NCBI GenBank assembly: GCA_963969365.1
Contig: OZ017748.1
Coordinates: 682,001-746,000, forward strand
Length of the DNA stretch: 64,000 bases
DNA from: Asterochloris sp. CNOR1
Lineage: Eukaryota; Chlorophyta; Trebouxiophyceae; Trebouxiales; Trebouxiaceae
Direction: 5' to 3'
Positions within the stretch are counted from its first letter, which is position 1; the number at the start of each line of letters is the position of its first letter. Below the pieces are notes generated by a model. It was not told the DNA's origin and did not search any database. It saw nothing but the letters and a program-made list of their open reading frames with translations. Made by a program: the position numbers and the translations under genes. Below, piece by piece: positions 1-64,000 of this stretch.

Positions 1-149
1 ACAGCATCATTGCTCAAGATTGCTCAGGTATGGGACAGGCTATCTGGCTGCAACTCCATTTCAACCATTTCAGCTTTGTGCTGACAGCGTCATGGGCTCG
101 CTCTTTCGCCCACAGCGACACCTGACATCAGTTCCGTCGTTGGCTGCAG

Positions 150-4845
<4,696 letters not shown>

Positions 4846-5583
4846 ACATATGGAACTCAGTCATGTTGTTTGAATATATTGACGTTGTGCCCTTCAAGCA
4901 GAAATGCTTGGATTCAGTGTTGCATCTGATGTTTGCCAACGCAGTATGTCATGTGAGGAACTCACAATCCACCTTGGTATTGCAACATGCATAACTCGAG
5001 ACAGTGAACCTTATAATTTGGGGTACAATCTTAAGCTTCCCCCTGCATGTTGCATGAACCAGTTCACCTGAAATCTGTCCACCAGTAGCCTGGTGCTCCT
5101 CATGTGCATCAAGAATGATGATTGGCAACCACAGCCCCATGGCGTCGCACTCTGCAGCAATGGCTGCTGCAGCAGAGGGCTACAGCTTTGCACGGCATGA
5201 TATTGCACACCACAGGCTGATGGTGCAGGCCAGATGTCACCAGGCTCCTGCAGGCTGACAAGTCAGGTAGACATCCAGTTCAGCAATTGTTGTTGTGCTG
5301 TTATCAGCCTGCAGCTGTAGATGTTGTCAGCCTGCAGGTCCCACTCAGCTGGTGACCTACTGCATACCCTTCACCACTCCTGGCTCCCTGCGTTGCATCA
5401 GTCATGCTCAAGGTCGTGGCAATGCGCAGGAGCTATCTGGCGCCCTGCATGCAGAATTGTCTGTCTGAAGCCACTGCCAGTAGCAGAAAGCCAAAAATCA
5501 GCTTTCGGTCAACCTCCAGTGAAACCCTGAACACAAACAGGGACAGCCTGTGGGGCACGCCTGAGCTCTGCAAGGCAGGCCCA
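4846..5583. other. Intergenic, no gene seen
   Basis: Spacer of 738 bases between the RecQ stop and the PHYHD1-like start. Short open stretches exist on both strands, but none shows a domain, a consistent splice pattern or protein-like composition. It presumably holds the RecQ 3' UTR and the promoter of the next gene. Confidence 0.5.
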
Positions 5584-8411
5584 ATGAAGCTCACTCAAGA
5601 CCAGATCAAGCAATTTCGTGATGATGGTGACTTGGCTGGGCAACACACATTTCCTGAAGGTCATGCAGCCCTGGACCCAGCTGTTTCTCGGTGCAGGTTA
5701 CATTGTGCTGGAGAACTTCTCCGAGCAAGCTGAGCTGGATGCAATGCGAGCTCAGGCCAACATATTGGTAGATGACTTCGATGCAGAGGAAGGCACAGTC
5801 TTCTCCACCAAGAAGCAAGTGGGTCCCATTTGCTTTGAGGGCATGGAACAGTGCTGACCCTGCCATGGCTCACCCTGCATGCCTCATCTTGTTTTCGAAC
5901 AGACCTCAACTAAGAGGCTTGATGCCTGTCTTGACACTATCTGACATGGGTCTGTTTCTATGCAGACCTCAAATGCATACTTTATGGACAGCGCAAACAA
6001 CATTAGGTGAGCATGCCCCCCGAGGATTGTTTCCTGTATGGTGCACAGAGGCAGAGAAACCATATGTGAGATGTGCATTGCTGCTTTCTTCCAGAATTGC
6101 TTTTGAGACCGAGCAGTCGGCTCAGTCTCACACATTGCTGCAGCCAGCAGTGTCTGCCAGTGCGCATTGCTGACATAAGCTCTAGCAGCTTCTTTCAGTG
6201 CCTTGGACATTCTTGTCAGTCCAAGATGGCATGTGAAAAGCTTGTTGCTCCCCGTGGCCACTAGCTGCCTGCAATGAGGGTCATCTGTCCCTGCAGCTGC
6301 TTTTTTGAGGAGAAGGCACATGGGGAGGATGGCAAGCTGAAGCAGGCCAAGCATCTCTCCATCAACAAGATTGGTCACGGTGCATTGGACACACACCGCC
6401 GTGTGCATGCATATAGCCAACTGGGCACCACTCTGTGTCCAGCCTCACAGGCTGGATTCCTTAGCTAGCAGCTCACATCTGCATGATCGCCCCACCTGGA
6501 TCGGGATGCAGAGGCTCTTGAAGCCTGCAGATGCTTGCCTGCTCTATGCTGTTATCATGCTGAGGGTTTTGCTGCTCAGGTGTTTGCAGTCAGACCGTTG
6601 CCCTGCATCTAGGCTTAGCTGTATCTGGCACCTCTGCCGGCCCACCCTCAATGCTGGCATGGCTCCCACTTCTGTCATAGTGACATGTGTGTCCTGCACC
6701 TGTGCTGCAGCCATGCACGACCAGGATCCCGTCTTCAAGCAGTGGTCCCGCTCCAAGCGGATGACGGAGGTGCTCAAGCAGCTGGGCATGTCACAGCCTG
6801 TGCCGGTTCAGAGCATGTATATCTTCAAGGCAAGCCCCTGGGTGTTGCCTGGCTCATGCAGCATCTTCTGCTGTTAGTGACACCTGCTCCCAGACTTGGG
6901 GAGGCTGCCCCATGCATCTGTGGGAGAGGTGGCTTGGTGAATGCTGCTCTTCCCTGCTAAGCTTCTGTGCTGCCATGCTTGCAAATGGCTTATGCTGCGG
7001 GAGTTGCCTTGTCACTGCACTCTCCCAGGTGCAATTCAGGTCAACACTGTTTGCATGCTGAGCTTGTCACTCTTCATATGAGCTGCTGGGCTTAAACGTA
7101 AGCCCTGAAGGCTGTGACACTGCGCAAAACCTTGAGATGCCTGCCCCGGCGCCCTATCCTGCTCCTGCCTGCAGCAACTCAGCACTGGGTACCACTGCCA
7201 GGGTCGTCAATTGACCTTGCCTTGGCGTGCGTTCACTTACCACTGGGGCTGCATGTGAAGCCCTGCTGAGCCCAGATTGTTCTTTCAAAAGCCCCTGAAA
7301 ACAAGGGGTCAGCTTCTGGCCTCTGCTGAGCCGAATGCCCTGCCCTGCCCTGCCTTGCCCTGCCCTGCTCTGCCCTGCCTGAAAAGAACCAGCTTTGGGG
7401 GCAGCTTGTACCCCTGCCAGGGTTGCAAAGCTGAGGTGCCTCTTCCTGCAGCAACCTGACTTGAAGCAACGCATCTCAACCTGCTGAGCCTGGCACCCCT
7501 GATGAGGGAGACGTCCTGCTGCCTGCAGCAACCCAACATTGGAGGCGAGGTGGTTCCACACCAGGACAGCACATTTTTGTACACCACCCCTGACACCACC
7601 ATTGGCGTCTGGATTGCCCTGGAGGACTCTACTGTTGACAATGGCTGCCTGTGGACCCTGCCAGGCGAGCACGCCAAGGGCGTGAGGAGGCGCATGCAGG
7701 TGATCATCTGGTGAGATGGTTCCGTTTGTTGTTGCAGGGCAGAGTTGCTGCTGCTGAGAGGCACTGTTCTCATGGGCACAAATGTGTGCACGGCTTCTGG
7801 CAGCCTCCCAGTGCTGCTCCGAAGCATCACCTCCGTCAGTCTCAGCAGGGCTGAGCTGCTGCTGTTGATCGAAGGCAGTGCATTCCTGGCCCCTCCTGGG
7901 CCGGGGAGTATGCTCCAGCCACTGTCGCAAGGTACCGTCGGCCATTTCATCGTATGAGCATGCAGCTGGTATGTGTTTTCATTTATTCGTGCTAAGGGTG
8001 CACAAAGACAGTGGCCATGCTTGCCTCACTGACAAGCAGTGCCGAGCTGCTTGAGCCCACTTGAGACACTCTGCCACTGTACTTTGAAATGTGTGACCCA
8101 TTGCTGAAGGTGAGAGGCCCCACGCTGCCGCTGGATTGTGTGACCACTCTGTCATAGGTGGAAATCCCATGCTGCCAACTGCAACCTGCCTGTGTATGCA
8201 GGTCAGAAATGGCCAGTCCACCTTTGACTGTGACGCCCCAAGCTATGACCTGAGCGCCTTTAAGCCGCTGGAGATGAAGGCAGGCTCAATGGTCATCCTC
8301 CATGGGGCCAATGTACACTTCTCAAATGAGAACACCAGCCCCAAGTCTCGGCATGCCTACTCTGTACACTATGTGGAGAGGGACGCAGGCTGGCCAGCAG
8401 AGAACTGGTAA
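5584..8411 (+). CDS. PHYHD1: Phytanoyl-CoA dioxygenase domain protein, PHYHD1 type
   Basis: Fe(II)/2-oxoglutarate-dependent oxygenase of the PhyH family; animal PHYHD1 is an active 2-OG oxygenase of unknown physiological substrate. Exons 5584-5626, 5697-5818, 5966-6006, 6297-6379, 6711-6829, 7529-7699, 8202-8411 give 262 residues, close to the usual 290. It matches the family from [20 protein letters not shown] to the end: [36 protein letters not shown] (H-x-D iron ligands), [12 protein letters not shown] (distal His) and [11 protein letters not shown] (2-OG-binding Arg region), then PAENW. The intron after 6829 begins GCAAGC; no GT donor would preserve the frame, so it is a well-supported GC-AG intron. 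The stop is taken as the TAA at 8409-8411. That TAA overlaps a possible GTAATC donor, so a few more residues on a further exon cannot be excluded. Confidence 0.93.
7335..7380. repeat. CCTGC pentanucleotide microsatellite
   Basis: Roughly eight tandem, slightly imperfect CCTGC units in the GC-AG intron of the PHYHD1-like gene. Probably neutral. Confidence 0.8.
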
Positions 8412-9963
8412 TCCTGATGGGTGCTATGTCACTGCTGGGACTCTGCATGCTCCTGGCGGCCTGTGAGTGCTGTCTTGGCCCAGGACTGCTGCCTCCTGCA
8501 TGTGCATGAATTTTGTGTCTAGAGCAAGCAGCCTGCTAGCCTTGCTTGGGGCCATGGCCTTGCCCTTTGGTTGGGGCTGCTTGTGCGCAATGCAATTGGT
8601 GTCAGCCTGGCATGCAGTAGCCTGCCGGTGCTGCTGTCAGCGCCCTGACTGACATGTTCCTGGAGCACCCTGGCAGCAGTCTGCTGCTGTTGCCTGAGCG
8701 TCAGGCTGTCTTGAATAAAGTGCAGGTTGACATCGGCCTGCACCCATTGCACCCCAGCTGCCAACTCACGAAGCTTGGGCCCTGAACACACTGTCCAGCT
8801 GCTACAGGCTGCAACGGCGCCCGGACTTTCCATTTGCACCTTTGGATGCCCCCGAGCAGTAGCCTCCTTGCACTAGATGGTGCAGCTTCTGCTTTCACCT
8901 GCCCATCCTTGGCTCTGCTGTGCATGTCACACTAGCGGCATCAGCCTGGGCAGGCGTGTCCACATTACCACTTCCTCAGGGATGTGCTCAAAGAATGCTG
9001 TACAGCACATGTGTGCAACGAAGCCTGACTTGTAGTAGCTTGCATGTAAACTATATGTTGTATGTTCGTCTAAGTCCCGGTAAGATGAACAATGCTTTCA
9101 AATCATATCATTCACGGCAGCATAAAACTGTTCAGCACCGCGGCAGAGCCAAAGCAGCCTTGGCCAAAAATGCCATTCAGATGCTGCATTTGGGGAGAAC
9201 ATGAAAGGACTGAATTGGAGGCGCTCAGGTAAATGCATGGAACGGACTCAAGATTGTCATCATAACAAGAAACAGCTTATTCACTTCAGTAGGGCAAGAC
9301 GGGTGTGGAAAGTCGTCCAGAATAGCAGTTGCATATTTTCTGTGCATATTCACATTTGGCTACGCAATCTGCCTGTGCTCTGCAACAAGAAGAGGTATGG
9401 TAGGCAAAATCACAAACTTGCAGGAGTGCGGGGAGAGTTTGTGAGGAGGGCTGATATTCTGGACGTGCACGTACCAAAACAGTGGCATCTTGCAGAGCAC
9501 ATCGACAGGGTGTGTACAGTTGACAAGGCTATTGCAGAAGTCTAAGATACATGTCAGGCAGATTGCTCCTGTCCAGGGTGCAGCAGATTCCCTGGCCTGC
9601 TGGCTGCCCTGCCCACAAGCTTACTGCCTGATGTTGCCTGCAATCAGTGCTTAAGTGCACAGAGCCAAGTCAGGCAAGGTGATGGAGCTCAGCTGTGTAA
9701 ACAATCGTTTGAAGGCACTCAAGGGACACTTCACAGCGACTAGCATTTGTGCTGGACCCACGGAACAGGAGGATCCATCGCGCAAGTGTCAAATTGGATG
9801 TGAGCAGCATAAGCTGTGGTCAAAGGCCTCAGATTGCAACCTGAGGCTTCTGGACAAGACACTTGACAGGGAACGCCTGCTCTGTGAATCTGGTGGCCAG
9901 GGAAGCGAACATGACTTTGGCTATAGCTATCGTCACCAGAAGCTGGTCTGCTGGCATCGCGAT

Positions 9964-10073
9964 GGAATGTCCACCACCTCCCAAGTCTGTTGGCAGAGAT
10001 TCATGAAAAAATCGAGCACTGTCGACCTGCTCAAGAATCTCTGCCAATAGGCCTGGGAGCTGCTGGACACTGC
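9964..10073. repeat. Long imperfect inverted repeat (hairpin)
   Basis: Arms 9964-10002 and 10035-10073 are reverse complements at 32 of 39 positions, including 13 consecutive matches next to the loop (TTGGCAGAGATTC against its complement). The 32-nt loop holds a further 5-bp inverted repeat, GAGCA/TGCTC (10014-10018 and 10028-10032), extending the stem. Two of the seven mismatches would be G:U pairs in RNA. The size and loop fit a small-RNA precursor, but a decayed inverted duplication is equally possible. Confidence 0.75.
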
Positions 10074-10380
10074 AACCCTCGACTCAATGGCGCCTACTTG
10101 CGTTCAGCACCCCTGCAGCAGGCAGTGCACTGGACCCTTTTAGGTCAAAGAGCGCTGGCTAAGCAAATGAGTCAGCAGGGGGAGGCAAGGCAGGGTACAC
10201 GCTGTGACGCTAACCTGGCGCTTCTGCAAGGGAGCTCAAGAAGGCAGCACACAAACCTCTAAGAGGCACTGCAGGTGTTCCAGGAAGTGCACCTGGCACG
10301 CCTCGTGGGCATCACCTGGAGCCTGCAGCAGAGAGGCACAGTGCTGTCAACATCATGCCCCATAATGCTGCCTAGCAACT

Positions 10381-10473
10381 GAGGCACTGCAAGACGCTCT
10401 GGTCACCATGCGGCAGAACCCTCAGCAGGCATACCGCGTGCTGGCAGCAGAATTGGGCGTGGAAGCGATCTAG
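10381..10473 (+). CDS. Possible C-terminal exon of an unrecognised gene
   Basis: An open stretch reads EALQDALVTMRQ, then NPQQAYRVLAAELGVEAI, then TAG, with helix-like composition typical of a real protein end. About 60 bases upstream, after a TGCAG at about 10270, another protein-like stretch reads VFQEVH and LARLVGITWSLQQR. I cannot connect the two cleanly or find the rest of a gene, and I do not recognise the family. It could be the tail of a small gene or a relic. Confidence 0.25.
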   Translation, partial: EALQDALVTMRQNPQQAYRVLAAELGVEAI

Positions 10474-11307
10474 GCAGGCTGTAACCCCGCTTCAGCAGTC
10501 AGCCTTTCTGTACTGAAGTGACAGTGGCATGCCAGGCACACATGAGCAGTTGATGCTGGAGCAGGTGCTGCTCACCTGCTCATAACTGTAGGTCTCATCG
10601 GCGAGTTCAAGCTCAGCTCCACCACCAGCAATCATGAGCGAGGCTGTCGATGCCTGGAGCTGTTGCCTGAGCCAGATGCTCAGGTAAGTAGCCACGGGCA
10701 TCAAAGAGCTTCACTCACTAGCTGCTGGCAGTGGGACCCAAGTTGAACCCGCCAACCGGACCTGCAGTTACATGGAACCCATCAACATGCCTCGGGGACG
10801 ACGCGGCCCAGAAGCTGCCAGGATCTGGAGGGGCAGGCCCACCGAATACAGGAGCCACATCGCCTCGACATTGCTGGTGCAGCAGGGGAGCTATCCTAGG
10901 CTGCTTGCTTCCCGTCTGCCGGCGCCATCTTTGGTCAGCATGAGTGACTCTCTTTCTCACACCCCTTGTCAGATACATGGCAGCATTTACACAGAGCTGT
11001 AAGGGGCCATTGGCAGGTCAGAGGGTCCATTTGCTGGAAGACTATAGGTTTGAAATTGTTATGTGCCCTTTCACGCAACACATTCAGTCAGCCGTACCTA
11101 AAACATGTGTAGATTTGTACCCACACAGATCAACCGAACCAAATTTTAGGTGCATCATCAGCTGCCAGACAATCGCCAACGGGCGACCAGAACACGATCA
11201 ACATCTGGCCCCCAAGGAGATCTGATGGCTCAAGTGCATGGATGCGTCATGCTGAGTGTTAGGTCGTTTCAGATTTACTTGTGCAGCTTGCTGAAAAGAG
11301 GCTCGCA

Positions 11308-13235
11308 ATGCATGCCTTGGTAACGCTTGCGGCATTGCTGGCGGCTATGGGAGGGGCCAGAGCTCAGATGTGGTCCCCCCCTCAGAACACAACTTATATG
11401 CAGTAAGTAGGCGCAGCCTCCCTTGTTTGCCGTGACCAGACTCATTTGCTGTGGCATGCCTACAGGTACCAGGCATGAAACGACTTTGAGACAGCTGCAG
11501 CACTGCTGGGGAGAGATCTCAAGTTTCTGCATGTGTGCTGCAGCTGATTCTCCCCCTCAACACCACAGCTGACTTGGTCCCTGGCATCACTCTCTATGAT
11601 GTCGACCTGTTTGACAACCCAGCAGGTGGTTAGGCCACCCTTCAGCAAAGCACAAAAGCTCCTTTGTTTGTGGAGCAATGGCCCCAGCTCACACTAGGCC
11701 TGCTGTTGCAGATACAATCACAACACTGCACAACTTAGGGTTGCACAGCGTATGCTATTTCTCAGCAGGTGAGCCTGCTTACAGCATGTGGCATGTGCAG
11801 GTCCTCCCTGGCCTCAGCCCCTGGACCAGGCAGTGGTGTGGGACACAGTTGGCAGGAGCAGCACATGGGCTGCCACCACTTCTCAGAGATGCATTGTTCC
11901 CAACACCCCGACCCACCTCCTGCATCGGTGACAGGCAGCTACAAGGTGTGGCGGCCCGACGTGAGCAGTCTGCCAGCCAGCGTCCTGGGGAAGAAGCTCA
12001 GCGGCTGGGCGGGCGAGCGCTGGTAGGACATCCGCAGCAGCGAAGTGCGGTCGCTCATGCAGAGCCGGCTGGACCTGTGCAAGAGCAAGGGCTTCGATGC
12101 CGCTGATCCTGACAACGTCAACGCCTACCTGCAGGTCTCCAGTTGCGTTGCCCTGGCTCAGTCCTGCAGCATCCTCCGTGCAGTCATGCAGCTTTCTCTG
12201 TGCTTAAAGTGCAGGGCGCTGCTTCACAGCTGCCCCAGCCTTGCACTGCATGGCATCAGGGAGTGCACATAGATGTAATGCACTGTGCGTTGCAGCACCC
12301 ACGGTGGCTTGCCTGCCACTGTGGCAGCTACGTGCAGCAGGCAGGTCTTGCCCTCAAGCTTGCACCATGAGCCAGCGGTAATTGACCACTCAGGACATGC
12401 AGCAGCAGCCAGCCAGGCCCAGCAGCCACTGCAGCGTTAGTCAGCACCAACAGCAGACTGGAGGCCCAACAAGCCCACCCTGGTGCCCTGCCACCCTGTG
12501 ACCTGCTCTGAGTGCCCGGCCTGCAGGACACCGGGTTCAACCTGACAGCACAGGATCAGCTTGACTTCAACATTTTTCTGGCCAACGAGGCGCACTCTCG
12601 CAGCCTCAGGTGGCACAGGGCTTGACAGAAGCATATCACAGACATTGATGTCAGCGTGTGCCAGCCATGGTACCGTGCTTTCCCCTGCACAGCAAAGCTG
12701 CTTATCTGCTGACACCTCTTCACTGATGCTGTGCAGTGTGGGTCTCAAGAATGAGCTGGACCAGATCCCTGAGCTGGTGGCAGCCTTTGACTTTGAAATC
12801 AATGAGTCGTAAGTTGGCCTGATGCTCTCTGGTCTTGCTTCAAATGGTCTGCTTGGGTGAAAAGGCGGACAGCAGCCCATCTTGTCCTGCAGGTGCTTTG
12901 ATTTTGATGAGTGCGACCTCCTTGCCCCCTTCATAGCAGCGGGGAAATTCGTGTTTGTTGTGGAGTACAACTTGCAGACCTCCCAGTTCTGCCCTCAAGC
13001 CAATGCGCTGGGGCTTGATGCCGTGCTCAAGAGCCAGTCCCTCGACCAGTACCTCATCAGCTGTAGGAATGGCACCATCAGCTCCAACCTCACAGCCACC
13101 TCGGCCCTGGGCCCAAGATCCGGCACCACCAGTAGTACCGCTCAGTCTTCTGAATCTGCCGCAGGCCACTCAGTGGCTGTGCCTACGCTAGCATATGCTG
13201 TGGTGCTGCTGACTGGGTTGTTGACCATGGTTTGA
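11308..13235 (+). CDS. Secreted GH114-like endo-alpha-1,4-polygalactosaminidase, with in-frame TAG
   Basis: TIM-barrel glycosidase of the GH114 (endo-alpha-1,4-polygalactosaminidase) type. Exons 11308-11402, 11466-11472 (7-nt microexon), 11544-11625, 11712-11768, 11935-12134, 12527-12609, 12737-12808, 12893-13235; 312 coding triplets, all phases agree. A signal peptide starts MHALVTLAALLAAMGG; then YDVDLFD, VCYFSAG, WRPDVSSLP, SGWAGERW, DPDNVNAYL, NLTAQDQLDFN, GLKNELDQIPELV, DFDECDLLAPFI and VVEYNLQTSQFC. A Ser/Thr-rich linker and hydrophobic tail suggest GPI anchoring. Codon 12024-12026 is TAG, between GERW and DIRS, where relatives usually have Leu. Splicing cannot remove it without losing conserved sequence, so this is a nonsense allele, a sequencing error or a readthrough codon. 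The second intron starts with GC. Confidence 0.85.
11466..11472 (+). other. 7-nt microexon of the GH114-like gene
   Basis: GTACCAG lies between a CTACAG acceptor and a GC donor (GCATGA). Without it the flanking exons join out of frame. With it they read T-Y-M-Q-Y-Q-L-I, matching the family's W-Q-W-Q-L strand. The frame argument is direct; the motif comparison is from memory of the family. Confidence 0.6.
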
Positions 13236-13353
13236 CCCATTACAACATCATACATCGCCTGGAGCCTGCCAGACAGCCAGTAATGTACCTTCATGCCTCG
13301 CAGCTCATTGCTGTCTCGTTATTGCTGCAGCAAGCTGTCAACCTGCCATCTCT

Positions 13354-13408
13354 GATTGCCTTCTTGCTGCCTGTCTCCTCGTCCGAGACAGGCAGCAAGA
13401 AGGCAATC
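13354..13408. repeat. Perfect 24-bp inverted repeat with 7-nt loop
   Basis: Arms 13354-13377 and 13385-13408 are perfect reverse complements, with the loop CTCGTCC between them. The hairpin starts 119 bases after the GH114-like stop and about 160 bases before the first GT90 exon, so it probably lies in the 3' UTR or the spacer. A perfect 24-bp stem is unlikely by chance and suggests recent formation or selection. It could be a small-RNA precursor, a 3'-end processing or stability element, or a recent inverted duplication. Confidence 0.85.
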
Positions 13409-13571
13409 ACCGCCGTAGTCCTGCTCCCTGGTCAGCTTGCATCACTCAACTGCGCTGCTGGGTCATAGATCTGCTCAGCACCGGCCCTTTCAGGCTTTGG
13501 GTCACCACACAGGCTGGCATGCAGCCACACATACCCCTTGCCTTGTGGGTAAGCTGTGCTTGTCTTGTCAG

Positions 13572-16500
13572 CTGTCGCCCCTCTTTCCAGTGCCTACACC
13601 AGCAGCTGGGCAGCCAACAAACATCTCTTCAAGGTGTGGTTCGTCATTCCCTCTGGTGCCAGTGGGTTTTGCACTGTGCATTTCACCAGTCCAAGAGTGC
13701 CTCCCCTGGCTGCAGCAAGCGATGCAGACCTCGAGCCCACACAGCGCTGGCTGGACCGGGAGTGTAGCGATGTGGCTGAGGCACATGAATTCCTTGTCCG
13801 GCACTGGATGGTTGACTGGGTCCTTGGCAGCCGCACTTTCTCCGGCCAGTCCATCCTGGACTACGACAAGCATATCGACTGGTAAGTGGCTGGCAAGCAA
13901 TCGAAATTGGAGCAGGATGGGACAGGCATAACTGCTTTTGCCTGGGAGGCTGCCATCGGCAGCGCCATCGGCAGCCCCATTGGCAGTGCTGCTCCAGCAT
14001 CTCATGCAATGTTGCTTCTTGTGTCGCACTTGAGTGGCACACCAGGCTGTCAGTGAGCCTCTATGTGCTGCAGCCTCCTCTGTTGGTGTCACAATCATGT
14101 CCCCCCACCCGCTTTCCCCTGCGCAGGAGTCCGCAGAAAAGTCAGCCTACACAGGGGCCGGGCGCTGGGCACTGCAGCTTGCCACTTGCTCAGCTCCTTA
14201 CATTGTGAAGTTAGCCCGCATCTCTGGAAGATGTGCTCAAGTTGTCCATACCCCGCAGACACCTCAGTGCAGGTTCTGCAGTGTGTCACTGGCTGAGTGC
14301 AGCGCCTTTGTTGCCAGCAGCACTTGAGAGCCTGACATGAGCTTGCTGAGGGAATGGGGCTGCAGAGAGCATCGGCGCCCACTGACAAGCTGAAGTGTCG
14401 CAGGTGTGCTCACGTGACCCTTCTCCGCTGCACATGCAGCAGTGACCACGGACGCAATCACTCACAGGCAGCTGACCTGAATGTCACCTGCGCCTTGTTG
14501 CAGGCTTGGTCAACACAAAAATGGCCGCACAGTGGTTCCAGCCATCTTCCACTTTGATGGGCAGGTAGCCCCTTGTTGTGGAGCACTTGTGCAACACCTG
14601 CCTGAATGGCAGGGTCCTGAACAGCAAAAGGCTGTTGTGAACGTCAAGTTGCTTCAGCATGGCCTATATGCCACACCCAGCTGCCTGCGTGCAGACTGCT
14701 CCTCATATAGGTCCATCTAATCAAGCCAGTGACGCACCTTCTGCACGCCGTCATGCTGAGTCCCTGTGGCGTCTTCAGTTGCTGCATGTCAAACCTGTCA
14801 TTTAGCTCTGCCTGCTGCTGCATGCAGGTGCTGCTACACCCATCCATCTCACAGAGCAAAAACATTAGCCAAAATGCTTATCGGCCCTTCAACATAGGGG
14901 GATTAGGTGTGCCCTCCACCTGACGTCCTCAGCACGGCATAGCAGACCACTGACAGCATGTGGTGGCCTATCAGCCACAGCATTCTGCAGCGAGAGAAGC
15001 GGTGGCACAGGGCTTGGGCGCCTGCTGACTTGCCTTCTGGCTGCAGGCTGGTTCGACCTGCCCAATTTCAAAGATGTTGCAGCGACAGTCCCGCTGCCAA
15101 ACTTCATCTTTGCAGGTGAGTTCAAGATGGCTCTGATCGGGAGGGGATGGCGGTTGGTGCCAAGCTTGTTTCAGCTCAGCTGCTCGTCAGCTGCCAGTTC
15201 TGCAGCACCACGCTGCACATGCGCTGCCTGTCAGTCTCCTCAGCCCTCAGCACCATGCTGCACAGCAGCTCAGACCTTGAAAGCGGACCTCACCAGTGTG
15301 CTGTTCCCGACATGCAATGCAAGCTGGCAAGCTCTGAGCAGCCCGTTGCACCTGGGCTGCAGGGTCGCCACACGATGGGATGACCAGCTCATACCTGAGG
15401 GCCCCTTTTCCCTGGGTCACCAAGTGCCAGATCGAGGGTCAAGAGAACAGCCTGATGCTGCCCATCAAGCTCAACTCTACCCGCTACATTGGGGACGCTG
15501 ATCACCCCAGGGCTGGGCCAGGGGACCCACGAGACAAGCGAGCAGTGTTCCTGGGCTCAGACACTGGGGAGCTGCTAGGCCGGTGCGCACAGACCGGCAG
15601 GGGGGCCCAGGGCGTGCAGGGCTACAAGCTGCGGGTTGGACTGGAGTGCTCACCTCCACCTGCCGCTCTGGAACTGCTGATCACCCCAGGGCTTGCAACG
15701 AGACATGCAGGGCAAGCGTGCAGTCTTTCCGTGCTCAAAGTACGAGCGGGCGCTGGACAGGGAAGGCATGCCAATCTGAGGCCTGCACAAGCAGCAGATC
15801 TGACCAGCCTGACTTCGCCCAACTCGCTGCTGGGACTACAAAGCAGGGCTGAGGGACAGGTGCCTGCAGGGTACAACTCCTTGGCGACAGGGACTCCCAG
15901 GCCCCTTGCACACCAACATGCTGCCGACAGCTGCTGCTTCTTTGCGGCAGCTCCTGAACTGTGGCCTGACCCTGCTCTGCTCTTGCGGGCTGCTGCTGCA
16001 GGAGTGCGCCCGTGCCATGATTTTCCGGGAGGAGCCTGCAGTTTCATTGTGCTTGGGGAGGGGGTCCACTGGCTTGGTCAACAACAGGTGGTGTGCTGCA
16101 AGGACTTGCCCCCGCATTGCCATCCCTGCTGCAGGCAGCTAGGCAGTGGGGTGCACGTCCGCCACAAGGCTGGTGCACCATACCCTTGGCATTGGGCATG
16201 TGCTGTAGGCGGCGTGCTGTGGTGAGGCTTGGGAGGAAGCGAAGCAATGAGCTCTATGCAAAGTTCACCTCATTTGCCCAGGGCAGTGAGGACTGGCATG
16301 TATATGCCAATGACACGGTGGGCTTTCTTAGCTTACACGACGCCCATGTCAGCCCTGATCTACTGTCAATATTTTATGCCAGCTGATGAGATGGCTGACT
16401 ACCTCAGGGATGCTGGCATGGCTGCCACGCCATAAATCAGCTGCAGTTGCATAGCTGAGCTAGCAGAGTTCCGGACTGCAGACTTGCAGTGCCAGACAGC

Positions 16501-17628
16501 AGCCTGCACAGCATTGGGCAGCCGCTCTGCCTGGCTCCAATTGCCTCAGCCCGCACTGCAAAATGCACTGCCCAGCTCGGCGTTGCCCTTGTGTGCTGCC
16601 AAGACTGAGCCACGCCATGCGCCTGCAGGGCCCGCGCATGAGCATGAAGGAGCAAATTGGAAACTTCAGCAAGATCATCTATGTGGGAGGTGAGCTGCGT
16701 GTGGCGCCTGTATGGGTGTGTGCATGACAGCTCTGTGTGGGTGATGGCAGAAGCTGCTGTAGGCCAAGCTGCATGACCTGCAATTTGCAGGGCCAGCTGT
16801 TCCGCACAAAACGCATGCCAGCTGTGCTATGAGGCCACCACATGCATGCCAGCTGCACTGCACACTGGCGTCCTGCTAGCTGACCCTCACCTAGAGCAGC
16901 TCAGGCCTGGCCAAAGTCTGCCATGCCTATGCAGGCAACTGCGCTTCGCTGCGCATGGATAACCTGCTGAACAGCGACGCCTTGACCATGTTTGTGCTGG
17001 AATCGCTCCCGCTCTGGTACTTTCCACTCCTGGTAGGCCCTGCCTGGGTTTGTGCTGAGATGCCTGGCATGCTCTTGGGCCCTGGTGGCCAACTCCAGAT
17101 GGTACGCCTGTTTGTCACCTTCAGCAAGTCCAAATCCAGGCTAGCTACTCCAGCAAACCCCTGCTGCTCCTAGATTGGCTGGTGTCAGCTCCTGTGCACC
17201 TGTCTGCAGGTTCCTTACAAACACTTTGTGCCCATCATGTAAGTCCAGAGCTGCATTAGTCTGTCCTGCTCTTCTTGGTCCTGGTCTACCAGGTGCATGC
17301 ACTGCAAGCCAAAGTTGACAGCATGGCCAGCCAGTCTTGCAGATATGAGCCTGGCGTGTTCACAGAGGAAGAGGGGCTGAACTGGGATCGAGCCTGGCAC
17401 TGGGCCCATGAGCAACCTGAGGCTGTTGCAGAGGTGGTCAGGGAGGCAAATAAGTTTGCCCAACTTCATCTGTCCAAGAAAGGCAAGACGTGCTACATGG
17501 CTCGAGCAATGATGCACTATGCCAAGCTGATGACAGATCGGAGCAACGTGAAGCACTTATGGGAGCAGAGTGTTGAAGAATTCCCCTTTGAAGGCCAGTA
17601 CAGTCACCTGACAGCAAACAGTCCCTGA
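13572..17628 (+). CDS. GT90 (CAP10/POGLUT-like) glycosyltransferase, N-terminus unresolved
   Basis: Glycosyltransferase family 90 proteins transfer xylose or glucose in the secretory pathway. In-phase exons: 13572-13881, 14504-14564, 14828-14906, 15047-15115, one from 15363 with unresolved end, 16209-16299, 16629-16689, 16935-17032, 17210-17238, 17343-17628. The C-terminal half shows the family pattern: RKRSNELYAKF, MSMKEQIGNFSKIIYVGG, ASLRMDNLLNSDALTMF, PLLVPYKHFVPI, then AWHWAHEQPEAVAEV and ANKFAQLHLS. Upstream exons read HIDWLGQHKNGRTVVPAIF, then FNIGGLGWFDLPNF and VPLPNFIFAG. The catalytic-core region around 15480-15740 contains two diverged copies (KRAVFLGSDTG and KRAVFPCSKYE), so the exon there is unsettled. 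I could not place the start codon; an ATG at 13519 does not join in phase. A TGTAA lies 58 bases after the stop. Confidence 0.8.
15485..15740 (+). repeat. Diverged tandem duplication inside the GT90 gene
   Basis: A segment starting CTGATCACCCCAGGGCT near 15499 recurs near 15676 with the same beginning, and both copies continue into AAGCG-GCAGT-TT coding KRAV-F. The period is about 180 bases. One copy is probably exon and the other intron, but I cannot say which. Confidence 0.65.
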
Positions 17629-17685
17629 GTCTCCTGCTGCTGCGTATTGCAAGTTAGCCATAGAGGCTTCAAGGCCAGGGCCCAA

Positions 17686-17690
17686 TGTAA
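17686..17690 (+). terminator. TGTAA poly(A) signal of the GT90 gene
   Basis: Chlorophyte-type polyadenylation signal 58 bases after the TGA. Confidence 0.6.
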
Positions 17691-18510
17691 TAGCATGATG
17701 CCAAAACTGTGCAACTACACGGTAATCACCTACTCTTATGAGCCATGCCCTTCAAGTCAGCATATAGTGAAGTTGGGAAATGGTTGCTTTTGCTATGTGG
17801 TGTAGCTTCAAGCCTCGAGCAGCTCCTGTGCAGTCAGCTCAAATTAGATATTGGACCCTTGCAGCCCTTCAACTTTGAGCAGGGGCTCCACACAAGGTCG
17901 CAAGGCATCAGAAGACACATCTACCTACATTCGACACCAACTGAACAGATTGCAATAGGCCTGGTGGGTAGAGGCAAGCAAGTTTGTCAACATGAGTCTC
18001 TTCTCATAATGGTCAGTGCTGGTTTTGCTGGCTGAGGTTTGTCTCATCTGAAACGGGCTCAGGAATGTTGCTGCGCTTGCAGTCCTGGCTGGCTGTGGAG
18101 GGGGCTGTGTGCGCGAGTAGAAGCCTGATGCGTGTGGCAGTCGCTGCCTAGACCTCTGGGAGGTTGGTCTGCTCTCTGACATGGCAGTGCCCTCAGGCTG
18201 CATTACTTCCCTTTGGGAACTCCCAAGCTGCAGGCTGAGCTTGAGACTCGCATTGGTTGCTGGACTGGACTCCAGGGCCTTGAGTCAAGGCCCCTGACTG
18301 CACTGACTCTCTGTGCTTGCTCTGTGGCAACCTGAAGACAGCACTGTGCAGTAAGCACAGATGTAGACGATTGACAGTGACAGCGGAGGCTTTGCCACAA
18401 ACACTGTTTCACAGCCTGCTGGTCAACAAATGAATCACAACGACCCTTACGTTGCAGATGCGCTCTGAGGAACCCCCTGAGATCTCCCTCGCCTGGCAAC
18501 CTGCTGTGCC
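17691..18510. other. Intergenic, no gene seen
   Basis: About 800 bases between the GT90 poly(A) signal and the minus-strand coding exon at 18511. No domain, tRNA or convincing splice pattern. Confidence 0.45.
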
Positions 18511-18701
18511 TCACTTGTGCTGCGTGTCCACAAACTCTGAGATGGCCTTCAGCGCCTCATCTGTACTCATGCTGAACAGGGGGGTCCTGGGCCCCGCCAG
18601 CTGCTCTGCTGTGGTGCTGTGCATGGACTTGAGGACGCAGCCATCCAACTTAGCAAGGCGATCGCCCTTGGCCAAGGCAAGATCTTGCATGTCCTGTGAG
18701 C
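18511..18701 (-). CDS. Short unrecognised C-terminal exon or small protein
   Basis: On the minus strand an exon after an ACCAG acceptor at 18702-18706 reads SQDMQDLALAKGD and RLAKLDGCVLKSM, and ends DEALKAISEFVDTQHK and TGA at 18511-18513. The composition is that of a compact helical protein. An ATGTCAG at 18748-18754 would join in phase (M-S-G-S-Q-D), but the 46-base intron would be very short for this genome. Family not recognised. Confidence 0.4.
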
Positions 18702-18810
18702 CTGGTCATGAAGCCTTCAACCTGCCTTTAGGACGCCAGGGCAGCACCTGACATAGTGTGAGATTTAGCTTGAAGTTTGCAAGTGTAACAACCTACCTCA
18801 CACAGCGCTC

Positions 18811-18815
18811 TTACA
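18811..18815 (-). terminator. TGTAA poly(A) signal (minus strand)
   Basis: TTACA on the plus strand, 35 bases past the stop of the F-box-like gene. It supports that gene being transcribed on this strand. Confidence 0.45.
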
Positions 18816-18849
18816 CTATGTTGATCATGGGGCTTCATCCCCAGAAACT

Positions 18850-19621
18850 TCACTTTCCATGCACTTGGAACATGCAGGGGCGCAGATCTGTTGCGATCAA
18901 TTTGCGCTTGCTCGCGAATTGCTCGGTTTTCTGACAATAAATCATGCTAATAGTGAAATGGGGGCGAGGGAGGAAGTCCTCAAACTTTTTCAGAGTCAGA
19001 TGTTTCTCCACGTACTGGTGAGCAATGTGCTCTGGCCTGTTGAACAACACAAAGAATCCACCGATCCTGGGCTCAAGGGTGATATATGGTTTCCTCTTGA
19101 ACGCTGTGGGACTTTGTGGTCTCAGGCGGAGGTTGACTGGCGACTCCAGCTGCTCCCACAGAACATTCATGCCCTTCTCAATGAGTGTGGCCCTGGAGTA
19201 GTTGACAGGCGTACCTCGGCGAAATCTGGGGATGACAACAGAGGTCAGCCATTTTGCAGCACCAGATACGACCGCGTTGTTACTGGTTCACCTGGCAGCA
19301 GAGCTAGCCAGTTCATTGAACTGGTCACTGACCGCTGAAGTCCACAAAATAAGCCACAACCTCACACCATTCGCTGCCACCAGAGTGGGTCACGAAGTGT
19401 CTGAACCGGTGAGTGGGCGACTTTAGCCATGCAGGTATGGTATCATGCATCCTCCTCATGAAGAACTTGCCTGTAAGCCTGAGCATGATCCACTCCTTCG
19501 TGGAGATGTTCTCCAAGCACATAGATCTCAGCTCCTTCGGGAGACCCCAGAGGGGCTGCTGTGAATTAGGGAGTGGCATCGTACTGCGGCAGTAAATAGC
19601 CAGTCTTCGACCTACGATCAT
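18850..19621 (-). CDS. Unknown protein with F-box-like N-terminus
   Basis: Two exons, 19621-19368 and 19282-18850, with an 85-base GT-AG intron, keep frame and give 228 residues. The N-terminal part (GLPKELRSMCLENISTKEWI, then MLRLTGK) resembles an F-box: L-P then spaced Leu/Ile and Trp with a basic end. The rest is basic and aromatic (WLTSVVIPRFRRGTPVNYSR, GGFFVLFNRPEHIAHQYVEK) and not recognised. A TGTAA signal follows the stop by 35 bases. The start lies only 94 bases from the start of the NUMOD3-repeat gene on the other strand. The opposite strand is also open for about 160 codons, so this is tentative. Confidence 0.45.
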
Positions 19622-19715
19622 GAGGTTAGTGAATTAACACCTACAATATCTCCTGACAGCAGCTGAGCGTGCCACTTTGCAATGCCATGACTGAATTCAG
19701 TTGCATGGCCAATTG

Positions 19716-21778
19716 ATGCTGCTACGCCGTGTTGCATCCAAAACAGTCCTGAGATTGAAGCATGGCACCTGGCAGCCCCAGCTCCGCAGCAAGAAGCAGC
19801 TGGTGGTGGTCAGAATTGCTGCTGTGCAGCAAACGAAAATAGCTTCCAGGCATGATATTATCTGATGTCCGGGATATGTGCAGGTCTGCCCAGACATGAC
19901 GCTCAGGAGCTTCACATGCTGATTCAGGAAAGCCTCAGCTGATGATGTGCAGGAGGGCCTGGCCCCGCGCAGCACTAAGAGGTTTGCCCCTGCATGCCCA
20001 TTGCCTGCTCCAGCTTGTGCTGCAAGCAGCCCTGATCTGGCCTACAGGCAGCATGTGCCAGATGGACCCGACCAGGCGACACACACTGTCACCCAGTCAC
20101 GCAGCAAATCAGGTAGAGGCTCAGACAGGGCACCCCGCCACCCCAAGGGGTACTGGCTCGATGATGCAGTGCTCCTGCGTGAGCTGGTGCCATACCTGAA
20201 GCCAGTGGGCAGGGCCAAACTCCAGGCTTTGGGTGGCCGGTTGGCCATTCCTGGACCAGGCAGGGGGTCAGCTCCCCCATCCCCCGCACTGGCCCCAGAC
20301 ATGTCCAAGCCAGAGCGCGCCCAATTCAGGCTGCCCGTGCTGGCTGAGCTGCGGCGGCAGGGCAACTATGCCCTCATCAATGCCATTGCCAGGCGTGGCG
20401 GCCTGACAGCGGTGGCTGATCACCTGGGATTCCAGGCCTCCAGGTGGGCACAGCATTTGAGGGCTGGTTGGACTGACTCTGAGTGGTAGCTGGCGAAAGG
20501 GCTGCTGTGCTTGCAACTATAAAGAAGGGCAGAGTGAGTTCTTGTCAGCCCGTAAGTGCCCTGCCTGAGCCGCTTCTTGTGCCGTACAGGTTGAGCCATA
20601 CGCCAGGACGCAGGAAGGTGCGCCGCATTGGCAGCATGCAGTGGGAGTCATGTCTATGCCACAGCCTCTGCTGAACGATCGTGTGTGCTGGTGCAGGGCT
20701 TCCAGCTGTCCAAAAAGGCAAAAGCAGCAATCTCGCATGCACGCACAGGCCGTCCTGTGTCTGAGGGTGAGGCGCTCGTGTGCTGTATCGGGTGCAACAA
20801 GCTGCTCTTGATATGCGCCCTCTTGTCGTGCACAGCCATCAGGAGCATGTTCAGCGTTGCTGACATGCCTCGTGACACTTCTATTCCGCAGTCTCCCAGC
20901 TGTTGTATCTGCATATTGTTGATGCAGAGAGCCGGCTCAGAATGAGCCAAAGCAAGCTGGGCAAGCGCCATACAGCTGAGACAAGGCTTAAGATGTCCGT
21001 CACCCGGAAACACAAGGCAGCCACTAAGTGGGTCCCGTGCCTTCTCAAAAGCTGCGCCAGGGTGTTGCAGTGACACAGACTTGCCTCCATCCAGTGTAGC
21101 AGGCCCAGGATTGCTTGTCTGCCTTGCTTCAGGCGTGCAGAGTTAGAACGCGAGGGACGGAGGCACATTTCAGCTGATGAGCTGCAAGGTGACCTGCTGT
21201 CTGCTGTTCACATCCGCAGCTTTCATTGGATCTACCATTGGGGCTGCAGCCCAGTACAACGATGGTGCATCCTTAGGAGAGTTCGCTTGCTCACATGGCC
21301 GCTGTTGGCACCTGCTTGTGCATGGGGAGCTGGGCGCCACACACTGAGCTCATACCGGCAGGCCTCTTCTCTGCCATGCAGACGAGTCCCTCTTAGTAGA
21401 AGAGTCAGTGAATGAGATGATGTACTTACGGCGTGACCTTGCAGCTGCGGTGGAGGCCTTTGCCAGAGGTGAGTACGTTTGACCTGGCAGCAGGTCTTTT
21501 ACTCTGTGAGACTGCCACTCACAGGACTGGTTAGTAGCGGTCACCTTGTCGTGGCCTCAGCAAATGCTCTGTCACAGCAGGAAACAAGACGGCTTGCCAC
21601 ATGAGATGTCACACTGCCAGAGCTCGAATCACCCATTTGCACGAGGCCTTTGGTGTGCTGTGCAGAGCATGGAGGCAAGCCGACCCTGGAGCAGGCTGCC
21701 AGCAAGAGCCCTGACCTATTTCGTAAATTCACGCGATACCTCACGCTGAGAGAGTTTGTCAGGACCCGGGGCCTGTGA
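19716..21778 (+). CDS. Organelle-targeted NUMOD3-repeat protein
   Basis: Eight exons (19716-19849, 19928-20443, 20590-20617, 20697-20766, 20892-21036, 21133-21188, 21382-21468, 21666-21778) join in phase to 382 residues. The N-terminus (MLLRRVASKTVLRLKHG, no acidic residues for about 45 positions) looks like a plastid or mitochondrial transit peptide. Next comes HPKGYWLDDAVLLRELVPYL, then LPVLAELRRQGNYALINAI and RRGGLTAVADHLGF, a module I recall from plastid proteins. Two NUMOD3-like motifs follow (SKKAKAAISHARTGRPVSE and SKLGKRHTAETRLKMSVTRK); these helical units bind DNA in homing nucleases. The tail is an acidic/basic coiled coil (RAELEREGRR, ESVNEMMYLRRDL) ending LREFVRTRGL. No nuclease domain is visible. 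The first intron has a GC donor (GCATGA). Nucleic-acid binding in an organelle is inference. Confidence 0.75.
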
Positions 21779-23253
21779 TCAGCGCCTCATCAACACTGAT
21801 GGCAAAGAAAACTGTACACATGGCATGCCTGCCATATGACATGTTGATGCACGCCATTACTTTTGCCTCAGCATGCTAGACAATTTTGCATCTGATTCTG
21901 CCCCCCACTCTCATCTGCTGGCCATACCAGAACGTCATCTCATTCGCTGCTTGTGCTAGATGGCTACTTGGACTCTTTCACATTGTGGGCTCAAGCTCAG
22001 CCAGCTTCACTCATCTATGTGCCAGCCTTTAAATGCCTGCCTATCAATGCTTGACGAATACTCAAATGCGTTTCATATTGACTCTGGGGATACTGCAGGC
22101 ATGTTGAGTCCAGCTGTGGTCGGCTGAGTAGCCAGGCAAGAGCTCCTGTCTCAATGCCAATCAATTGAACAAGCTGCCACCCTGCCGAGAGGATGGCCGC
22201 TGCTGCAACCTAGCCTCAAGATCTTGTCTGAGCTTAGGTAGCTGGCCCAGATGCTCTGAGGCGCAGTCAGCAAAGCAGTCTGCAAGTACCTCCTGCAAGC
22301 AGCACCAGTGGTAGATGTGTTGGAAAGGGCGCGCCCAGCTGCCGGCTTATGCACACCAGTGGCTACTGGCAACCACACCTGAGCTCTCGTGATCTGCTGC
22401 TCATTGGGTTGCGCTGGGAGCTGCCCCTGCAGGAGCACAGGGAAGCCCTCAGCACTGGGAGCCTGTGCACAACGTCATAGGCTTGCACAAAGCACATGCT
22501 GAGGTGTCGCCGGCAGACACCGAGTGCCACAGTAAAGCTAAAGCCCATTGCCCACCTGCACAAGATCCTGGCACCGCTGAGTGCACCTCGTCAGCCGCCC
22601 CTGCATGGCAAAGAAGTACTGACAACTTGAGCTCACAGTTCAGAGCAGTTTGTTCCTTGCATTGAGAGCATGTGTGTATGCTGCAGAGCAATGCAAGGCA
22701 GGCTGCACTCCCTCTGCATTTCAATCTTGAGCACAGCTGCAAAGGAAACCCTCACCGAGAATTCCTGCAGCATCCCGTTGACTGTGTTCTGTGCGTGCAT
22801 GACAGGCAACTCACACCTCTGCACGCTGCAGGCAAGAAACAGCACCTGTCAGCTGTGCCTGGGGTTAGATTAGTAGCCTTTCAAGCCAATTGCAGCCTAT
22901 CTGGGTTGTGGCAGAGATACTTGCTTGGTCTCAGCTCCTCACCACTGCTGCAGATCTTCCTGAGTTGCTGCTGTGTCACAGCACTTTGCAGCCTCCAAGT
23001 AGCCTTGTTTTTGCAAAGGTCGCAGATAGCCGTGCTCTATGCTGGTTACAAGGTCTCTCATAGCCTGCATTTTATCAGACACTCGCTGAGGATGAGCAGG
23101 TGTGTCATAAAATAGCTGTCTCCAAGTGCACCTTTGTCAGTCCCTCAGCTTTAGCCTCTGCTGAAGTCATGATGCAAGGACTATGAGGTGAGCTGGAAAT
23201 TTGCACTTGTCTGTCGGTATGCACTTGCCTTCTATTCTTGGTCCCCAGATGAT
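21779..23253. other. 1.5 kb intergenic, no gene seen
   Basis: No open stretch here has a recognisable domain or joins in phase to another. It lies between the NUMOD3-repeat stop and the ADPRM-like start and is relatively AT-rich at 21800-22100. Confidence 0.5.
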
Positions 23254-25649
23254 ATGAGGCACCTGCTGCAAGGACGACCGAGTGCTGTGTGTCCTCAAGC
23301 TGAGGTCTCAGCTGCCAGGCCTCAGGTGCAAGCATACACTGCTCAACTCAAACGCTCAGCTGCCAGCTGTCAGTCCATGGCAATCAGTGATCAGCCCAGA
23401 TCAGACAGCCTGTTTCGCTTTGGCATTGTCTCTGATATTCAGTACGCAGACATAGATGATGGGCATAGTCACAAAGGCACCCCCAGGTACGGCGTGTGTG
23501 ACACACATGCCGTGGCAGGTTGCCAGATATCCCATAGATATCAACTGTTTGCAGGTACTATCGCGCAGCGTTGGACGGGTTGAAGCGCGCTGTGATTGGC
23601 TGGCAGCAGCAGGAGGTTGCCTTTGCCATGCACCTAGGTGACATTGTTGATGGTGAGCCTCTCTGCCAGCAAGCTAGCCCTGTGTGGCACCACACGAGCC
23701 CCAGAGGTTCTGCTCTGGTGCCCGCATCACAGCTGCCTGTCACAGGCAGTGCAGGATGGCAGTCTCAAGATGGACGGCGGCAGCCTCCCAAGCCTGCACC
23801 CTGGCCCAAGCCTCGCGCAGCATCGGGACAGGACGGGCCTTACTCCTGAACACTGCCTGCAGGTTTCAACCCCCCAGAAATTGCAGAGACTGCTCTGCAC
23901 CGTGTTATTTCGGCGTTTGACCTCCTTCAGAGGCCTGTATACCACATGCTTGGCAACCACTGCCTGTGTGAGCATTACCAGCGGTCTCAATTGTAGCTGT
24001 TGTTACCAAGATGCTCATGGCAGGCCTAGTGCGTCGCGGCAGCACTCATGTGTACTGCAAGAGGAGCAGATGCTTGGGGCTTGTCTGAGCTGCTGTTCCA
24101 AGCAACTGCGTTGTGCAGTCTGTGCAGCCTGAGACAGCGCTTGTGGCGCCGCCACCATTCCTCAAAGCTGCGAGACTTGGCCTGCTTGCAGACAATTTGA
24201 CCAGGCCCGTCCTTCACAAAGCCCTGAGGCTGGGGCCTGCACCTGGTGGGGCTTCATACTATAGCTTCACCCCCCACCCAACATACCGTTTTATTGTGAC
24301 AGATAGCTATGATGTGAGCGTGCTGGGTGAGCCGAAGCATGCCTGGGCAAATGCCTGCAGCAGGCCCTCCTTGGCATGTGCTGTGAGGAACAACTGTGCT
24401 GTGAGCAATTTCTTGTGAGGCTAAGCCTTTGTCAGTGGCCATCTGCCCAGGGTTTGTGTTTGTCTGCACTTCAGGAGAGCACATTGTGCGCCATGCTTGT
24501 GGCTACGTGCGTCTGCCCCATGCCACCTGCTTTGTGATGAGTGCTGACCTGCACAGGCAGTGAGGTGCATTGCTAGGTTGTGCTGCTGCTGTGCTGCAGG
24601 CTGGCCTGAAGGACACCCCCGCCATGAGCAGGCACTGCAGATCCTGAACGCAAACAACCCAAACGAGGTATGCCTTGCCTCACTCCGCGTGGTGACCATA
24701 TGACATCCTTGCACTTGCCTTTAAGCCTGGCTGCCTTCAAACAGCATGCTCAATGTCATCCAAGATCTTCGTGTAGAACAAGAACCAGCCCGAAGGATTG
24801 AAGGGGCCTGCCAGGAGGTTTGTCAAGTTTGGAGGCGGCATCAGTGCTGAGCAAATGAAATGGCTACGGTCAGAGTTGACGGCGGCCCGGGCAGCCCAGC
24901 AGAAGGCTGTTCTCTTCGGCCACATTCCAATTCATCCAGGTATAACACAAGGCTGTTCTGCTTGCATGCCTGCATAGACACAGCACCCTAGAGAGCTGTG
25001 CACTGCAGAAGAGCACCAAGGCTGTGCCTGCTGCTGACTTGCAGATACCTGCCCACCTGTGTGTCTCTCCTGGAGCTTTGAAGAGCTTTTGGACATCTGC
25101 CAGGAGTTTTCCGGAACTGTGGTGGCCACTTTTACAGGCCATGCACATGCGGTGCGCATGGGTTGCAGCAGTCTCTGCATGTGGCAGGAGCTTTGCTGTC
25201 AGCACACTGTGACCCCGGGGAGGAAGTGCGCTGTGGTTACATGCCAAGGCGGTGCTCAACTGCCCTGCTACGCGCATGCTCTGTGCTCGTTGTCATGCAT
25301 GCTGCTCTGCATACTGTGTAGAAGCAGCTGCAGACGACACCCTCGATTGTCGTGCCGCGTGCAGGATGGAGCTGCATTTGATGAACAGAGCTCAGTCCAT
25401 CACCGAGTCCTGAATGCAGTGGTGGAGACACTGCCGGGTACTGACTGCTACGGAGTTGTTGATGTTTTTGAGGACTGCCTCAAGCTGACAGGCTTTGGAC
25501 GCCTGGAGACAGCTGACATGCCAAGCGGACAGCATGCTGCTGCCCCACAGCACTTGGCCGGCCCTGTACCAGATGTGCAGCCTGGCCAGCATCAGCAGGA
25601 TCAGAAGCTTGAACAAGCTGCCATAGCTCGGCAGCTATGGAGGCCGTAA
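23254..25649 (+). CDS. ADPRM: Manganese-dependent ADP-ribose/CDP-alcohol diphosphatase
   Basis: Calcineurin-like metallophosphoesterase that hydrolyses ADP-ribose, CDP-alcohols and related diphosphates. Exons 23254-23486, 23555-23652, 23863-23967, 24192-24326, 24600-24667, 24777-24939, 25045-25151, 25365-25649; 397 residues, all phases agree. Metal-site motifs are in order: FGIVSDIQYADIDDG, HLGDIVDG, VYHMLGNHCLYN, FGHIPIHPG and FTGHAHADG; family signatures GWPEGHPRHEQALQILN, RRFVKFGGGISAEQMKWLR and VHHRVLNAVVE also fit. The catalytic domain begins near residue 50. The first ATG (23254) adds a basic, acid-free stretch that could be a transit peptide; the ATG at 23377 would give a cytosolic form. 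The C-terminal 40 residues are Gln-rich and not conserved. Confidence 0.95.
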
Positions 25650-25784
25650 GCAGGTTGTCAGATAGTGCTTACTGGGTTGGAGGTTGGATACTCAAGCCCA
25701 TGGCCAGAAAGTGTGGGGAGCCAGGCTGTGAATCGATGTCATGAAGCGAAATGCACAGATCGAGAGTGGGCTCTGAGTTTCGAC

Positions 25785-28446
25785 ATGCCGGAACGCATTG
25801 AGCATCCTGAGGGGGAGCAGCATCCTGAGGGGGAGGCTGCGGGGCCTCCACCAGGCCGGACAAGAATTGGTTTCGCTCTAGTGCCAGTCAAGGCAAGCAA
25901 GCATGCCACTGATGTCAGAATTGCATCTTCCGCAGAGGGGCGTCCTGGCTGCAGGCAGGCAAGCATCTCAAGCCCAAACTCTTGGAACTGGCAGACAGTG
26001 CTGGTTTGGATCTCATTCCCATAATTCCCGATCAGCCTGTTGAGGACCAGGGCCCCTTTGATATCATCCTCCATAAGGCCAGGAGCCAAGGTGCTGTCTA
26101 ATTCATGCACGCATGTGCCATCTGTGCTGCAGCACGAGAGCAGGTTCGCAGCAAGCTTGGTGCCACGCCTGCACTGACATGGACTGGCCAAAAAGTATGG
26201 ATGTAGCTGCCATGTGGTCTTCACGACAATGGCACAACATATCTACCAGGTCATGATGGGACTGCAGCTTGCCGCCCACACTGCTGCCTGCAGACTGGCA
26301 GCGTGAGCTGAAGTCCTATGTCGCACGGCACCCCAGCACGCGCCTGCTGGACTCTTTTGAGGCAATCGAGGTGCTGGGCAACCGCGACAGGATGTTGCGA
26401 GCGCTGGACGGCGGGCTGCGCCTGAAGGCGCCTGGCGCTGCGGAGGGCCAGGAGCTCATGTGCCGCGTGCCGGTGCAGGTCACCATTGACACAGGTGCAT
26501 GGCCCGACTGTGGCTGCATGTATGCTGCAGGCTTGCAGGCTGAGCAGACGCTTTGCCAAGCAGCTGCAGGCTCCAGAGCTGAGCAGATGCTATGCCAGAT
26601 GGCTGTAGGCGCCCCGTGAAGGGAGCCTGCAGGCCAGCGAGAATTGGTGCATGGAAGCGTGCTGGCAGGGTGCACATGAAGTGCTGGATGTTGGTCGTGC
26701 TGCATGCTGGGGCATGCTGGCGGTGTCAGGCGCAGCGTGCTGTGGCATTGAGGTGGGAAGCCCGTCAGGCAGGGGTGCCCGTTCTGTTTGCTGCATATCA
26801 AGCCAGTAGGCGCCCTGCTTGCATATGGGCATGCGGGAGAAAGACACTCGCTGAGCTCGTCAGCTTGATCTGATCACATTTGTCACAATTGCTGTAGCTC
26901 AGGGGGGCTGTGCCCTGCTCAGCAAGAAGCGCGGGCGTGATGGAGATCGCTGCAGCCTCTCAGCCTCCTGCTGACCTCACCTGCCTGCGTCACACTGCAG
27001 GCTGCACCGCAGAGCAGGCGCAGCAGCACGTGAAGCATGCGGGCATGCGGTACCCCCTGCTGGCCAAACCCTACTGGACGGACAGGGAAGGGGCCCACGG
27101 CTTGGCTCTGGTGCATGGCAGGAAGGCCCTGGCAGCGCTGGTGGCCGGCTCCAGTGATGCTGGCCTGCAGCTGCCTTTGACGGTGCACCAGTATGTGGAT
27201 CATGGCGGCTGCCTCTTCAAGGTAGGTTTGTGACATTGAGCTGCAGGCGGGGAGACGCTGCATGGCTGTGCAGGCAATTCACTGTTGATCTCCAGGCGCT
27301 GCACATGCCTGCTGAGCTCTTGTGCTGAGAGCACCCTCTCACTGCAGCAATATTGACTCCCTGGTGCCCACATGCCTGCTCAAATGCTGAAGTCTGGACT
27401 GCCAGGCAGCCCCCCTGCCTGCTTCAATGCTGTAGTCTGGACTGCCAAGCGTTTGCCTGTGCCCTTTAAGTGCTGCGCTGTGGACGCACCCTTCCCTGCA
27501 GTCTCCTGCAAGCCATTCGCATCTATCTGTTGCTGGTAACTGGGCAGTACACCAGGTGCGGTCCTGTTGCACATCCCCAAGCTGCCACGCCTGCACAGCG
27601 CTGCTGCAAGTGCGGCCCCTGCCCGCGCTGCAGGTCTATGTGCTGGGGAACTCCACCTTCTGTACCAGAAGGGCCTCGCTGTCCGTGCCCCCCGCGGACC
27701 GCCAGGTCGTGCAGGAGGGCAGCGGCCTGCAGAAGCTGGACCGCGTGTCCGCCTTCCAGAAGGATGCAGGGCACGCCTGCGGGGTGCCCCAACCCCCTGC
27801 GTGGCTCGTGGAGGCTCTGGCAGACAAGCTGCGACAGCGTCTGGGCCTGCACCTCTTCAATTTTGACATGATCCGGCCAGCCGATCCCTCCCAGCTGGTG
27901 CCAGGTGCGCCGCTGCTGTGCCGCACTGGAAGTGCGGCTCAAGGGTCGCTGGGCTGAGCCACGGGTACCTGTCAGAGGCATGTGAGCTTGGGCAGGGGCC
28001 TTTTCGTGTGCACTCCAACTTTGACTTGATGGGCCCTTCGCCCCCCTTCGGCCAAGTGCACTGCTGCTGCGTTGCGTGGGCCCTTACCTCTTCATCAGGA
28101 CCTGATCCGACCTATTGCAGCAGCCAGGTGAGTGTCAGCTGCGTTGTGCTGGCTTGGTAACCACTGCGCTCAGCCAAGCTTGTTCAGTCCTGGAGGTGCC
28201 CATGTGGGGGACAGAGAGTGCAGTGCTGGACATGTACGGCTCAGATGACAAGTGACTGCTGCACACGCACAGGCTATGAGACCATTGTGTCCTGCTTGCG
28301 CTGGACACGCACTTCCTGCTGCAGGGCATGCGCATGCAGACTATCTTGTGCTGGACTGCAACTACTGGCCTGGTTTTGAGAAGACTGACAACTATGCGGA
28401 GTTGATGCTGCAATTTCTGCAAGACCTTGCCTCTGGCAGGTTGTGA
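25785..28446 (+). CDS. ITPK1: Inositol-tetrakisphosphate 1-kinase (ITPK)
   Basis: ATP-grasp kinase that phosphorylates inositol polyphosphates; plant ITPKs act in phytate and inositol pyrophosphate synthesis. Exons 25785-25892, 25955-26090, 26294-26494, 27001-27221, 27634-27904, 28340-28446 give 347 residues, the normal length. Motifs: RTRIGFALVPVK, PVEDQGPFDIILHK, VLGNRDRML, MRYPLLAKPYWTD, HQYVDHGGCLFKVYVLGN, LRQRLGLHLFNFDMIR and VLDCNYWPGFEK; the DxNxxP metal site and ATP-grasp strands are present. The N-terminus has a small HPEGE repeat. Intron 1 starts GCAAGC and is a well-supported GC-AG intron, because the exons meet in phase inside the conserved N-domain. Introns at 26500-26620 and 27360-27470 contain short degenerate tandem repeats. 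Confidence 0.95.
27362..27462. repeat. Degenerate tandem repeat in an ITPK intron
   Basis: Two copies of about 55 bases of the pattern CAAATGCTGAAGTCTGGACT / CAATGCTGTAGTCTGGACT, each followed by GCCA-G. Confidence 0.6.
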
Positions 28447-28749
28447 AGCTTAGTGAGCCAGACCTCTTGCCCTCCCCGCCTCCTCAGAATAGCAACAAGC
28501 CATACCAGAGAGCATTTCATGATCCTCACTGAGTCGCAGGATGAGATAGAGAGCCTTTGGCGACATTGCCGTGTCTTCTGAAAGCATGAACTCAGAGTGG
28601 CCTTGCCCCTTTAAATCACCAACTACATGCAGAAGCCACTGTGCATGATCATCACACAGTAAGGTTGCTGAAGCCCGCAGATGAGACATTGAGAAACGGA
28701 AGCCAGACATCAGATGAGAAGCACAGTTAGATCTTGCATGGTGGATTTA
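28447..28749. other. Convergent 3' spacer between ITPK and EGY
   Basis: 303 bases between two stop codons on opposite strands; it must hold both 3' UTRs. No clear TGTAA for either gene. Confidence 0.6.
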
Positions 28750-31700
28750 CTAGAGGAATGTTCCTGTGTCTATTCCTGGGGAGTTCATGTTGTCCAGGAC
28801 AGCTGGCGCATTGGGCAGCAGGATGAGTGCAGAGACGATGGCGGCTGCAATGACCAGCCCTCGTCTTGACTCTGCCAGACTGACTTGATCCTGCAGGCAT
28901 GATAAACTCTTTTAAGACAACCATAGCCTGCCAACCAAGAGGCGAGTTGTGTGCAGATACAGCTCTGTGACAGGCTCACACGCGTGACAAAGCCATCACA
29001 GCAGAACAGAAGAAAGCTTGCCAGCCGAGAGGCAAGTTGTGCGCAAGTGCAGTCCTGTGACCAGGGCTCCCTGCAGCTCTATGCTGAGGACTTGAAGTAC
29101 TCCCTTCAGACTGGGCTGAAGTTGACCCGGTTCTCCAGCGCAGAGCTGTTCATGGTCTTGGCTGTGGCCAGACTCATGCATGAACAGCCCTGTGCTAGCT
29201 TGACACCAGGCGCTGACCTGGACATTGTTCTCAGGGTCTCGTTGGCAGAGGAGCACAAAGAGGCCAAAGGGCAGGGCCAGGTTGCTGCCGAGGAAGCCGA
29301 GGCCCAGGCCCACATATGTGAAGAAGGACGTAATGGACAGCGCCTTCTGCCCGAAGGTGGCCTGCATGGCAGGGCAGCGGTGCTGGGACCATGCTCAGGG
29401 GGGTGCGCAGCAGTGCAGGGGCAGCAGCAGCACTGTGGGGGATCCTGCAGGCAGGTGGAGAAAAACAGGAATGGGTGCAGGCGGCTGACAAGGTGGTGGA
29501 CAGTGCCTTCAGCTAAAGGCTGAATGAGGGGATGCAAGCCAGCCCCCCCTGTGGCCAGCGCAGAGCCAGCAGGAGCACAGCGTCGGCCTGCAGGGCATTC
29601 ACGAGGATGACCATGATTTCAGGCGGTGAACTCAAGGTGGTGGACACCAGATTTTGCCTGAAGGTGACCTGCAGGGGAGTGCAGGAGTGGAATGAGCGTC
29701 CTCATGGGGCAGCAGGGCAGCAATAACGCAGTGAGGATTCTGCAGGGCATTGAAGAGAGCACCAACGAGTTCAGGCGGTGAACGAGGTGCTGGAGATATC
29801 TTCTACGTAAAGGTGACTTGCAAGGGAGTGCAGCAGTGATGTGAGCATGTTCAGCGCAGAGGCAGCTGGCCACAGTGGGGGCCCTGCAGGGCAGAGAAGA
29901 CCAGGGATGGGTTCAGGCAGTGGAGATGTGATGGGATGTGGCTTTCTGCCCAGATGTGATCCGCACGGCAGTGCAACAGGACCAGGGCGCAGTGCACGGG
30001 TGGTGCAAAGCCAGCACAAGATTGTGAGGTGAGACAGGAAACGCACCCTGCTGGCATCTGCCCCATGCAAGAGGCAGCATGGATCGCCATGGGCAAGACC
30101 CCTGCAGGCCTTGTTGTGCTTTTTGCAAGAGCCATGTGCACGTTCTGCTGTCCTTGCCCACAGCTTGAACCTCACTGCAATATTTACCAGAGGCCCATCT
30201 GCTTGCATCTTGCAACACCCTGCCACTGGCCATCTCTTTTACTTGGGATGTCACATAAGTTGATTCCGCTCAGGGCGCAGCCAAACCCCACCTGCACCAT
30301 GCGGCCGCCGTCCACCCGCCCCACTGGCAGGCAGTTGAGTGCTGTGGACACCAGGCCGCACCAGCCCCCAATGAGCAGGGGGTGCACCAGCACCTGGGTG
30401 CTGCCGCGCACGGTCTCCGTGCCCAGCACTGTGCTGGCCACCTTGCCCAGCAGCAGACTGCCCTGAAACAGCTGGCTGGGGACAGGCACCAGGTCGCTCT
30501 GCAGGGGCGGCAGGCACACAAAGCCTCAGCAAATGTATGGTGGTTTGCTGGAGGGGTTGAGGGAATCTTCAGCAGATTGGTGGAATCACCACAGGCACTG
30601 CCGTGTAGTTGAGCGTGAGGGATCCAGGCTGGCTTGCATGGGATGCTCAGCCGCCAGGCGCTCACGAATGCTGGATGACATGCTGCAGATCCCCCAGCAG
30701 AGGGCCCCTCTGAGGTAAAAGTCGCATGCTGCTGACAGGAGGCAACACATCCTCAGTGCAAGGACTCGCAGATCTCTGGCGCAGCGCGCTGCTTGTAGAA
30801 GAACGCATGACCTCAGTTGAAGGCACAGACCCCTGGCAATGGGCCCCCTGTGACAAATGCTGCTGACAGGAGAGCCTAGCCTCATCATCCAGACACAGAC
30901 CACTGAAAATGGCCCCCTGTGCCAGATGCCACATGCTGGTGACAGCAGGGGGCACGGTTGGAGCTGTGCCCCCACCGCTGTCTGCGGAGGCTCACCCGGG
31001 GGACGTCAGCTCCTGTCGACCACGCGAGGCCCACAGCAAACAGGGCGATGGACACGGCAGCCGCCGAGAAGATGCCGGCCCCCGAGATGTCAAACATGTC
31101 CCTATTGTTGCGCAGAAGGCACTTGAACTGCGTGATGGCTCCGAAGGAGCCTATCTGGTTGTTGGGGATGAAGAAACTGGGGCCCAATTCAACCTGCAGC
31201 AGTTGAGGGGCTCCCCATTGCATCTGTTGACGCGCCGCTGCTTGCAGAGGGCCTCTCGTAGGCGCTGAGAAGGATCCACGCTGCTTCCCACGCATTGGAG
31301 GGGCTAACCTTGCATGTTCTGCCAGGCTGCTGCTTGCAGGCCCTGTGTTGTGAAGCACAAGCATGCTGGTCTCTGCAGAGAATCTCGCTGCAGGGCAACT
31401 TCGAAGCGTCCAGCCAGACCCTGGAGCTCAGGCCTCTGCTTGCAACAATACTTGAGCTGGCAGCTGTAACAGATTGCACTGGCGTGGCCGCCTTGAGCCC
31501 ACCTTGCGCAGCCAGGCCACCACCCTGTGCCCGAGCTCGTGGGAGGCCTGTGTGGCAATCACAGCTGCTGTGACGGGGACTGCGCTCATGAAGAGCGGGG
31601 CGGGGTCAAAGTTGGCCAACCCCGGTGGCAGCACCTGGGGGTCATAGTTCTCTGGCTGCAAGAGCCAGGCTATCGTCTCCTGCAGGCAGCAGAGGGCGGG

Positions 31701-34700
31701 TCATGCTGCTGCATGGGGGCAAAGAGGGTTTCAGGGCACTGAGAGGGGTGGATGGCAGGATTACAAGACCCGCCAAACAGCTCCCTGATTTCAATTCAGA
31801 TCATCCTGCTCCAGGAGTCCATAAATCAGCTGTAATTCTCTGCTGCAAGACATCCTTTGGGTCTGCAAGCGTACAACTCATATGAGTGCCCATGCCCTCA
31901 GGGCAACTTGAGGGTACTGCATTGCTTTTACCTTAGGCAGCCAAGTGATGGTGGCTACCAGGCCATGCCGCAGTGCAGGCAGGCCCCAATGGACATTGCA
32001 GAGCAGCCTGCCTGGGGCAGCCGCAAGGGCGGCCCTCAGGGGGCAGGCGTGAGATTATGGCCGGCAGAGCCGCAACATTGACCACAGACATGCTCTGCAG
32101 GACGAGGCATGACTGAACGGCTTGGCGACACCCACCTTTGGCAGGCGCGCTATGTTGGCCAGCAGGCCCAGCTGCAGGCCGGACCCCAGGGTGAGCGCAA
32201 CCAGCACCGCGGCGAATATGTACTGCCACTTGGGGGTGGGCTTGGGGCGCGCAAAAATGGCCGGCATGATCAGGAACGCCACGCGGGGACCGCCCCGCGT
32301 GTCCTCCTCGTCTGTCTCAGGGTCTGCTGTCATGAACACCTGCAGCAGGGTACAGTCAAGGTGAAGCAGGCAACAATGGGGCATGTTCGCCTGCCCCAGG
32401 CAGGTCTGAGGGTCAGACCTTGCTGAAGGATGTGACGGGGCCAGGGGGAGCAGCAGATGGGTGGCAGACTGCAGCTTGAGACCCATGGTGGGAATGCAGC
32501 AGTGTGCCTCGGTCGAGGCACGATGATGCCCATGTGCCTGCTGGTCATCATTGGTATCACGCGCCCCAGGTCTGGCAAAGGACGCAGCCATGACAACCCA
32601 GACCATCCGTTGGGGCTGCAGCCTACAAAATGGCACAGGGTCACAGGCTGACCTCAAAGCGGCCATCGAAAACCCTTTTCACGCCCTCCACGGCCTGCTC
32701 GAGGACCTCCTCGCGTGGTGCCCTCAGGTTGCCCCGTACCTGCAGCGTGGGCCAGGACTGATTGCAAAAGTTGGCACAGTGGTGTGTCCATGGCTCCAAG
32801 CTGTCCTGCCCAAAGCTGAAATTGTGAAGCTGGCTGGAGTTACAACTTTGACAGAAATTGCATGCTCTAGGATTGCAGGCTTAGCGACTTTGGTATCTGC
32901 ATAGCCGCCTCTGTGTGTTCAAAATCAATTGATAATGGGGCTGAGCTGCTGCTCTCAGCATGTGCTCAACATGCAGCCACCATGGTGCTGCCTGCGGGAG
33001 GGCGTCTGTGATCCACTGCGATGTGCAACTGTCGCTGAAGCACCTCTGACCGTTTAACTGGCCACTGCACTGGCAACGTCTTTTGCATGTGACACGTGAC
33101 ACAACACCCACCACAACACCCCCCTCCAAAATGTCGTCTGTGGGCTTGGTCTCCGTGATCCAAAAGGTGCTGGGCCCAAACACCTTCTCCTTGAGCAGCT
33201 TGATGTCATCCTTGCTGACGGTGCCCGCGCTGGGCACCAGGATGTTGACCAGGCCCTCCATCTCGCTGCGCAGCTTGGGGTCCTTCAGCTGCTCATTGAC
33301 TTTGCCTGCGGGCAGAGAGGGGCAACCTGTGGTGTGGTGCTGCTGCGGGGTGGCATAATGGCCAGTTCATGGTGCTCGCTGACATGATCTGCAGACAGAC
33401 AAGGGGCAGCGGTGCTGTAGGGCTGCCCATAGAGGCAGGCAAGTGCACAGCACAGCACAGGCACATGCCCAGCCTGAGTGCCCCTGCTGCAGATGAATTG
33501 CAGGGAATGGGTACTGGTGGGGCGTCCACCAGTGGGGCCAGACCCTGGTACAACTGCCCAGGCCTAGCCGTAGTACTCCTCTGCAATCCTGACAAAATTG
33601 TGGCAGCCCCTTGCGAGCACAGGGACCACTGCACCGCCAGGGGCAAAGGCTGTGAGCTCCCAGTGAGCTGCTACTCCAGGCACTACCCACACGCACCCCA
33701 GTCATAAGTACCAGCACCTTTGCTTGGATCCTCCCCCAGCTGCCGCGCCCGCTCCACTATCTTCACCTGCACACAGCCAAGCCCTGCTGAGCTGACGCCT
33801 TGTGATGCCGGCAGGCAAAAGAAGACTTGCACGTTAACAATTGAGATGGCCTGGAGGGCTGGCGACATATGCACAGAGCGACACACAGCAAGCTCTAGCA
33901 CAGGCCATGCTCATCAGGCAGTGTGCAGTCCTATCTGCAGAGCTGGGTACATAGAGCGGAACCCAGCTGAATAGTGATGCCACTCCAAGCACATAGGCTG
34001 ACACGACCATGTGCTACTTCAGGTCCAATGGCACAGCAGCAGCAGGGCTTGTGTGCATGGAATGGGTGCCTGCTCATCAACGGCCTTGGTTTGGAGCAGC
34101 TTCATATGCAGCATATCCCTGCAGGGCAGCTGGGCTTACAATCTGGTCGCTCAAGCTGAGCTGCTGGTCTGGCGTGGAGCCTGCAGCAGACTGCTGCTGC
34201 TTCTCCTCTTTGCCTTCCTGGAATGCCTCCTGCGGCTGCTGTTCAGCATTGAACTGCACAGCAGACAAAGCAGACTGAGCTTGACAGACAACCCCATGTG
34301 GCGGCCGTCAGCCAGAGAGGCCAAGTGCCCCCCTGCAGTGCCCTTACCAGGCAGAGGCAAATTCCTTGTACATACATTGCCTGTTGCTGCACCCAACTCG
34401 CGGGAAGAGCCACATGCAACGTCTATCGAGTGCTCAGCCCACCTGTGACACAGAGCTGCGAGCTCTGCTGCCTTCGTCCTCCTCATTTGCCTTCTCCTCT
34501 TCAATGCCCAGCAATGCATCCAAGCCTGCCAAAGTGTTGGCAATGCGTGTGGCCGCAGGTGGAGGGCTGGCGCTGCCATGGTTGCCTGAGCCGTCATGGT
34601 CATGCTGCTCACCATTGCAGGATACTAAGCTGAACTCCCAGGAGCTCCTGCGCTTACAGGCACGCTGGCGGTGCAGCAGGCACTGGTCCTGCCCAAGGAG

Positions 34701-34787
34701 CTTGGCCTGTGTGTGCAAATGGTGCGCTCGCTGGGGGCAGGGCCTTTGATGGTGGCAGCAAGCAGGGGAGTGCTGCATGCCCTTCAT
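28750..34787 (-). CDS. EGY1: EGY-type plastid site-2 zinc protease
   Basis: Intramembrane M50 metalloprotease of the EGY family, which acts in thylakoid and chloroplast development in plants. Eleven minus-strand exons: 34787-34443, 34253-34140, 33766-33718, 33305-33112, 32739-32653, 32339-32136, 31655-31503, 31193-30996, 30498-30292, 29361-29218, 28890-28750; 611 residues, every junction in phase. The first exon is a His/Arg-rich transit-like region followed by an acidic Gln/Glu-rich linker. Family hallmarks: KVFGPSTFWITET, EGGVVVRGNLR, HELGH (zinc and catalytic Glu), FFIPNNQIGSFGAIT, LNCLPVGRVDGGR (third zinc ligand region), GSNLALPFGLFVLLCQRDPE and at least six hydrophobic segments. The start ATG is the first in frame. 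EGY1 against EGY2 or EGY3 is not settled, though the full zinc motif excludes an EGY3-like inactive form. Confidence 0.93.
29335..30030. repeat. Degenerate tandem array spilling from an EGY exon into its intron
   Basis: Starting at the acceptor side of the exon 29218-29361, about four units of roughly 130-170 bases recur through the intron. They share landmarks such as GGTGGACA near 29495 and 29638, AAGGTGAC-TGCA-GG (29361, 29662, 29811), CTGCAGG-CA and TTCAGGC-GTGA. Copies are heavily diverged. The first unit overlaps the true splice junction. Confidence 0.6.
30690..30960. repeat. Second degenerate tandem array in an EGY intron
   Basis: Roughly three units of 85-125 bases share the landmarks CATGCTG-TGACAG-AGG, CACAGACC-CTG and AATGG-CCCCCTGTG. 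They lie in the intron between the exons 30996-31193 and 30292-30498. Confidence 0.6.
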
Positions 34788-35032
34788 TGCAGGCCAAGTG
34801 CAGTGGCAGGCACTGCAGCTGCAGCTGGTTATCAAAGCCTTCTGATCAAGCCAACAAGGCCAGCGTGCGGCGAGCTGTGTGGCGCCACTCCCTCTGCCTG
34901 TGAGAACCTTGACTGCCCAGTTTTTTTGGGAACATGCAGCCGGGCAGCTGAGTTAGAAACAGAGGGTCGATGCGGCAGCGCACAGCGCTCTGATGGGCCT
35001 GGCCTCTGCCCAGACGCAAGGTGTCGCAGTCA
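34788..35032. promoter_or_regulatory. Divergent promoter region, EGY / USP
   Basis: 245 bases separate the start codons of two divergently transcribed genes, so both promoters and 5' UTRs must lie here. No TATA box recognised. Confidence 0.5.
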
Positions 35033-38000
35033 ATGAAGCGTATCGACTTTGTGGAGGCCCAGTTTGGCGAGGTCAGACCTGAGACACCAGCAGGCACCAA
35101 CATCGTGGTGCTCAGCGGCGTCCTGCCAGGCGGGAGAGCTATTGCAGGGGCAGGCACCATGCCACAAGCTGCAAAACAGGAGCTTTTCAGAAGGGAGGAC
35201 CTCAGGATGCAGTGGCAGTCCACTCACAAGATGGTGCGCTGCATGCACCCTGCCAGGCTGGCTGCCCTGCCCATCAACCAAGCTGTGTCTGCATTGTGGG
35301 CCCAGGCGGAGGCTTAGCAGAGCAGATGTAGCGCTTTTGGCTGCTGCCGCTTCTGCTGCTTCTTGTTGCTGCATGGCTAGGGCCCTGGCTCTGCCCTGAC
35401 CAGTGCTACAAGGCTGCTGCCTCTCCTCCCTGGCACAGCACCAGAGGCAGCTGCTGCATGTTAGGTGCCAAATGTGCATTTGGGAAGGCGGCGTCGATCT
35501 TCTCAGCAGAAAGACAGTTACACAATTTTTGCATAGCATGGTGCACATTGCCCAGGATGCTGGTCATGCGCCCTTGATTCCATTGGCTTGTGCCCTTGCT
35601 GCCTGTTGGTGCCCACCCCATGTTTGCCTGCCGCCTCAACCCTGCCTTTCCTGCCTCTTGCAGGGCCCTGGCCTGCAGAACCTGGCCAACACCTGCTTCA
35701 TGAACTCAGTGCTTCAGTGCCTAACCCACACACCCCCACTGGCAGAGGCTTTGCTGGCCAAGGACATCAAAGGGCACCGCAACGGGATCAATGGACGGGC
35801 CTGGGACGCACTTTCAATGACGCAGCAGCATGTGCGCAAGGCACTGCTGCAGCATGCGAGTTACATGACGCCCACGTCCCATGCAAGCACCCTTCAGCAC
35901 ATATCCAAAAGGTAAGCACTGGGCTGCATTCAGCAGCCATTTAGAGGCAGCATGCCTGCATCCTTGGCTCATGCGGCCAGGGCATCTCTTCTGCATCCGG
36001 GGCGTATGGCACTGTTGGCGTGCTCCATTCTTGCATCCTGCTGGCAGCTGTGCTCCTGCTTGACAGGCACAGCCACCGTCTGGCTAGACCTGATGAGTCG
36101 TGTACGTGAGAGGCTCAACAATGCTGCTGACCTAATCAGGCAGCCCTGTCAAATGCTCTTGCTGGTGCACCACATCACCCGTCCTGAGGTAGCTCACAGG
36201 CATTACACAGCAGTCCACTAGCTGCAACCAGCCAGCTGTTCAAGAGGATACTTCTTTTTCAATTTTCTCTGCCCAAAGGCCCTCATTTTGCCCGACCGAC
36301 TGCTGGCTCTGCACTGCTGCAGCTTGGGAAAGGGACGCCAAAAGGCTGCCAACAATGCAACATGCTTAGGCAGCTGCATGAAGCTCAGGCAGCTGTGTAA
36401 AGCCTTTGTGTGTCTCTCCACTCCCCAATCAAACCCTGGCTGTGCCCTGTGCTACAGCTTCAGGAAGGGGCGTCAAGAGGATGCCCACGAGTATCTGGTA
36501 GCCCTGCTGGATGCGATGCATGAGGCACAGGTGGCAGGTGTCCAGCCCCGGCCCCCCACAGATGTGGCACAGACCTCCCTCATCTATAGTATCTTTGCCG
36601 GCAGGATACGCAGCCAGGTAAGCACGTTTGTCAACCCTGGCCCAACTTAGGTACTGCACAGACCTTCCTCATCTCCAGTATACTGGCCGGCAGAGTTTGT
36701 AGCCAGGTGATCAGATTTGCAATGAGTGGTGGGAAATCACTTGTGCCTGCACCATCAATACTTATCCTTTGCAGCACAGCCTGGCACACAGCTGCCTGAT
36801 GGCTGCTTTTGCCAGCTCATTGATCCCTGTGCTGCATCGCTGCCCTTCAGCAGCCTGCAATCTGCAGCAACCCTTGTTGCGATCAGCCTGCCTGCTTCAC
36901 AAGGGTTCAGAGCGCCACGGATCCTAAAGTAAGAGGCTGTGAATGCCCATGCCTAGCTGAGCCTGACTCTGGTCACCTGCAGGTCAAGTGTGTGCAGTGT
37001 GGCCACGAGTCCAACACCCACCAGGCCTTCCTGGACCTCAGCCTGGACATTCGGCGAGAGAAAAGCGTGCGCAATGCGCTGCAGGTGAATGCATGCAGCG
37101 TATGGCAGGCTGCTCTCTCAGTTGCAAGCCCTGGTCAGATTCTGGCAGCCAGCTTGTGACATGCATGGCGAGCATGTGCGATGCATGTTTTGCAGGCCAG
37201 GCAGGTCTGCCACTTGAAGACACTGGGAGTGCATGGGTAAAGGGGTCTGTCCTCATAGCCCTGCTGGCAGACCCAAGTCCACGTGCTGCTGCCCCCTTTG
37301 TCAGTTGTTCCAGAGGTCAGGCTCATCCAAGGCCAGATCCCTCTTGCAATGTGCAGCACACGTCTTCCACTCCACTAGCACCGCATCGTGAGCGTGGAGT
37401 GCTCCTGCCTGCAGCGCTTTGTGGGCGTGGAGTACTTGGATGGCACCAACAAGTACAAGTGCCCCAAGCACAACCAGAAGGTCCGCGCGGCCAAGCAGAT
37501 GGCCATCGAGCAGGCGCCCAACGTGCTCGTCCTGCAGCTCAAGCGCTTTGAGTTTTCTGCCTTTGGGCACAAGATCTCTGAGATGGTGAGCAAGCGCTTT
37601 GAGTCTTCCACCTTTGGACATGAAATTTCTAAGATGATGAGCTCTGATTTGTTGGCTCATTGCCAGCGGCTGCGCAGCTACATTGCAGGCAGCCACCTTG
37701 ATATGAGCTGGCTTGCTGCACTGGCCCTGCAGGCAGATTGTGCACATTGCCCACACTTGGCAAGCCTTTCTGCTACAGGTGCAGTACCCCCTGGAGCTGG
37801 ATCTGGCCCCCTTCATGGTGAAGCGCCATGGGCCCTCCATCATGTACGATCTGTACGGCGTGCTGGTGCACCTTGGGCACTCGGTGCACTCTGGGCACTA
37901 CTACTGCTACATCAAGGGGCCCAACGGCCTGTGGTACAAGATGGATGACACTGTGGTCAGCCAGGTGGGCCTGTCTGACAACGGGCTGCATGCATCAGCA

Positions 38001-41000
38001 GTGCTGCTAGCGTTTGGCCTCCTGCGGCCGTCAGGTGACCCCCACCAGAGAAGCAGCCAGCCTTGCCTCCATGACTTGCCTGCCTGCCCGGCTTCCCTGC
38101 AGGTGGCTCTGGCCCACATAGCCGACACCCTGTTCTTCTCAGCAGAGCAGCAGCCAGCCTGCCTTGCAGACCTGTACTTCTCTGTAGAATAGCAGCCAGC
38201 CTGCCTCGCGTCTCCATCTGTCACCTGCCCAGCTCCCCTGCAGGTGGCTGAGAGGCAGGCGCTGGCCCAGAGGGCCTACATCCTGTTCTACATCCGGCAG
38301 GAGCACCGTGGCCCTGCTGGGCCAGCCCAGCCACCGACGCCAGGAGGTGGCACAGGCCTGCACGCGAACCAGCCGCGGGTGCACCAGCGCCCCATCGGGC
38401 CCCAGACCCAGGCCGAGGCCCAGCAGGCAGCACACCTGCAGCCAGTGCAGCCTGGGCAGATGGCGCGGCCCAAGGCGCAGACTGTGCCAGGCTTCAAGTT
38501 GGGCGCGGCCCCGCTGCGTGCCCAGCAGGTACCTGCTGCCGCCGGTCAGGCTGCTGCTGAAAACGGCGTGGCGCAGCCACAAGCTGCCGCTGCTGCCGCC
38601 CACGTGCAGGGTATGGCAGCCCAGCGGCAGCCGGACCAGCAGCCGGCTGCCAGGTTGGGCATGCTGCGGTCCAATCCTGCCATTGGGAAGGGGCACTCTG
38701 GCTTGGTCCAGCAGCAGGCAGGGCAAAAGCGCAAGGCTGAGCAGCCTGCAGGGGCATTGGGGGCAGGCACTGCGCGAGGGGCTCAGCTCTTTGCCGCCAA
38801 GAAGCAGAAAGGTCAGCCTGGCATGTCGCTGCTGTTTTGAGCTGCCCTTGCCTGCACCAGCACATGAGCAAGGGGTAGACTCAGGGCTCTTCCTGTGCAC
38901 TGCTCCTGGACATTTCTTGGTGCACGGTGCCGTGCTGGGACGCTGGCCGTCCATATATTGGCCTGCTGGACTCTGCAGCTAATGTAGCCCTGCACATGTG
39001 GGTGATAGTTCAAGCACCTGGCATGCGGCTGCAACCTGTCAACCGCCCCTCCTTTCCTGCTGGGTCTGTAGGCTGACCCACCTCAGGCTGCTGACTCGTG
39101 ACCCCCTCTCCTCTGTGGCGCAGCTCCTGCTGCTGCGGGGCGCAGTGCCCCTTTGGCGGCTGCTGCAGGGCCCACAGCTGCCCCCAGCCAGGCACAGCCT
39201 GCCCCCGGTGCTGGAGGGTCGGCCAAGCGCCAGGGGAGGTCTGCTGCCATGGAGGAGACCTATCGGGCCAAGGGGCATGCAGCGCTTGCTGCTGCTGAGG
39301 TGCCGCGAGAGGGGCAGCCCAGCAGCAGCGCTGCAGGGACTGCCGCTGCGGCTGCCGAAACTGGCGGCCGAGGCAGAGCTGCTGAGGCAGGCAGCGGTGC
39401 TGCAAGGCCTGCAGGGGCCAGTCCACCCAGGTGAGTTGGGCTGCAGGTCTCATTATATGGACTGCAGAGCAGAGGCCTGCTGCATGTGCCCTCAGTGTGA
39501 ATGTCTTGATGCGGCAAGCATTGGGCAGCATGTGCATGCTCTATTGGTACGTGGGTGCACTGCATGGCTACCTGGCAGCAAGGGACAATGAAGGGCGGCT
39601 TTGGGCAGCCTTACGTGCTCTGTTTGTTACTGATCTTGCTCTGCATGGCTAGGCAGCAGCGAGGAGTGATGAAGCGCACTGGGCACTGACCCTCATGAAA
39701 GATGTGCACTAGGGCCTAGAAAACCCGCTATCTGACCTCTGCTGTCACCCACTTTGCACAAGCAGCACCTGACTTGGCTGCTTCTGTACCTGGTTTGGCT
39801 GCTTCTGGACATGTATCCCAACATGCTGCATGCTGGGGCCATTCATGACTGTGACATGCACGGCACCAGCGGCTCAAACTTGCTTGCTCACTGTGCAGGA
39901 TACCCCTGTCGCCCTCTGCTGGCAGCCCTGTTGTCCCTGTGAGGGCAATGACTGGCTCTCCTCTACACCTGTCACCTGGCCAGGCAAGCAATAAGTGCCA
40001 CACCCTGTCCTGGCTGCCAAGCTGCTTTCTTGAGGTATTGATGGCCCCGTCAGCCCCTGCCTGCTGTCTGCCCTTACCTTGCATCATCATCTCTGCATGC
40101 AGTACTGCACGGCCAGCCCCCCAGCAGAGCTTCTAGGGAGGTGGCTCACGGTGCCCTGCACCAGCTGCAGATCCCCGGCATGACTATTCAGAGCCTTACC
40201 CCGAGCCTTCCCTGTGCTGTCTGTGGGTCTGTGGGTCTCTGGGAGCGATCCCCTGGGAGCAAGAGCCTGCGTCAGCTGCACATCCCCAGCAAGACCGCTC
40301 AGGGCCTGTCCCCGAGCCTGGTCTGCGATCATGTGGCCACACGTGAGCCTTGCACCGCCTCCCTGAAAGGAGGAGCATTCCTGAAATCAGTGGTCCTGTG
40401 CTGCCTGCAGGTCCCCGGGAGCAAGAGCCATCGGCGCCTGCAGGCCCGCGTGTCTCAGCATGTGCAGACAGCCCAGCAGGCCTTTGGGGGCAGCCCCCTG
40501 CGCCCCACTCGGGGGGCCCAGGCTTCCCCTTCGCCTTCCAGGGAGCCTGTAGCAAGGGCCCTGGCCGCGCGTTTTGACGACTCCGTTGACAATCATGGGG
40601 CAGGTTGGTCAAACACAGGAGGTCGCTGCTGCACCCGCCCAGCGGATAGCAAAGCAGCTGCCAACAATTGTTCAGCACTGATGCATCAGATGGCAAAGCA
40701 GATCGCAGCCACACAGCCAGAGAGTTGGAAAAAAGTGGGCAGCTTCAACGTCACTGGCCAGCAGGCGTACCTTGGTGTCCAGACCATCCAGCCTGGGAGA
40801 AGCCTGCTGGTGCAAGTGCCTCAGCCTATTGTGCATACAAGGGGCTGACACCGCTGCAGGGTAGCAGGCTATTGCATCCAGCATGCCCAGCTGATATCCA
40901 AGCACTCCTGCCGTGCTGAATGCTGACAGTGCAGCCTCCTTCTGCAGGGGGAGTGGGGGCAGCCACCACTGGCAGCGCGCTGGAGGCTGCTGGGCAGAGG

Positions 41001-42542
41001 GCCCTGCATGAGGAGGCAGTGCATGCGCCGGCCTGGCCTCCAAAGTTGCCTGCTGGCCCACCTGCGGGCGTTCAGAGTCGGACCCCAACTGTGCCTAAGC
41101 AGCCGCCAGCTGCCACCAACCATGATGCACAGGCGCCAGCTGCAGCCCCAGGGGCCGGGAGGGCTGTCCCCGTCTCACCCCCTGCTGCTGCCGCTGCACG
41201 TGCAGACTCAGCAGGCACTGCCAGGGCAGCGCCTGAGCCCAGCTGTAAACAGAGTCCCACCTCAGACCAGTGTGCCCCAAAGGGCACTGTACCAACATTA
41301 GCCCACCCAGCTCAGAAGCATAGGCAGCAGCAGCAGGCCGCACAAGGGGCCCCTGGCGGCCCAGGGCCTGCTGGCCTCCACCCCTGGGCACCTGCCAGCA
41401 AGCGAGGCAGGCATGAGGTGGGCAATGGAGTCAGCGCCTGCTTTGCACACAGCGGCCCAAGCGCAAGTGCTTCGGGGCAGCAGCCAGGGAGCAAGGCAGG
41501 GGGCCAGCGGCTGGAGGCTGTGCCACCAGGGGGTGTGCAGGCCTTCCTGCGCCAGCAAGGGAACGGCGCTGTGCAGCATTGGGATGATGTCGACCCGGAG
41601 CTGGCCAGGCAGAGCGTCCACCTGACTGGGTGAGTGCCTGGGGGCTGTGCAGGTTCCTTTGCTGTGCCAGCCCGCCTGAACTGGTCTCAAGGCCCCTGGC
41701 ACTCATCCGCCGCTCATTGCAGAGAAGAACAAAGCTGGCCACAACCTGACTGGATGAGGGCATGGATGCAGTGAAGCTTGGCTGCACCAGCCTGCCTGAA
41801 CTGGTCATAGGGACCCGGCTCTGTCATGCACCAGGTGCTGGGTGCCGAGGCGTCTCTCAGCAGCCGTGCGGCACTGGCAACAGCCTGCAGCTGCCAAGTG
41901 GTCGCACTGCAGCTGGCATGGATCTTTCAGATGTCCTTACAAAAACACCTTGACAGCATGCCTGGCTGTCGTGCTCCTGCTGCAGTTGGGCGCCTGCCCA
42001 CTTGACACATGCACCTTCCCTTGCTGCTGTCTGCTGCTGCTGCTGCTGCTGCTATGATGAGGCGGGGGCTCTTTCAGCTGCTGGGAATGCAGGCCAGACC
42101 CAGCCTCCAGCCGTCCTGCTGTGCTGCCGCACACCTGATCCTCATCACCTCTGTGCCTGCTACAAACCAGAGTTGACCCCAAGCGCTTCACTGCATGCCC
42201 GCTGCTCACTTGACAAGTACACCTGTACTCGATCTGCTCATACCCTGTTACAGGCCAGACCTGCCGCAGGCCAGGATGAGTGGGAAGGGAAGTATGATGG
42301 GGGGGCAGCAGGAAGGCAACCTCATCATGCCCTTCTGCAGGCCGAATACTGCCCCCAGGCGCCAGGATGAGTGGGATGAGGAGTATGACAGGGGCCGCAC
42401 CAAAAGGGTCAAGACTCATGGCAGGCAGGGCGCTGATGCCTGGGACCCGCATGGCAACGCTTTTCAGCGCAGCTTCAACCAGCGCCAGAGACTGCAGAAC
42501 GGACACTCTCACAGCAACGGGCACCCCTACAAGAAGCGCTGA
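35033..42542 (+). CDS. USP36: Ubiquitin-specific protease, USP36-like (nucleolar type)
   Basis: Cysteine deubiquitinase of the C19 family. Exons 35033-35233, 35664-35911, 36458-36617, 36983-37084, 37379-37585, 37779-37964, 38244-38811, 39124-39430, 40411-40603, 40948-41629, 42341-42542. Cys box GPGLQNLANTCFMNSVLQCL, RQEDAHEYLVALLDAM, zinc ribbon VKCVQCGHES with YKCPKH, LVLQLKRFEFSAFGHKI, and His box VHSGHYYCYIKGPNGLWYKM with QRAYILFYIRQ are all intact. A long Ala/Pro/Gln-rich disordered tail follows, then WDDVDPEL and a last exon DEWDEEYDRGRTKRVKTHG ending PYKKR. That acidic-basic ending matches the USP36/UBP23 C-terminus, which in animals is linked to nucleolar location. The junction between the exons ending 39430 and starting 40411 is out of phase, so one small exon there was missed. 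Four introns hold decayed copies of neighbouring exon ends. Confidence 0.93.
36654..36717 (+). repeat. Decayed copy of USP exon 3 end and its donor
   Basis: The stretch repeats 36566-36629 at about 80% identity, offset 88 bases, including the splice junction: AGCCAGGTAAGCACGTTT in the true copy, AGCCAGGTGATCAGATTT in the intronic copy. Confidence 0.85.
37592..37642 (+). repeat. Decayed copy of USP exon 5 end and its donor
   Basis: An exact 51-base tandem offset from 37541-37591. Both copies start AAGCGCTTTGAGT and end GAT(G)GTGAGC or GATGATGAGC. The second copy has lost the donor GT. Its reading frame is still open and would insert KRFESSTFGHEISKM if retained. Confidence 0.9.
38081..38145 (+). 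repeat. Decayed copy of USP exon 7 acceptor and start
   Basis: CCCTGCAGGTGGCT, then a CTGGCCCA core and ACCCTGTTCT, repeats 38234-38290 (CCCTGCAGGTGGCT, CTGGCCCA, ATCCTGTTCT). The copy keeps an intact-looking acceptor about 140 bases upstream of the true one. Confidence 0.8.
42031..42053. repeat. (CTG)n microsatellite
   Basis: Nearly eight perfect CTG units in the last USP intron. Confidence 0.9.
42248..42305 (+). repeat. Decayed copy of the last USP exon start
   Basis: CAGGCCAGACCTGCC then GCCAGGATGAGTGGGA-G-GAGTATGA repeats 42338-42392 (CAGGCCGAATACTGCC, then GCCAGGATGAGTGGGATGAG). The offset is about 85 bases; the acceptor-like CAG is kept. Confidence 0.85.
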
Positions 42543-42652
42543 CTTGTGCAGTGCAGCCCTGAAGCTGAGATGGCCGCCTCCCCGACAACATGCACAGAGA
42601 TTGCAGGACACTGTTACTTTAGGTCAGATTTAGCTTGCCTCCTTCATTTTAT

Positions 42653-42657
42653 TGTAA
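42653..42657 (+). terminator. TGTAA poly(A) signal of the USP gene
   Basis: Chlorophyte-type signal 111 bases after the USP stop. Confidence 0.55.
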
Positions 42658-43039
42658 AGGGTGCAAAGAAGATTGCTTCTTTAGCTGGTCCTGTGGTACT
42701 GGGCAGAGAGTCAAGTGCATGCTGAACATTCTTGAAGCAAGCAACTTTCATCTTACACTCATCAAATCACAACAACATGATGCATACTGGACCATCTGGA
42801 ATATTGTGCACAGGGTTTTGGGATCACAGGCTATCCAGAAGCAATTACTCAGGAGACATGGCATCAGCAGCCTAACAAGCAAAGGCCAGCTCCTTAAGGC
42901 CTTCTCCACCAGATGTTGGAGAAAAGCTAGTGTCAGAGCTACAGTTGCTCTGACGAGACCCTGAGCATGAACCAGGGTGCTCAACTGGACCTCATGGAGC
43001 AAATGCTGCAGGATCACCCAGAGCCCACTGCGCCACCAT

Positions 43040-46000
43040 CTACAAGGCTTGTGACACTGAAATTTTGCACAGTGCCATTGCCTCCGTTGCTTCTAGCCCC
43101 AAGCACTGTGGCATCGCCACCCATGCCTCCCACACCCGCAAGGATGAGCCCAGCCAGGCCTGCAGCAATTCAAGCCACGACCGCAGTAAAGTATACTTCA
43201 GCAGAGCCAGAACTGCGACAAAGCAGAACCAGGGCTGTGGCAAAGCAGAGCCAGGACTGCAGCAGAGGGGAGCAGAAGGATGCACGTGTTGGTGTAAGGG
43301 AACTGTGATCCCTGGGAAGAAACAAGCAGTCACCTGAGGCCAATATCATCTGGTCGGGGCCTGATGTGATGTTCCCTCCCTGGGCAGAGGCTGCCACAAT
43401 ACTTTCGTCAACCGTGCCATCTGCAGAACAGCAGAAGCATTGTGCAAAGGAGGTCAGCATGAAGGAAGAGTGCCCTGCGTTGCTGTAGCCTGCAGCAGAT
43501 GCTTACCTCCACCATTGGCGATCGTGTCTCCCACTGATGACCTGCCCTGCAATTCAAATTACACGCAGCAGTCCAGCAGAGCAATGTCCTCCAGTCGAGA
43601 TGCAGCAGGCCTGTCTGAAGGAGGTCAGGCCAACCTGACGTGCTGGCGGCAAGCCAAGGCGTCCAAGAGAGGGCCGTGTCATTTGAAGGCTGCACAAAGC
43701 ATGTGCGCATTGAGAGGCACTGACAGTCAGCACAGACTAAACGCCGCCCACCCCATCGCCCCCTTGGCCAATCTTGATTTGGCTGCCATCACCAGCGTTC
43801 GAGACAGCACTGTTTGAGCTGGTGCTGGTGATGTTGCCCCCTGAGGCGTCCGCAGCAATGTTGGGGTCTGATACTGTTCCAGCTGCATGCAGAGCAAAAT
43901 CAGTATCAGAGCGCCCCCAAAATATATCTTGATGCATGACACACCTTTGAACTGCTCTGTCCTTTGCTGCATGCATGCGCTGCCCATGCAATGCTGCAGC
44001 CGCCTTGCAGGCTGCACTAGGGGCAGCCTCAGTCACCACTCAGTACTAGTTTGGTAATGCATGAGCAGCAACAAAGGACAAGGAGAGCGAGACACAGAAG
44101 TTTCAGTTGATTTGAATACCAAGCGCAAAGTGCCCATGCAACTCACCTCCGCCCAGGGCCTGGGCACCCTGACCGGTGGCAGTTCCTCCGCTGCCCCCTC
44201 CGCCAATGTCTATGTCCCCGCCATTGCCTTGCAGAGCAGAAATCTTGAGTGCTGACGCTCAGCCCAGTTGAAGCCTTGTTCAGGGGACTTTACTGAACCT
44301 CCCACATGCAGCAGGGATTGGGAGCACGCCACGTTCAAGCAGGCTTGTTTCACTTGGGCACTGCATGCCAAGGTATGCAGGTGCATCCTGCGGGAGCACT
44401 TGTGATAAGCTGCAGGGCGCCTCTAGCGGCTGCCAAAGTCAAATTCAAGGGTGATACTACTGTGGACTCCATGAACAGAGCCAAGGACAAGCAAGGAAGG
44501 CTGCAATCTGCGACAAAGTGTTGAAGACACCCAAAAGTGGCGCACCTGAGGTAGTGACCGGCCCACCAGTCCCAGATGGTGTGGTACTGGAGCCGCCGTT
44601 GCTTTGAGCGCTGATTGTTGAGTCTGTCACGGAGCCATCTGCATGGAGAAGGTGAAATGGTCAAGTCAAAGCTGATGTGGGGTCTGCAACCGCCGTGTGC
44701 CAATAAATGCTGCCACAAGCCGGCAGAAGGCACAAGGCAGCCTTGAGCCGCAAGCAGCACTGCACTACACCCATCGTGTGCCCTGCATCTGCTGTAAGCC
44801 ATCCAATGCTGCTAATGGACTGTCAGAAAGTACAAGGACGATGCAAGCAGATGGCTCACCTCCAACCGAGGCATCAGAGTCTTGGTCCAATGCCAAACCC
44901 CCATTGCCACCATCGCCAATGCTAACAGTCCCACCATTGCCTTCAGTGCAGGCAAACCAGAGTCAATGCATTGATTCTGTCAGCTTCAGCATCTCACGGC
45001 TGAGGGCTGGCACAGCTTCAAGCATCTGGCAGGCACAGGCCGTGTCCGGGGAAGTCTGCATTGTGTGTAGCTGCAGCTGAGTCCTCCGCGAACCCTCTCC
45101 AACAGGATCTCAGGCTCAAGGGGCCCACCTGAGTTGGTGACAGGTGTACCTGTGCCAGAGGGAGTGGTCACAGTGCCTCCATTCACCTCAGAATTGATGG
45201 CGGACTCAGTGACCGAACCATCTGCAGCAGGCGGAGCAACCTTGGTCAGCATGCAGCTCAGCATATGCTGTGAGCTCTTCAGACAGCATTAGCTCTCACA
45301 CCAGCCCCTTGGGAGCTGCAGAATACTATAAATGGTCGCCCTGCACATGCAGGACCAGGCCCAGTACTGCAAGGCTCCAAGGAGTTGGCTGCCAAGTGAG
45401 GAGCAGTGCCCCTAGCAGACTCTGAATGGCCACACTGGTTACCATTCAGAGTCAGGCCAACCCATGCACATGGCTCCGAGCGGCGGCAGCTTGAACGCCA
45501 TGCATGCAGGCAGCCCCAAATTTCTGGCGCACATACAGCCACAGCCGACTGCAATGCCAGCACTGCTGCTCTCAAGGCATGCAGACAGTGCTGTGCCTGC
45601 TATTTGCCATGTGTCCTGCCTCATGCTGCGAAGTGGCTGGCAGGAAGCATGTGTCGCTAGAGCAGGAGGCAGCCCACCTCCACCACTGGCATTTGATCCA
45701 TCACCAGCAGCAAGCCCCCCATTTCCTCCGTTGCCTATGTTGGTCACGCCACCCTGCCCTGAGTTTGTGAGTTGCTGCAGGGAGCGGCTGCCTGCAATAA
45801 CACAGATTGCACAGGTAAGCCATTTGACAGCAGCTGCAGGCCATTGGACGCTGACAAGAGAGATGCCTGTGGCTACGCCTGCATGCAGGGAGGCGCTGTC
45901 TGCATTTACACAGACAGTGCATGTCAGCAGTCAGTCTGCATCTGGAGGCTTTGGCGGATGTCAAGAGGAATGCTAAAGGCTCTGCTCCAGCTGTACAGAA

Positions 46001-46475
46001 GACTGCAAGCGCTGGCAGCTGCACAGGCAGTGCTGCACAGCAAGCACTGTCATATAGTATTGACAGTCATTATTTGCAGACTCATGCAGCTACACAGCAG
46101 TTCCGCCTTACAGCAGGCTGAAGAGGGTATTGCCTGCCTGCCTGCCACAAGTGAGGCACATCAACCTTCAGGCAGGCGCCCCAGGCCATTGAGCACTTAG
46201 ACAAGGCTTGCACAAGGCTCTTCCCTAACCCAGCAGGCAGCCCAGAGAACAGGGCAGCAGAGGGGACATACATTGGACCAAACAAAATTACGCCACCAAA
46301 GACAAAGTGAGGTGCCAGGCTGAGCCTTCACTGTCTTTGTACCGGGTGCCACGCTGACCCTGGGAGGCTCACATCTGGGACTGAAGCCAAGCAAGGCAAA
46401 ATGCCCACCTAGAACTCCTGTGCTCAGAGTCAGAAGGCATAGAAGCGCCAGAAGCTTGAGGACAGCCATGGCCAT
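43040..46475 (-). CDS. Secreted glycine-rich protein made of two alternating exon types
   Basis: Ten minus-strand exons: 46475-46409, 45791-45678, 45221-45129, 44940-44860, 44638-44546, 44227-44147, 43882-43752, 43546-43507, 43420-43334, 43311-43040. Exon 1 is a signal peptide (MAMAVLKLLALLCLLTLS). Type A exons (about 31 residues) read DGSVTESAINS and NGGTVTTPSGTGTPVTNSG; type B exons (27 residues) read GNGGTVSIGDGGNGG plus a short tail. A occurs at 45129, 44546, 43752 and 43334; B at 45678, 44860, 44147 and, reduced, 43752-43507. Nearly all are phase 1-1, so whole A-B pairs can be duplicated or skipped without frameshift. The final exon is hydrophobic and its assignment is weak. Family not recognised; composition suggests an extracellular matrix or cell-wall protein, which is inference. 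Confidence 0.7.
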
Positions 46476-46605
46476 CGCTGCTGGTGGTAAGTAAGAGCGT
46501 GTAGAAAGTGAGGCTCAGTCCTAACAAGAATCTATTTGATGCACTGTAGCAATTGCTCTGCCCAAGAACGTTCACCATCTGCCAAGAAGGGTTGTGCGGC
46601 CCAAG
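46476..46605. promoter_or_regulatory. Divergent promoter region, A/B repeat gene and orphan gene
   Basis: 130 bases between two divergent start codons. No clear core promoter motif. Confidence 0.45.
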
Positions 46606-47154
46606 ATGGACTGCAACCAAGGCGCTTTGACCCCTGATCCATCTTCGTCTGGCGTGGCCCCACAGCAGGACCCAGGCATGCCTAGTGCCCCAAAGAAGAG
46701 ACGCATGGCCAAGTGAAATTGCTCCGCAGATCAATATGAGCAGCACAGATTTCCAACCCCCTCTTTCTGCTGCAGCGATGTGGCCAAGGCCATCTGCGAG
46801 GCGGCAGGAGCCATGGACACGGAGGTGGTGGAGGTGGCAAAGCTGCAATTCACCGAAACTATACAAGCAGGCGCACCCTTGACATATTGTGTGATCTATA
46901 CCAAGAGATGCAGCGGTAACATGGTGATGAGCTTTCCATGGTACCCCACCAGAACCCTGGAGAATCCTGACGACATTGACAAGCTGCTCACGATGTTGGG
47001 GCGGCACTACGATTATGCAGCACTGATCCAGAATAACAGGACTGTGATATCTGTCAGAATGCCAGAAGCGGCCAGGGAGATGTTGAGGCTGTTCATGCAA
47101 ACCCAATCCTGTTGCCCTGTGGCAGACACCACTGCTCTCTCCTCCAATCCATAG
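46606..47154 (+). CDS. Unrecognised 161-residue protein with nuclear-localisation-like N-terminus
   Basis: Two exons, 46606-46712 and 46776-47154, join in phase (162 codons including the stop). Residues 1-35 are Pro/Ser/Gly-rich and end in PSAPKKRRMA, a good monopartite nuclear localisation signal. The remainder looks like one folded domain: DVAKAICEAAGAMDTEVVEV, KLQFTETIQAG, LTYCVIYTKRCSGNMVMSFP, DIDKLLTMLGRHYDYAAL, ISVRMPEAAREMLRLFM, with alternating helices and strands and a short tail. I recognise no family. Compact size, one intron and clean coding composition make it a real gene candidate. Confidence 0.65.
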
Positions 47155-47920
47155 TGTGCTGAAGTGAAACACGTAAAAGTTATGGCGGGTGCGGAAGAGC
47201 GCATGATGGGTTTGTCACATCATGCTTTTCTGCCCACACACCATGGGCTGGCCAGCTGCCAACAAGGGTCTTGCGGCCTGAGCCGATGGCATGCATACTC
47301 AGCAGGCCATAGCTCGCATTCTAAGGCTGCATGCTGAAAGTGCTAAGTTCTGCAGTCCCTGCAATGCTAAGGGCCTGCCTGGGGAGTCTGTACAGGCTGC
47401 ATTGGAGGCAGTGCTGCAGCTGCTTTGGCCAGGCATGCATCCCCATTTGCAATGGCTGCTCTGTATGCGGCAGGTCCTGGCAGCAAGGGATTTGCAGGTG
47501 CAGCCATCGTCATAGCACTCATACTGGCACAGCAGCCCTCACCTCCGTCCTCATGCTTTCATGCGATGCTGAGAGGGTGTTTATCGAAGCACATGAGGTC
47601 ATCTGTGGCGTCTCAGGCTTGCCCATCATAAGTGCAGGATATGTAAAGAGATCATCGATTGCATTCATGATATTTTTACTCAAGTTTGAGCAAGCCAGCT
47701 GAGCAGAAGATAGAAAACAAGTAGCCACATGTTCATCGGACAGTGCGCCCTGGAGCCAGGCGGGGACCAGCCAGATCGCCTGAGATGTATCACATGCAGA
47801 CCATCTCGCACTGTCGGTGTTCCTGAACATTGATGGTCAGCCTCTCTCTCATGCTATCAGCTAATCGACTGTGAATGCCCCTTTAGAATGTCAGGCTGCG
47901 CATGACATGCCATACTGCAG
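47155..47920. other. Intergenic plus unseen NUP54 5' end
   Basis: 766 bases. The first coding exon of NUP54, probably very short, must lie here or a little upstream, but no ATG joins in phase with the exon at 47921. Confidence 0.5.
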
Positions 47921-50900
47921 GCCTTTTCATTTGGCGGGTCCTCTGGGGGATTTGGGCAGCCGCAGAGCAACCCGTTCTCATTTGGAAGCGGCAGCACACC
48001 AACATTTGGGGCCTCAGGCACCCCTCCAGCCTCTCCTTTTGGAGCCAGCAGCACACCTGCGTTCGGTGCCTCCACCCCCAGCTTTGGTGGATTTGGGGCA
48101 TCCAGCAGTGGGGGTTTTGGCGCAGCATCACCTGCAAGTAAGCGATTCAGAGACAGGGGAAGGCCTGAGGCTACAGGCAGTGTGTCTGCTCCATCCGTGG
48201 CCTTGACTAAAATTCAGAGAATTCCTTCACAGCCACCGGCCCATAATACGCATTACAAGCTCTGCAAGCTGGCTGCATGACACCAATGCAAAGCGCAAGC
48301 CGGAGAGCTAAGCTACAATTTGGTGTGGTACCGTGCAGGCCCTTTTGGGGCGCCAAGCTCAAATGCCTTCAGCTTTGGAGCCAGTCCCAGCCCCTTTGGA
48401 GCTCCCAGCAGTGCCCCCAGTCTCTTTGGGGCCTCCTCTGCGGCCTTTGGCGCTCCAGCTGCCTCAGGCGGCCTCTTCGGGTCAGTCCCTGAAACCTGGG
48501 CCAGACAACCTCTTTCACTGCATGCACCTTGAGGGCCTTGGCCTGCATGGGGGTATCTCTCTTTCTCTGTCTAGCAAGGGCAGGAGGCTGACCAGCTGGC
48601 CTCCGTCTCTGACTCAGCTGCCTGCTCACACGTTAATAGCACCTGTCAGACAAAGCTTTCAGGCAGGCAACACAGCACACAGTTTCCCTGCATTCCTCTC
48701 CCATATGCCCCCTGCAGGCAGGCGCAGCCCCAGGCGCAGCAGCAGCAGCAGCTGACCCTCTTCGGCCAGCCCCAGCAGCAGCTGCAGCAGTACCACCCCC
48801 AACAGGTGCACCCCCACCAGCAGCAGGCGGTGGTGGCCTATGGCAATGAGCTGTCCTCGGGGGTGGCCCCCGCCACGCAAGAGGTTCTGGGGCTCATGCA
48901 CTCCTGGACGCCTGGCGCTCCCCAGTACCAGCGCTTTGTGGGGCTGCTGCTGCAGGCTCTCCCACCAGGGTATGAGCTGGAGCAAGTGCCTAAGCCTCCA
49001 GGTGAGACACCTGTGGACACACTTGCCCTGGCAGCCAGGGCGTGTGTTGAGGTGGAATGAGGTCTGGGTGGCTCAGCTCTTGGTGGGCTGAGTCCAAGGG
49101 AGGAGCTGGATGCGGTGTCCCGCCACATGAGGCATGCAGGAGCCGTGGGGCTGCTGCTGCAGGCTCAGCCCCCAGGGTATGAGCTTCAGCAGGTTCGCAA
49201 GCCCTCAGGTGGGATAGCAGTGGAATGCTGGACCATGCTGGCTGAGGCAGACATGGCGTGTGTGTTGGCGCAGCCTCAGCTCTTTGCCATGATGTCTGCT
49301 GTGCGTTACTGCTGTTTGCTGTTGGTGTCACGCGCTGGCCCCTTTGCCTGCAGAGATTGACAGCCTTCAGTGGCGGGACGCCAAGGAGCAGTGCATGAGG
49401 CTGAGCCACCTGGAGCGCCTGATGCCGGTGCCCGTGCTGGGTTTCCAGGGACTGCTGCAGCGCAAGGAGGCACAGGTGGGCTGGTGCGGACAGCAAAGCA
49501 CAGCAGGCATGAAATGAGCTGTTGTAGATGCGCACAAGAGGTAGCAGGCGAAGCAGCACTGGTGAGGCCTTGATGCAGGCCTGCTGCATGCAGCTGTGGT
49601 GCTGCTTGAGCGACAATGTGTCTATTTCTTGTCAGGCCGCCTCTGTCATGTGTGGCCAACGGGCCTCCTCCATAGGCATTGGTCTGTGAGGGTGTCTCTG
49701 TGAGAGGAGTTCTGCAAGCCGTTCAGGCAGGGCTCCTGGGCATCTGGCGGTGGCAAGGCTGCTGTGGGGTGCACCTTGGTGCGTGGGCAGCCCGTTGCCA
49801 TCGTGCTTGCTTGCCGAGCCTGGCAAAGCTCATGCGCTTTGTCCGGCAGCTGGCTGACGCCTCTGATGCGCCGTTGCCACCCGCATGCAGGACCTAGCCC
49901 TGAAGGAGCAGCAGGAGCGCCTGCAGAACGCTGCTGGCATTGCAGAAACCCTGAAGCGCCAGCACAAGGTGGTTGCACAGGAGGGCTTGGCTCGGGTGAG
50001 AGTTCCGGGCTCTGCTGCTCTGCTGCCAGCTGCCAGCACTTGTAGTCCTGCTGGCTGGTCACCCATGGCCATACCAATGCTGCCACCGCTGATGGCACAG
50101 GACTTGCTTCTCAGCTTGGCCCTGCAATGTACATCTGCATGCAACACAACTTGCTTGATGTGAGCCTCCCCTGGCCACCAGCATCTGTACGTGATGAGTG
50201 TGACGGAGCGCCCATCTGCCCACCCCAGTCCGCGCCAGAGGCAGCCAAATGGCCCTCTACCTCTGTCACATCTTCATGAGGAGTGCACATCCATGAGCCC
50301 CCTACTGCCTGCAGATCAAGCAGCAGCACCAGGACCTGGCTTTCCGCCTGATCAAGGTGCAGCGCCATGTGGATGCCCTGCTGGGGCACGTTGCAGTCGA
50401 GCTGGGGCAGAAGGACCCTCGTGAGGGCGCCGTCGTGGAGCAGCTTGGGGCCATGCTGGGGCAGGCCGAGAGCATACTGGGGCCCGGTGAAGCAGGTGCG
50501 CTGTGACATCCCAACCACTCTCTGCTGAGGGCCATACTGGGGAAGTGCATGTGATAGATGCTGCTCAGGGACGGGACTCCAGATGGGCATGCCTGGTAGC
50601 ATGTATGCTGCTGGTGAAGTGCATTCCTGTGACAGTGGACTCTTGCGTCGTTTGCATGCGACAGCAAGCGTCTGAGATCAGCCCAAGGCTTGCGGATGTT
50701 GCGTGGCGTATATTGCATGATGGGTTGCAGGCAGGGTGGGCAAAAAGCAAAGGAAAGAACCCCACCGCAGCTCATGCACCCGACTTCAAAGTGTGAGCCG
50801 GGCACAGCACACCTTGCACACCAGAAGCACCAACACCTGCTTTTTGAGACGAGGGCGCCTGATGATTGCCTCCTGCCCATGTGCAGCTGGTCTTGCCAGA

Positions 50901-51116
50901 CGAGTGGGTGCCTTGGCTGCGGCCGCCAGCTTGCGGGCGGGGGCCGGCTCAGCACAGCCCAGGCTGAACCGTATTGAGCAGCACAGCCTAGAGGAGATGA
51001 AGGTGTCCATTAGAGAGCAGGTGCAGGCCATCCAAAAGCTGCAGGATATCATGACAGCACAGGGCAGGGACCTCGCCGTTTTGCAGGAACAGCTCGCCCT
51101 GCGCCGCAGGCCATAA
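47921..51116 (+). CDS. NUP54: Nucleoporin NUP54 (FG-repeat channel nucleoporin), first exon not found
   Basis: Central-channel nucleoporin that forms the NUP62-NUP58-NUP54 complex. Exons 47921-48137, 48339-48480, 48718-49001, 49354-49475, 49891-49995, 50315-50486, 50887-51116 are all in phase. The N-terminal part is an FG domain (AFSFGG, FGQPQ, SPFGAS, FGGFGA, LFGAS, SPFGAP). Then comes a Gln-rich linker, the NUP54 alpha/beta region (GPGYELEQ-like, SLQWRDAKEQC, LMPVPVLGFQGLLQRKEAQ) and three coiled-coil segments (DLALKEQQERLQNAAG, IKQQHQDLAFRLIKVQRHVD, RIEQHSLEEMKVSIREQ). The acceptor at 47919-47920 shows that coding sequence continues upstream. The intron after 49001 holds a decayed copy of the exon-3 end. 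Confidence 0.92.
49146..49270 (+). repeat. Decayed copy of NUP54 exon 3 end with donor and intron start
   Basis: Repeats about 48941-49060 at an offset near 205 bases. Shared text includes GGGCTGCTGCTGCAGGCTC, CAGGGTATGAGCT and AAGCC-TCAGGTG. Similarity continues past the donor into intron sequence (GGCAGCCAGGGCGTGTGTTG against GCAGACATGGCGTGTGTGTTG). Confidence 0.85.
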
Positions 51117-51286
51117 GTTTCGCTGCATCATTGCGCATGGCAGCAACCTTGGCATCTGGCGGGAACAGCTTGTCCCAGAGCTGCAGGCCATGAATTATCC
51201 GCAGACTGTTATGTGCATGACCTCTGCCTTGGGATAGCATTATTGCGCTGCAGGCCAGGGCTATTACCCCTCCTGCAGTTCTCCTG

Positions 51287-51291
51287 TTACA
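51287..51291 (-). terminator. TGTAA poly(A) signal of the MTV1-like gene
   Basis: TTACA on the plus strand, 102 bases past the minus-strand stop at 51393. Confidence 0.5.
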
Positions 51292-51392
51292 CTTGCATTA
51301 TAACGAACACATGTTGACTTCTGACTTTTGAGGGTGACTAGGAAGAGGGATGGGCAGAGCCTTATAATGTCAGGCGCTTCATCACACACTGC

Positions 51393-54300
51393 CTACAATT
51401 GAACAGTGTACTGCCTACAATTGAACACTGCAAACTTGGTGTGTTCAGGGGATTGCCTTGCCCTTGAGGTTGGTGATGTGGTCCTGCAAGACAAGGAAGG
51501 CTCACGCCTTTGTAGGCCAGCAGCAAGCAAGCTGTGCTGTGGGTGCTTCGATGCATTCAAGGTAGCCATGGAGCCACTTACCCCTACAAAATCAAATGAG
51601 TCCTGCTTGGAGTTACTAATTGCTCGCCCAAGCAGATCTGTCTTGCCAGACCCCCCAGCCTCCTGCAAGCCCCCTGAGCTTAGCTGGCTGCCCGTTTGCA
51701 GCATCTGCCCCGTTCCGTTGCTGCCTGCGCAAGGCATGCTGCTGTCAGCGGGCATACAAACAAACTCGAAAAGAGAACAGCGATGCAATGGACTGTCTGC
51801 AACCAGCCAGCTCTCTCATGCATGAGGCAGGAGACACTCTGGCCTCTGCCACTCCCAGGCAGACAGCGTGAGTCAGGGTCGTCGCACTCAACAGCATCAA
51901 TGACCCGCACAGGATGCGCGGGTGTCTGAGTCAACCCCACGGCTCTGGCTGTGCATCGTGCAGCAGGTCACCTGGCTGCCCTCCAGAGAAGTTGGGGTAC
52001 CCTGCTGCAGGAGGAGGTGGGGCCATGCCGCCGGACATGGACGGCATGCCTCCCAGGCCCTGCCCTGCCATGTGATGGAACTGCCGCTGAAGGTACTGCA
52101 TCTGGGCTGGGGGGATGCCTGGCATTCCTGCCATGGGGTGAGACATGGGCCCGCCCATGCCAGGCATCATGCCTGCAGAACAACAGTCACAGCAGGCCCC
52201 TCGATGTGTGCAGAGACAGGCCGCAGCAGGAGCCAACAGCATCCGCCCCAACAACATGCGTTGGCACTGGAAGCAGCCAGCAGCGTGCTGCAGCCAGCAG
52301 CGTGCTGCAGCCAGCAGCCTGCAGCCAGCAGCTGTGTGCATGCATGAAGAGCAGCAGCACAGGGATGCACAGGCCGGCAACAGGCGGCTGAGCAGCAGCG
52401 GCAACATGCTGCTCTCGCCCACCTGGCATGAACGGCATCCCCTGTGGGAAGTGGGGCACCTTCTGGCTGCCTGGCGGGGCCATGGACATCCCTGGCTGCT
52501 GCCCCATGTACTGCTGCTGCCCCGCAAGCAGCATGTGGGCAAAGTTGAAGCCCCCTGGGCCTGCACCGCCTGCTCCATACTGCTGCTGCTGCTGCAGGGC
52601 GGCCGCTTGGGGCTCGGGAGCAAAGCCCGTGGCAGCGGACTGCTGCTGCGTGCTGTGTGGCCACGCCGGGGGCTGGGAGCTGCCCAGGCTGCTGAAAGAG
52701 TCGTCGACGGGGACTCTGGCGGCGCCGGCAGGCGCAGGCTGTGCTGCCGCTGGCGGCGCTTGGTGGTGCTGCTGCAACGCAGGCGAGCCTGCAGGCGAGT
52801 ATCAGCTTGTGAGCGACGCCAGGATGTACCATGTTGCAGCTGGCGGCACCTGCTGCTGCTGCTACTGCTGCAGTGTAGGGTAGCCTGCACATTGTGCTGA
52901 GTCTCATGAGCAAAGCTAGCACCAGTCCACACGCTGCAGGTGCATGCAGGGCCAGACGTAGCAGGGCCGTCCAGAGGCAACATGTGGCCAATTGGACTGT
53001 CAACAACACCATTGACATGCATTATAGCATGGGCAGTGCATGCACATGTACTTGCAGGCAGGAATTGCTGTGAGCACGGGCTCTTGTGTCAGACCAGGGA
53101 TGTGCAGAAGCGCCGCAACCATGCATGCGGCTGGCGTGCTTACAGACTCAGATCCCAGGAGGCCTTTGCAGCACACAAGCGAGACCAGCTGAATGGTCGC
53201 AGCCGAACCATGGAGCAACAGTGCCGGGCCAGCGCTCACCGCCCAGTGCCAGACCACCCAAAATGTCGTCCAACCCTGTTCCTCCGCCCCGCACTGCCGG
53301 CGCAGGCTGCTGGTGAGCCCTCTGCCCAGCCGGCAGGCCAGCCTGCTGTCCAGGCCTCTGGCTACCAGCGGGAATCATGGGCAACTTGTGGGGATCCTCA
53401 CGGTGGTCCATGCTGCTCCCAGCTGCCACTGCTGCTGCAGGTATGCCCAGCGACAGACCACCAAACATGTCTGACAGGCCACTGCCTGCAGCACGGGGTG
53501 ATGCGCAGGTCACAGAGTGTGGGGGGTGGCTAGAGCAGGCAGAGTCCATCTCCACTAATCAGCCAGCCTCAGATTGAAAGTGGCAGCACCACTTGGAGCA
53601 TGCCACCCAGCACTGAGACAAAAGTCCACCTGTTGGCCACTCTGGATGCCATGAAGGACAGAACAGAGCCCAACAAAGACTGCAACTCTCACCAGCAGCT
53701 GCATGTGCCGCTTGGTGCTGGGGCGCTGGCTGACTGAGTCCCCCCAGCAGGTCCAGTGGTGACTGCCTCGAATGCTGTGCCCCCTGAGGGTGACCAGGCA
53801 TGGCGCTGCCCCCAGCAAAGCCGCCTTGGCGCTGCTGCAGCCCGTCTGCCTGCTGCTGCTGATGGGGCTGGGCACCTGACTGCTCAGTGTCCACACTGAG
53901 CCCGTCAAACATGCCTCCCATGGTGCTGGCCTCGGGATTGGCAGCAGCAGGCTCCCCTGACAAGTCACCTGCACGCAGAAGGCAACAGTCAGCTTCTGAC
54001 TTCCCGATGGAGCAGGGAGCTAGCTGGAAGGAGACGGCATGGGTTAAAACAGGCGTACTATGCTGGTTTGATGTTGACTGGTCCTGGCTCATCTCATGAG
54101 CAGAGCCCTGCCAGTGCTATGCCTACTGCACGTTGTGTCAAGAGTGGTGCAGAGCAGCCTGATGTTGGAGGCTGCAGTGAGGTCTTGGCGCTGCGCAGGA
54201 CACCCGTGAGCCACCGTGCTCAGCAGTCTCACTCAGAAGGCTGGGACCTGGCTGATGTAGACGCCCAGGCAGGCTCACTACAAGAAGGGCGGACCCACTG

Positions 54301-57300
54301 TGACCTCTATGCAATCAGGCTTACCCATAAGGTCTGGCACAGCGCCAGAGGGTGCTGCTGGAGCAGGCCCCGCCCCGTCATCCAGGAAGCCCCCCATCAG
54401 GTCTGGCGCGGCTGCTGCTGTTGCGGCCGGGGCCGCGCTGCTGCTGGCTGGAGGCAGCGTGTCGCCCCCAATCAGCTGCAGCACGCGGCCGGCACGCTGC
54501 TTGACCGAGCTCTGGGGAGACTGCTGTGCCTGGCGGACAGGCTCAGGGTGGGCCTACATGCAAGAAGGTGAGGAGCAATGGTAGAGAGCTTCATGCAAGG
54601 TGAATTGGGCACGCCCACATAGCAGGTGTGGATTGCACGTTCACATGTAAGGGTCAGCATATTCCATTCAGCATGTTGTCAAGGATGCTATACCGCCTAA
54701 CAAGGTCTGCCAGCAGGAGAGCGCAACCAAAGCAGACATGAACCCCCAGGTTGAGGCTTGATTGGCAGGTATGCTGCACCAGTGCACATGTTTGAGAGGG
54801 CCCAGATGGAGTGGGCCCCACAGCAGAGCAGCCGTCGGGGTCTGGGCATGGCGCAAGTTGCTGAAGACCCGCTAAACTGGCCCACCTGAAAGTGGACAGC
54901 AATCTCTCCACAGGATGCTGTGCTCCCCTGCTGCACCACTGCCTCCACAGCGCACAGCGCCCGCAGGACTTCCTGCCAGCTCCCAGTTTCCTGCATCGTC
55001 CAGGGTCACGGTGACAGGCCAGCCAGCTGAGAGGTGCATGCTGTGGCGCATGCAGCACACAGACATACATGGCGACAGGGCTGCAGTGCTCTCAAACGTG
55101 ATTGCTTGCTCCCATGGTTGCGCAGCTGTGAGGCCTCCCTGATGCTTCTTTTACATTCGTCTGGGTGGAATGGGCGGCCTGCTTTCATGAGGTGGTTCCA
55201 GACTGCCCTGAAACCTCACACCACAAGATGGCACTCACCTTCAGGGGTACCTGCAGCCAGTCTGCACCTGAAGACAGTGCCCGTTCACCAGCGTAAGACT
55301 CACCATGCTGGCCTGCCGGTTCGCGACGAGCTGCGTGTTCACACAAGCAGCAATCCCCACAGACCAAAGACATCCACAAGGAGATGCACCGCACTGATCG
55401 GCACTGCAGGCATTTGCAGCAGAACCACTGTTGAGCACACCATCTTGCCATGCAGGCACAAAGCAGCCACCGACAAACAGGTACCCACCATCTTGGCCTG
55501 CAAGCGCTCTGCAATGAGGCGCCCATTCATGGAGGCGGCTGTCTCCACAAACTGTTTCAGGTCGTCCCTGTCTGGCTGCGCCCGCATGCCCCGGGGGACG
55601 CACAGGTCGTCAACCAATGCCGCCTCATCCGTGCCAGACGGCAAGGCAGCACTGGTGGTCCCAGGGCCTAGGGGGGAGGAATGTGGCGCTGAGGCCAGCT
55701 GGGGGCGGCTGTAGCTACCACTGTGGCTTTCCTGCTCGTCACTGCTGTACCCGCCATGAACCTGCAGGCAGGGCAGGCAGCGAAACCCTTCAGCATCAGG
55801 GCTACCTGGGGCGACCTGTCCTGCTCATCACTGCTGCACCCGCCCTTGACCTGCAGGCGAGACATGCCTCTGACGGCAAAGACAGAGCGCAGACCAAGGT
55901 TATTTGTCCAGGCCAGCGGGAGGGTCTGGTTCTGAGGGTGGCTCCTGCAGCACATGTAGCAGCAGGCTGTCAGAAGACCTGAATCCTGCTGTGCTGCAGG
56001 CATGGCAGCCTGTCTGGCCAGCCCTGGTCACTGCATGAGGCAGCAAACGAATGGCCCAAGCAGCCAGAGCACAAGTCCTCTGCAGTGCAAGACACCCCAT
56101 GCCACTCAGCGCCACAGGCCGTGGAACTCACGTCATCGTTCCGCATGCCCCTCCCTGCAGCCGCGGTCTTGGGAGCCTTGGGCAGCACATTCAGGTTGTC
56201 CAGCTTGTTTGACAGGCTCGGGGGCAGCCACTTGGAGCTTCCCCCACCCCCGCCGCTGCCACCACCCCCTCCATAGCGCGGGTTGCCAAAGCCCACCATC
56301 CCTGCACAGCACTCAAGATGGAGTTGCTGCAGCCCACTCACACGTAAGCTCAGGAAGGCTGACCGTCAAAGCAAGTTGCCTGAGCTCATCATCTCTGCAG
56401 AGTAATCAGATGATATTGCCCATGGTTCACTCAAATGGAAGCTTGACAGAGCCCTCACCCAGGGGGGTTAGTGGAGTGCACCACCACCGCAGACACTAAG
56501 ACGGAGTTGCCACAAGCAAAGCAACCCATATGCTTGGCAGGGCCTCCGCCACAGATCAATGCAGGGCAGCCTGAGACAATTCAGGCCTGCAAAACTGCAA
56601 AATAGACTGTCCACAGCAGGGTCAAACGCAAGTTGTCAGAAACAACCATCTCAACAGACCTCGGCAGAGGTCAACATTCCTGCACACCCGTGCTGCACTG
56701 AGTTTAAAAGCCCACTAACGTGGATCAGACAGTTGCAATCTGCCAGCAGAATTTGTTGCTGCTCAATTGGAGGGCCTGAGGTGCAGAGGCAGCACAGACA
56801 TTAAGTGACCTGTTTCCTGTTATGTGTGCAACAACCATACCTGAGGCACTGGAGCTGCTGCCTGCCGGCGTGCTGTCCCGAAAGCCGCTGCTGGGTCCAC
56901 TGTAGCTACTCCCGCTGCCGTTGACAGCTGTGTTACCCTCGCCAGAGCTCCCAAAGCCCTGGATGCGGTTCTGCAAAGCAGGGGCTCACATGCTGCAGCA
57001 TGAAACATGAGAGCCTGCATGCTTGAGCTTCTGAATCTTGCACATGCTGCCCTTCTGCAATGACAGATTGCAGGACATGTGTCTGCACCTGGTGCCCTCA
57101 GGATAATGACTCGCCCACATGGCCTTGGCCTCAGCAAGCACCCTGACTCCTGCCCTGGCCGGTCTGTCCTGCCCCGCCCCAGCTTGCCAGAGCGACATGT
57201 GGACAAGCCCACTCACAAGGAGTTTGTGGCTGATAGGACACCATCTCCACCTGCTTCCTGACAGCTCCCATCTGAGGACGACCCCCCTGCCCGCCACATC

Positions 57301-58589
57301 GGTGAGGCCTGAGCTCTGCCATCCCTGACGCAGCAAATCCTACACAGCGCCTGACAGCCAACGCGCCATGGAAGCCCTCACTAGCTGGTGGGACTCATCC
57401 TGTCCCTGATTGCCCCATGCAGCGTCATGGTGTGCCTGCTCACTGTGAGCTTAGGGGCCTGCGTTGGCTGGTAGGACATGTCCTGTGCCTGGAAGACGGC
57501 GTCCAGCGCTTCCCTGGCTGCATCCCGCACCCTCTGGTTAGGCACGTCTCCCTTGAAGGGGTCGGGGTCGCCGCGGTAAGAGGTCAGCTGCCTGCACATG
57601 GCAGGGCTGGCCTGTTGGCAAGGCAGTACTCCTGGGCAGGGGTGTTGGCAAGGCCTGATAGGCAGATCAAGTACAGGTCAGCTGCAGGTGTCACATGGCG
57701 TGGCCAGCCTAAGTAGATGCTGGCCCTGGAGGGGCACACAGGTCTCCAGCTTGAAACGCACAGAGCGTGCATGTTGTCTGGCTGTGACATGCACACCAGG
57801 ACCTTCTGGGCTGCTGCAGACCCATCGGTTGTAGGCAGGACCAAGCAGGGAGGGCTGGGGCATGGTGGCCTTGAAGCATCCTCACCTGATCTCCTTGGCT
57901 TGCTTGACAATGGCCCGTCGATAGTCATGGGCGCCCTTGTTGCTAACATGCTTGATCAGCTTCAGGGCCTGCAGGGCCATGCTGTGCTTCAGCCGAGGTG
58001 AGCAGCACCCAGCAATGCATGCTGATACAGAAGAGATGAGATAAAGAAGAACTTGCAGCCTTGGCAGAGCAATTCTTGTTATTCTCCGTGCAGGCAAATG
58101 TCGGCAGGGCACAGCCTAAGGAGCTGAACAAGCCATGACATGCATCCCATACTGAGCACAAGGGGCGCGATTTGTCCACGTTGCCCACCTTCAACTTCAC
58201 CACAGGAGATCTGTGGCCGAGTCGCCGGATGGTGGCGTCTGCCATGCCCTGGGCCACCTCGCCTCCGCTGCTGGCCAGCCCTGCTATCTCATCCAGCAGG
58301 TACACTGCGAGGAACAGACCAGAGCTGCTGAGAACAGCCACTGTCCAAGCAATAGGAGCAGGCCCAATGCTGGCTGAATTGCGCTGAACCGCGATGCATG
58401 CCTGGAGGTGAACTACATGATCATTGACAGCGGGAGCAGCCTGGCAGCTTTGTAAGTAAAGTGCAAGCAAATGCAGGCACGCAGCCAACGAAGTACAGAC
58501 ATGCAGGCTGGGTACATACTCGGAGCCACATCGTCCTTGGTTGATGTTGCCTCCTCCAACTTCCTGTTGTTGCTCAGCTTAGCAAACAT
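51393..58589 (-). CDS. MTV1: MTV1/tepsin-like ENTH-domain AP-4 accessory protein
   Basis: Plant MTV1 and animal tepsin are adaptors on AP-4/clathrin vesicles at the trans-Golgi network. Fourteen minus-strand exons: 58589-58520, 58304-58189, 57986-57886, 57591-57444, 56970-56841, 56301-56132, 55761-55489, 54990-54886, 54553-54325, 53968-53693, 53485-53240, 52788-52423, 52172-51972, 51724-51393; 920 residues, every phase consistent. The ENTH domain covers about residues 1-145 (EEATSTKDDVAPMYLLDEIA, LQALKLIKHVSNKGAHDY, YRGDPDPFKGDVPNQRVRDA). A VHS-like helical module lies around exons 7-8 (RDDLKQFVETAASMNGRLIA, EVLRALCAVEAVVQQG). The disordered tail has PDLMGG, GGMFDGLSV, LDLLGGLS, SDMFGGLSL and DDILGGLAL, then Gln/Met-rich sequence. 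The terminal exon ends less cleanly; a stop at 51931 would apply if its intron is retained. Confidence 0.9.
55816..55853 (-). repeat. Decayed copy of MTV1 exon 7 acceptor and start
   Basis: On the minus strand CAGGTCAAGGGCGGGTGCAG then CAGTGATGAGCAGGA repeats the true start CAGGTTCATGGCGGGTACAG then CAGTGACGAGCAGGA at 55764-55728, offset about 92 bases. Confidence 0.85.
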
Positions 58590-58800
58590 ATGGAAGGGCT
58601 ATATTCAACAGTCTCCAACCCTCTCTGATGTTCCAGGTCTGATTGCAAAAGGGGCAGTCAAGTCAAGTAGTAATGAGATGTAGGCCGTCTCGCTTCTGCA
58701 ATGGAGCAGATCTGCCGATGTGCAGGTCCAGCTCCTGAATGTGTGAGGTCAACTTCCCCGTTCAAGTCTGACCACTCCTGCACTTCAGCACAACGGGTCA
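58590..58800. promoter_or_regulatory. Divergent promoter region, MTV1-like / SKIP31-like
   Basis: 211 bases between two divergent start codons. No recognised core motif. Confidence 0.45.
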
Positions 58801-61077
58801 ATGTCAATGACAGAGACTCGGACATGGGCAGTGCCACAGTCCTCAGACTCTGAGGGGCAGGCCTCAGACTTTCTTCAGCAGCTGCAGGATGATGCACAGG
58901 ATGAGGTAGGATTAGCAAACTGCATGCATCTCTCTGTTGCTGCATGCAGGACTTGCCAGATGTGCATGTGCATGTGCCTTCTCAAGTCAGGACCTTTTGC
59001 TGACTTCCCATTTCAGGGCAAAGACCTGGAACAGTGCAGCGGTCGCCCTGCAAAGCGGCAGAGGGTCTACGGCTCTGCCGCTGGCTGCTCAGGGGTGCCT
59101 ACGCCCGATGTCAGGGATCAGCATGCACAGGCCCTACCCAGCATGGCAGCCCAAGCAGAGGGGCAGGGGCCACTGCACGGGCTGACTGAGGACTTGGTGC
59201 TCAGAGTGCTGTGCTTCCTGTCGCCTGAGGACCTTGCGGCAGCAGCGCCAACCTGCACCCTGCTGCGGGATTGCACATCCCAAGATCTGCTTTGGCAGAG
59301 GCACTTTAGCAAAAGGTGAATGGTCTACGGTTGCCCAGGCTGTTCAGGAGGCCTGCATCGGCAGCAAGCTGCGCTTCAGTGTGCTTCATGAACACCTGCA
59401 GAAGCCTGCTTGCACAGCTTGTCCAGCAAACTGCTCTGCAGTCACAGCTTGAGTCCCTGCCCAACATCAGCCATCCCAAGGCATTGCACCATGGTCTCTG
59501 CCCGAATCGCAGACCTGCATGCCGCATGCAGGAGCCATCCTGGTGCTCAAGCCTGGCCTTGCGCTTATGTGTGCGCAGGTGGCCCCACATTGCCAGCCAG
59601 GCCAGCAAGCCTGAGGGGGGCTGGAAGCGCCTGTACCTGCAGCACGATGCCCAGGACATGCATCAAGCCCTGGACGGTGTGCCCCCCGAGATGCAGCACA
59701 TATATCGGGAGGTGGGCTCGCGGGTTGTTTGTTCCCTGGCCTGCGGCCCCAAGCTGTCTGCTGTTGTCAGTGGCTGCCATGCCTTCAAGACCAGTTGCGC
59801 ATGAGATGCAGCTCTCAGACAGCCTCCCGTCAGGGTTTCTAGCTGCTCACTGCTGCGCTGTGCCTCCCCAATGCTACCCTTGATGACAAGAAGGGGCCCT
59901 TGCCTGAATTTCGACACCCCTGACAGCAAGGAGTTGGCACTGACATCCCTGCTGCACCTGCTCTGCAGATGACTGCCTCAAAGCGCTCGCTTCTGTTGAG
60001 CAAGGCAGAAACGGATGGGCTGCTGGTCCCCATCCCTGCCCTGGTCAGGGTGGACAGGGCGGCAGACTGGAGGGCTGCCCACGGCTTTGCGCGACAGCAA
60101 ACCAGCGGAGAGCATACCTGTCAGGGGCCAGTGACCTTTGTGCAGATCCAGGTGGGCTGTGCACCGCCCTATGCCCTGCCGTTGGACTCAATACTGTCCT
60201 GCACAGGCTGGTGTAGCCCTAGAGCTGGCATCAGGCACCGACAAAGGCAGGTGCATGCAGCACAGGGACAAACCAAGCTGCAGCTGTGGCAGGCTGGCTC
60301 TGCTGCCCACTCCCCAGGCCTTCAGGAGTCAGCACCTGTTCTGCGCCACATTGAGACTTCGGCAGGGTTGCCATGTCTTCTCAGACCCAACCTCTGCTGA
60401 CCTTGCTGCCCACAGGTCCAGGCCTGCCCCACCCGTCATGAGTTCTAGGTGACTCTGTTGGGGCTGCACAGGTCCTGGACCCATTTTTGCTGTCTCCACC
60501 GCGCTGTGGCTTCCAGGCTGCCACATGGTATTGCTGCATATGTCTTTGTCTGCACCCTGTTGAAGTCGCACCTGAATGTGCACACCCACCAGGGATGCCC
60601 TGAGCCCTTGCTGCTGCTATGCAGGATGTACACATGTGCAAGCAGTGTGGCTGGGCCCACGTGTGTGGGCCCAACTGCACCGAGAGGATCATGGACACAG
60701 TCACTGGCCTGCCTGTGTGCCCCATTTCAGGCACATGCTTCGACCAGATGATGACTGCCTGGGAGGTAAACGTTTGCAGCCCCCTGTGCCTGGAATGTGT
60801 GCTGCGCGGCCTTGCATGGCCCAGCTGCAGGCACCAGGATGCGTGCTGCGGAGCTTTGCATGGGCTGGTTGCAGGTCTAGGGATGTGTGCTGCATTGCCC
60901 TGAATGGCCCAAATGCATATCCTGGAATTGTGCTGAGGGGCCTTGCATGAGCTGGTAGCAGGGCTTGAGATGTGTGCTGCAATGGCCTTGCATGGCTCCC
61001 TCAAGTCTGCATGGATACAATTTGGCAAGTCGTATGGATTCAGGCAGAGGTCAGAGGTGTCACGACTGAAGCCCTGA
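58801..61077 (+). CDS. SKIP31: SKIP31-like F-box protein
   Basis: F-box proteins recruit substrates to SCF ubiquitin ligases. Exons 58801-58905, 59017-59315, 59579-59711, 59969-60151, 60625-60765, 61048-61077 join in phase to about 296 residues. A basic patch GRPAKRQRVYG precedes the F-box (GLTEDLVLRVLCFLSPEDLA, then LLRDCTSQDLLWQRHFSKRW). The C-terminal region HMCKQCGWAHVCGPNCTERI, then PVCPISGTCFDQM, matches the Cys/His cluster of plant SKIP31. The protein ends soon after this cluster, while land-plant SKIP31 continues; the last 9-residue exon (RSEVSRLKP) is the least certain. The intron before it is a degenerate tandem array. Confidence 0.82.
60775..61005. repeat. Degenerate tandem array in the last SKIP31-like intron
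   Basis: Four to five units of about 45-55 bases share GATGTGTGCTGC, then (C/G)-CTTGCATGG, then CTG-TTGCAGG-C. Units lie near 60790, 60838, 60880, 60930 and 60965. Confidence 0.7.
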
Positions 61078-61715
61078 CCATACACTGTGACAGAGACATC
61101 AAGGAACTGCAGGGGTTTTAGGATGATGCCAGGCTGTCACCTGCAAAAGCCAGGCTGTACAGACCTGTGTCAGTCATGTGAAAGTTGCTGGCATGCTGCA
61201 GGAAGAGGACGGACGTGGAGAGGAAGATGAGGCTATTGGCTTCGAAGGTGATCTGCAAATGAATTCGTACGGTGCATAGCTGCCTGTGGCGTGCAGCACT
61301 GCTGAATGCAGGTCCCTGTATGTGCCGGAAAGGGCATAACCATGGACTACTGCTGGACTGCAGGACGACTTGGCCGCGCATTTGCAGCGGGCTACAACGC
61401 TCAGAATGAAGCTGAGCTCAATAGCATGCTATGCTTCATGGCATAGCGGCATTGTCTGGATGGTTGAGAGGGCATGCTATTCAATCAGTCTCACAGATTG
61501 AATGATGTCATTGGCATCAGGATGACGATGCTAGCCTGTATCATCAGCGCTGACATTCAGTCGGTCCCAACGCTTTGCTACACCCCTTGTCTGACCTGAG
61601 CGACTGCTGCACAAGTTGCATCCAAGTCATCTTCACAAATAGATACTGGCATCGATTTGGACTGAGGAAGGGGGAGGGGGGTTATGAGGGAGGAAGGAGG
61701 GGGCAGATCGACACT
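61078..61715. other. Convergent 3' spacer
   Basis: 638 bases between the stops of the SKIP31-like gene (+) and the coiled-coil gene (-). Contains both 3' UTRs; no gene seen. Confidence 0.5.
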
Positions 61716-64000
61716 CTACAAATACTTGTTTGGCGAGGCTAATGCTGTTCTGGCTGCCATCCTGCGCATCACTGCTTCAAGCTCAGCAAAGCGTTGGTTG
61801 GCATCAGACAGCGCCCTGCTGCGCTTGCCCAGCTGTGCCCTCAGGTCTGCCTCAGCCTGTGTGAAACAGAGCAGCCTTGACAGCCCTGTCATGAATACCA
61901 TGCAGCGTTGCACAGGGGGCAAGGTAGCATGCTGACCTGGCTGTGTCTCGCCTGCTGCAGGTCCACCTTTGTGCACAGCTGGCCAATGGTGTGATCCTTT
62001 GCAGCGAGCTCGGCTTGTAGCTTGCTAATTGTTGGTTGAGTGCTGGCCAGGCAGGCACATGCATGTGGGAGCGTGCCTGTCTGCACAACAGAGAGAGGCC
62101 AGGGTGGCACTGATCTGCTGGTTGTGGGGCGCGGTTGCATGCCTTCGGACAAGGCTGCTTTGGCTCAGGCTGCTTTCAACTGGATGGTAGCACCCAATTG
62201 CACAAATGTGCCCAAAAGCATATGAGTCCTCTTGGAATTTGCGCTGACCTGCTTCAGGGCTGCCGCAGCTGCCCTGTGCATCTGAACATTGGACTCCAAC
62301 TCTGACACAGTGGCTTCTGCCTTATCCTTTGCCAGCCTCATGCGCGCCAGTGATAGGCGCAGGCCCTGCAGGCACACAGACAGGCGCCCGTTGAGCAGGC
62401 GGCCAGGTCCAGAGATCTTCAGAGGACAGCCACCAAGCCTTTCCTGCCCAGCCGCACTAAGACCTGCGCCACCTAGCATCTGCTGTCCGCCCCGCCCTCA
62501 ACTGTCAGCCACCAAGATTTCGCGGTGCATCCTGCCCTCAGCCATCAGCCATTTTCTGTCCCTGCACCTCTCTCAGCTGCTCTACAGCTGCACAGGGAGG
62601 CTGCTGCCCCACAGACAGGAACGCAGAATCGACACGATGCACTCTGCGGTACCCAATGCAAGGCGCACTTTGCACTGCTTGCATGCCACACAAGGGTGGA
62701 GCAGCCTGGGCAGAGCCTCACCTGCAGCTCCTGCTGGTCCTCCTGTCGCTGAGCGTCCCACTTGGCCTTTGCAGCTTTGACAGCGTCTGAGGTGCTGGCG
62801 TCTGCCTGCAGCAACGTGCACAACGATGCAGCTGGGGCTGCTGCAGCATGGCATACTGCTGCAGTACGTGCTTGACAGAACTTAGCTGACAGGTGTTGCA
62901 ACTGGATGCCTGATCAGAGAGCCAACAGCGGAGACCTTTGCTTCATGACGATACAGCTCATTGCAAAGCACAGAGACCAGCCTTCACCTGGCAAAGCTCG
63001 TCCTGCTTGCTGCGCAGCGTGCTTTGGCATTTCTCCAGCTGGTGCTTCGTTTCCTGCATGCGCATATCGTGCTGAAGTTAGGACGACTGCCTTCTTCAAA
63101 CGCAGTCCAGTGCTGTCACATTTGACGTGAGCATCATAATGTTGCCGGCACAACAGGAGATCAGTCCCACCTGGGCAGCAGCTTGAGCCTCCATCACCCG
63201 GTTATCTGCATCCCTGCATGATCCATGCAAGGCGCTGTAACGGTGGGGTAGTGGTCAGGACAACTACAGAGGCTGCAGAGAGGCCAGCAGAGGCAGCAAA
63301 GACGCTTGGCAGGCAAGCTGCAGGAGTGTTGCTGCCAGGATCCCACCTGAGTCTCCTGTGGGCCTCTGATAGCTGCGACTGCAGCTCAGATGTCTGCCGC
63401 TCCAAGTCCACCAGGTTCCTCTGCAGCAGGACCCATTCAAGTCTTGCTGCAGGCTGAGGGGCAGCAGTGTACTGCTGCTTTGGCCCCTGCTGAACAGCCA
63501 TACATCAGCATGTGCAGGGGGTCTGGCTGTCGTTTGACACTGCAGCCCATCTGGCTGTGGTGCAGCTCAGCAATCGCCATGCACTAGCAAGTGCAATCTG
63601 ACATGCTTTGGCGCCGTGCAGCCCAGCTGGGAGCGTAGCTGAAAAGCAGCACCTCACCTCGGCGGCCCGCTGATGGGCGTCCATGTCACCGCAGCGCCGC
63701 TCTGCAGCTGCCAACTTGGTCTCTGCATGCTGCGTTCGCCGCTCCGCCTCCTTAGCCTGCAGCTCCAGGTCGTGCAGGCGCCTGTCGGCGCTGCCACTGC
63801 CCACATCCATCTGCAGGCACACCCCAAAGATATGAAAAGTAGACTTCGGCACTTTTCTGCAGCACGTGCTTTACCGTAATCCTGGTCTGCAGAGGCTCAG
63901 TCTGGGTGGTCCATGTCCATCGCTGGGGCCCATCCAATGTGGACGGTGCTTGACTGCCCCCAGATAACATGCCAACAAGGGCTTGATGCAGCAGCTCATG
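61716..64000 (-). CDS. Coiled-coil protein, 5' part beyond the window
   Basis: C-terminal part of a long coiled-coil protein. Exons on the minus strand: 64000-63875 (partial), 63810-63658, 63420-63347, 63213-63171, 63053-62988, 62805-62722, 62365-62249, 62080-61937, 61856-61716; all join in phase. Heptad-like sequence is nearly continuous: RLHDLELQAKEAERRTQHAE, NLVDLERQTSELQSQLSEAH, MQETKHQLEKCQSTLRSKQD, AKAKWDAQRQEDQQELQ, RMRLAKDKAEATVSELESN, KLQAELAAKDHTIGQL, LRAQLGKRSRALSDANQRFA. The protein ends MAARTALASPNKYL. No other domain is visible here, so no function is assigned; golgin, centrosomal or flagellar roles are all possible. Confidence 0.85.

Follow-up and report, generated by a model that had tools for sequence, protein, structure and literature searches.

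Decaying local copies of splice junctions in the introns of a USP36-like gene and other genes of the green alga Asterochloris sp. CNOR1

The window analysed here, a stretch of 64,000 nucleotides from contig OZ017748.1 of Asterochloris sp. CNOR1, carries on its plus strand a gene encoding a USP36-type ubiquitin hydrolase. The spliced protein contained a complete and continuous UCH domain (PF00443, positions 2-254 of 254, E 1.7e-65), and its top structure match was USP36 (PDB 8bs9, E 3.3e-77), with which it aligned in one stretch across the junctions of exons 2-7 with gaps of only 1-3 residues. The segment 36566-38000 had no match in the genome other than itself. The exons relevant here were predicted with our own small HMM gene finder and are as follows:

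35664..35911, plus strand: exon 2, start of the catalytic domain (HMM gene model; Pfam UCH E 1.5e-12 for the exon alone)
36458..36617, plus strand: exon 3, with intron copies of both edges (HMM model; alignment with 8bs9 USP36)
37415..37585, plus strand: exon 5 (HMM model; start set by homology, NALQ / RFVGVEYLDG versus RALELFVKADVLSG in USP36)
38244..38811, plus strand: exon 7 (HMM model; the USP36 alignment continues through the exon start)
42341..42542, plus strand: last exon (HMM model only)

Diverged copies of exon edges were located in the introns of this gene, one of them accompanied by a nested repeat:

36315..36353, plus strand: copy of the exon 3 start and acceptor (source 36450-36488)
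36632..36719, plus strand: copy of the exon 3 end and donor (source 36543-36630; 72% over 88 nt, spacing 89)
37378..37403, plus strand: weak copy of the exon 5 start (source 37411-37436; 81% over 26 nt, spacing 33)
37591..37642, plus strand: copy of the exon 5 end and donor (source 37540-37591; 81% over 52 nt, exact tandem, spacing 51)
38083..38145, plus strand: copy of the exon 7 start and acceptor (source from 38224)
38171..38209, plus strand: nested second, shorter duplication in the same intron (source 38129-38167; 85% over 39 nt, spacing 42)
40251..40280, plus strand: copy of the exon start at 40411 (source 40413-40442; 80% over 30 nt, spacing 162)
41744..41816, plus strand: copy of the exon end at 41629 and the intron beyond it (source 41620-41696; 78% and 80%, spacing 124 and 120)
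42239..42303, plus strand: copy of the last exon start and acceptor (source 42326-42394)

The initial annotation had named the copies of the exon 3 end, the exon 5 end, the exon 7 start and the last exon start; all four are present essentially where it placed them, and the length of exactly 51 bases that it gave for the exon 5 end copy agrees with the exact tandem found here. The copies of the exon 3 start, the exon start at 40411 and the exon end at 41629 were absent from its list. The best part of the exon 7 start copy pairs 38083-38108 with 38224-38249 (92% over 26 nt, spacing 141), and the core of the last exon start copy pairs 42270-42303 with 42361-42394 (85% over 34 nt, spacing 91). In a test of 22 junctions of the gene, each against its own intron dinucleotide-shuffled 500 times, the four named copies all outscored every shuffle (score versus shuffle maximum 32/14 at the exon 3 end, 22/15 at the exon 5 end, 21/20 at the exon 7 start and 29/17 at the last exon start), as did a fifth junction, the exon 3 start (21/16, P=0.002). 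The copy of the exon start at 40411 tied with the shuffle maximum (18, P=0.004), the copy of the exon end at 41629 was a weaker case (P=0.038), and the exon 5 start gave P=0.389 in a test where the limits of the scanned stretch truncated the copy; for the 14 other junctions, P lay between 0.046 and 0.93. Across the whole window, 24 ungapped local direct repeats scored at least 18, compared to 0, 0, and 0 in three block shuffles, so that the similarity is not at the level of shuffled sequence, the outcome that would have told against the four copies.

The same gene finder was applied to a genome sample of approximately 320 kb, in which 304 predicted introns with 608 junctions were retained after 134 of 438 had been left out before counting as weak or long. 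The 50-nt exon edge was sought in its own intron at a score of at least 16, with the expectation taken from foreign introns. Own exon edges were copied at 44 of the 608 predicted junctions against 0.73 expected, and copy-bearing introns accounted for 44 of 304, about one in seven. The copies were in direct orientation and at short distance (median spacing 122.5 nt); at the same threshold, inverted copies of exon edges were found at 0 of 608 junctions and copies of far exon edges at 0 of 229 and 0 of 233. The recurrent local duplication across splice junctions, at varied levels of decay, that had been suggested from a single gene is therefore borne out in the sample. The USP36-like gene itself is not special: 4 of its 18 junctions in the tested set had a copy (P=0.037, uncorrected), the gene-wise maximum was as expected (P=0.83), overdispersion was absent (P=0.77), and the copies did not cluster in particular genes. 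Since the junctions are predicted and a considerable share of introns was left out, wrongly ended exons with internal protein repeats might be suspected. This gene-finder artefact is improbable considering the near-zero foreign-intron, inverted and far-edge controls, the equal mismatches at the three codon positions, and the proteins themselves: with the copies left out, the main Pfam domain was matched in one piece by USP36 and by a phosphoribosyltransferase-like protein, and in two pieces by a chaperonin.

Regarding sequence decay, the junction copies behave as non-coding DNA does, with mismatches evenly spread over codon positions (0.209, 0.183, and 0.219) and a transition to transversion count of 149:133, compared to 125:115 in intron-intron repeats. 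On this ordinary mutation spectrum, hypermutation at the birth of the copies was rejected. A spliced, cDNA-like origin was likewise rejected, as the next exon was resembled past the copied junction in only 1 of 36 cases (p<0.05). A repeated element in the spacers was also rejected, since 29 of them gave short matches but no shared family in the sampled sequence. DNA searches of the genome for paralogues of three copy-bearing stretches found nothing beyond the stretches themselves except two short matches, of ~60 and ~80 bases. In one paralogue pair compared for lineage-specific insertions, 4 gaps of at least 20 nt (two at the edges of the compared stretch) were present, and 0 of them duplicated their flank. 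The retention of splice motifs was also considered, given that the copies could be working alternative splice sites under selection for isoforms: of the 19 donor copies, 11 still have GT and 9 score above the 5th percentile of real donors; AG persists in 8 of the 14 acceptor copies, and the spacing is divisible by three in 22 of 48 cases (P=0.048). However, the third-position ratio of 1.18 (95% CI 0.92-1.48) was not above the 1.46 derived for an unconstrained copy, in-frame-spaced copies with an open frame up to the copied site (5 of 22 versus 7.3 expected) were no commoner than in other introns, and the donor GT of the exon 5 end copy has become AT, which leaves selection for isoforms improbable, though slightly less so than an artefact.

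Copy-bearing introns had a median length of 450 nt (312.5 nt after subtracting the spacing), compared to 302.5 nt for introns without a copy, and are thus longer by about one repeat spacing; this difference alone is no proof, because longer introns give more room for copies. The initial annotation had proposed duplication as a route to intron gain or lengthening, and only the second part is supported. Intron gain by tandem duplication of AGGT-containing exon segments (the Rogers model) is in keeping with exon-derived sequence sitting in introns and is a mechanism described for other genes in the sources cited here (PMC3443670, PMC4974935, PMC2891723), but its defining signature, similarity on a diagonal equal to the intron length such that intron ends duplicate the opposite exon edges, did not reach a score of 14 in any of the 304 introns or in the control. 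Below that threshold the control was scarcely exceeded (at a score of 10, 5 versus 2 and 4 versus 3). The copies, moreover, sit well inside longer introns. Intron gain by this route was therefore rejected for the sampled introns and is highly improbable as an explanation; what the duplications do is lengthen existing introns, not make new ones.

Both contiguous copies, as in the USP36-like gene, and spacer-separated copies occur. Original and copy adjoin each other at the exon 3 end (gap 1 nt) and at the exon 5 end (gap -1 nt), so the label "tandem" given initially holds for these two best cases of the gene, while most cases elsewhere are spaced. Plain contiguous tandem duplication, uniform along genes, would account for the junction copies as survivors whose intron half of the unit has decayed past recognition. 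It agrees with the youngest repeats, which were contiguous in 4 of 5 cases at an identity of 0.95 or more and in 4 of 10 at 0.90-0.95, with the listed intron-intron repeats scoring at least 25, of which 12 of 15 were contiguous and the other 3 had a similar spacer, and with a triple tandem of period 75 (94%). For such a process, a similar intervening stretch was predicted in about 96% of cases by a paralogue control and in 44-76% by simulation. Of 26 testable cases, such similarity was present in only 4, the spacer of the other 22 having no detected similarity, in a test with a power of 0.96 at the expected age. An unduplicated intervening stretch was also seen in many repeats inside introns.

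The distribution of copies also bears on this explanation, as they are about 3 to 6 times commoner at junctions than elsewhere in introns. Over intron interiors the excess was 2.9- and 3.5-fold for adjacent targets and ranged from 3.8- to 6.2-fold for targets at a distance of 20-80 nt, with values of 5.0 and 5.6 in another comparison; unequal decay accounts for at most 1.65-fold of it. Near the donor the excess was smaller, and interior probes that began 26-106 nt into the intron approached the junction rate (4.5-5.5% versus 8.0% for the exon edge) if adjacent copies were counted, as uniform duplication would have it. The enrichment as a whole is not predicted by a process uniform along the gene and, with the scarcity of duplicated intervening stretches, counts against uniform contiguous duplication, which we regard as unlikely yet the most credible of the rival explanations. 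A splice-like motif alone as the attractor was rejected, as unused donor-like sites in introns matched in 3 of 122 cases and random intron positions in 54 of 2042, compared to 21 of 257 real donors. Among unused acceptor-like sites, 12 of 107 matched, but 8 of those 12 were copies of the real acceptor, and 2 of 64 non-copy acceptor-like sites matched in the introns that lack a copy of their real acceptor.

Taken with these results, we consider it fairly probable that local junction duplications, trapped and decaying, lengthen introns in this alga, with error-prone repair of staggered double-strand breaks as their likely source. Small direct-orientation duplications, with spacings mostly of ~50-250 nt, would repeatedly place a second copy of the sequence around a splice junction, some 50 nt from the exon's end or start together with the splice motif, in the adjoining intron. 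Splicing would stay with the copy nearest the exon body, leaving the mRNA unchanged; use of this outer site is suggested by the conserved proteins, the junctions being HMM predictions. The other copy, caught in the intron, would decay without coding constraint and add about one spacing to the intron length. Staggered breaks repaired inaccurately could yield both tandem and non-tandem local duplications. Under patch-mediated repair we had expected duplications to be independent of splicing position, and the 2.9- to 6.2-fold excess departs from this; break repair is likely the source, here read as commoner or better tolerated at junctions.

When compared to known systems, inaccurate break repair in rice duplicates sequence lying within 200 bp, with tandem, partially tandem and non-tandem outcomes, according to the portion of the review cited here (PMC7407515). 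The patch-mediated double-strand break repair duplications reported there from Vaughn and Bennetzen (2014) resemble ours in being local, both tandem and non-tandem, and drawn from within ~200 bp; unlike in the alga, that portion mentions no concentration of these short duplications at splice junctions. Intron gain by tandem genomic duplication, as described for vertebrate ATP2A1 and others in the parts cited of PMC3443670 and PMC4974935, shares with our case a local duplication that involves splice motifs, whereas here an existing intron lengthens and the opposite exon edge is duplicated at the intron ends in 0 of 304. In the potato RdRp gene, as presented in the cited part of PMC4974935, the duplicated sequence spans an existing intron-exon junction, as in the alga, but a new intron arose in one gene, with a donor from a formerly exonic segment, in contrast to the frequent and putatively unused copies seen here. 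Introners (PMC9860276) likewise involve recurrent intron change, but they copy themselves into many genes, while each copy in the alga corresponds to the exon beside it.

A further reading, which we put forward only tentatively, is that splice junctions are themselves targets of local copying. A junction-centred tract (~50 nt of exon and the splice motif) would be copied in direct orientation to a place as much as a few hundred nt inside the intron, usually without the intervening stretch and at three to six times the rate of other intron tracts. If true, junction targeting would suggest either breakage tied to junctions or a template linked to RNA or splicing, and would make splicing itself a source of intron growth.

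Intron growth is usually ascribed to transposons and drift. In this alga, roughly one tested intron in seven holds a fossil junction duplication that can be roughly dated and has controls, so the contribution of such duplications to intron length is measurable, and the trapped copies could provide ready-made cryptic splice sites.

The genome comprises 56.4 Mb in 21 contigs, with the window on contig C3 (C3:682001-746000), and its source is very likely a photosynthetic eukaryote, since its genes are intron-rich and the chlorophyll a/b-binding family is represented by 31 matches. The gene carrying the junction copies (plus strand) encodes a USP36-type ubiquitin hydrolase. The translated spliced exons span the UCH domain (E 1.7e-65) and align in a single stretch, with gaps of 1-3 residues only, to USP36 (PDB 8bs9; E 3.3e-77). 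Every junction from exon 2 through exon 7 falls within this alignment, so that these boundaries are supported by homology, and exon 5 is found to begin at 37415 rather than at an AG lying upstream, near 37380. The exons further downstream come from the HMM gene model only.

The initial annotation described four introns of this gene as containing a diverged copy of the adjoining exon edge together with its splice site (at the exon 3 end, exon 5 end, exon 7 start, and last exon start), and all four proved to be real. When 22 junctions of the gene were compared with 500 dinucleotide shuffles of their own introns, six reached a P of 0.004 or less, the four named junctions among them. Of these four, the exon 7 start gave the weakest copy: its best gapless core spans only 26 nt (92%), which limits the score to 21, with 20 as the shuffle maximum. 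Two more junction cases in this gene were weak, one of them without significance in the shuffle test. In the whole window, 24 local direct repeats passed a threshold, compared with none in any of three block shuffles, and these repeats extend beyond the USP36 gene. Repeats at two window positions are as follows:

48938-49224: the strongest ungapped local repeat in the window (80 nt, 81%, spacing 207 between original and copy), duplicating a coding segment (LLLQALPPGYELEQV / LLLQAQPPGYELQQV) of a predicted gene that we take to be FG-repeat nucleoporin-like.
29362-30291, minus strand: a predicted 930-nt intron of a presumably membrane peptidase-like gene, with repeats spaced about 150, 300, and 450 nt that reach and take in the real acceptor.

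The frequency of such copies was determined in about 320 kb (0.6% of the genome), made up of the window, 200 kb of contig C1, and the surroundings of other USP-family genes at 18 loci. Gene models came from a self-training HMM gene finder; all junctions are thus predicted, and some models are fragments. Of 438 distinct introns, 304 were kept and 134 dropped after filtering by intron length, exon length, and the coding score of the flanks. The 50-nt edge of each exon (its last or first bases) was aligned with the adjoining intron, and a score of 16 or more counted as a copy; thresholds were set in the course of the analysis and applied equally to the controls. Copies were found at 44 of 608 predicted junctions, 25 of them donors and 19 acceptors, compared with an expectation of 0.73 derived from foreign introns of equal length. 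At the same score, no match to their own introns was obtained with reverse-complemented exon edges (0/608) or, in exons of at least 120 nt, with the far edges (0/229 and 0/233). Copy-bearing models accounted for 28 of 55, without overdispersion (P=0.77). With copies at 4 of 18 junctions (P=0.037 before correction), the USP36 gene is a typical member of this wider pattern.

Local copies within introns were overwhelmingly direct (58 direct versus 4 inverted, from 1967 intron 40-mers in the 304 introns). In C1:600001-650000, a predicted 1303-nt intron on the minus strand repeats its own acceptor and exon start at least four times at irregular intervals, with copies 388, 483, 554, and 849 nt away from the true acceptor. 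The model of predicted gene C1_2 number 5, in the same region, joins two unlike parts, which we take to be a stearoyl-ACP desaturase-like protein and a reverse-transcriptase-like stretch, the latter probably left by a retroelement within or next to the gene.

Regarding the position of the copies, 40-nt probes were moved across the junction and compared with intron sequence lying 60-400 nt from it. At donors, matches amounted to 0/223 at -100 to -60, 10/256 at -60 to -20, 21/257 at -40 to 0, 15/258 at -20 to +20, and 4/258 at 0 to +40; the 14/258 at +20 to +60 include contiguous repeats, as this probe adjoins its target. Acceptor matches were highest around the junction (25/256), with 0/256 at 40-80 nt into the exon. 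When each intron contributed a single interior probe and targets were matched, copies 60-260 nt away were 5.0- and 5.6-fold commoner at junctions (21/257 and 23/256 versus interior means of 1.6%). The excess was 2.9- and 3.5-fold for targets starting beside the probe (19/257 and 23/256 versus 2.5% and 2.6%) and 3.8- to 6.2-fold for targets 20-80 nt away. Plain tandem duplication acting uniformly along genes does not give this 2.9- to 6.2-fold excess, and slower decay on the exon side accounts for 1.04- to 1.25-fold, or at most 1.65-fold with frozen exons. With adjacent copies counted, interior probes with their start 26-106 nt from the donor reached 4.5-5.5%, not far under the 8.0% (23/286) of the exon edge; short tandem repeats within introns are therefore common too. 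Unused donor-like sites had copies in 3/122 cases, much as random intron does. The apparent richness of unused acceptor-like sites (12/107) arises largely because many copy the real acceptor.

If the duplications were contiguous tandems, the intron part after the real site would resemble the part after the copied site. Such similarity was present in 4 of 26 testable pairs at p<0.05 (median p 0.53), below the 44-76% predicted by simulation or the 96% of a paralogous-intron control at the expected divergence (one gene pair). Several observations count against a non-tandem reading. The two clearest USP36 pairs, left out of this comparison as their stretch is too short, are themselves contiguous (gaps 1 and -1), and the best case on C1, which scored p 0.07 at an assumed spacing of 150, is a triple tandem (period 75). 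Another case, with a spacing of 95, has a 40-nt array after it. Contiguity was likewise seen in 4/5 of the youngest repeats, 4/10 at 0.90-0.95 identity, and 12/15 of the strongest intron-intron repeats. Spaced repeats inside introns behaved alike (similar spacer in 6/35, median p 0.23), which counts against a junction-specific reading of this result. Contiguous and spaced modes of duplication both occur.

Mismatches in 48 copies fell across all three codon positions (rates 0.209, 0.183, and 0.219). Between the USP-family paralogues L029 (C10 near 0.58 Mb) and L025 (C3 near 2.64 Mb), a single pair, the first, second, and third codon positions diverge by 0.102, 0.086, and 0.252 and introns by 0.252 (38 indels); third positions and introns thus evolve at equal rates, and the third-position ratio for an unconstrained copy derived from this pair is about 1.46. 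The observed ratio of 1.18 (0.92-1.48, an interval that barely takes in 1.46) gave no sign of coding constraint in 35 copies. The reading frame was open up to 5 of 22 in-frame-spaced copies (7.3 expected), and GT was kept in 11/19 donor copies and AG in 8/14 acceptor copies. Spacing was divisible by three in 22/48 (P=0.048), which hints weakly at greater tolerance of frame-neutral events. An old acceptor copy looks common to L029 and L025, whose introns differ by about 25%, and it probably predates their split.

The initial annotation also suggested recurrent intron gain or lengthening. Lengthening is consistent with the medians of 450 nt with a copy and 302.5 nt without; intron length minus spacing is 312.5 (hit list), which fits an increase of one spacing per event, yet longer introns also offer more room for copies. 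Gain by duplication of an AGGT-containing exon segment, which predicts the upstream exon end at the intron 3' end and the downstream exon start at the 5' end, was rejected: this diagonal was empty in all 304 introns at a score of 14 or more, as in the control, and at score 10 gave 5 versus 2 and 4 versus 3 in the control.

Among the matches listed in open-licence literature on introns, duplication, and break repair, none described, in its title or the opening of its abstract, genome-wide intron lengthening via junction duplication. The nearest case in those records comes from potato, where one gene acquired a new intron when a duplication crossed an intron-exon boundary (PMC4974935), and earlier work cited there and in the related papers includes Rogers 1989, Hellsten 2011, Gao and Lynch 2009, and Vaughn and Bennetzen 2014. 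According to a review (PMC7407515), inaccurate break repair in rice yields tandem, partially tandem, and non-tandem duplications originating within 200 bp of the break; our copies resemble these in being direct only, spaced mostly 50-250 nt, and mixed between contiguous and spaced. A local duplication across a junction would be harmless as long as splicing continues at the outer site, which would leave the inner copy to decay freely. Inaccurate break repair combined with outer-site use accounts for the presence, orientation, and decay of the copies and for intron length, but break repair by itself does not account for the junction excess; either breaks may be commoner at junctions, through chromatin, transcription, or splicing, or such events may be better retained there.
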